Part shown: positions 1 to 36,029 of the stretch, piece by piece | Position numbering within the stretch: the stretch's first letter is position 1 | Layout of the letters: every line of letters begins with the position of its first letter | From: Sphingomonadales bacterium | GTDB lineage: Bacteria; Bacteroidota; Bacteroidia; NS11-12g; UBA955 | Reading direction: 5' to 3' | DNA: 36,029 nt | NCBI GenBank assembly: GCA_016872175.1 | Contig: VHBA01000024.1 | Location: 1 to 36,029, forward strand | Translations under genes and position numbers: made by a program | Notes under the pieces: model-generated | The model's database searches: none | What the model was told of the DNA's origin: nothing | Seen by the model: only the letters and a program-made list of their open reading frames with translations

Positions 1-1025
1 GCAAAACCAACATTCTGGACGCGGTTTACTATCTGGCCAATACCAAAAGTTTTTTTAACGGAATAGACCAGCAGCTCATAAAGCACGGACAGGAATTTTT
101 CAGTATTCACGGTTTCTTTGAAAATGAAACCACTACCGAGATTTTGGTAAATTTTGGCAAAGGCAAAAAAACGCTGAAGAAAAACGGCAAGGTTTACAGC
201 CGGCTGATTGATCATATCGGCATCATACAAACGGTATTTATAACGCCGTACGATATTTCGCTGATACTGGAAGGCAGTGAAGAACGCAGGCGCTTTCTGG
301 ATTTTACCATCAGCCAAACCGACAGGCCCTATCTGGAGCAACTTAGTTTGTACAAAAAACTGCTGGATCAGCGCAACGCTTTTTTAAAGCAGGCCGACGG
401 AAGACCCGTAGATCCCGTGTTGCTGGAAACCTTCGACGACCGCATGGCGGAAGCCGGACAGCGCATTTTTGAAAAACGCAGGGCTTTTATTGCCGAGTTC
501 ACGCCCTATTTCCAGAAATTTTACGGCTTCCTGAGCGGCGATGAAGAGCAACCTGCCCTGCTGTATGTGAGCGAATTGCATGAAAAACCGCTATTAGACA
601 TATTGTACCTAAACCGCTATAAAGACAGGGTTATGCAGCGTACCGGCAGTGGCACACACAAGGATGACCTGGAGTTTTTGCTCAGCGAATATCCGTTGAA
701 GAAATACGGCTCACAGGGACAAATCAAAAGTTATGTCATTGCCTTAAAACTGGCTCAATACAAGTATTTTCTTGAGAAAACAGGCAAAAAACCCATTTTG
801 CTGCTGGACGATATTTTTGAGAAAATTGACGGAAACCGGGCCGGAAAGTTAATGGAGCTGGTGGCAAGGGATTATTTCGGTCAAATTATCATTACCGACA
901 CGCATGCCGAACGGGTGAAGGAGCATTTGGAGGGGTTGACGGTAGAGAAAAAATACTTTGCGCTGGAAAGAACCCTTAATACAAGTGCTGCACCGGCTCA
1001 AAATTCCAGCGAAGACCCATGGTAA
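1..1025 (+). CDS. recF: DNA replication/repair protein RecF (5' end cut by window edge)
   Basis: RecF is an SMC-like ATPase that binds gapped DNA and helps load RecA in recombinational repair. The window opens inside the Walker A loop: the first bases read Gly-Lys-Thr-Asn followed by the family stretch ILDAVYYL. Further on are the GSGTHKDDLEFLL segment, the ABC-type signature around GSQGQIKSYVIALKLAQ, and the Walker B/D-loop PILLLDDIFEKID. The open frame runs unbroken from base 3, so the TTG at 144 is not the start; the true start lies upstream of the window. The C-terminus ends in a short Ser/Pro-rich tail (ending SSEDPW) whose last 50 bases overlap the convergent barrel gene. Identification is from family motifs and is firm. 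Confidence 0.96.
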   Translation, partial: KTNILDAVYYLANTKSFFNGIDQQLIKHGQEFFSIHGFFENETTTEILVNFGKGKKTLKKNGKVYSRLIDHIGIIQTVFITPYDISLILEGSEERRRFLDFTISQTDRPYLEQLSLYKKLLDQRNAFLKQADGRPVDPVLLETFDDRMAEAGQRIFEKRRAFIAEFTPYFQKFYGFLSGDEEQPALLYVSELHEKPLLDILYLNRYKDRVMQRTGSGTHKDDLEFLLSEYPLKKYGSQGQIKSYVIALKLAQYKYFLEKTGKKPILLLDDIFEKIDGNRAGKLMELVARDYFGQIIITDTHAERVKEHLEGLTVEKKYFALERTLNTSAAPAQNSSEDPW

Positions 1026-2634
1026 GCCATTTTCCGGATGATGCCTGCCAGCCGGTTTGGTTTCGGTAAAGCCAGCTCACATCCATATTCACATTGTGGC
1101 TGATCATGTAGGTTACATCAATCTTAAAAGAACGAATCTCTGAAATTTCGCCCTGCAGCATCTTTACTCCTTCATCGGCCACCCTCACATCATTGTCGCG
1201 GCGGGGATTGCTACCAAAGTTTTGTCCGTTCAGCCAGGGATCGTTACCTTGTGTGGCCAACATGGCCAGTGCATGAATACGAAGGTTGGCCAAGGCTTTG
1301 GGCTGAAAGAAACCTTTAAAACTCCACTCCCTGAAATTGCTGCCCAGCGGATGTGCCAGCGGCTGGTTGTAATGCGTGTAGCTGTTTAAAATATCGGAGT
1401 GCGAATAGGTGTAAGGTCGAACGGTATTGTACTCCGCCTGCAGCAATCCATTGAATTTTGGGGTTCTTAAAATCCGCATGAGGCCCAGCTGCCAGCCAAA
1501 TTTATTGCCCCACCAGCCACCTTGTTTCAGCTTGTTTAATTTAAACTCATCGATTACGCCTTGTCCATAAAACCGCCAGCGGTAGGGCAGGCTGTAGGTA
1601 AAATCAAACGCCATCAGGGCATTATCGGCACTGCCGGCATTGGCTTCCACAGAGCGATAAAAGATAACAGGGTTCAGGTAATCCAAATCAAAACCGCCCT
1701 GGGGTCTGTTGTGAATGATCATTTCTGAAAAGCCAACTTCCAGTTTCTGAAAAGGATTGGCAAATGTTAAACTGCCACGGTGCAGGGCAAAATATTTTTT
1801 GGGTAATAACGTATTGCCCAGCAAGGGCGTAAACCCGTTCAGCTGACCATACAAATTCTGGTACTTAAAGGGCCCTATTGAGGTGTTTAAACGAACAAAA
1901 CCATAAGGTGCAGCATAGTTGCTCAGGATGAGACTGCGGATGCCCTGGCCAATAAAAAACCGATCATGCCCTGCACTCATCACAATATGGTTTTTTGCAG
2001 ATACATCATTCAGCAATGCAGCAGAAACATAGCCCACAGATTGCATGTAATCGGTTTTGGCCGATGCCACACCCCCGTTTTGTCCGGCGCCTTTCCACCA
2101 GCCCAGTCCGGGCACCACGCCCAAAGAATCGCGGTAGTGGTTCATAAACTGCGGGAAATAAGACTGATTTTCGGTAACACGCGTATAGAAAGCCACTTTC
2201 TGCTGAATATTACCGCGTATTTCCACACCGCGGCCATTCTGGTTAAACCTGCCATCGAATCCGCTGCCTGCCTGCAAATTCAATATTGGATTGATGATGA
2301 AGGTGGACTTCCCTTTTACGTTCACATCCTGCCAGCTGTAGAACATCCCCTTTCTGAGAAAAAAGGTTCTTCGAAAACATGACTTTCTTTTGTAGGCACT
2401 TTCCGACTCGGGATTATCTATCTGAAAATAAGGTCTGAAAGCCACACCGCGTATGGATTTTGACGTATCCTGGTTAAAATTCCAAACCCTTGGATTAAAA
2501 CGCAAACTGTTGCCTCCGTCCTGTGTGATAATCAGCTGGGTTTCCTGCCAGCAACCAGGTTCATAAACAATATACTGGGCATTCGCCTTCAAGCAAAAGC
2601 AAAACAACAGCGACAGGAAAACCCTTGCTTGCAT
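976..2634 (-). CDS. Outer-membrane beta-barrel protein, RemB/capsule-assembly Wzi-like
   Basis: The protein begins with a Sec signal peptide (MQARVFLSLLFCFCLKANA, then QY) and continues as alternating aromatic/polar strands typical of an outer-membrane barrel, ending LRWNFEPVQHLY. Its architecture resembles the Wzi/RemB group, known in Flavobacteriia for gliding motility and elsewhere for capsule attachment; which role applies here is not shown. A GTG at 2649 would add five residues, but the ATG at 2634 is preferred because a perfect -7 box (TATGTTTG, 2639-2646 on the minus strand) sits four bases upstream of it. About 552 residues. The 3' end overlaps recF by 50 bases. The next minus-strand gene upstream ends 37 bases before this start, so the two may also be read together. 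Confidence 0.72.
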   Translation of the reverse strand: MQARVFLSLLFCFCLKANAQYIVYEPGCWQETQLIITQDGGNSLRFNPRVWNFNQDTSKSIRGVAFRPYFQIDNPESESAYKRKSCFRRTFFLRKGMFYSWQDVNVKGKSTFIINPILNLQAGSGFDGRFNQNGRGVEIRGNIQQKVAFYTRVTENQSYFPQFMNHYRDSLGVVPGLGWWKGAGQNGGVASAKTDYMQSVGYVSAALLNDVSAKNHIVMSAGHDRFFIGQGIRSLILSNYAAPYGFVRLNTSIGPFKYQNLYGQLNGFTPLLGNTLLPKKYFALHRGSLTFANPFQKLEVGFSEMIIHNRPQGGFDLDYLNPVIFYRSVEANAGSADNALMAFDFTYSLPYRWRFYGQGVIDEFKLNKLKQGGWWGNKFGWQLGLMRILRTPKFNGLLQAEYNTVRPYTYSHSDILNSYTHYNQPLAHPLGSNFREWSFKGFFQPKALANLRIHALAMLATQGNDPWLNGQNFGSNPRRDNDVRVADEGVKMLQGEISEIRSFKIDVTYMISHNVNMDVSWLYRNQTGWQASSGKWLTMGLRWNFEPVQHLY

Positions 2635-2638
2635 TTTG

Positions 2639-2646
2639 CAAACATA
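2639..2646 (-). promoter_or_regulatory. -7 box TATGTTTG for the barrel gene
   Basis: On the minus strand this is a perfect TAnnTTTG, four bases before the ATG at 2634. No good TTTG was found 19-21 bases further upstream. If used, the transcript would have almost no leader. Confidence 0.4.
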
Positions 2647-2671
2647 CACACTGACGGTGATTTAATGAGAA

Positions 2672-3124
2672 TCAGTACTTCGTAAAAATCCAGTAACCGT
2701 CTTTTTGGGTGGCAGGAACGCCATTAAACACCATGGATTTGATGTAGAAATAGGGTTTGCAGCACTCTGTCTCTTTGGGATTGAAAATGAGATGAATGGT
2801 ATCAATATCCGTGTTGTTTTTCAGATACAAGGTATCGGCCGGATAGATTTTCCCGCTTTGGTATCGCGGATAGGTTGAAAACATGGAATCGTAGCGCATC
2901 AGCCAGGCAGGACTCCATTCAATGGAACCCATGGAATACGCACCAATCCAGACGCTGTCTGCCGGATACTTTGCCTGTGGCCCAAAAAACCAATCAGCTC
3001 CGGTTTTGCTATCCACAATTTTAAAACTTGCAGTTTCTTCACATACATAATCACAACGGTTGCATTGAAATTGCTGCAACAAAACGGCCATCAGCACCAC
3101 CAGCGAAGTTAAAATCCATTTCAT
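2672..3124 (-). CDS. Hypothetical exported protein
   Basis: This 150-residue protein has an N-terminal hydrophobic segment (WILTSLVVLMAVLLQQF) consistent with a signal peptide. It is followed by CNRCDYVC and later a CC pair (ETECCKPYFY), so a disulfide-rich secreted domain is plausible. The context before the first Cys (QFQC) is a poor lipobox, so I do not call it a lipoprotein. I do not recognise the family. It lies upstream of the barrel gene on the same strand, and is divergent from the M61 peptidase across a 59-base gap. Confidence 0.6.
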   Translation of the reverse strand: MKWILTSLVVLMAVLLQQFQCNRCDYVCEETASFKIVDSKTGADWFFGPQAKYPADSVWIGAYSMGSIEWSPAWLMRYDSMFSTYPRYQSGKIYPADTLYLKNNTDIDTIHLIFNPKETECCKPYFYIKSMVFNGVPATQKDGYWIFTKY

Positions 3125-3183
3125 GATTTAAAGGTATACAAATTGTCGATAACGAACCCCCAAAAATACCCTTAATTTGTGGT

Positions 3184-4953
3184 ATGCGAATCTTAGCCGG
3201 TCTAATTTTTACATTTATCCTACACATGAGCAAAGCCCAGAACACAAGCCCCATTCATTATTCGCTCAGCATTCCTGAGCCCCACACCCATTATGTGAAA
3301 GTGGAAATGGAAATTGTTGCCACCAATAAAAAGGAGGTACAACTAAGCATGCCGGTTTGGACACCGGGAAGCTATCTAGTAAGGGAATTCAGCAAAAGTG
3401 TGGAACGATTTGAAGCCACTACATCCGGAAAGCCACTATCGGTAACCAAAACAAACAAAAACACCTGGAGTATCGCCAAGGGAAAAGCCGAGAAAATCAA
3501 TGTTTCCTATTGGGTTTATGCCTACGAATTCAGCGTGCGCACATCTTTTGTGGATGCGGATCAGGCACTACTAAATCCCAGCAGCATTTGTATGCTGGTG
3601 CAAGGGATGGAAAACAATTCAGGCACCCTGGGAATCAACCTTCCGGGCAGATACAGTAAAATCAGCACGGCTTTGCCAAAGAACAAAGAGGGTTACTACG
3701 TTTTTCAGCACTATGATGAACTTGCCGATTCGCCCATTCAGCTTGGGAACCACGAAGAATGGTCGTTTGACGTGCGTGGTATTCCGCACAAAGTGGCCAT
3801 GGTGGGCATTCACAATGCAGATAAAACCCGTTTTCTGAAAGACCTGAAAACCGTTTGCGAAACCATGACCGATATTGTGGGTGTGCATCCCTGCAAGGAA
3901 TACCTGTTCATTGTGCAAAATGTGGAAGCCGGCGGTGGCGGCCTTGAGCACCTAAACAGCACTGTGGTGGTAATGAGCAGACTGAACTGGAAAGATGAGA
4001 GCAAATACAAATCGTTTTTGGGCCTGTGTGCCCACGAGTATTTCCACCTGTGGAATGTAAAACGCATTCGTCCTTTGGAACTGGGTCCGTTTAACTACAG
4101 TGCAGAAAACTATACCGAACAACTTTGGGTGGCCGAAGGGGTTACCTCTTACTACGACGAACTGGCCATGCTAAGAGCCGGTTTTGTAAAACCTGCACAA
4201 TTCTTGGCCACGCTGGAAGGTTATGTGAATGACCTGGAAAACAGGCCCGGCAGCAAAATCCAAACCCTGGCACAGAGCAGCCATGATGCCTGGATAAAAG
4301 AATACCGACCCAATGAAAACAGCAAAAACACCAATATCAGCTATTACGCCAAAGGTGTAGTGGTAGCAGCACTTCTGGATGCCAAAATCAGTTCGGCTAC
4401 GCAAGGCAAAAAGAACCTGGATGATTTGATGCGGCTGCTTTGGAAAACCTATTATAACGAGAAGAAACGGGGCTTTAGCGTGGCGGAGTTTGAGGCCGCA
4501 GCATCGGACGTTGCCGGAACGGATTTAAAAATCTTTTTTGACAAACATGTGCGTTCATTGGAAACACCTGATTATCAGGGAGTTTTCAACGATGCAGGTA
4601 TAACGGTAAATATTAAAACCGACAAACGGCAGGTAAGTGGAATGAGTACCGCGTTAGAAAACGGAAAAACTGTGGTGAAGTTTGTGGAAAGCGGCACACC
4701 GGCCTGGAATTCGGGCGTGAATGTAAACGATGAAATTGTTGCAATGAATGGTTTCCGTGTTAACAACGATGCCGATGATTTGCTGAAAAAACTGTCATAC
4801 CCCGAATCATCAAAATTGCTGGTTTCCCGCGGTGGCATTATAAAAGAGCTCGATTTTAAGTTTGCTCCCACCGGCAGATTTTCATTGACGCTGGGCTTTG
4901 TAAAAGACAAAACCTCTCCTGCTCTGGAAAAATGGCTGGGAAAAATCAATTGA
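3184..4953 (+). CDS. M61-family peptidase (glycyl aminopeptidase-like) with PDZ domain
   Basis: This 589-residue zinc metallopeptidase belongs to MEROPS family M61, whose members release N-terminal Gly/Ala. It has a short signal peptide (LAGLIFTFILHMSKAQ). After the N-terminal beta domain comes the zinc site HEYFHLWNVKR, with ligands His284 and His288. A downstream glutamate in WVAEGVTSYYDE (Glu318) is the likely third ligand. Near residues 460-560 there is a PDZ-like segment (FVESGTPAWNSGVNVNDEIV), as is usual for the family, which suggests substrate or partner binding in the periplasm. A near-consensus -7 box (TTAATTTG, 3172-3179) is just upstream of the ATG. Its stop codon overlaps the start of the following dehydrogenase as TGATG, so the two are probably translated together. 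Confidence 0.92.
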   Translation: MRILAGLIFTFILHMSKAQNTSPIHYSLSIPEPHTHYVKVEMEIVATNKKEVQLSMPVWTPGSYLVREFSKSVERFEATTSGKPLSVTKTNKNTWSIAKGKAEKINVSYWVYAYEFSVRTSFVDADQALLNPSSICMLVQGMENNSGTLGINLPGRYSKISTALPKNKEGYYVFQHYDELADSPIQLGNHEEWSFDVRGIPHKVAMVGIHNADKTRFLKDLKTVCETMTDIVGVHPCKEYLFIVQNVEAGGGGLEHLNSTVVVMSRLNWKDESKYKSFLGLCAHEYFHLWNVKRIRPLELGPFNYSAENYTEQLWVAEGVTSYYDELAMLRAGFVKPAQFLATLEGYVNDLENRPGSKIQTLAQSSHDAWIKEYRPNENSKNTNISYYAKGVVVAALLDAKISSATQGKKNLDDLMRLLWKTYYNEKKRGFSVAEFEAAASDVAGTDLKIFFDKHVRSLETPDYQGVFNDAGITVNIKTDKRQVSGMSTALENGKTVVKFVESGTPAWNSGVNVNDEIVAMNGFRVNNDADDLLKKLSYPESSKLLVSRGGIIKELDFKFAPTGRFSLTLGFVKDKTSPALEKWLGKIN

Positions 4954-6041
4954 TGATGACAGAAGTATTGATTGGACGCGAAAAACTGCAAAACTGGGTT
5001 GAACGCGTTTTTGAGCATTATGGATTTTCGGCAGAAAACGCCCGTCTGTCGGCTGATGTTTTAATCTCTGCTGATTTGCGCGGTATCGATTCGCACGGTG
5101 TGGCTCGCTTGTCGGGCTACCTAAGACTGATTGAGAAAAAACGCATCAATTCGGCACCGCAAATGAAGATTTTGCACGAAACGCCATCCACAGCATCCTT
5201 TGATGCAGATGGCGGAATCGGATTGGTTTCTGCACCCGCAGCCATGGATATTGCCATAGAAAAAGCCAAAAATGTCGGCAGCGGCTGGGTTGCCATTCAA
5301 AACAGCAACCATTTCGGCATTGCGGCCTACCATGCCATGAAAGCCCTTCCCTATGACATGATTGGCTTTGCAGTTACCAATGCCAGTCCGCTGGTGACAC
5401 CCGCACTGGGTACAGAACGCATGCTTGGCACCAACCCCATCTGTCTTGCCATTCCTGCATTGCACGAACCGGCCTTTGTACTCGACATGGCCACATCTGC
5501 AGCCAGCAACGGAAAACTTGAAATTGCAGAACGAGCCGGAAAAAATATTCCCAAAGGATGGCTCACCCAAAAAGACGGTTCAGACAGCGAAAATCCATCT
5601 GAGCTAAAGAATGGCGGCATGCTGCTTACACTAGGCAGCGACATGGATCACGGAAGCTATAAAGGTTATGGATTAAGTGCAGTGGTAGATATTCTCAGCG
5701 GTGTGCTAAGCGGTGCTAACTATGGCCCCTGGGTTCCGCCGTTTGTTGCATTTCTGGATCCGCTGAATGACCTTCCAGGCAAAGGCATTGGCCATTTTGT
5801 AGGTGCTTGGAGAATAGACGGTTTCAGGCCGGCCGATGAATTCAAAACACACATGGACCAATGGATACAGCGTTTCCGAGAAACCAAGCCCTTGCATTCT
5901 AATCATCCAGTACAGATTCCCGGTGATAAAGAACGAGCTCATCATACTAAAAGATCCCTAAACGGAATTCCCCTCGTACAAAAAGTTTGGGAAGATCTTC
6001 AAAACATTTCTGCCCAAACCGGTATTGTATTAGCAACGTAA
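4953..6041 (+). CDS. Ldh_2-family (malate/L-lactate) NAD(P)-dependent dehydrogenase
   Basis: The product resembles the Ldh_2 family (malate, L-sulfolactate, ureidoglycolate or L-lactate dehydrogenases), which is unrelated in fold to ordinary Rossmann LDHs. Typical segments are LRGIDSHGVARL near the N-terminus, QNSNHFGIAAYHA, the GTNPICLAIP loop, LDMATSAASNGKLEIA and HGSYKGYGLSAVVDILSGVLSGA. The substrate cannot be told from sequence. An in-frame ATG exists at 4932 inside the preceding gene. I prefer 4953, where stop and start overlap as TGATG; the 4956 ATG is also possible. It probably forms an operon with the M61 peptidase and with the small membrane protein that follows after three bases. 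Confidence 0.9.
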   Translation: MMTEVLIGREKLQNWVERVFEHYGFSAENARLSADVLISADLRGIDSHGVARLSGYLRLIEKKRINSAPQMKILHETPSTASFDADGGIGLVSAPAAMDIAIEKAKNVGSGWVAIQNSNHFGIAAYHAMKALPYDMIGFAVTNASPLVTPALGTERMLGTNPICLAIPALHEPAFVLDMATSAASNGKLEIAERAGKNIPKGWLTQKDGSDSENPSELKNGGMLLTLGSDMDHGSYKGYGLSAVVDILSGVLSGANYGPWVPPFVAFLDPLNDLPGKGIGHFVGAWRIDGFRPADEFKTHMDQWIQRFRETKPLHSNHPVQIPGDKERAHHTKRSLNGIPLVQKVWEDLQNISAQTGIVLAT

Positions 6042-6044
6042 TTC

Positions 6045-6236
6045 ATGCAAAAAAAATCACACAAGATTATTGCACTGATTGTTTTTATTGCCATTATCCT
6101 AGGCACCGGTTTTGTAATATATCACTACAAACTCAAAGGCCGAAAGTCTTTGCGCAAAGGCGGTTACCGCACCGACTATAATCCGCGTTACGTAGACTCG
6201 ATGGTAAGGGCAAAGCAGAAACAAAAGCACGATTAA
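6045..6236 (+). CDS. Small single-pass membrane protein
   Basis: This 63-residue protein has a basic N-terminus (MQKKSHK), one clear hydrophobic segment (IIALIVFIAIILGTGFVIYHY) and a strongly basic soluble tail. The gene starts three bases after the dehydrogenase stop, so it is very likely part of that operon. No family is recognised. The alternative frame opening at 5987 is a shadow running out of the dehydrogenase gene. Confidence 0.6.
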   Translation: MQKKSHKIIALIVFIAIILGTGFVIYHYKLKGRKSLRKGGYRTDYNPRYVDSMVRAKQKQKHD

Positions 6237-6256
6237 TTTATCTGCGTGTTTGATTA

Positions 6257-6278
6257 AATAAAGTTTTAGAACTTTATT
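6257..6278 (+). promoter_or_regulatory. Perfect 9-bp hairpin just before a start codon
   Basis: AATAAAGTT (6257-6265) and AACTTTATT (6270-6278) pair perfectly around a TTAG loop. The hairpin ends five bases before the ATG of the YwaF-like gene. It lacks a following T-run, so it is not a standard terminator on the plus strand. It may mask the start region or be a binding site. Confidence 0.4.
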
Positions 6279-6283
6279 GCGGC

Positions 6284-7003
6284 ATGCACTATGCCATACC
6301 CCCGGGAAGTACGCAATGGTGGATTGGAATTGCTTTTTCACTGGCCTTTATTGCACTTCCTCCCTATTTTCTGCGCAATACTGCAGATGAAACCAAATCC
6401 GGAACAGGAAAAGCAATAGGCGCGTTTATCCTGCTATCAATTGTTGCAGGGCACTTTTATTTGATGAATGCCGGCAAATGGCATCTTCACAGTTCATTGC
6501 CGCTGCATTTGTGTTCCATGAGTGTGATTCTGGCCGGAATTATTCATTTCAGACCAGGACAAAACCTGTTTGAATTTTTGGTATACTGGGGACTCCCGGG
6601 TGCATTTCATTCCATAATCACGCCGGAACTCACCCACGGCTACTCTCCATTTCTTTATGTAGAATATTACATTGCCCATGGGGGAATTTTTGCCATGGCT
6701 GTATTTGCAACTTCCGTCTATGGCATGAAACTCAGAAAAAACAGTTGGTTCAAAGTGTGGTTATTTACACAGCCGGTACTTGCAGTTGTGGGAATTACCA
6801 ATTATATAACCGGTGGCAATTATATGTACCTGAGTGAAAAACCCATTGCTGAAAATCCTTTTGTAATCGGAGACTGGCCCTGGTACATATTGGGACTCCA
6901 ATTGGCCGGATTGCTGCATTTTGCAGTGGTTTACGGTATCTTTTATCTCTGCAAAAAAGTAGAACTCAATCCGCCAGCATCTGCTGAATTAGGTACTCCA
7001 TAA
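6284..7003 (+). CDS. YwaF/TIGR02206-like integral membrane protein
   Basis: This 239-residue polytopic membrane protein has about six or seven hydrophobic segments. The LPLHLCSMS stretch, the histidines in PGAFHSIITPELTH and YIAHGG, and the size agree with the TIGR02206/YwaF family of unknown function. The gene follows the dehydrogenase operon after 47 bases, an interval filled mostly by a perfect hairpin. Its last 38 bases overlap the convergent kynurenine monooxygenase gene. Confidence 0.78.
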   Translation: MHYAIPPGSTQWWIGIAFSLAFIALPPYFLRNTADETKSGTGKAIGAFILLSIVAGHFYLMNAGKWHLHSSLPLHLCSMSVILAGIIHFRPGQNLFEFLVYWGLPGAFHSIITPELTHGYSPFLYVEYYIAHGGIFAMAVFATSVYGMKLRKNSWFKVWLFTQPVLAVVGITNYITGGNYMYLSEKPIAENPFVIGDWPWYILGLQLAGLLHFAVVYGIFYLCKKVELNPPASAELGTP

Positions 7004-8300
7004 AGGTTCTGTCAGTAAGTCTGTCCTCCAGTTTACCTTCAATGATATGGTTGAGCAGCTTATCGTTTTTGGCTCCCATATCCAGGGCGTACTTGTAAGG
7101 CGTGGTGTGAAATGTAGTAAGTTCATACTGGCTTTTAAACAAATCGGGATACAGCTCAGTTAGATCATGTTCCACATGCTTGCGGTGGAGGAAAGCTTCT
7201 GTTCCAACGAGATCGCGCATTTCTACAAAGTTCTGTATAGCCAGGCTGGCTATCGCATCAGCATTGGGCTTGCGGGCTTTTTGGTATGCATCCAGGGCTT
7301 TTGACCAATTGCCTTCATTTTCAGCAATCAATTCATCCAGCACAATACAATCCTCGAAACAGCAATTCATGCCCTGTCCGTAGAATGGGATAATAGCATG
7401 AGCAGAATCGCCCAGCAAAGCTGTGTTCTGTTTCACCCAGGGATAGCATCGCATCGTAACAAGTGTTCCCGTAGGATTGCCAAAGAAATCATCTATTAAA
7501 CCCGGCATCATATCTACTACATCACCAAATTCTTTTTTGAAAAATTCAGTCACCAATTCGGGTGTATTGAGCGATGCAAAACTGTTTTCCCCCTCAAAGG
7601 GCATAAACAATGTACAGGTAAAATTGCCTCCGGGATTGGGAAGGGCAATCATCATGAAACTGGTTCTGGGCCAAATATGCAGGGAGTTTTTTTGCAAACG
7701 AAATTCTCCGTTTTCATCGGGCGTAATTTCCAGTTCCTTGTATCCATGTGCTTCGTAGGTCTGAGAGTAATTGAACCTGCTTGTCATAAAAGCATCGCGC
7801 ACCGCACTGAATGCACCATCGGTTCCGATCACAATATCTGCTTTGTCTTCAACCGCATTGCCACTGGCATCCGTGTAACGGGTAATTCCTGTTTCCGGAT
7901 CACAGAAAGTGCATTTATAGTCGAAATACATGTGTATATTGGGGTATGCATCAGCCAGTTGGAGCAATCTAATATTGAGCGCTCCGCGCGATACTGAATA
8001 AATGGCCTGTCCCTCTTTACCATAAGGCTGATAAGCCAGATTTCCCGCACGGTCATGCATCATGCGGCCGGTCATGGGAATAGCAATTTCCAGAATATCT
8101 TTGGCAATACCGGCTTTTTCCAAACCACGAATCCCACGGGTAGACAATGCAAGATTTATGCTCCGTCCACCCTGGTAGTTGCCCTGACGCATATCAGGTC
8201 TGCGCTCAAATACGTGCACTTCGTATCCTTTACGTGCCAAAAAAACGGACAGCAAGCCTCCCGACAAACCACCGCCAACCAAAGTAACTTTCTCAGCCAT
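6966..8300 (-). CDS. kmo: Kynurenine 3-monooxygenase
   Basis: This FAD-dependent hydroxylase converts L-kynurenine to 3-hydroxykynurenine with NADPH and O2, in tryptophan degradation or de novo NAD synthesis. The 444-residue protein shows the Rossmann dinucleotide site VGGGLSGGLLS (8-18) and the substrate/FAD segment GRSINLALSTRG (45-56), characteristic of KMO. It also has the middle motif IGTDGAFSAVR (158-168) and the second FAD motif GDSAHAIIPFYGQGMN (297-312). A hydrophobic C-terminal membrane anchor, as in eukaryotic KMO, is not evident. No other kynurenine-pathway gene is in the window, so it appears to be transcribed alone. A perfect -7 box (TAATTTTG) lies four bases before the ATG. Confidence 0.95.
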   Translation of the reverse strand: MAEKVTLVGGGLSGGLLSVFLARKGYEVHVFERRPDMRQGNYQGGRSINLALSTRGIRGLEKAGIAKDILEIAIPMTGRMMHDRAGNLAYQPYGKEGQAIYSVSRGALNIRLLQLADAYPNIHMYFDYKCTFCDPETGITRYTDASGNAVEDKADIVIGTDGAFSAVRDAFMTSRFNYSQTYEAHGYKELEITPDENGEFRLQKNSLHIWPRTSFMMIALPNPGGNFTCTLFMPFEGENSFASLNTPELVTEFFKKEFGDVVDMMPGLIDDFFGNPTGTLVTMRCYPWVKQNTALLGDSAHAIIPFYGQGMNCCFEDCIVLDELIAENEGNWSKALDAYQKARKPNADAIASLAIQNFVEMRDLVGTEAFLHRKHVEHDLTELYPDLFKSQYELTTFHTTPYKYALDMGAKNDKLLNHIIEGKLEDRLTDRTFMEYLIQQMLAD

Positions 8301-8304
8301 GCTG

Positions 8305-8312
8305 CAAAATTA
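8305..8312 (-). promoter_or_regulatory. -7 box TAATTTTG for kmo
   Basis: Perfect TAnnTTTG on the minus strand, four bases upstream of the kmo ATG at 8300. No clear TTTG at the -33 position. The mRNA would be nearly leaderless. Confidence 0.45.
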
Positions 8313-8364
8313 AGCATTGGCGCATTTGGAATATTTCTAAAAAAGCGTTCATTTTGCCTTGCCG

Positions 8365-8976
8365 ATGTATGTTTTCAGGATTCCCGGAATTTTCCCTGTG
8401 CTTTTTCCAAATTGGAAATGGCTGGGAAATAAGGAGGAAAAGGCTGTGTATCTAACGTTCGACGATGGTCCACACCCTGAAATAACCAAGTGGGTAATTG
8501 AAACATTGGCTGCCTTTGAAGCCAAAGCCACCTTTTTTTGTGTAGGAGAAAATGCCCAAAAGTATCCGGATATCATCAGGTTGGTTCAGAAAAACGGCCA
8601 TAAAACCGGCAATCATACCCATAACCACCTGAAAGGATGGGAAAATCCTGATGCAGATTATATTGAAAATGTAAAAAAAGCTTCAACCCCACTACCCGGT
8701 AACCTTTTCAGGCCGCCTTACGGAAGAATACGCCCATCTCAGGCAAAAAAACTGCGGAATATGGGTTTTGAGATTGTGATGTGGAGCCTGCTAAGTTGTG
8801 ATTACGACCCAAAACTGAATCGGGAAAAATCCCTCAACAAATTGATAAAACACACACGAAACGGCAGTATTGTTGTTTTTCACGACAGTGAGAAAGCCTT
8901 CGAAAATCTGAAATTCATATTGCCACCCTATCTTGAATTTCTTAAATCCAACGGCTTTGAAATGAAATGCCTGTGA
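8365..8976 (+). CDS. Polysaccharide deacetylase (NodB-homology, CE4)
   Basis: This 203-residue protein is essentially one NodB-homology domain. The metal/catalytic motifs are TFDDGPHP (31-38), HTHNH (His84 and His88) and RPPYGR (116-121), with CDYD and VFHDS later on. CE4 enzymes remove N-acetyl groups from chitin-like, peptidoglycan or poly-GlcNAc chains; the substrate here is unknown. No convincing cleavable signal peptide is seen, only a hydrophobic, aromatic N-terminus. The start is set at ATG 8365; a TTG at 8359 would add two residues. The stop overlaps the next gene's start as TGATG. A paired GT2 glycosyltransferase suggests the two act on one polymer or glycolipid. Confidence 0.9.
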   Translation: MYVFRIPGIFPVLFPNWKWLGNKEEKAVYLTFDDGPHPEITKWVIETLAAFEAKATFFCVGENAQKYPDIIRLVQKNGHKTGNHTHNHLKGWENPDADYIENVKKASTPLPGNLFRPPYGRIRPSQAKKLRNMGFEIVMWSLLSCDYDPKLNREKSLNKLIKHTRNGSIVVFHDSEKAFENLKFILPPYLEFLKSNGFEMKCL

Positions 8977-10076
8977 TGATTTTGTTTTGGATATCATTAA
9001 TAATTGGACTGGTATACCTTGCCATTCAAATTTGGCAGTTAATTACCCTGCAGCGCTACAGGCTTTCCTACCTTCCTGAACCCGAAGAATGGCCCGAAAT
9101 CAGCATTCTCATTGCTGCCAGAAATGAAGAAGACAACATTAAACAATGTCTGGATTCCCTTTTGGAAATGGATTATCCGGCCGATAAAATTCATATTATT
9201 TGCGGAAATGACCAAAGCAACGATAACACCGGTTTAATCTTGGCTGAATATGCAGTCAAATACCCACACATCAAAGCCATTGAAATACAGGACGACAACA
9301 GCGGTCTCAAAGCCAAAGCGCGGGTGATGGCCCAGCTGGAAGCTTTTGCCAAGGGTGAATTCTACCTGATAACCGATGCTGACATTCGGGTAAAGCCTCA
9401 ATGGGCCAAATTCATGGTTAGAAGCATGGAAAAAGAAACCGGCGTTTGTAGCGGAACCACAGTGGTGAAAGGCAATGGCGCATGGGGGAAAATGCAGGAA
9501 ATGGACTGGGCTTACTTCATGGGCATGTTAAACATTATTTCGTACAACGGGGTTCCGGCTACGGCCGTAGGCAACAACATGGTTGTTCGTGGGGAAGCTT
9601 ATCACCAGGTTGGCGGATACAAGGGTATTCAGTTTTCCATTACGGAGGATTACAAGCTATACAGCGAAATCTGCAAGAAAGGCTGGAAATGGAAAAACAT
9701 CATGCAAAAAGAAGTGACCGCCTACTCGGCCCCGGTTTTTGGTATTGGGACATTGCTGCATCAGCGAAAGCGCTGGCTAAGCGGTGGTCGCGAACTGCCC
9801 TGGTACTGGTGGTTGCTGTTTGGCGTTTTTGGCCTTTTTTATTTTTTAATTCCTGCACTCATTTTCATACAACCCATTACCGGGCTTATCATCTGGACTA
9901 TGAAGTGGGCACTTCAGACCATCCTGATCGCCGGAATTTATCGCTTAATTGATGAACCCAAGCCTGGATTGTTCAATTTTTTGGTGTATGAAATTTTCAT
10001 CACAGCAAATACAATATTCACAGCCATTTTCGCACTTCTCCCTTTAAAAACCAACTGGAAGAACCGCCATTATTGA
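8976..10076 (+). CDS. Membrane-bound GT2 family glycosyltransferase
   Basis: An N-terminal membrane segment is followed by a GT-A domain. It has SILIAARNEEDNIKQCLDSL, an NDQSNDNT stretch, the DxD-type metal site LITDADIRV, the acceptor-side ITEDYKLYSEI and QRKRWLSGG (a Q/RxxRW-like motif). Two or three C-terminal membrane segments close the protein. This layout is that of processive or processive-like GT2 enzymes such as hyaluronan/poly-GlcNAc synthases, although the enzyme could also transfer a single sugar to a lipid carrier. The start is taken at 8976 (TGATG overlap with the deacetylase stop); an in-frame ATG at 8967 is the alternative. Translational coupling to a deacetylase recalls PgaB/PgaC and NodB/NodC partnerships. 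Confidence 0.9.
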   Translation: MILFWISLIIGLVYLAIQIWQLITLQRYRLSYLPEPEEWPEISILIAARNEEDNIKQCLDSLLEMDYPADKIHIICGNDQSNDNTGLILAEYAVKYPHIKAIEIQDDNSGLKAKARVMAQLEAFAKGEFYLITDADIRVKPQWAKFMVRSMEKETGVCSGTTVVKGNGAWGKMQEMDWAYFMGMLNIISYNGVPATAVGNNMVVRGEAYHQVGGYKGIQFSITEDYKLYSEICKKGWKWKNIMQKEVTAYSAPVFGIGTLLHQRKRWLSGGRELPWYWWLLFGVFGLFYFLIPALIFIQPITGLIIWTMKWALQTILIAGIYRLIDEPKPGLFNFLVYEIFITANTIFTAIFALLPLKTNWKNRHY

Positions 10077-10082
10077 TTTCTT

Positions 10083-10148
10083 TATTTAGAATCTATCTAA
10101 ATAATTATCCACACTATTTGGAATGTTTCTAAATAGATGATTGTTTTG
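10083..10148 (+). promoter_or_regulatory. Promoter and operator-like repeats of the TonB receptor gene
   Basis: A -33 TTTG (10117-10120) and a -7 TTGTTTTG (10141-10148, one mismatch to TAnnTTTG) are 20 bases apart, the expected Bacteroidota spacing. An 8-base word TCTAAATA occurs at 10096-10103 and 10128-10135, and in inverse orientation at 10083-10090, where it makes a perfect inverted repeat with a 5-base spacer. One copy lies between -33 and -7 and the palindrome lies upstream of -33. This is where a repressor or activator would bind. The regulator is unknown. Confidence 0.6.
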
Positions 10149-10155
10149 CCGTCAA

Positions 10156-12390
10156 ATGGACACCGTGAAGCGATTGTTAGCAGCCCTTTTCCTACCCACA
10201 CTTTTATATTCTGATGCCCTGGCACGGGAATATGGTGATACGGGCAAGCCCGCTTATCTGCCTGATGTGAACGTGGTGGGCACCGCCAGAAACCATAACA
10301 CCATTCACTTGCCGGAAATTGTGGGTACGCAAATTTACGCGGGCAAAAAAAACAACCTCATTCTGCTTAAAAACCTAAACGCAATTGTAGTAAACAACAG
10401 TATGCGGCAGATAATGGCTAAGGTTGCCGGCATTCATGTTTGGGAGAGTGATGCTTCCGGTATTCAAATTGGTATTGCCGCACGCGGACTAAGTCCCAAC
10501 CGCAGCTGGGAATTTAATAACCGCCAGAATGGCTATGACATTGCCTCAGATCCGTTTGGTTACCCAGAAGCTTACTATAATCCGCCCATGCAGGCTGTGC
10601 AAAAAATACAGGTGGTGCGAGGAGCCGGTTCCCTTCAGTACGGACCACAGTTTGGTGGCATGGTAAACTATGTTTTGAAAGATGGCAGTGACATTAGCAA
10701 ATCCTTTCAAGTAGGAACACAACAGACCATTGGAAGATTTGGCCTTATAAACACATTCAATTCAGTGGGCGGAAACACCAAAAAACTCAACTACTACGTT
10801 TTTTACGATCAGCGACAAGGCAATGGCTGGAGGCAAAACAATCGGTTTCAGACAAAAACACTATTTGGTACATTCACCTGGAAAGCTCGTAAAAACATCA
10901 ATTTTACGGCCGAACAAACCGTGTATTCGATGCTTAGTCAACAGCCTGGCGGATTGACGGAAGACCAGTATCATATTGACCCACAGGCAAGTTATCGAGC
11001 CAGAAACTGGATGAATATTCCATGGTATATAAGTGCGCTAAAAATGAATTGGGACATCAACGAAGATACACGCTTACAAGCCAAGGCATTTTATATCAAT
11101 GGCGACAGAAAAAGTGTAGGATTTTTAAAATCAGCTACAACGAGAGACACCGCCAATAGCGTTACAGGCAAATATGCCAACCGTGAAGTATCCCGTGATT
11201 TATACAGCAATTTCGGCACGGAATTATCGCTGCTTCGTGAATATAAAATTGGCCAACAAAAACACACATTTACGGCAGGTATCCGTTATTACACCGGCCT
11301 TACCACTCGTTTCCAGAAGGGCATCGGAACTTCAGGCAGTGACGCCGACTTCAGCATTTCCACACCACAATTTCCGGTTGATTTACGTTTTAAAACGCTA
11401 AATACAGCAGGCTACCTGGAAAACGTATTAAGGGTGGGGGGAAAATGGCTGATTATACCAGGAGTTCGTTTTGAAAACATTTTATCGCAAACCGATGGCC
11501 GAATTGAATTTAATACCAACGGAGAAGAAATATTGACCCGCTATGAGAAACGCGGAAGAAACTTTGTTCTGCCAGGCATTGGCATAGAGTTTCATGCTTT
11601 CCGGCATGCCGAATTTTATGCCAATTATTCAAAAGGGTATCGGCCTGTGTTATTTTCCGATTTGGTTCAAAACAATACCACAGATGTAATTGATCCCAAC
11701 CTGAAAGATGCCTCAGGCTATAATGCAGATATGGGATTGCGCGGAAATATTGGAAAATTCCTACGTGTGGATATTGGTCCGTATCTGTTGCAATACAATA
11801 GCCGAATCGCATCAATAAGCAAAACCGACAGTAGCGGAAACATCTATATTTTCAGAACTAACGCCGGAAGCACCACAACTATGGGAGTTGAGAGCATGGT
11901 CGAAATTGACCTCATGGAAGCATTATCTGTAGAAATATGGAAAATGCCTGTGTTTTTAAGTTATTCATTCAATCACGCACGATATAACAATTTCATTTAC
12001 ACATCAGTTAAAAACGGCACCATCGCTGAAAACAACCTCAAGGGGAATTTGGTAGAAAATGCACCTGCAACTATCATTCGTGGTGGCTGGGGTTTGGAAT
12101 ACAAAAAAATCCAGTGCAATATTCAGTTCAGCAAGGTTTCTGGATTTTACACCGATGCACAAAACACGGAAACTGCCTCAGCCAATGCCCAAACAGGGAA
12201 ACTACCCGGCTACACAGTCTGGGATGTAAATGGTTCTTTCCCTGTATACAAACAAATAACAGCCAGAATTTCCGTCAATAATTTAATGAATGTAGCCTAT
12301 GCCACCAGAAGAGCCGGAGGCTATCCAGGACCCGGAATTCTCCCTGCAGACGGTCGCAATATTATGGTAGCAGTTTCTGCTGTTTTTTAG
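10156..12390 (+). CDS. TonB-dependent outer-membrane receptor, FecA-like
   Basis: This 744-residue receptor has a signal peptide (MDTVKRLLAALFLPTLLYSDALA). The N-terminal plug domain contains LPEIVGTQIYAGKKNNLILL, GIHVWESDASGIQIGIAARG and VQKIQVVRGAGSLQYGPQFG, followed by a long barrel ending in VSAVF with a terminal Phe. The plug wording is closest to the Fe(III)-dicitrate receptor FecA, so a ferric chelate is the likely ligand, but ligand specificity cannot be read from sequence. I see no N-terminal signalling or carboxypeptidase-like extension. The start is the ATG at 10156: an upstream in-frame TTG at 10141 lies inside the -7 box and is rejected. A lipoprotein gene follows. Confidence 0.9.
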   Translation: MDTVKRLLAALFLPTLLYSDALAREYGDTGKPAYLPDVNVVGTARNHNTIHLPEIVGTQIYAGKKNNLILLKNLNAIVVNNSMRQIMAKVAGIHVWESDASGIQIGIAARGLSPNRSWEFNNRQNGYDIASDPFGYPEAYYNPPMQAVQKIQVVRGAGSLQYGPQFGGMVNYVLKDGSDISKSFQVGTQQTIGRFGLINTFNSVGGNTKKLNYYVFYDQRQGNGWRQNNRFQTKTLFGTFTWKARKNINFTAEQTVYSMLSQQPGGLTEDQYHIDPQASYRARNWMNIPWYISALKMNWDINEDTRLQAKAFYINGDRKSVGFLKSATTRDTANSVTGKYANREVSRDLYSNFGTELSLLREYKIGQQKHTFTAGIRYYTGLTTRFQKGIGTSGSDADFSISTPQFPVDLRFKTLNTAGYLENVLRVGGKWLIIPGVRFENILSQTDGRIEFNTNGEEILTRYEKRGRNFVLPGIGIEFHAFRHAEFYANYSKGYRPVLFSDLVQNNTTDVIDPNLKDASGYNADMGLRGNIGKFLRVDIGPYLLQYNSRIASISKTDSSGNIYIFRTNAGSTTTMGVESMVEIDLMEALSVEIWKMPVFLSYSFNHARYNNFIYTSVKNGTIAENNLKGNLVENAPATIIRGGWGLEYKKIQCNIQFSKVSGFYTDAQNTETASANAQTGKLPGYTVWDVNGSFPVYKQITARISVNNLMNVAYATRRAGGYPGPGILPADGRNIMVAVSAVF

Positions 12391-12407
12391 TAGTCAATGA
12401 CTAAAAA
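12384..12407. terminator. A/T-rich hairpin at the receptor stop codon
   Basis: TTTTTAGT (12384-12391) pairs with ACTAAAAA (12400-12407) around an 8-base loop; the left arm includes the stop codon. The stem is A/T-only apart from one G-C pair, so it is a weak terminator or mRNA-end candidate. Confidence 0.25.
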
Positions 12408-12464
12408 CATAGACGGTAAATAAAAAACCTGAGCATAAACTTGTTTTATTGAAAACACATGCAG

Positions 12465-12472
12465 TATTTTTG
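12465..12472 (+). promoter_or_regulatory. -7 box TATTTTTG for the lipoprotein gene
   Basis: Perfect TAnnTTTG nine bases before the ATG at 12482. A CTTG at 12440-12443 is 21 bases upstream, one mismatch from the -33 TTTG. The lipoprotein therefore probably has its own promoter in addition to any read-through from the receptor gene. Confidence 0.5.
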
Positions 12473-12481
12473 TTCGATATT

Positions 12482-13108
12482 ATGCAAAAAATAAATCGTT
12501 TTTGTGTTGCCGCAGTGCTAATTTCCATAGTTTTTACCGCCTGTAAATATGAAGATGGTCCAGGCATTTCCCTTCGTGCAAAGCGCGATCGTATCGCTAA
12601 TGAATGGATTGTTGGCGAATTTATCTATGATGGAAAAAATGTTACTGATTCTGTTAACAGCCGACAAGATACATTTAGTATCATTTTCGAAATGACCCGT
12701 ACAGGTTCGTATTCGGTTGAATGGGTTCGCTACACTGTTGACCCAAACAATGGAATGAAGTACTACGGAACTTCACATGCTACCAACCACAACCTTAATA
12801 ATTCAGGTCCGGCCATGTGGAATCCTCAAAATATTGGAAACTACGGTCGCAAGATGCCCATACCACTTAAAGTTCTTGGTGCCAGAGGTTTCTGGAGCTT
12901 TGATGAAAAACACAAAAAAATCAGCATAGGACCCGAAAGCTCTTACAATGCTGAACCAAGTAATGGTAATAGATATCACGAAAACGCACGCTTTTGGAAT
13001 ATTACCAAACTGAAAGAAAAAAATATTGCCTTCAAAGGAGTTGATTCTACCGGCAAGTCATGGTCAATGCAATTAAAAAACCTTAACAGAGAACCTTACT
13101 GGTATTAA
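12482..13108 (+). CDS. Hypothetical lipoprotein
   Basis: The 208-residue protein starts with a lipoprotein signal (MQKINRFCVAAVLISIVFTAC), with the lipobox Cys at residue 21. The mature part opens KYEDGPGISLRAKRDRIANEW. This resembles small Bacteroidota lipoproteins with a lipocalin-like or DUF-type beta domain, but I cannot name the family. The start is moved from a TTG at 12449 to ATG 12482, because a perfect -7 promoter box lies between the two and the signal peptide begins cleanly there. Its position directly after the FecA-like receptor suggests, without proof, a role in the same uptake process. Confidence 0.7.
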   Translation: MQKINRFCVAAVLISIVFTACKYEDGPGISLRAKRDRIANEWIVGEFIYDGKNVTDSVNSRQDTFSIIFEMTRTGSYSVEWVRYTVDPNNGMKYYGTSHATNHNLNNSGPAMWNPQNIGNYGRKMPIPLKVLGARGFWSFDEKHKKISIGPESSYNAEPSNGNRYHENARFWNITKLKEKNIAFKGVDSTGKSWSMQLKNLNREPYWY

Positions 13109-13122
13109 TAAAAAAGCTTATC

Positions 13123-13157
13123 ATAACAAAGGCTTCCAATGGAGGCCTTTTGTTTTT
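13123..13157 (+). terminator. Rho-independent terminator after the lipoprotein gene
   Basis: AAAGGCTTCC (13128-13137) pairs with GGAGGCCTTT (13141-13150), allowing one G-U pair, around a 3-base loop. AAC before and GTT after extend the stem past a one-base bulge, and a T-rich run follows. It separates the receptor/lipoprotein unit from DUF4290-murA. An ATG at 13139 lies inside this hairpin and is not used as a start. Confidence 0.75.
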
Positions 13158-13168
13158 GTGAATATAGA

Positions 13169-13837
13169 ATGACAACACTGCAGGAAGATTACAACACCCA
13201 ACGAGAACATCTCAACATTTCTGAATATGGAAGACAAATTCAGGAGTATGTTAAACACATCCAAGCCTTACCTGATAAGGATATAAGAACAAAATGGGCC
13301 AACAGTGTAGTTAATATTATGGCTACGCTAAATCCTGAACTGCGTCAACAAAGTAATTACAGGGAAAAACTTTGGGGGCATCTGTATCAAATTGCCGATT
13401 TCAACCTTGATGTTGAATGTCCTTATCCTGTTCCAACCCGCGAAGACAAAGCCAGAAAACCTTCTCCTATTCCCTATTTTGACTCCAAAATCAAGTTTCG
13501 TTTTTATGGTCGCAACCTCCAAAACATGGTTGATAAAGTGGGCGAAATGGAAAATGGTGAGTTGAAACAGGATTTGGTTAACTTGATTGCATCTTTTATG
13601 TTCAATAGCTGTAAGAGCTGGAACAATGAAAACCTGAGCAATGATGTAATTGCAGAACATTTAAAGATTTTGTCCAAAGGTAAACTTACTCCGGAAGGAC
13701 AAGACATTGTGGTTTCGCCGGATAATAGCCCGGCTGCCTTTAACCAGCAAGGCAAACAGCCTCGCAAATTCTTTAAACGCGGCGGACAGAAAAAAGGTCG
13801 GTTCAACAGAAATAACGGAGGATTCAGAAGACACTGA
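13169..13837 (+). CDS. DUF4290 family protein
   Basis: This 222-residue cytoplasmic protein matches the Bacteroidota-specific DUF4290 family, of unknown function. The N-terminal part (TLQEDYNTQREHLNISEYGR through the YPVPTREDKA region and NSCKSWN) is predicted helical. The C-terminus is a Lys/Arg/Gly/Asn-rich tail (FFKRGGQKKGRFNRNNGGFRRH) that looks suited to nucleic-acid binding; that is inference. The start is ATG 13169, because the longer frame from 13139 begins inside the preceding terminator stem. It ends one base before murA. This pairing is, from general knowledge, common in the phylum, which hints at a link to wall synthesis or co-regulation with it. Confidence 0.85.
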   Translation: MTTLQEDYNTQREHLNISEYGRQIQEYVKHIQALPDKDIRTKWANSVVNIMATLNPELRQQSNYREKLWGHLYQIADFNLDVECPYPVPTREDKARKPSPIPYFDSKIKFRFYGRNLQNMVDKVGEMENGELKQDLVNLIASFMFNSCKSWNNENLSNDVIAEHLKILSKGKLTPEGQDIVVSPDNSPAAFNQQGKQPRKFFKRGGQKKGRFNRNNGGFRRH

Positions 13838-13838
13838 T

Positions 13839-15152
13839 ATGGAAGTTTTTAAAATTGAAGGCGGCCACAAACTCAAGGGAGAACTTACACCACAGGGAGC
13901 TAAGAATGAGGCACTGCAAATTTTGTGCGCAGTATTGCTAACTCCTGAAGAAGTTATAATTGAAAACATTCCGGAAATACGTGATGTTCTCAAATTAATT
14001 GAATTATTGCACAGTCTGGGTGTAAAAACCCACAGGATTGAACGTGGTAAATACAGTTTCAAGGCAGACAACGTAGATATTGACTACCTGAAAACTGCAG
14101 AATTCAAGAAACAGGGCGCGGCACTTCGTGGAAGCATCATGATTGTTGGACCTTTGCTGGCCAGGTTTGGTAAAGGATACATTCCCTCTCCCGGTGGCGA
14201 TAAAATTGGCAGACGCCGCTTGGATGTTCACTTTGAGGGTTTCGCACAGCTGGGTGCAACGTTTGAATATTTGCCGCAGGAAAGTTTCTATCAGGTGCAT
14301 GCTAAAAAACTGAAAGGCAACTACATGTTGCTGGATGAAGCTTCGGTTACAGGAACTGCCAATATTGTTATGGCAGCTGTTTTGGCGGAAGGTACAACCA
14401 CCATTTACAATGCAGCTTGCGAACCATACCTGCAGCAGCTCTGCAGCATGCTCAACAGCATGGGAGCCAAAATATCAGGTGTAGGATCCAATATGCTGAT
14501 TATTGAAGGCGTTAATTCTCTGAAAGGTTGCACACACCGCTGCCTGCCGGATATGATTGAAATTGGCAGTTTCATTGGCATGGCTGCTTTAACGCAGAGT
14601 GAAATCACATTGAAAAACTGCCGTGTAGATATGCTGGGAATAATTCCCCGAATGTTCCAAAGACTGGGAATACAGATGGAAATTAAAGGGGATGATATTT
14701 ATATCCCTGAAAATAAGAATTACGAAATTGACACTTTTATTGATGGAAGCATTCTTACCATTTCAGATCAGGTATGGCCCGGATTTACTCCTGATTTAAT
14801 TTCTATTGCCCTGGTAACAGCTACCCAGGCCCGCGGAACGGCACTCATTCATCAGAAAATGTTTGAAAGCCGCCTGTTTTTTGTCGATAACCTGATCGAT
14901 ATGGGAGCCCAAATCATTCTTTGTGATCCCCATCGAGCAACGGTAATTGGTCTTGACAGAAAAACGCAGTTAAAGGGAATAACAATGTCTTCGCCCGATA
15001 TACGCGCGGGTGTGGCGTTGCTAATAGCCGCCATGAGCGCAAAAGGAAACAGCACCATCCGTAATATTGAGCAAATTGATCGTGGTTACGAGCGGATTGA
15101 AGAGCGGCTAAACCCACTGGGAGCTGTTATTCAGCGCACGGTTCAAGATTAA
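13839..15152 (+). CDS. murA: UDP-N-acetylglucosamine 1-carboxyvinyltransferase MurA
   Basis: MurA transfers enolpyruvate from PEP to UDP-GlcNAc, the first committed step of peptidoglycan synthesis in the cytoplasm. The 437-residue protein carries the N-terminal GELTPQGAKNEALQIL (with the conserved Lys-Asn), the GSIMIVGPLLARFGKGYI loop, SVTGTANIVMAAVLAEG and MSSPDIRAGVALLIAAM. The catalytic-loop position that is Cys115 in E. coli is Asp121 here (PSPGGDKIG). Cys-to-Asp at this site is known to make MurA insensitive to fosfomycin. The start is ATG 13839, one base after the DUF4290 stop; a longer in-frame reading through DUF4290 is a shadow. The 3' end overlaps the convergent DUF5723 gene by 4 bases. 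Confidence 0.97.
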   Translation: MEVFKIEGGHKLKGELTPQGAKNEALQILCAVLLTPEEVIIENIPEIRDVLKLIELLHSLGVKTHRIERGKYSFKADNVDIDYLKTAEFKKQGAALRGSIMIVGPLLARFGKGYIPSPGGDKIGRRRLDVHFEGFAQLGATFEYLPQESFYQVHAKKLKGNYMLLDEASVTGTANIVMAAVLAEGTTTIYNAACEPYLQQLCSMLNSMGAKISGVGSNMLIIEGVNSLKGCTHRCLPDMIEIGSFIGMAALTQSEITLKNCRVDMLGIIPRMFQRLGIQMEIKGDDIYIPENKNYEIDTFIDGSILTISDQVWPGFTPDLISIALVTATQARGTALIHQKMFESRLFFVDNLIDMGAQIILCDPHRATVIGLDRKTQLKGITMSSPDIRAGVALLIAAMSAKGNSTIRNIEQIDRGYERIEERLNPLGAVIQRTVQD

Positions 15153-16609
15153 TTTTTTCTTCGGGATTTTTTACTCCTGATACCTGTGCTTATGCCTAGG
15201 TAAAAGTCAAGCCCGTTATAGCTATTGCTATTAATTGACTTCAAAAGATTATCTGTTCCAAAAAATAAAGGACCAATTCTGGTAAACCAACCCAAACCCA
15301 CATTTTTGTAATCATTGTAAAGACAAAGAGGCATTGAACACTCTATCCATTTGTTTTCTATGCGAGGAATTAAAATAAGTGATGAAGGGCGTCTCAGTGC
15401 AATATCTCTACGGCTTACCACGGCCTGCGACCAGTTGACACCAACGTATATCCATTTTAAAACATTCCAGTCAAATTGCACATTTAAAGTCGATGGTATT
15501 GATGCAGTGATTTTACCCGACCCTTCCTGATAATTCATATTATTACGTGCAAACGTTCTTACATACTGTATTCCACTGTCAATACTGCTTGCAAAAGCTT
15601 TTCCAAAGCCAGAGTCAATATGTAATTTAACAGGATTCTGATTCATGATTCTAAATGTTTTTCCATTTTTTCCATAAGTAATGAAACCCATATCAAGCAA
15701 TGAAAAGCTGAGTTTCCATAAATAGCGGTTTTTGGAAGTTAATAATCTGATTTTATTGGGGCGATGTTCATAAATGAATCCGGCATCCCAACCAAAACCA
15801 CCACCTAATATTTCAGAAAAAGAGGGCAAAGCCCATTGATATATCCCCTGAGTTAAGCGATTTAATATTGAACCCTGGGTAAATCCGGCAGATACATCCG
15901 ATTGACTTATCATTAGGCTATCACCACCAAGGGTATTAATTTGAAAACCATTATTAACAATATATCCGGAACCCAGTCCCATTAAATATTTTCCGGTTGC
16001 CCCGGCTTTTGCATAATGGGACTTTTTATTGTATAAAACGTGAGCAATAGAAAAACTTAATTCCTGATATGCGTTTACATTCATGGTAAAACGACTATCT
16101 GTAATTTGGGTAATCGCATTTTGTCTATCTATAATGCCTTTGCCAAATTGAACCAGCGGCTCAGCAACCTGATTTAGCTGTAAGGAACCTCTAGTTCTGG
16201 AAGCAACCGCAAAAGCTCCATTCTTTCCAAGTCTGTTCATATATGCCGGACCACGGTTTTCAATTCCCACATACAAATTTTTAGGCTTTCCATTTAGATT
16301 TTCTTTTATCCAGCTGCCCTGCCAGTCAATATTACCATTGGTGTTTTTATAATTATCAGGAACAGTTCCAAAAACCATTTGCTTAAATGAGAAAGGTAAC
16401 TCAAGACTTGCGTAATCATTGGCAAACAAAACTGCCGTTGTCACAATGTTACTATGCTTTTTAAACCGAGCATCTGCAATTCCGGCAGGATTCGTGTATA
16501 TGGCATGTACGCCATTGAAATTGGAAAACTGAAGTCCTGTCAGTTGCTGGGTAAATCCCATAAAAGGATGCAGAATAAAACTCAGCACCAAGTAAAAACG
16601 TGAAGACAT
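15149..16609 (-). CDS. DUF5723-type outer-membrane protein
   Basis: This 486-residue protein has a signal peptide (FYLVLSFILHPFMGFTQQ) followed by a barrel-like sequence. The opening FSNFNGVHAIYTNPAGIADARF, with its NPA motif, is typical of FadL/PorV-like and DUF5723 barrels of Bacteroidota. The C-terminal strand LDFYLGISTGIRS is followed by a basic tail KKSRRKN. The function is not known. It is transcribed alone, upstream-insulated by the terminator at 16644-16671, and its stop overlaps murA's stop by 4 bases. I place it as DUF5723 on overall layout and the NPA motif, with moderate certainty. Confidence 0.72.
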   Translation of the reverse strand: MSSRFYLVLSFILHPFMGFTQQLTGLQFSNFNGVHAIYTNPAGIADARFKKHSNIVTTAVLFANDYASLELPFSFKQMVFGTVPDNYKNTNGNIDWQGSWIKENLNGKPKNLYVGIENRGPAYMNRLGKNGAFAVASRTRGSLQLNQVAEPLVQFGKGIIDRQNAITQITDSRFTMNVNAYQELSFSIAHVLYNKKSHYAKAGATGKYLMGLGSGYIVNNGFQINTLGGDSLMISQSDVSAGFTQGSILNRLTQGIYQWALPSFSEILGGGFGWDAGFIYEHRPNKIRLLTSKNRYLWKLSFSLLDMGFITYGKNGKTFRIMNQNPVKLHIDSGFGKAFASSIDSGIQYVRTFARNNMNYQEGSGKITASIPSTLNVQFDWNVLKWIYVGVNWSQAVVSRRDIALRRPSSLILIPRIENKWIECSMPLCLYNDYKNVGLGWFTRIGPLFFGTDNLLKSINSNSYNGLDFYLGISTGIRSKKSRRKN

Positions 16610-16643
16610 AAATTCATACGCAATCTACACAAAATGCGCATAA

Positions 16644-16671
16644 AAAAAGCCGTCATAAAAGACGGCTTTTT
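16644..16671 (-). terminator. Rho-independent terminator of the T9SS cargo gene
   Basis: AAAAAGCCGTC (16644-16654) and GACGGCTTTTT (16661-16671) form a perfect 11-bp stem with a 6-base loop. It begins 18 bases beyond the stop codon of the minus-strand cargo gene. The flanking A/T runs could let it work on either strand. Confidence 0.9.
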
Positions 16672-16688
16672 AAAAAGTTGTTTAATTC

Positions 16689-17960
16689 TTATTTCAGCAG
16701 CATAGCCTGGCTAACAGCGCCAAATGAACCTGACATTCTTACGAAGTAAGATCCGGCAGGCAATTCAGCTACATTGAAGCTGATGCTTGAAGTGCCGGCA
16801 GCGAAGTGCTGCTTGGCAATGCTCTTCACTTTCTGTCCCTGTGCATTGAAGATATCAACAGACACATCAGAAGCTTGCTTCAGTTTAACCTGAACCATCA
16901 AATCGCTATTTTTAGCGGCGGGGTTAGGATATACATTGCTGATATCTGCACCTGAATTTTCAAAACGCTTGTTACCCAGATTGAAGTAGTTCACATGGAA
17001 TCCTGAGTAAAGGTAAATGCGCTGTGATGAAGGAATATTGTAGGGCAGGAACCATTCCGTAGCGCGCGAGGAGTAACGCTGGCTGCTGAAGTTAATCAGG
17101 GCGTAGTTATAGAATGCCTGACCCTCAAGACCAGTTTGAGCCTGAACGCAGTAGGGCTGGAATGCACTGATTTTCTTCACAGGATCGGTAGCGCGGCTGG
17201 TATCGCGGCCATAAATCATGGTATCACCCATTTTATAGCTGTAGTTAGGCTTCATATAGGCAGTAAATCCAAAAAGACCTGTACGGTTAGCTGCATTCAT
17301 GTCGCGAACGGAAACGGGTGGATTCAGAACCTGAACAAACTGTCCTGTGTATGAAGCAGATGAGGATACAAAAAAGTCCTTGGTATTGGATCCTGTATCA
17401 AGAAGATACTTGTATTCACGAATCGCATTGGGGCTGCGAAGACCTTTCAGTACAGGGGCATAGGTGTTTTCGCCTGACTGCCAGCGAAGTCTCGAAAATC
17501 CGCTGTCATCGTAAACCTGAACAATCAGTGAATCTGTATGACTGGGAACAGGATTATAATACTTGTATACGAAGAAGAAGGTATCTACAGTGTAGTTATT
17601 AAACTGCGAGAGACGTGTAGTCAGATAATCAGCTTTGGGATCAAGGGTTGCACCTACACCATGAATGTAAGCATGGTCATTGCGGGTAGAATAACGAAGA
17701 ATGGGCAATGAATCGGGCCAGATATGGAAATCTCCATAATACAGATAAGACTCACCTGCAGCACGGGCTTCGTCTACGGCAATGTACCAGCCGTTGCCGG
17801 CATCTCTGCGTGAAAGACCTTTACCTTTTACAGTGTGGGGCAACTGATTGTCAGCACGCTTCAACTGAGACTGAACGCCCTCACTGAGTACATTCTGCTG
17901 AGCCACCAACGCACCACTGCCCAAAATTGCGGCAGTGAAAACGAGTAATAATTTTTTCAT
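16689..17960 (-). CDS. Secreted protein with T9SS type A sorting domain
   Basis: The 423-residue protein has a Sec signal peptide (MKKLLLVFTAAILGSGALVAQ), a middle region I do not recognise, and a C-terminal sorting domain of about 80 residues. That domain opens with NVYPNPAAKNSDLMV, has VDIFNAQGQKV in the middle and closes with LPAGSYFVRMSG and a Leu-Lys end. The type A domain directs export across the outer membrane by the type IX system, with release or attachment at the cell surface. So the host should encode PorU/Sov-type T9SS parts elsewhere. The gene stands alone between a strong consensus promoter and a clean terminator, which suggests high expression. Confidence 0.93.
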   Translation of the reverse strand: MKKLLLVFTAAILGSGALVAQQNVLSEGVQSQLKRADNQLPHTVKGKGLSRRDAGNGWYIAVDEARAAGESYLYYGDFHIWPDSLPILRYSTRNDHAYIHGVGATLDPKADYLTTRLSQFNNYTVDTFFFVYKYYNPVPSHTDSLIVQVYDDSGFSRLRWQSGENTYAPVLKGLRSPNAIREYKYLLDTGSNTKDFFVSSSASYTGQFVQVLNPPVSVRDMNAANRTGLFGFTAYMKPNYSYKMGDTMIYGRDTSRATDPVKKISAFQPYCVQAQTGLEGQAFYNYALINFSSQRYSSRATEWFLPYNIPSSQRIYLYSGFHVNYFNLGNKRFENSGADISNVYPNPAAKNSDLMVQVKLKQASDVSVDIFNAQGQKVKSIAKQHFAAGTSSISFNVAELPAGSYFVRMSGSFGAVSQAMLLK

Positions 17961-17989
17961 AGGTTCTATTATGATTGTTCTTTTGTTTG

Positions 17990-18021
17990 CAAATATAACG
18001 TTTACGTTAATTCATATCAAA
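17990..18021 (-). promoter_or_regulatory. Full-consensus Bacteroidota promoter of the T9SS cargo gene
   Basis: On the minus strand TTTG (18018-18021) is followed after 20 bases by TATATTTG (17990-17997), matching both elements exactly. The ATG at 17960 is 29 bases after the -7 box, so the leader is short and A-rich. Confidence 0.85.
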
Positions 18022-18090
18022 TTTAAGGCAAAGCATGCAAATACTGCAGTCCGTGACATAGTTTTACACATAACAGACTTTTGGAATAGA

Positions 18091-18804
18091 CTAAATATCT
18101 CCTTCCAACGGCCTGATTAATAGTTCTTCGGTGCAAGCATGGGTGTTGCAGTTCCATGCATTGAACATCATTTCTGCCACATTTTCTGGCAATACAAACC
18201 TACTTTGAGGAAGCCCTGCACCTACCCAACTGTCCGTTAAGGTTGCACCCGGCATCACCGCGGTAACACAAATTCTTCGGGGTTTCAGTTCTTCACGGAG
18301 TAATTTGGTCAGTCCAAGCAATGCAAATTTGCTGATACAATAACTGCCACCATTGGGATAAGCTATGATACTGGCAATAGAACACATATTAAATACATGA
18401 GCCCTGCTATTTTCTGTCATAGCAGGAATTATAGTGCGGGAAAGATGATAGGCAGATGATACGTTTACAGTCCAAAGTTTTTCAAAAACTCCCTCATCTT
18501 CATTCAAAACACTTCCCGGCAGGAAAGTTCCGGCATTGTTAACAAGGACTGTACAACCACCCAGAAAATCCAATGCTTTTTGACAAAAGCCAATGGCCTC
18601 TTCCTTTTGGTCCAGTGCAGCAGCAAACCCCGCTATTCTGGCTCCCGGAAATTCCGATTGCAGCGCTTCAGTAACCTTTGCTACATTTACGGGTTTTGTG
18701 CCACAGAAAGCCGCATCGAAACCGGCATGCAGGAATCTTTTTAATATAGCCATCCCAATTCCGCGGGTAGCACCGGTAACAATAATAGTTGGTATATTTG
18801 TCAT
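18091..18804 (-). CDS. Short-chain dehydrogenase/reductase (SDR)
   Basis: This 237-residue classical SDR has the nucleotide-binding GATRGIG (11-17), the NNAG motif (89-92), and catalytic Ser142, Tyr155 and Lys159 (SYCISK). FCGT after the second strand is compatible with NADPH, but cofactor and substrate are uncertain. The sequence resembles FabG/sepiapterin-reductase-like members, though the true fabG is elsewhere in this window. It starts immediately after the apaG stop codon (TAA then ATG, no gap), so the two genes form one unit. Confidence 0.88.
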   Translation of the reverse strand: MTNIPTIIVTGATRGIGMAILKRFLHAGFDAAFCGTKPVNVAKVTEALQSEFPGARIAGFAAALDQKEEAIGFCQKALDFLGGCTVLVNNAGTFLPGSVLNEDEGVFEKLWTVNVSSAYHLSRTIIPAMTENSRAHVFNMCSIASIIAYPNGGSYCISKFALLGLTKLLREELKPRRICVTAVMPGATLTDSWVGAGLPQSRFVLPENVAEMMFNAWNCNTHACTEELLIRPLEGDI

Positions 18805-19185
18805 TTAATTTAGGTGGTAGGGCGACTCCATGAAAAACTTGGGAATACGCACCCTTACTATACCTTCGGCCGTACTAAACAGGTAAATGCCTTCCATTTG
18901 ACCATATGGTGAAACAATAGGACAATAGCTGGAATAAGAAAAAGATTCACCGGGCAATATTTGGGGCTTCATGCCCACAACACCCTCACCTTTGACTGTT
19001 CGATGATTACCATAGGCATCGGTGATATTCCACTCTCTTTCTAATAGCTGAACCGGCTCATTGTTTTCATTGGTTATGGTTATCTGATAACCAAAAACAA
19101 AAACCGGCTGATTTTCTCTGCCATCGATTTGGATAAACCTACAGCTAACAGAAACCTGAATACTATGTGTTGTGCAAGAGATCAA
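18805..19185 (-). CDS. apaG: ApaG domain protein
   Basis: ApaG proteins are single fibronectin-III-like beta domains of about 125 residues. Their role is unclear; some reports link them to Co2+ resistance and the apaH region. Family hallmarks are the N-terminal TTHSIQVSVSCRF, FVFGYQITITNENNEPVQLLEREW, VKGEGVVGMKPQILPGESFSYSSYCPI and GQMEGIYLF. I place the start at TTG 19185 (Met-Ile-Ser-Cys-Thr-Thr-His). The alternative TTG at 19200 is actually the last three bases of a perfect -7 box, TATCTTTG, and cannot be translated if that promoter is used. It is followed directly by the SDR gene. Confidence 0.9.
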   Translation of the reverse strand: MISCTTHSIQVSVSCRFIQIDGRENQPVFVFGYQITITNENNEPVQLLEREWNITDAYGNHRTVKGEGVVGMKPQILPGESFSYSSYCPIVSPYGQMEGIYLFSTAEGIVRVRIPKFFMESPYHLN

Positions 19186-19197
19186 TTGCTTGAGTAA

Positions 19198-19205
19198 CAA
19201 AGATA
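19198..19205 (-). promoter_or_regulatory. -7 box TATCTTTG for apaG
   Basis: Perfect TAnnTTTG on the minus strand, 12 bases before the proposed TTG start. It lies in the 33-base gap after the acidic-protein gene, so apaG-SDR can be read from its own promoter. Confidence 0.5.
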
Positions 19206-19218
19206 CCCTAAAATTGAT

Positions 19219-19536
19219 TTAATCCTCATCCATTGATCGGCTATTGCCAGATTCCTCGTCATCAGATTTTTCCTCTTCCTCGTTTTCCTCTTTCTCTGAA
19301 GGACGAACCAGCTCATCCATTTGTTCCTCAGTGAGGACCTCCTTGGGTTTTGCACTCACCTTAACCAGGTATATGGTGTCATCTGTTTCAAGACGCACCG
19401 CTGTAACAATTTCCCCCCTGGAATTAGGAAAGCGAATGGTTCGTCCGGCTATACCGGTAGGATACGTCTCATCATAGAGTTTTATCAACTCTTCACTTAG
19501 TTTGGAATAATCGGTAACTACCTTTTTCTTTTCCAT
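19219..19536 (-). CDS. Hypothetical acidic-tailed protein
   Basis: This 105-residue protein has an N-terminal part (MEKKKVVTDYSKLSEELIKL, then TGIAGRTIRFPNSRGEIV) that looks folded. The C-terminal third is almost entirely Glu, Asp and Ser (SEKEENEEEEKSDDEESG), hence disordered and strongly acidic. I recognise no family. A perfect -7 box (TATTTTTG, 19550-19557) lies 13 bases upstream of the ATG. It sits between the MscS gene and apaG on the same strand. Confidence 0.65.
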   Translation of the reverse strand: MEKKKVVTDYSKLSEELIKLYDETYPTGIAGRTIRFPNSRGEIVTAVRLETDDTIYLVKVSAKPKEVLTEEQMDELVRPSEKEENEEEEKSDDEESGNSRSMDED

Positions 19537-19549
19537 GTACAGACCTCAG

Positions 19550-19557
19550 CAAAAATA
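19550..19557 (-). promoter_or_regulatory. -7 box TATTTTTG for the acidic-tailed protein
   Basis: Perfect TAnnTTTG on the minus strand, 13 bases before the ATG at 19536. The best -33 candidate is a TTTA 19 bases upstream, one mismatch. Confidence 0.45.
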
Positions 19558-19586
19558 ATATGGATTGAAAAAAAAATAAAGACTTG

Positions 19587-20363
19587 CTACGATTGTATTT
19601 TCTGTATGTTGATAACCATGAGGATTTCTCGCCACAATGACTGCTTTAAGCGCGATTCTACCTTCGGATCATATTCTTTCAATGCGAACTTAAACCGATA
19701 ATGAACCAGGTCTTTCTTGAACTCCACAACCTTAAGTTTGGCACTGTCATGACGAACAAATTGTTCTTCCTTATTCAGCACCTTTTTCAGCATTCCTTCC
19801 AAAGACACTGCATTTATGCTCTGGGCACTCTGAATCTCAAAATCTATGCTACTGTGGTGGCGGGGATTTCGGCTAAAATTAATGATCTGAGAATTCACAA
19901 AAACATTGTTGGGAATAATAATCATATCATCATCATCGCTAAGCAAATGCACACTCATGAGGGTGATATTTTCAATCCGGCCCTTATGCTCGCCTATTTT
20001 CAGGTAATCGCCTATTTGTATGCTGTCGCCAAACATTAGAATCATACCGTTTAATCCATTGAGTATATAATCCTTAAACACAATGGCCAGCGCTGCCGCA
20101 ATAATGGTGATGCTGGTAAAGAACTCCTTGATGGTTATTCCAAAAACATGCAGAAACAGAAAAAACAACCATATACTCAGTAAAACATACGTAAGGTTAT
20201 TCAGTCCAATTATGAAATTATCGGTGTTTTTGAGATTCTTTCGCTTGCGATACAACCAAATTCCTGTAGCCCTGCCCACCAGGATAACGATTAGCAGAAC
20301 GAGAAAAACCTTATAACCCATTATTGACGGATGATTGGCAATCCAAACTTCGTAGGATGACAT
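19587..20363 (-). CDS. MscS-family mechanosensitive ion channel
   Basis: This 258-residue channel has three hydrophobic segments. The third carries the pore-type ITIIAAALAIVFKDYILNGL, followed at once by the MscS beta domain (GMILMFGDSIQIGDYLKIG, GRIENITLMSVHLLSDDDD, IIIPNNVFVNSQIINFSR). These channels open under membrane tension to release osmolytes. It is near the minimal length for the family, with no large N-terminal sensor. It is divergent from pdeM across a short gap holding near-consensus -7 boxes on both strands (TTACTTTG at 20369-20376 for this gene). Confidence 0.92.
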   Translation of the reverse strand: MSSYEVWIANHPSIMGYKVFLVLLIVILVGRATGIWLYRKRKNLKNTDNFIIGLNNLTYVLLSIWLFFLFLHVFGITIKEFFTSITIIAAALAIVFKDYILNGLNGMILMFGDSIQIGDYLKIGEHKGRIENITLMSVHLLSDDDDMIIIPNNVFVNSQIINFSRNPRHHSSIDFEIQSAQSINAVSLEGMLKKVLNKEEQFVRHDSAKLKVVEFKKDLVHYRFKFALKEYDPKVESRLKQSLWREILMVINIQKIQS

Positions 20364-20420
20364 ATTTGCAAAGTAATTCCAAAAACATGAATATGTTACA
20401 TGAAATTTGCAGGAAAATTA

Positions 20421-21074
20421 ATGACTGCTGAAACCCAAATATCATTTGGAAGAACTCAATTCACCGCTACTTCAGATGGGGTGTTGTTTCATCAGGATTC
20501 GGGCAAACTTATCATTTCAGACTGCCATTTCGGCAAAACCACCCATTTCAGGCGAAACGCCCTGCCCATTCCGGAACAAGCCATGCAAAAAGATTTTCTT
20601 CGGTTGGAAGCGGTTTTCAATAGGCTCAAACCCACTTCCATTATATTTCTTGGCGATTTGTTTCACAGTTATGAAAACAGGGAGTGGAATATCTTGTCTG
20701 AATTTTTATACACCCGAATAAAAAGTCAGTTCATACTGATTTTAGGCAACCATGATATTCTCCACAAAAAATCTTATGAAGCTGCCGGTTTTGAACTAAG
20801 AACACACGATACTATCAATGATATCTGCCTGGTTCACGATCTTGCAGATGCGTCAAACGAATCTAAATTTAACATTTCGGGGCACCTGCACCCAGGATAT
20901 AAAATAAAAGGCAACGGCAGGCAGCAAATCCTTCTTCCCTGCTTTTATGTAAGCTCAAGTTCTCTGATTATGCCGGCGTTCGGAAGCCTAACAGGCCTCG
21001 CTATCATGGAAAAGAAGCATAAAACAGACAGCATTTTCTGTTTTACCTCAAATTCTATTTTCGAGGTGATTTAA
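20421..21074 (+). CDS. pdeM: PdeM-like metallophosphoesterase (DNA-ligase-associated endonuclease family)
   Basis: This calcineurin-like phosphoesterase of 217 residues has the dimetal motifs SDCHFGK (33-39), GDLFHS, GNHD and GHLHPG. Together with its length and the opening [19 protein letters not shown], it fits the ligase-associated DNA damage response endonuclease PdeM. In many bacteria pdeM sits beside genes for an ATP-dependent ligase, an Lhr-type helicase and a nuclease; none is here. The start is ATG 20421. An in-frame ATG at 20400 would place a -7-like box (GAAATTTG, 20402-20409) inside the coding region. The 3' end overlaps rho by 4 bases, tail to tail. Confidence 0.88.
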
Positions 21075-22681
21075 CTGTTCATACTTACCAAAAACTCTGT
21101 ATTATCTTTGGTGTTGTGCATATATTTCAGGAAGGTGTTCATAGCTTCCTCGGGGTTCATATCGGCCAGGTGATTGCGCAATACCCACATACGTTGCAGG
21201 GTGGTCTTGTCTATAAGCAAATCTTCACGTCGTGTGCTGCTGCCCAGAATATCAATGGCAGGGTAGATGCGCTTGTTGGACAGTTTCCTGTCGAGCTGTA
21301 ATTCCATATTGCCGGTACCTTTGAATTCTTCAAAAATTACTTCATCCATTTTGGAACCGGTATCGGTAAGGGCAGTGGCAATGATGGTAAGCGAACCGCC
21401 GTTTTCAATATTACGGGCGGCGCCGAAGAAACGCTTGGGCTTATGCAATGCGTTGGCATCAACACCACCCGACAATATCTTGCCTGATGCAGGCTGAACG
21501 GTATTGAATGCGCGGGCCAAACGGGTGATGGAATCCAGCAGAATAACCACATCATGACCGGATTCTACAAGGCGTTTGGCCTTTTCCAACACAATATTCA
21601 CCAGTTTCACATGCTTGTCGGCCGGCTCATCAAAGGTACTGGCCACTACTTCTGCTTTCACATTTCGGGCCATGTCGGTCACTTCTTCAGGCCTTTCGTC
21701 TATGAGCAGAATAATCATGTAAACTTCGGGATGGTTTTTGGCAATGGCATTGGCAATGCCTTGCAGCAGCCAGGTTTTACCTGTTTTTGGCTGTGCCACA
21801 ATAAGTCCACGCTGACCTTTACCTATTGGAGAAACCAGGTCTATAATTCTGTTGCTGTAATGAGAAGGATCATCACAAAGATTTAATTTTTCGTTGGGAA
21901 ACAGCGGTGTAAGGTGCTCAAAAGCGACGCGATCGCGCACTTCCTCGGGTGTTTTACCATTTACGCTTTCCAGTTTCACCATGCAGAAATATTTTTCATT
22001 GTCTTTGGGTGGGCGAATGGTGCCTTTCAGCGTATCTCCTACCTTCAAACCATTCTGTTTGATCATAAAACTGGGAACATAAACATCATCCGGAGATGGC
22101 ATATAGTTGTAATCGGGGCTGCGCAAAAAACCATATCCGTCCGGAACGGTTTCCAAAACACCCTGCGTGGTAACCACGCCTTCCATTTCGGTGTAGGAAA
22201 TAAGTTGTTCACGGCGGCGCTGCTCTTCCTTGTTTTGAACAGGTTCCTGCGGCAGACCACTGTGCTCTCTTGTCACCGGTTGTGTAACTTCAGCAGAAGG
22301 CACTTTTTCCTGCTTTTCGGGTATAGGTGGAATAAACGCACCTAAATCTTCTTCCGAAATGGCATAATTATCAAGTTTTTCCTGCTGTTTGGCAATAGGC
22401 TTTATTGGTTTTGCAGGCCTCTCATTGCTAACAGGAATTTGCTCCTTTGCTGCCTCTTCCGGGGCATCAGATTTGGAAAATCTTTTCCTCTTGCGCTTTT
22501 CGCCTTCATCAGGGGAAGCGTCCTGCGGTTTCCGGGCACCTGCAAACTTATCCAGCACTTGCTGAATCGCTTCCATTAGCTCATTTTTCTTCAGTTTGGC
22601 TGAATTTGGAATTTCAAGGTTGTTGGCCAGTTCTTTGAGATCGGCCAATGACATAATGCTCAGGTCAGGTTTATCTGCCAT
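21071..22681 (-). CDS. rho: Transcription termination factor Rho
   Basis: Rho is a hexameric RNA-dependent ATPase that ends transcription. The 536-residue protein has an N-terminal Rho_N helical domain (about 10-47, [20 protein letters not shown]) and a disordered charged insert (about 50-165, including KRKRKRFSK). The cold-shock RNA-binding domain follows (DGYGFLR at 181-187), then the ATPase with Walker A AQPKTGKT (296-303), Walker [17 protein letters not shown] and the Q/R-loop region [19 protein letters not shown]. Such inserts are common in Bacteroidota Rho and may promote condensate formation or RNA binding. Upstream is a consensus-like promoter and a leader of about 90 bases, long for this genome, which would allow autoregulation. 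Confidence 0.98.
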
Positions 22682-22779
22682 AAATAATAGAAACAGTGAA
22701 TGATTGTAAGGAGTTCAAATAATATTCAGGAGCCTATTTCTGGATGACTGCGCATCCTGATTTCAGCGATTTGACACCA

Positions 22780-22811
22780 CAAATGTAGGGTAACCCGATA
22801 ACTTTTCCAAG
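22780..22811 (-). promoter_or_regulatory. Promoter of rho
   Basis: On the minus strand CTTG (22808-22811, one mismatch to TTTG) is followed after 20 bases by a perfect TACATTTG (22780-22787). The -33 part overlaps a perfect palindrome, ATAACTT-TTCC-AAGTTAT (22798-22815). From this promoter the rho leader would be about 90 bases and includes a small hairpin, GGATG-N6-CATCC (22742-22757). Confidence 0.6.
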
Positions 22812-22818
22812 TTATGGC

Positions 22819-23841
22819 TTAAATCCATACCCTTGCACCTTCTGTGCAGTTGTTGCAAATATCAATTTTGGTTCGGCCCTGCTTTAGTTTTTGACCGAAT
22901 GCCCGCCTGAGACTGCCCTTCCAAACTGCTTTCAGGCCTGTTTCATGAACATTGCCCAGATTGTGGACTGCGTCTTTGTCAAAGCAACAGGGAACCATGT
23001 CTCCGTTCCAGGTTAGCACAGGGTTTCTGTGAAAACGGCCACATCGGTTTTTCTTTGCGGCTTTGAGTGCAATCCGGCCTTCTTTTTCGCGGTAGCGTGC
23101 GTAAGCAGGATTGGCGGGCAGCCATTTGTCAGCATTTTCAAAATCGTAAATCTGGGCGGTTTTAAGCTGCAGTTTGTCTACGCCAATTTCTTTGGCCAGT
23201 TTCTTAATGGCAGGAATTTCATGTTCGTTGTGTGCAAACACAATAAACTGCCATACCACCACCGGATAGCTCACACCCAGGGCTTTTCGGGCTGATAGTA
23301 TATTTCGGGTTCCCGCTATAACCTTATCCAGCTCTCCATCTATCCTGTATTCGGCATAGGTTTGCTGCGTGGCACCGTCTATGCTGATAATCATGCGTTT
23401 TAGGCCGGCTTCCACCGTTTTACGGGCAGTTTCAGGCGTAAGAAAATGGGCGTTGCTGCTGGTGGCTGTGTAAATTCCCTTTTCTGTTGCGGCGGCAATC
23501 ATGCCGGTAAAATCCTTGTTGATGTACGGTTCCCCCTGGAAATACAGCGTAATGTAACCGGTGGTGCGGCTAATTTGCGGCAGAATGGTATTGAACTGCT
23601 GCAATGACATTTTCCCCGTGGGCCTATTAAATTGCTTCAATCCGCTGGGACATTGCGGACAGCCAAGGTTGCAGGCCGTGGTGGGTTCAATGCTGATGGC
23701 GGTGGGCATACCCCAGAATAGGGGCTTTCGGGTAAAACGGGAGATGAAATTGGATAGTTCTACCTGGAAGGTGTTTATAAACCTGGAAGGTCTAGCGTAC
23801 GCGCGCACGAGGTGCCAGCTATCTTTCAGTCCCAGGTACAT
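22819..23841 (-). CDS. Radical SAM enzyme with SPASM-type C-terminal domain
   Basis: This 340-residue protein carries the radical SAM cluster motif CNLGCPQC (Cys57, Cys61, Cys64), then YFQGEPYINKDF and an SxNAHFLTPETA-type segment. The Cys-rich C-terminal part (CGRFHRNPVLTWNGDMVPCC and later CNNC) is typical of SPASM/twitch domains that hold auxiliary Fe-S clusters. SPASM enzymes usually modify peptides or act as anaerobic maturases or dehydrogenases. No precursor-peptide gene was found beside it, so the substrate is unknown. Its ATG overlaps the stop of the upstream reductase gene by one base (TGATG). That reductase is a good candidate electron donor. Confidence 0.9.
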   Translation of the reverse strand: MYLGLKDSWHLVRAYARPSRFINTFQVELSNFISRFTRKPLFWGMPTAISIEPTTACNLGCPQCPSGLKQFNRPTGKMSLQQFNTILPQISRTTGYITLYFQGEPYINKDFTGMIAAATEKGIYTATSSNAHFLTPETARKTVEAGLKRMIISIDGATQQTYAEYRIDGELDKVIAGTRNILSARKALGVSYPVVVWQFIVFAHNEHEIPAIKKLAKEIGVDKLQLKTAQIYDFENADKWLPANPAYARYREKEGRIALKAAKKNRCGRFHRNPVLTWNGDMVPCCFDKDAVHNLGNVHETGLKAVWKGSLRRAFGQKLKQGRTKIDICNNCTEGARVWI

Positions 23842-24524
23842 CAGCCGTCGTATTGTTCGAAGGTATATTGTTTTCGGTTATAACCCATTGCTTTTAGTCG
23901 GTGTCTTGCCTCTTTGCACATGGCTTCCCAGCCGCAGACGTAAAAATGGGCATCGCGCTTGTCGGTGAATATTTCTTCATACACTGCATGCACATATCCT
24001 TTTCTTTTCGCGTCTTCTTCCCTGCTCAACACCGGAATAAAGTGAAACCGCTCATATTGCATATCCCAAGCCTCAAATTCAGCTTTGTAAAGAATATCCT
24101 TATCATATCGGTTTCCAAACACCAGATATACATTGTGTTTCAGTTTACCTGATTTAAGCAAATGTCCAATCATACTGCGGAACGGCGCAACGCCTGTGCC
24201 TGTGCAGATAAAGCAAAAATCTTTTTCCCATGTTTCAGGCAAAACCATACTCCCCAGTGCTTCCGATATTTCTATGGTATTCCCCGGTTCCATTTTCCAA
24301 AGCAGAGGCGTAACCTTACCTCCCGGATTCAGCACAATGCACAATTCAATCAGGCCGCTATCGTTAGGCGGATTGGCAATGGAATAGCTGCGTTCACTAT
24401 CCTGCAAACGAATGGTGATGAATTGCCCGGGAAGAAATCTAAATTCTTGGTCAGACTTCGGTTTCAGGAAAAACCGTTTTACGGAATCCGTTTCCTGAAT
24501 GATTTTATCAATAACCGCCTGCAT
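23841..24524 (-). CDS. Ferredoxin/flavodoxin-NADP+ reductase-like flavoprotein
   Basis: This 227-residue FAD/NAD(P)H oxidoreductase is of the ferredoxin reductase superfamily. The FAD-binding motif RSYSIAN is at 45-51, the pyrophosphate-binding CTGTGVAPFRSM at 107-118, and the C-terminal FYVCGWEAMCKEAR lies near 195. There is no extra Fe-S or globin domain, so it is a stand-alone reductase that passes electrons between NAD(P)H and a ferredoxin, flavodoxin or partner enzyme. The stop codon overlaps the radical SAM start as TGATG, implying coupled expression. A perfect -7 box, TAAATTTG (24535-24542), lies ten bases before the ATG, sharing a 42-base divergent region with crcB. Confidence 0.9.
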   Translation of the reverse strand: MQAVIDKIIQETDSVKRFFLKPKSDQEFRFLPGQFITIRLQDSERSYSIANPPNDSGLIELCIVLNPGGKVTPLLWKMEPGNTIEISEALGSMVLPETWEKDFCFICTGTGVAPFRSMIGHLLKSGKLKHNVYLVFGNRYDKDILYKAEFEAWDMQYERFHFIPVLSREEDAKRKGYVHAVYEEIFTDKRDAHFYVCGWEAMCKEARHRLKAMGYNRKQYTFEQYDG

Positions 24525-24534
24525 AGAATGAATG

Positions 24535-24561
24535 CAAATTTACAACGGCATGTTACATTTG
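24535..24561. promoter_or_regulatory. Divergent -7 boxes between the reductase gene and crcB
   Basis: Within a 42-base gap there are two perfect TAnnTTTG elements facing apart: TAAATTTG on the minus strand (24535-24542) and TACATTTG on the plus strand (24554-24561). The crcB ATG follows the latter by only five bases. The gap is too short for a fluoride riboswitch. Confidence 0.6.
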
Positions 24562-24566
24562 CACTC

Positions 24567-24929
24567 ATGAACTTTCAGGGATTAATATTGGTGGGACTCG
24601 GCGGCTGCATTGGCAGCATGCTGCGCTTTTTTGTTGGGTCTTACCTTCCATTTGAAACTTCAAAATTTGCCTGGGCTACCTTTACAGTAAACATGCTAGG
24701 ATGTCTTTTTATTGGATTGGGTATGGGTAAAATTCAGGATGAAAACCTGAAACTGCTGCTGGTAACCGGCATGCTGGGCGGATTCACCACATTTTCGGGC
24801 TTTGGCTGGGAGCTTTTCCAATACGCTCAGGCCCAGGAACACATTCGCGCTTTGATATATGGAATTTTTTCCGTATCTTTGGGTTATACCCTTGTAATAA
24901 TCGGCAGGAAATTTGCTGATGTTTTGTAA
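24567..24929 (+). CDS. crcB: Fluoride channel CrcB/FluC
   Basis: This 120-residue protein has four membrane segments of the Fluc dual-topology fluoride channel, which exports toxic F-. Family motifs are GGCIGSMLRF near the N-terminus, TFTVNMLGCLFIG with the pore Asn42, and GGFTTFSGFGWE (71-82) with the fluoride-coordinating Thr/Ser/Phe box. The start is the ATG at 24567, directly after a perfect -7 box; the longer frame from 24162 reads antisense through the reductase gene and is spurious. A single gene suggests a homodimeric channel. No fluoride riboswitch can fit in the 42-base upstream gap. It ends one base before the next gene. Confidence 0.93.
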   Translation: MNFQGLILVGLGGCIGSMLRFFVGSYLPFETSKFAWATFTVNMLGCLFIGLGMGKIQDENLKLLLVTGMLGGFTTFSGFGWELFQYAQAQEHIRALIYGIFSVSLGYTLVIIGRKFADVL

Positions 24930-24930
24930 G

Positions 24931-26193
24931 ATGATGCGAACCATTCTGTTTTCTATCCTGATGTTGCTGTCCTGCAGACTGCATGCTTCACGCATTCTCA
25001 TACCCATGGATGAAACCCAGAAAAACCACCTGAAAAGTTATGGTCTGGCATTTTGGGTGCTGCAGCAGGAAGGGCGCGAAGTGAACTGGCTGCTCAACTA
25101 CAAAGGCGGCAGCTTCATGATTGCCCACACCCCGCAAACCGAAAGCGAGTGCAAAATTCGCGGTGTTTCTTATGATGTGATTTCTGAAAGCGAGGCCAAC
25201 AGCATCGAAGCAACCATCAGCAACCCCGAGGTGAATATGAATGTGGTGAAACTGCTTACCGCGCCTAAAATTGCGGTTTACAGCCCCAAAACCAAACAAC
25301 CCTGGGATGATGCCGTTACCATGGTGCTCACCTACGCCGAAATCCCCTACACCGTAATATTTGATGATGAAGTATTGACTAACAAACTCCCCGAATATGA
25401 TTGGCTGCACCTGCACCACGAGGATTTTACAGGCCAATACGGCAAATTCTGGAGCAGTTATGCGAGTGCACCCTGGTACCAAAACGAAGTTCACGAAGCG
25501 GAAGAAATGGCATCCAAATACGGCTATGCCTCAAACCGAGAACTGAAACTGGTTGTGGCCAAAAAAATCAGGGATTTTTGCCTGGGTGGCGGATTTCTGT
25601 TTGCCATGTGCAGTGCCACTGATACCTATGATATTGCCCTGGCTGCGGAAAGCACCGACATCTGCGGTCCCATGTTCGATGGTTCGCCATCAGATCACGA
25701 TTGCCAGAACCGATTAAAATTTGAAAACTGCTTTGCGTTTAAGGAATTCATGCTGGAGCAAAACCCATATATTTACGAACACAGCGATATCGACGTAGAT
25801 CCCCGGCGCAGAGGTGTAACCGAAGAAAACGACCTTTTTACCCTGTTTGATTACAGCGCCAAATGGGATGTAATTCCTTCCATTCTTTGCCAGAACCACA
25901 CCCGCACCATCAAAGGGTTTATGGGCCAAACCACGGCTTTTCACAAAGAGAAAATAAAAAGCGATGTATTGGTGATGGGCGAAAACGCCGCTTTGGGCGA
26001 AGCCAAATACATACATGGCGAGTCGGGTAAAGGAACATGGACATTCTTCGGCGGCCATGATCCCGAAGATTATCAGCACCTGGTGGGCGAGCCGCCTACA
26101 GACCTGAACCTGCACCCTAATTCTGCCGGTTACCGTCTGATCCTCAACAATATCCTATTCCCGAGTGCCAAAAAGAACAAAATGAAAACCTGA
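24931..26193 (+). CDS. Secreted protein of the Bacteroidota family often labelled 'asparagine synthetase B'
   Basis: This 420-residue protein starts with a signal peptide (MMRTILFSILMLLSCRLHAS) and so acts outside the cytoplasm. It has no N-terminal catalytic Cys2 glutaminase and no PPi-loop of real AsnB, so that common database label is misleading. The middle shows HLHHEDFTGQYGKFW and FCLGGGFLFAMCSATDTYDIAL, where a Cys after a Gly-rich turn recalls class I glutamine-amidotransferase-like or BPL_N-like folds. C-terminal parts include NHTRTIKGFMGQTTAF and FFGGHDPEDYQH. The real function is unknown. The start is ATG 24931, one base after the crcB stop; in-frame TTG 24913 and ATG 24919 lie within crcB. 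Confidence 0.75.
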   Translation: MMRTILFSILMLLSCRLHASRILIPMDETQKNHLKSYGLAFWVLQQEGREVNWLLNYKGGSFMIAHTPQTESECKIRGVSYDVISESEANSIEATISNPEVNMNVVKLLTAPKIAVYSPKTKQPWDDAVTMVLTYAEIPYTVIFDDEVLTNKLPEYDWLHLHHEDFTGQYGKFWSSYASAPWYQNEVHEAEEMASKYGYASNRELKLVVAKKIRDFCLGGGFLFAMCSATDTYDIALAAESTDICGPMFDGSPSDHDCQNRLKFENCFAFKEFMLEQNPYIYEHSDIDVDPRRRGVTEENDLFTLFDYSAKWDVIPSILCQNHTRTIKGFMGQTTAFHKEKIKSDVLVMGENAALGEAKYIHGESGKGTWTFFGGHDPEDYQHLVGEPPTDLNLHPNSAGYRLILNNILFPSAKKNKMKT

Positions 26194-26218
26194 GGGTTTT
26201 TGTGTTATCATTGCATGG

Positions 26219-27994
26219 GTGGGAACTCAAAATACGCGCATATGGCTTTTCGCTGTACTGATTTTATCAGCATGCATAAGGCTTTGGGGCATATCTGAAG
26301 TTAGTTTTACCTATGATGAACTGAGCACCATTTTTAGGGCAAAAGCGGTTACCTGGCACGACCACTGGCAGCAAGGTGTAATGCCCGATGGACACCCGCC
26401 GGGCATGCAAACCCTTATTTGGCTTTGGGTGCAGCATTTCGGAGAGCACGCCCCTCTGATGCACACTGTGCTTGCTCTATTCTCAACCATATCGGTATAT
26501 TTTGTTTTCAAAACCGCCGAAACCCTTTCCACACCGAGCAAAGCCCTTTCCGTTGCACTCTTATATTCCCTTTCCTATCTGCCCTTGCTGTGGGGAAATC
26601 AGATACGACCTTATTCGCTTGGCATGTTTTTCTGCAATGCCTTTTTCTGGCAGTGGGCTTTAATCTGGACGGGAAAAAGAACGAATAAAAGGGCTTATAT
26701 TGTTTTGGGAATATTGGGCGCCGCCTGTGCATGGATGCATTACTTCGCGATACTGCCATTGTTACTGCTGGGATTAATTGGAATCATCAAGCAGCATAAA
26801 AATAGGGTAAAGTGGCTTTTTTGTGCTCTCATGGCTTTTTTGTTGTTTGCCCCTGCCCTACCGGTTTTTTTGCATCAGTTGGGTGTAGGCGGACTTGACT
26901 GGCTGGGAAAGCCCGGTTTGGATTTCCCGCTAAAACACTTGCAATATTTACTGAATGGCATGCTTTACATGGCTTTATTGGTAGTTGCATGGACATTACT
27001 ATGGCGTTGGCAAAAACCTGAAAAAAAAGACCGACAATTGGCACTGCTCGGCATTTTGGTATTTTTCTTTCCCATGGTTTTTGCATTTATTTGGTCTTGG
27101 TGGCAAAAACCGGTTCTACAGCACTCCGTATTGATGTTTAGCACTCCATTTTTTTTCATGGGAGCAATCAGTCTTATCCCGAATAAAAAGCTACTTTTAT
27201 TTACCCCTTTGATGACGCTGCTGCTGGGTTTTGGACTGATACAATCAGGATTTTTCGGTGATGGCCGAAAAGATGTTTACCAGGAACAGGCGAAGGTGCT
27301 TAAAACCGCCTGTGGCGAAAAGAAATTACTGCTGGCGGATGGACCCGAAGATGTTTTGATGTACCATCTTTTCCATGAACATGATGTTTGTCTGCCAAAA
27401 TTCATAAGTAATTCACAAATCCCGTTTTCATATAACCGATTGTGGCGTATTTGGAATGATTGGTCATTTAAAAATAATCCCATTATTCTTGCGGTCAATT
27501 CAGGCAGCCATCCGGGTATTATTCCACTGCTTGAGCACTGGTCGGGCAAAGAAGCCCGACACCATTATTTTATAGGTGGCGAGTTGGTTTACCTGAATGA
27601 TTCGGGAACAAACAATAAGATTACCTATCAAACGCAAATTGTTGAAACGAATACGTCATCTGATATTCCGTTGATAAAGGTTGGTTATCAAAAAAACGAT
27701 TTGATTGTCATTCACATCCCTGATTCCTTGGCCGAAAATAATGTTGAGCTAATTGGCAGCATGCACGATGGCGACAAACAAATTGACTGGCGCAGTATTA
27801 AGAAAACAGAATTTAACAATGTGGGCGACGGGAGCTTGTTTTTATTTATCAAAACCGCTGATATACCCAGTGTTTGCTACGATACAAGACTTTCTATTTT
27901 GTTAAAGACAAAGAAACCGGGAAGAAAAACCCGCATGCAATACAGACTTTGCCGCGCCAATCCGGATATGTATGGACCGGCGTGGTTTGAGTAA
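26219..27994 (+). CDS. GT-C (PMT/ArnT-like) membrane glycosyltransferase
   Basis: This 591-residue protein has about ten or more membrane segments over its first 380 residues and a soluble C-terminal part of about 200 residues. The first outer loop carries TYDELSTIF (acidic DE pair) and DGHPPGMQTLIW, and later WGNQIRPYSLG. These are hallmarks of GT39/GT83-type enzymes that use polyprenyl-phosphate sugars on the periplasmic side. The acceptor (protein, lipid A or glycan) cannot be inferred. The start is GTG 26219; the nearby ATG at 26215 is in another frame and no in-frame ATG exists close by. It follows the secreted-protein gene by 25 bases. Confidence 0.82.
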   Translation: MGTQNTRIWLFAVLILSACIRLWGISEVSFTYDELSTIFRAKAVTWHDHWQQGVMPDGHPPGMQTLIWLWVQHFGEHAPLMHTVLALFSTISVYFVFKTAETLSTPSKALSVALLYSLSYLPLLWGNQIRPYSLGMFFCNAFFWQWALIWTGKRTNKRAYIVLGILGAACAWMHYFAILPLLLLGLIGIIKQHKNRVKWLFCALMAFLLFAPALPVFLHQLGVGGLDWLGKPGLDFPLKHLQYLLNGMLYMALLVVAWTLLWRWQKPEKKDRQLALLGILVFFFPMVFAFIWSWWQKPVLQHSVLMFSTPFFFMGAISLIPNKKLLLFTPLMTLLLGFGLIQSGFFGDGRKDVYQEQAKVLKTACGEKKLLLADGPEDVLMYHLFHEHDVCLPKFISNSQIPFSYNRLWRIWNDWSFKNNPIILAVNSGSHPGIIPLLEHWSGKEARHHYFIGGELVYLNDSGTNNKITYQTQIVETNTSSDIPLIKVGYQKNDLIVIHIPDSLAENNVELIGSMHDGDKQIDWRSIKKTEFNNVGDGSLFLFIKTADIPSVCYDTRLSILLKTKKPGRKTRMQYRLCRANPDMYGPAWFE

Positions 27995-28083
27995 CGAAAA
28001 ATTACCGGATCATTTCTGTCACTTTTTGGCTCGATATGGGTGGATTCTGTAACAAAGCCGGGGTTAGGAAAAACACGGAGCAA

Positions 28084-28119
28084 CCCTGTAGAGACGCAAA
28101 ATTGTGCGACTCTACAGGG
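28084..28119. repeat. Imperfect palindrome (CCCTGTAGAG type)
   Basis: CCCTGTAGAG (28084-28093) pairs with CTCTACAGGG (28110-28119). After one mismatch CGCA pairs with TGCG, leaving a 6-base loop. It looks like the dispersed GTAGAGACGC-type palindromes seen in intergenic DNA of several bacterial groups, a comparison made from memory. Confidence 0.7.
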
Positions 28120-28190
28120 CCGTCAATGGTTTTGGCTCCACCTTTTTCCACAAAAAGATGGAGGAAAGAAAATGGCAGCTTTTCTTTGTC

Positions 28191-28211
28191 ACTTTTTGGC
28201 GCCCAAAAAGT
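28191..28211. repeat. Perfect 9-bp palindrome with 3-base centre
   Basis: ACTTTTTGG (28191-28199) and CCAAAAAGT (28203-28211) flank CGC. The same word, GTCACTTTTTGGC, also occurs at 28018-28030 without its partner arm. Confidence 0.7.
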
Positions 28212-28226
28212 AACCAAAAAGGCTGT

Positions 28227-28328
28227 CACGATTTAAGGCGCCCTGCGCAGGCTATCCCGGGCCTCTTGCCGGTTTGCACCCTCCACTTCGTTTCGGGCTG
28301 CGAGGCCCTCCGCGCTCTGAAAATCGTG
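28227..28328. repeat. G/C-rich element bounded by inverted CACGATTT
   Basis: CACGATTT (28227-28234) is matched by AAATCGTG (28321-28328). Just inside, GGCGC and GCGCTC extend the symmetry imperfectly. The 86-base interior is G/C-rich. It could be a non-autonomous repeat element; I see no target-site duplication. Confidence 0.5.
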
Positions 28329-28397
28329 CCAAGCGGGGAAAAAGAATTATTGGCACACAAGGCAAATTTTAGCCGAATGTGCAATGTGTTCTACCTC

Positions 28398-28561
28398 ACC
28401 CCTGCTGGAGAGGGGTAATTGTGAAGAAATTGCAATCACTGGCAATAGCTGGGGTGTGTTTATTTTCTCCGTTGCAAACACCCACGCTTTCCTCCCCACA
28501 ACACACCCCGGTTTGTTAGCACAGATAACATCTATTTCGCATTTACCCCTCTCAAGAGGGG
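28398..28561. repeat. Nested inverted-repeat element of about 165 bases
   Basis: Outer arms: GAGAGGGGTAATTGTG (28408-28423) against CGCATTTACCCCTCTC (28538-28553), 13 of 16 matching. Inner arms: CTGGGGTGTGTT (28449-28460) against AACACACCCCGG (28500-28511), with 11 perfect pairs and one G-U. Each outer arm also forms its own small hairpin: ACCCCT/AGGGGT at 28398-28416 and CCCCTC-TCAA-GAGGGG at 28546-28561. The layout is MITE-like or that of a structured RNA. There is no coding content. Confidence 0.6.
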
Positions 28562-28591
28562 ATTGAATTAGCGCAAAAACATGTCCTATAT

Positions 28592-28629
28592 GGTCGGTCT
28601 CACTCCGCTGCGCTTCGCAAAGACCAACC
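28592..28629. repeat. Stem-loop GGTCGGTCT / AGACCAACC
   Basis: GGTCGGTCT (28592-28600) pairs with AGACCAACC (28621-28629) with one mismatch, around a 20-base G/C-rich loop. It is another intergenic repeat-like structure with no T-run. Confidence 0.5.
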
Positions 28630-28850
28630 AGCGGGAAATTTTTCCTGGCCGCTCGCATATTCTTCAATCATGATTATTGAATTTTTCATAATCATTTCCC
28701 CTTCGGAAAACACCGATAGCCCGCTGTTGGTGCAACTAGCAACCACTGTGTTCCATGTATGAATGGATAGTAGAATAAATAATATTTTTTTATACTATTC
28801 AAAATAAAAATGCTTTAAATAAATAGCAACTTAATTACTATTCTGGTTCA

Positions 28851-29564
28851 TTAATTCGGGCTAGCCCCAAGATCTTTATCCCTGTGACGCTTAATTCTGG
28901 AAAGACCTTGACGCCACATCCAAATATTAAATACAATAAAAACAATTAAAATAGAAACAATAAATCCAACATTAACTGCACCATTTGCGGAGGCATACAT
29001 CAATATAAAATCATAGGTTCCATGCAGTAAAACAGGAACCAATAAACTAAGCATTCTATGATAATTTGTATCTCTTCCTGATTCAAATTTCGATAAAGAT
29101 AAATAATATCCCATGGGAACCGCAAACAGCATGTGTCCGGGAACTGCAAATATAGCCCGCTGCACGGCAACACCTAATCCATTGGTTTCAGAACCCATAA
29201 CGTACATCACGTTTTCCAAAAGGGCGAACCCCATTGAAATAAAAATAGCATATAAAATACCATCAAAATATTGGTCAAAATCTTTGGCCCGCTGAATTAT
29301 CCAGTAAAAGATTAGCCACTTGGCAAATTCTTCAGGGATAGCAGCCATGAAAAATGCGTTGAAGAAAGATTTTTCTCCGGCGGAAGCCATAGATGGCGCA
29401 AACGTTACAATGATTTGGGTTAAAACGAGTGTTATTGCGATAGAAAGTACGCCTCCAAAAAACGCTTTCACGAGCATTTGCAAGGGTTCTTTTTTAAGAT
29501 CATGGCGGTAAATTAAATACATAATGAACAACGCCGGGGAGATTGAGGATAGGAGAAGTGTCAT
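28851..29564 (-). CDS. PrsW-family intramembrane metalloprotease
   Basis: This 237-residue membrane protein has about seven or eight hydrophobic segments. The conserved family residues are visible: Glu78-Glu79 in IPEEFAKW, GFALLEN with Glu117, His144 in VPGHMLFA and His181 in LLHGTYDF. PrsW proteins, related to the CPBP/Abi superfamily, cleave membrane proteins; B. subtilis PrsW starts degradation of an anti-sigma factor. No sigma/anti-sigma gene is adjacent, so the substrate is open. The C-terminus is a short basic tail. It has its own promoter (29589-29618) and ends against the repeat-rich island. Confidence 0.9.
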   Translation of the reverse strand: MTLLLSSISPALFIMYLIYRHDLKKEPLQMLVKAFFGGVLSIAITLVLTQIIVTFAPSMASAGEKSFFNAFFMAAIPEEFAKWLIFYWIIQRAKDFDQYFDGILYAIFISMGFALLENVMYVMGSETNGLGVAVQRAIFAVPGHMLFAVPMGYYLSLSKFESGRDTNYHRMLSLLVPVLLHGTYDFILMYASANGAVNVGFIVSILIVFIVFNIWMWRQGLSRIKRHRDKDLGASPN

Positions 29565-29588
29565 AGATTAGAGTAGTAAGTTGAAATA

Positions 29589-29618
29589 CAAATGTATGCG
29601 TATATTCATTATTACAAA
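29589..29618 (-). promoter_or_regulatory. Promoter of the PrsW gene
   Basis: On the minus strand TTTG (29615-29618) and a perfect TACATTTG (29589-29596) are separated by 18 bases, one less than the usual range. The ATG follows 24 bases after the -7 box. Confidence 0.55.
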
Positions 29619-29742
29619 ATTCCCCATGCAAAGAGCCTTGGTTTCAGCATAATACCATTATTTTTCTTAAAATGAAGACTAAACAAATAGATTTACAACC
29701 AAGTACATTGCTGTTAACTTTCATTGGGTTGCACATTTCAAA

Positions 29743-29772
29743 AATTTAATTTTATTTATATCAAATTAAATT
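29743..29772. terminator. A/T-only 10-bp hairpin below the PIN remnant
   Basis: AATTTAATTT (29743-29752) and AAATTAAATT (29763-29772) pair perfectly around a 10-base loop, 34 bases beyond the end of the PIN remnant. It is a possible weak terminator. The rest of the 242-base gap (29565-29806) holds only the PrsW promoter that I can see. Confidence 0.3.
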
Positions 29773-29806
29773 ACGCTTTTTAAAGGTTTTAATGAAGGAG
29801 CAGCGG

Positions 29807-30064
29807 CTAAACCGTTTTCACAAGCTTCAAAAAATCAACCGGCGTCATCAAAGGCAGTTCTGATTTTTTAAAATCTTTGATATTTCGAGTTAGAATCAAA
29901 TCCACCTGTCCCAAGTGCAAGGCAGTAGCATACTGAATTCCATCTTCAAAAATGGCGAAATCGTTTTGCAGGGCCTTCAAAATCTTTTCTTTCCCGGTTC
30001 CGGCCAACGCTATCCATTTCAGCAAGGTTTTCAAAATAACGATGGTCTTTGCAATAATATACAA
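29807..30064 (-). pseudogene. C-terminal remnant of a PIN-domain (VapC-like) toxin
   Basis: The 85-residue frame matches only the second half of a PIN-domain RNase toxin: a helical stretch, then DFAIFEDGIQYATALHLGQVDLILTR (with the conserved D/E-D pair), NIKDFKKSELPLMTPVDFL and a short end. Complete PIN toxins are about 130-145 residues and begin with an xDTNVxLD strand that supplies the first catalytic Asp. That part is missing, and only 47 bases separate this frame from miaE, too few to hold it. The first codon would be TTG. No antitoxin gene is next to it. The most likely reading is a decayed toxin-antitoxin locus. Confidence 0.65.
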
Positions 30065-30111
30065 ATACGATTATACGTATTTTTTTAATTATTTTACACG
30101 TGTCAAATTTT

Positions 30112-30735
30112 TTAATGCACCCTATCGCCCCTGTATTCCAGTCCGGCGATGATGTTGGCTTCCTCCTCCAGCAGGGTTTGCCAGCGTTCCTTCACCACCT
30201 TTTCGGGGAGGTATTCTTTGGCCAGGTCAAGAAACATGCGGTAGTGTCCGGCTTCAGAAACCATAAACTCGTGGTAAAATTTGCGTAAATCCACATCGCA
30301 GCAATACAGGCTCAGCAGGCGGAATCGCTCGCAGCTGCGGGCTTCTATCATGGCACAAATGAGTAAATCTTCCACCAGCTGGTCTTCGCGGCTGCCACCT
30401 TTTTTCTTGGTGGCAAACAGTTGGTGCACATACTCATCCTTTCGGGCATTCCCCAATGAAAAACCGCGCTTGTCCATTTCCTTGAGCACGCGCCGAAAAT
30501 GCCCCCACTCCTCCGCCACCAGAGGCGTTACTTCTTCCACCACCCGCTTTTTCTCTGGGTATTTAATAATCAGGCTGATGCCGCTACTAGCGGCTTTTTG
30601 TTCGCAGAAAGCATGGTCGGTGAGAATTTCTTCCAGGGTTTTTTCGGCAATGTTCACCCAGCGTGGGTCGGTGGGCAATTTCAATCCCAGCATACGAACC
30701 GAATCCATACCCTCCGATTCCGTGCTCTCCTGCAT
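30112..30735 (-). CDS. miaE: tRNA-(ms2io6A37) hydroxylase MiaE
   Basis: MiaE is a ferritin-like non-haem diiron monooxygenase that hydroxylates ms2i6A37 to ms2io6A37 in tRNAs reading UNN codons, using O2. The 207-residue protein shows the diiron ligand set in order: Glu45 in DHAFCEQKAA, Glu76 and His79 in AEEWGHF, Glu131 in MIEARSCERF, and Glu161 with His164 in SEAGHYRMF. It would require MiaA/MiaB products encoded elsewhere. The start is ATG 30735; ATG 30708 (MDSVRMLGLKL) is also possible and closer to family length. It follows rpiB on the same strand after five bases, so the two are co-transcribed. Confidence 0.92.
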   Translation of the reverse strand: MQESTESEGMDSVRMLGLKLPTDPRWVNIAEKTLEEILTDHAFCEQKAASSGISLIIKYPEKKRVVEEVTPLVAEEWGHFRRVLKEMDKRGFSLGNARKDEYVHQLFATKKKGGSREDQLVEDLLICAMIEARSCERFRLLSLYCCDVDLRKFYHEFMVSEAGHYRMFLDLAKEYLPEKVVKERWQTLLEEEANIIAGLEYRGDRVH

Positions 30736-30740
30736 GGTAA

Positions 30741-31169
30741 TTATTCTTCAATTTTGGCAACCCTGTTTTGGTGGCGACCGCCTTCAAACGTTGCATCCAG
30801 CCAGGCATCAACAATCTTAAAGGCCTTCGCTTTGCTCACAAATCGAGCGGGCACACACAATACATTGGCATTGTTGTGTTGCCTTGCCAGTGAGGCGATT
30901 TCCTCTTCCCAGGCCAGCGCTGCGCGAATTCCTTTGTGTTTGTTTGCAGCAATGCAAACGCCATTTCCGCTACCGCAGATAAGGATACCCAAGTCATTTT
31001 CACCGGTAGAAACGCTTTCAGCCACTTTGTGTGCATAATCGGGATAATCTACGCTGTCGGCGGTATCCGGACCAAAATCCTGGAGTTCAAGGCCTTTTTC
31101 AAGTAAATACACCAGCAACTCATTTTTGAGTTTAAAACCGGCATGGTCAGATCCGATGGCTAGATTCAT
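30741..31169 (-). CDS. rpiB: Ribose-5-phosphate isomerase B
   Basis: RpiB interconverts ribose 5-phosphate and ribulose 5-phosphate in the pentose phosphate pathway. The 142-residue protein has the phosphate-binding SDHAG (7-11), DYPDYA, catalytic Cys65 in CGSGNG, and RQHNNANVL with His98. It is the typical length for the family. A perfect -7 box TAATTTTG (31186-31193) lies 16 bases upstream of the ATG. Together with miaE it forms a two-gene unit. Confidence 0.96.
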   Translation of the reverse strand: MNLAIGSDHAGFKLKNELLVYLLEKGLELQDFGPDTADSVDYPDYAHKVAESVSTGENDLGILICGSGNGVCIAANKHKGIRAALAWEEEIASLARQHNNANVLCVPARFVSKAKAFKIVDAWLDATFEGGRHQNRVAKIEE

Positions 31170-31185
31170 ATTGTGGTATTTGCCC

Positions 31186-31193
31186 CAAAATTA
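31186..31193 (-). promoter_or_regulatory. -7 box TAATTTTG for rpiB-miaE
   Basis: Perfect TAnnTTTG on the minus strand, 16 bases before the rpiB ATG; no clear -33 TTTG. Confidence 0.4.
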
Positions 31194-31239
31194 AGGGTGC
31201 CAGTTAGCTTAAACTACTATGATGATGATTTGTGGAAAA

Positions 31240-32079
31240 TTACGATTGATCCTGTTCTCTGCGCTTCTCTACATGCTTTGCAATAAAGATGCCCAGCACG
31301 TACAAAAGCATGAGAGGAAGGCCAAGCAGCATCTGACTAAAAATATCGGGAGAAGGGGTGGCAATACCTGCAATAATAAAAATGATAACCGCCGCATAGC
31401 GCCAGTATTTTTTTAGAAAAGAGGAGCTTACAAAACCAATGCGTGCCAACACATAAATGAGTACAGGCAGCTCGAACACCAGTCCTGTTGCCAGACACAT
31501 GAATGTCACAAAACCGGTTACGCTGCTGATGGTGATGATGTTTTTAATCTGGGGACTCAGCGAATAGCCCAGCAAAAAATTGCTGGCAAGCGGCACCAGA
31601 AAGAAATACGCAAATGCCACACCGGTAAAAAACAGCAGAGAAACTACAAAAAGACTGCTGCGGGTACGCCTTATTTCACGAACACTTAGCGCAGGCTTTA
31701 TAAACTGCCATATTTGGTGAATTAGATATGGAAAGGCAACGATAAAACTGACCACCATGGAAATTTTAAACGCCGAAACAAACTGACCTTGAATTTGCTG
31801 GCTTTGCATTTCCAATGCCGGTGGGTGCCAGCACATGATGTCCTTGCCTATAAAATAACGTCCTGCTTTGCAAAAAAATTCATATCCCCAGAATCCTTCC
31901 TTGAAAGGAGAAAGAATAATCAGATCAAATATCTCCGTGACATAGAAGAATGAAACAAACAGCAGAATGAATATTATAAAAGCTATGCGAACTAAACGCT
32001 TGCGCAACTCATCAATGTGATCGAAAAATCCCATGTTTTTTTCATAAGGAAAATCAGGACCGGTTTGATCAAGCGCCAT
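31240..32079 (-). CDS. tatC: Sec-independent protein translocase TatC
   Basis: TatC is the six-span receptor of the twin-arginine pathway for folded proteins. The 279-residue protein begins with a short hydrophilic stretch and then MGFFDHIDELRKRLVRI, the conserved cytoplasmic N-terminal signature. It continues with PYLIHQIWQFIKPALSVREIR, which carries conserved P and F/Y residues, and ends in a Lys/Arg/Glu-rich cytoplasmic tail. The large insert between spans 1 and 2, including FWGYEFFCKAGRYFIGKD, is usual in Bacteroidota. tatA/B genes are not in the window. A perfect -7 box TATCTTTG (32087-32094) is seven bases before the ATG. Confidence 0.95.
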   Translation of the reverse strand: MALDQTGPDFPYEKNMGFFDHIDELRKRLVRIAFIIFILLFVSFFYVTEIFDLIILSPFKEGFWGYEFFCKAGRYFIGKDIMCWHPPALEMQSQQIQGQFVSAFKISMVVSFIVAFPYLIHQIWQFIKPALSVREIRRTRSSLFVVSLLFFTGVAFAYFFLVPLASNFLLGYSLSPQIKNIITISSVTGFVTFMCLATGLVFELPVLIYVLARIGFVSSSFLKKYWRYAAVIIFIIAGIATPSPDIFSQMLLGLPLMLLYVLGIFIAKHVEKRREQDQS

Positions 32080-32086
32080 GGTGTTG

Positions 32087-32094
32087 CAAAGATA
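32087..32094 (-). promoter_or_regulatory. -7 box TATCTTTG for tatC
   Basis: Perfect TAnnTTTG on the minus strand, seven bases before the tatC ATG, in the 52-base gap to fabG. Confidence 0.45.
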
Positions 32095-32131
32095 ATCTCA
32101 GAAATTGGAAAGTGAGGGGAATTTCCCGCGT

Positions 32132-32878
32132 TTACTGCATTACCATACCGCCGCAAACGTTAAGCGTTTGTCCGGTAACATAGGTACTCATGTCTGATGC
32201 CAGAAACAGACATGCGTTTGCCACATCCTCGGTGGTGCCGCCGCGTTTCAATGGGATAGTGTCAATCCAGGATTTTTTCACGTCTTCATTAAGTGCTTCA
32301 GTCATTTCGGTTTCAATAAATCCGGGGGCTACGGCATTGCAGCGCACATTGCGGCTACCCAATTCCTTGGCTACGGATTTAGTAAGACCTATCATACCGG
32401 CTTTAGAAGTGGCGTAGTTGGCCTGTCCGGCATTTCCTGTAAGCCCCACAATGCTGGTCATGTTGATGATGCTTCCGGCCTTGTTGCCCAAAAAGTGCCG
32501 CAGGAAAGCCTTGGTAAGGTTGAAGGCACTTTTGAGGTTGGTGTCCATCACTTCATCCCACTGCTCTTCGGTCATGCGCATCAGCAGCGTATCGCGGGTA
32601 ATACCGGCGTTGTTAATGAGAATATCCACCTTCCCAAAATCGGCAATAACCGTATTGGCAAGCTCCTCGCTGGCTTTAAAATCTGCGGCATTGCTTTGGT
32701 AACCTTTCGCTTTCACGCCATAGGCGGAAGAAAGTTCTGCTTCAAAAGCACGGGCTTTTTCCAAAGATGAAGCAAAGGTGAAAGCAATGTTGCAGCCGTT
32801 TTTAGCGAACACTTCGGCAATGCCCTTCCCTATTCCACGGGAGGCACCTGTAATCAAGGCGGTTTTTCCGTTAAGCAT
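32132..32878 (-). CDS. fabG: 3-oxoacyl-[acyl-carrier-protein] reductase FabG
   Basis: FabG reduces 3-oxoacyl-ACP with NADPH in fatty-acid elongation. The 248-residue protein has the TGASRGIG site (10-17), NNAG (89-92) and the catalytic set Asn114, Ser142, Tyr155 and Lys159. GLTGNAGQANYATSKAG and the C-terminal YVTGQTLNVCGGMVM are typical of real FabG rather than other SDRs. The start is ATG 32878 (MLNGKTALITGASRG), which gives the normal family length; the longer frame to 32911 adds eleven unlikely residues. A TATCTTCG box, one mismatch from consensus, is just upstream. No acp or fabF gene is adjacent. Confidence 0.95.
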   Translation of the reverse strand: MLNGKTALITGASRGIGKGIAEVFAKNGCNIAFTFASSLEKARAFEAELSSAYGVKAKGYQSNAADFKASEELANTVIADFGKVDILINNAGITRDTLLMRMTEEQWDEVMDTNLKSAFNLTKAFLRHFLGNKAGSIINMTSIVGLTGNAGQANYATSKAGMIGLTKSVAKELGSRNVRCNAVAPGFIETEMTEALNEDVKKSWIDTIPLKRGGTTEDVANACLFLASDMSTYVTGQTLNVCGGMVMQ

Positions 32879-33014
32879 GGGGCGAAGATAGTTAAAATCG
32901 TGCTTTTGCACTGCAAACGCATTGGGCGACAGATTATCAATATACGGAATTTTTCTCAGATTTCCTAATAAATCGGTGGCGGCAGACCTTTAATATTTCC
33001 CTAATTTCGCAGAT

Positions 33015-35108
33015 ATGCCGTCATTCCTCGAAACGCCGATTGAATACCTGAAAGGGGTAGGACCGCAGCGTGCAGAGGCATTGAAAAACGAGCTGGATAT
33101 TCACACTGTTGGCGATTTGCTTATGCATTACCCTGCAAGGCATGAAGACCGCTCCAAGGTTTACAAAATAGCAGAACTGGGCAGTGCAGAAGCCAATGTT
33201 CAGGTTAAAGGCCGCATTGTCAAAACAGATTTGATTGGCGCCGGTGCGGCAAGAAGGTTTACCGCTTTGTTGCAGGACGAGACCGGCATACTTGAACTTA
33301 TCTGGTTTCAGGGCATCAGCTGGGTTTCCAAATCGGTGAAACCCGGAGAATCTTACCTGGCCTATGGGAGGTTGAGCGATTACAAAGGAAAACTTTCCAT
33401 GGCACATCCGGAGCTGGAAAGTGGTGATACAGCCGTTCAATCCAAGGGATTGGTTCCGGTTTATCCACTCACTGAAGGCATGCGCCGCCGACGGCTGGAG
33501 AACCGCTTTATGGTGCAAACCGTACGAACTGCGCTGGCAGATCCAAAATTGGATGTTCCTGAAAACCTGCCACTACTTTTGCTTCGCGAACTGCAACTAC
33601 CAGGCAGAACACAAGCCCTGCGTATGTTGCACGCTCCGGCCGATCTTAAAGCACTTGAACATGCCCAGAAACGCCTGAAATTCGAAGAGTTATTCTTTTT
33701 GCAAATGCGGCATTTGCAGCTAAAAACTAACAGAAACCGCGTGGTAAAAGGGCCTATTTTCAGTGAAGTGGGGGTATTATTCAATACTTTTTACAAAGAA
33801 CACCTTCCCTTTACGCTCACTGATGCCCAGAAAAAGGTAATAAAAGAAATTAGGGCAGACATGAAAACAGGCAGGCAGATGAACCGACTGCTGCAGGGTG
33901 ATGTGGGCAGCGGAAAAACAATGGTGGCACTAATGAGCATGTTGCTGGCCGCCGACAATGGCTTTCAGGCCTGCGTGATGGCACCTACAGAAATTTTGGC
34001 CGCGCAACACTTCTACAGCCTCAGCGAATTACTGGAAGTTATGCATATCAAACCTGTTTTGCTTACGGGGAGCACACCCAAAAAGAAACGAACCGAAATT
34101 CTGGAGGGACTCAAAAATGGAGACATCCCCTTTCTAATAGGGACACATGCACTGATTGAAGATGATGTTGCTTTTCAGCAACTCGGACTGGTTGTGATTG
34201 ATGAACAGCATCGATTTGGTGTTGCCCAGAGGGCCAAACTCAGTTCCAAAGCAAGCCTTCCGCCCCACATATTGGTAATGACTGCTACACCCATTCCACG
34301 CACCTTGGCCATGACGGTATACGGCGATCTGGATGTGAGTGTTATCAACCAGTTGCCCGGAGGACGAAAACCCATACAAACCGCCCTGAGACCGGGTTCC
34401 AACCGTGCGCTCATTATGGATTTTATCCGCAAGGAAATAAAAGCAGGCAGGCAGGTATATTATGTATTTCCATTGATTGAAAACAGCGAAAAACTGGAAT
34501 TACAAAGCCTGATGTCGGGGTATGATTTGGTTAACGACTATCTACCTACACCTGAATTTAAATACAGCATTGTGCACGGCAAACTGAAACCGGAAGAAAA
34601 GGATGATGAGATGCGCAAATTTCGAAACGGGCAGACTGACATTATGATTGCTACGACAGTAATTGAGGTGGGTGTGAACGTGCCCAATGCCACGGTGATG
34701 GTCATAGAAAATGCAGAACGATTTGGTCTTTCACAGCTGCATCAGCTGCGCGGACGCGTAGGCAGGGGCGGAAACCAGAGCTACTGCATCCTTATAGCAG
34801 GGCATAAATTATCTACCAATGGCAAAAAAAGACTGGAAACCATGGTAAGAACCACCGATGGCTTCGAAATCAGCAAGGTAGACCTGGAACTGCGCGGCCC
34901 GGGTGAAATGGATGGTACCCGGCAGAGCGGCATACTGGACCTCAAACTGGCCGATATACGGTATGATGAAAACCTTCTGTTGCTGGCAAGAGCCAGGGCC
35001 GAAGACTTGCTGAATAATGATCCGATGCTTATGAAACCGGAACATTTCGGCGTAAGACAGGAACTGGCAAAGGTTCCGCACCGCACGGTCTGGAGTAAAA
35101 TTGCCTGA
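33015..35108 (+). CDS. recG: ATP-dependent DNA helicase RecG
   Basis: RecG remodels stalled replication forks and branched DNA. The 697-residue protein has an N-terminal wedge/OB-fold domain: TPIEYLKGVGPQRAEAL at the start, and the FQGISWVSKSVKPGESYLAYGR region. The SF2 helicase core follows, with Walker A GDVGSGKT (about 295-302), DEQHRFG (Asp396), MTATPIPRTLAMTVYGDL, TTVIEVGVNVPNATVM and QLRGRVGRG. The TRG-type DGFEISKVDLELRGPGE motif follows. Length and order are normal for the family. A -7-like box TAATTTCG (33002-33009, one mismatch) is five bases from the ATG. Confidence 0.97.
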   Translation: MPSFLETPIEYLKGVGPQRAEALKNELDIHTVGDLLMHYPARHEDRSKVYKIAELGSAEANVQVKGRIVKTDLIGAGAARRFTALLQDETGILELIWFQGISWVSKSVKPGESYLAYGRLSDYKGKLSMAHPELESGDTAVQSKGLVPVYPLTEGMRRRRLENRFMVQTVRTALADPKLDVPENLPLLLLRELQLPGRTQALRMLHAPADLKALEHAQKRLKFEELFFLQMRHLQLKTNRNRVVKGPIFSEVGVLFNTFYKEHLPFTLTDAQKKVIKEIRADMKTGRQMNRLLQGDVGSGKTMVALMSMLLAADNGFQACVMAPTEILAAQHFYSLSELLEVMHIKPVLLTGSTPKKKRTEILEGLKNGDIPFLIGTHALIEDDVAFQQLGLVVIDEQHRFGVAQRAKLSSKASLPPHILVMTATPIPRTLAMTVYGDLDVSVINQLPGGRKPIQTALRPGSNRALIMDFIRKEIKAGRQVYYVFPLIENSEKLELQSLMSGYDLVNDYLPTPEFKYSIVHGKLKPEEKDDEMRKFRNGQTDIMIATTVIEVGVNVPNATVMVIENAERFGLSQLHQLRGRVGRGGNQSYCILIAGHKLSTNGKKRLETMVRTTDGFEISKVDLELRGPGEMDGTRQSGILDLKLADIRYDENLLLLARARAEDLLNNDPMLMKPEHFGVRQELAKVPHRTVWSKIA

Positions 35109-35144
35109 TGATGAATGCTGTTGGCTGTTTTGCCGAATTATCCC

Positions 35145-35152
35145 TAATTTTA
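35145..35152 (+). promoter_or_regulatory. -7-like box TAATTTTA before the MlaE-like gene
   Basis: One mismatch from TAnnTTTG, ten bases before the ATG. A GTTG at 35120-35123 is 21 bases upstream, one mismatch from TTTG. It would start the transporter operon independently of recG. Confidence 0.4.
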
Positions 35153-35162
35153 CCGCTGAAAA

Positions 35163-35903
35163 ATGAACAAGCTGTTTTTTGAACTGGGACGCTACATACT
35201 TTTTGTGCGCAGCATGTTCTTCAAGCCCGAAAGATTTAAGGTTTTTTTTGAACGCACTATCCATGAAATGAACAATATTGGGGTAGGTTCCGTTGGAATT
35301 GTAACCATTATTTCAGTATTTGTTGGTGCGGTTACAACCCTGCAAACCGCCTATCAGCTGGTTTCTCCGCTGATACCAATGAAAGTAATCGGAACCATCG
35401 TATCCGATAGTTCATTGCTGGAATTTGCTCCCACCATTACTTGCCTGGTTCTAGCAGGAAAAGTAGGTGCCAATATTGCCTCAGAAGTAGGTAATATGAG
35501 GGTTACAGAGCAAATAGATGCACTGGAGGTTATGGGAATTAACAGCAGCGGTTTTCTGGGTTTACCAAAAATCATTGCAGGCGTTATTATGATTCCCTGC
35601 CTTATTATTGTTGCCAACTTTCTAATGATCAGCGGTGGCATACTGGCAGCGCGTCTCACCGACCTAATGTCGCCCAATGAATTTGTTCAGGGTGCCAGGG
35701 AAACTTTTAAAATGTTTACTGTTACGGTTTCCATGACCAAAGCCCTGGTTTTTGCTTTTATCATTACAAGCATGAGCACCTACGAAGGATATTTCACCGA
35801 AGGTGGCGCACTTGAGGTGGGCGAAGCCGGAACACGCGCTGTTACAAGATCCTGCGTACTTATACTCTTTGCCGATTTTATCATAGCCAAACTGATGCTG
35901 TAA
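35163..35903 (+). CDS. mlaE: MlaE-type ABC transporter permease
   Basis: This 246-residue inner-membrane permease belongs to the MlaE/Ttg2B family. It works with an MlaF ATPase and MCE-domain MlaD to move phospholipids between the membranes and keep outer-membrane lipid asymmetry. It has about five or six membrane segments. The family stretch TCLVLAGKVGANIASEVGNM is followed at once by RVTEQIDALEVMGINSSGFL, the conserved EQxDALxxMG coupling region. The gene is followed after two bases by an ATPase gene, as expected for an mla operon. The upstream gap to recG is 54 bases and holds a near-consensus -7 box. Confidence 0.93.
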   Translation: MNKLFFELGRYILFVRSMFFKPERFKVFFERTIHEMNNIGVGSVGIVTIISVFVGAVTTLQTAYQLVSPLIPMKVIGTIVSDSSLLEFAPTITCLVLAGKVGANIASEVGNMRVTEQIDALEVMGINSSGFLGLPKIIAGVIMIPCLIIVANFLMISGGILAARLTDLMSPNEFVQGARETFKMFTVTVSMTKALVFAFIITSMSTYEGYFTEGGALEVGEAGTRAVTRSCVLILFADFIIAKLML

Positions 35904-35905
35904 TT

Positions 35906-36029
35906 ATGATAGAACTGGTAAATGTAAATAAATGCTTTTCAGACAAACAGGTTTTGTTTGACATCAACGCCAAATTTGAGCCCGGCATACCAAATCTTAT
36001 TATAGGCGCCAGCGGTGGCGGCAAATCGG
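35906..36029 (+). CDS. ABC transporter ATP-binding protein, MlaF-like (3' end cut by window edge)
   Basis: Only the first 41 codons are present: MIELVNVNKCFSDKQVLFD, then a beta-strand/loop and the Walker A segment GASGGGKS. This is the start of an ABC ATPase, and its position two bases after an MlaE-type permease makes MlaF the best match. The usual continuation would be a signature LSGGM-like motif and an mlaD gene, both beyond the window. Confidence 0.85.
   Translation, partial: MIELVNVNKCFSDKQVLFDINAKFEPGIPNLIIGASGGGKS

Follow-up and report, generated by a model that had tools for sequence, protein, structure and literature searches.

A nested inverted-repeat element, probably a MITE-like copy of a hairpin-ended DUF559 element family of Bacteroidota

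MITEs are short, ORF-less, multicopy elements that are present or absent between relatives and have terminal inverted repeats in common with a longer, gene-bearing form. All of this applies to the element described here, which appears as two nested pairs of inverted repeats at positions 28399–28561 of the window (the whole 36,029-nucleotide stretch of DNA that was analyzed). By contrast with MITEs, however, the gene of its longer form encodes a lone predicted PD-(D/E)XK nuclease and not a recognised transposase, both terminal repeats contain hairpins of their own, and no target-site duplication was found. REPINs or BIMEs, which are associated with RAYT, likewise consist of a pair of inverted hairpins with a short spacer between them, occur in many copies and spread with the help of one small trans-acting protein, a role that we infer for the DUF559 protein in the present case. 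They differ in that here no Y1 HUH transposase lies near the arms, a second, inner pair of arms is present and the partner protein has the Vsr fold. EDxHD/Vsr-type free-standing and intron homing endonucleases, such as I-Bth0305I, have the same fold as the partner protein, which also sits in a mobile element, but here there is no intron or intein; the element ends in inverted repeats, and copies of it that lack the ORF occur at unrelated sites. Finally, HEARO or IsrB-type elements also combine a nuclease gene next to a structured element with ORF-less copies. This likeness concerns the general layout only, whereas the DUF559 nuclease is unrelated, there is no Rfam match, and any transcript or guide would be hypothetical.

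The MITE-like nature proposed in an initial annotation of this DNA is borne out by the existence of dispersed copies, by the absence of the element from the orthologous interval of a congener and by gene-bearing longer relatives with the same arms. We therefore assign the feature to a family of DUF559 elements, as a degenerate copy that is non-autonomous (MITE-like), with a probability of roughly 0.7. A search of the open-access literature returned no description of these elements, and none of the open-access papers mentioning DUF559 concerned a mobile repeat element, as judged by title and abstract.

Architecture, copies and empty sites

Both the outer and the inner pair of inverted arms described in the initial annotation are present at this locus. 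The whole element extends from 28393 to 28580 (no strand assigned), an extent that is conserved among seven good copies, two in the home genome (G000, a 2.26 Mb draft) and five in the congener G002. Its reference orientation, judged from the other copies, is the minus strand of the window, while its parts are given here as read on the plus strand. The left outer arm (28400–28425), defined by an inverted-repeat search and by the copies, contains a worn hairpin, CCCCTGCTGGAGAGGGG (28399–28415), followed by TAATTGTGA. The right outer arm (28536–28561) contains the self-palindrome CCCCTCTCAAGAGGGG (28546–28561), which is free of mismatches, and over their 26 nt the two outer arms are 81% complementary. 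The inner arms, GGGGTGTGTT (28451–28460) and AACACACCCC (28500–28509), pair perfectly and are separated by an unstranded loop (28461–28499), the site of the DUF559 ORF in longer relatives. Each outer arm had been thought to fold on itself; this holds for the right arm, whereas the left one has decayed from the consensus CCCCTCTnGAGAGGGG found at the same place in the other copies. With its left hairpin damaged, the window copy is probably dead. When the copies were brought to one orientation, the arms, the spacers and about 19 nt outside one hairpin were all conserved, so that the element reaches beyond the right hairpin up to 28580 (terminal extension, 28562–28580, plus strand; consensus GACCGnTGAGCGCAAAAgCA, ATTGAATTAGCGCAAAAAC in the window). 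No Pfam family was detected in the two ORFs that cross the element (28104–28418 on the plus strand and 28347–28667 on the minus strand), in agreement with the earlier view that it has no coding content.

The interval is also as rich in repeats as had been claimed, with three further palindromic repeats at 28084–28119, 28182–28220 and 28590–28632. Look-alikes of two of the interval's palindromes occur near G002 copies, namely CCCTGTAGAGACGCA..TGCGTCTCTACAGGG, and GGTCGGTCTC..AAGACCAACC (contigs 65 and 8). The interval around the element looks like a sink for palindromic repeats. Farther along, in the gap between the PrsW and MiaE genes (29820–30090), the reverse strand resembles, by eye, a broken PIN-domain (VapC-like) gene.

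Searching the home genome and its relatives revealed dispersed copies with the same nested arms in G000 and in a congener. The second G000 copy, on contig C33, is 78% identical over 178 bp; G002 carries five full copies (contigs 8, 29, 36, 57 and 65) and G005 one decayed copy, whereas the search of 55 further relatives, drawn from the same genus, family and order, gave no match. There are, then, two copies in G000 and five in G002 rather than the single copy without relatives that the initial annotation had named as evidence against its reading. In the seven genomes of the genus sample, every site matching the outer-hairpin pattern CCCCTCTnnAGAGGGG with one mismatch allowed fell within these elements, mostly in pairs, and the inner-arm pair occurred nowhere outside these elements in 70 genomes of the family. 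The window's own arms had no match in an IMG/VR scan. Terminal inverted repeats, a lack of coding capacity and several dispersed copies are all features of MITEs.

Presence and absence were compared at the level of gene intervals, because the intergenic DNA is too diverged for base-precise junctions. The PrsW gene beside the element has no orthologue elsewhere in the genus and is therefore unusable as a synteny anchor, so the left neighbor, a PMT_2 glycosyltransferase gene (26219–27994) present in all seven genus genomes, was used instead. No arms were found downstream of this gene in G002, G003, G005 or G006, the G003 contig stopping shortly after the gene. In G004, 92 bp separate the PMT gene from MiaE, with RpiB next in line, and the alignment break corresponds to window positions 27999–30108, i.e. 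2.1 kb of extra DNA in G000 that comprises repeats, the element and the PrsW gene. The empty-site comparison suggested in the initial annotation thus identified, at the gene-interval level, an orthologous interval without the element. The second G000 copy and its DUF559 gene lie between rmuC-like and lspA genes, an interval that in G004, G005 and G006 is short and contains neither and that in G002 holds an apparent relic of the right end; for the G002 site on contig 8, the two flanking genes in G006 have no element between them. Presence or absence at orthologous places, seen here at the gene-interval level and not base-precisely, is a further MITE feature. Among 62 copies in three groups, whose ends are placed approximately, no target-site duplication of fixed length was found; some mobile-element families make none. 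At the lspA site, TTCGCGACTG / TTTGCAAACTG is a possible diverged duplication, too weak to claim.

A DUF559 gene linked to the arms

Longer members of the family have a single ORF between or beside the same arms, as expected for the autonomous partners of a non-autonomous element. All five of the ORFs tested in such members were DUF559 (PF04480; E 1e-22 to 1e-30). The full-length unit has the layout hairpin-GGGGTGTGT-ORF-ACACACCCC-hairpin, with an ORF of about 120–155 codons, and clean units enclose about 400–510 bp. Clean units were found at L191, L193 and L205, in genomes chosen for having arms (the loci and genomes that first yielded the partner gene were all selected for holding the arms). 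Others, among them L264, L268, L270, L271 and L274, came from a separate sample of 296 Bacteroidota genomes that was not arm-selected, its loci being ranked by similarity to DUF559 proteins partly drawn from arm-bearing loci. The ORF lies inside the arms at L191, L193, L205, L264, L268–L271 and L274. The orthologous-looking loci L268–L271 proved syntenic, so these four provide no independent insertion sites. L270 and L271 are orthologous sites of two species; their DUF559 units are 90–91% identical and both flanks only 72–76%, which may reflect either strong constraint on the unit or its repeated return to one site.

G000 has a single PF04480 gene (C33:2479-2871, E 1.6e-26), which stops 29 bp short of the second copy; it is beside an element copy, not inside arms. 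At the 29 DUF559 loci of the phylum-wide sample of 296 genomes, the hairpin was present in 24 of 58 flanking windows (41%) versus 1 of 290 distant ones (0.3%; Fisher 4e-20), and the inner arm in 33 of 58 versus 5 of 290 (Fisher 3e-25). Inner arms occurred on both sides at 13 of the 29 loci, and some DUF559 genes have other palindromes nearby, or none. We consider the link between the element and the nuclease gene to be well supported. In other genomes, then, a putatively autonomous partner with the same terminal repeats exists, as for MITEs, in the form of a DUF559 gene between arms, but its only ORF encodes a predicted PD-(D/E)XK nuclease and no transposase.

The DUF559 family is common in bacteria but has no assigned function. 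In eleven element-linked DUF559 proteins, E27, D56, E67, D69 and H73 are invariant. A profile search matched PDB 3hrl (E 5e-25) and I-Bth0305I (3r3p; E 2.3e-4), and an AlphaFold2 model (pLDDT 86) gave structural matches to 3hrl, I-Bth0305I (3r3p, Foldseek E 2.3e-4) and the Vsr endonuclease. Vsr is a mismatch nickase and I-Bth0305I is a homing endonuclease. The PF04480 match, the Vsr / I-Bth0305I fold and the conserved acidic and histidine residues identify the partner as a predicted PD-(D/E)XK nuclease, and because of the matches to 3hrl, I-Bth0305I and Vsr we regard it as fold kin of a homing endonuclease and a mismatch nickase. The nuclease is apparently intact in the family, its function here being a prediction.

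The arms could instead be those of an ordinary transposon, served in trans by an unknown transposase, with DUF559 as a frequent passenger or accessory nuclease. MITE-like copies usually follow a transposase, the five copies of G002 (a draft genome) coexist with no DUF559 match, and this nuclease fold has no known strand-joining activity. However, DUF559 is the sole ORF between the arms in every longer member read, the space enclosed in clean cases is too small for a transposase, and the association of arms with DUF559 recurs across the 29 loci. On balance, we judge the transposon explanation unlikely.

In several proteins, DUF559 is embedded in frame. In two relatives within the window's family (G024/G017, listed with L179/L178), it is found without stops inside leucyl-tRNA synthetase, by the editing domain (L179:325-3312), and inside the B12-dependent methionine synthase MetH (L178:97-3303). 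The copy in leucyl-tRNA synthetase is flanked by inverted arms, ATCACCTCACCCC..CCCCTCTCC..GGAGAGGGG, and looks like an in-frame insertion element. DUF559 is also in frame inside type IIG restriction-modification-like proteins at L180, L181, L182, L188 and L202 (L180 confirmed by Pfam), and at L209 it lies at the N-terminus of a RecQ-like helicase.

Mode of spread and competing explanations

In a full-length DUF559 element, as we use the term, a single ORF is enclosed by terminal inverted repeats that each combine two words, the self-complementary outer hairpin CCCCTCTYRAGAGGGG and the inner arm GGGGTGTGT...ACACACCCC. The association of arms and gene suggests that the DUF559 nuclease, and not a classical transposase, helps these elements to spread. 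The nuclease would recognise the arms, possibly extruded as hairpins, and would act in trans to nick or cleave the hairpin-ended arms and/or the target, as its Vsr and I-Bth0305I relatives do; host replication or repair might then copy the element into the break, although this copying step is a guess. ORF-less copies would spread in trans provided that a DUF559 gene is available, and the only such gene of G000, next to the second copy, is the candidate source of the home-genome copies. Taken apart from mechanism, the identification of the feature as a DUF559-element copy is highly probable. We are much less confident of the nuclease-driven mechanism, for which we see slightly less than an even chance, because no target duplication of fixed length was found and because strand joining has no known precedent among PD-(D/E)XK nucleases of this fold.

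The initial annotation had offered a structured RNA as the alternative to a mobile element. In such a case, by analogy with HEARO or omega RNA, the element might encode a guide or regulatory RNA that is paired with the DUF559 protein and spreads within that system. Consistent with this idea, a 176-nt stretch has a predicted RNA fold of −69.1 kcal/mol; dinucleotide shuffles average −42.7, and none of 200 folds as well (z −6.1), the z score of the stretch folded as DNA being −2.7. In Balneolaceae, moreover, the spacers are more stably folded than their shuffled versions (z −2.7 and −2.9), and one hairpin of the left spacer is kept through compensatory changes: among five sequences only, 97.5% of cells are paired, double changes affect 5 of 8 pairs, and the covariation score of 0.79, against 0.31 for shuffles, is reached by 0 of 500 shuffles. 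Structured single strands, as RNA or single-stranded DNA, therefore appear to matter in at least one branch. By contrast, the spacers in the window's genus showed no excess structure (z −0.6 and +0.7), and in Mucilaginibacter an element's own flanks and loops paired no better than swapped ones. The arms are conserved in sequence without covariation; their words are nearly invariant in 35 Mucilaginibacter-type copies, which leaves them unable to show covariation and points to recognition of the sequence. There was no Rfam match at the gathering score anywhere in the window, and a promoter search, which covered the consensus type, gave a single promoter-like match, as in shuffles. The RNA alternative thus finds little support in this genus, the compensatory changes being confined to the Balneolaceae relatives, and we regard it as improbable.

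Pairs of inverted REP hairpins moved by RAYT, a Y1 HUH transposase, would also account for hairpins in inverted order, and Y1_Tnp genes are indeed present in G000 and its relatives. However, in G000, G002 and three other congeners the Y1 genes lie away from these hairpins, which have no associated Y1 (PF01797) RAYT gene, and the gene within the arms is DUF559, not Y1. A REPIN or BIME origin is accordingly very improbable. The RAYT-like Y1 genes read in G002 and G000 (L033 and L035; G002:C11 and G000:C5) adjoin other palindromes of their own, e.g. CGACCCCGGCGGGGTCG and CGAACCCGGAGGGTTCG, located downstream and separate from the element. Static regulatory hairpins (a terminator, attenuator or mRNA-stability element) would fit the intergenic location and the strong hairpins, but we give them almost no credence, as the arms are not followed by a T-run, terminator-like sites are no more frequent than in shuffles, and the same element is absent from this place in congeners and present at unrelated loci.

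The wider family in Bacteroidota

The DUF559-element family extends well beyond the window's genus. We scanned GTDB contigs for GGGGTGTGTK-N25..52-MACACACCCC; among the matches listed, to which all figures refer, most belonged to Bacteroidota or Balneolaceae and bore CCCCTCTYRAGAGGGG hairpins outside the inner arms, while those from Actinomycetota and a few other groups had no outer hairpins and look like chance matches or other repeats. A common architecture of CCCCTCTYRAGAGGGG hairpin, GGGGTGTGTT arm, loop, AACACACCCC arm and hairpin was found in Mucilaginibacter, Bacteroidaceae and Balneolaceae. The two spacer lengths differ by subfamily: about 4/23 nt in Mucilaginibacter, 4/5 in Bacteroidaceae, 31/41 in Balneolaceae and about 35/36 in the window's genus. 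Four genomes reached through the scan matches contain 102, 86, 161 and 54 exact outer hairpins.

It is possible that DUF559 elements form a separate class of transposable elements, a proposal that we make tentatively and that is more apt to fail than to hold. Such a class would be characterized by hairpin ends, a two-word terminal repeat and mobilisation by a lone PD-(D/E)XK nuclease with the Vsr / I-Bth0305I fold, with no transposase, recombinase or reverse transcriptase. Its ORF-less copies would account for up to >100 hairpins per genome, and in some Bacteroidota it would have entered essential proteins in frame, namely leucyl-tRNA synthetase and MetH. If DUF559 does mobilise hairpin-ended elements, this protein family would acquire a role, much of the palindromic repeat content between genes in Bacteroidota genomes would be explained, and nuclease-only spreading would join the recognised modes of DNA movement.

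At two loci (L079 and L096), the element occurs in tandem arrays with a period of about 144–156 bp. Several Mucilaginibacter copies (L073, L085, L087, L112, L156 and L170) are enclosed by the longer inverted repeat ATAGCCGTTAACTTAAG..CTTAAGTTAACGGCTAT and look as though another palindromic element had received them as insertions or carries them.
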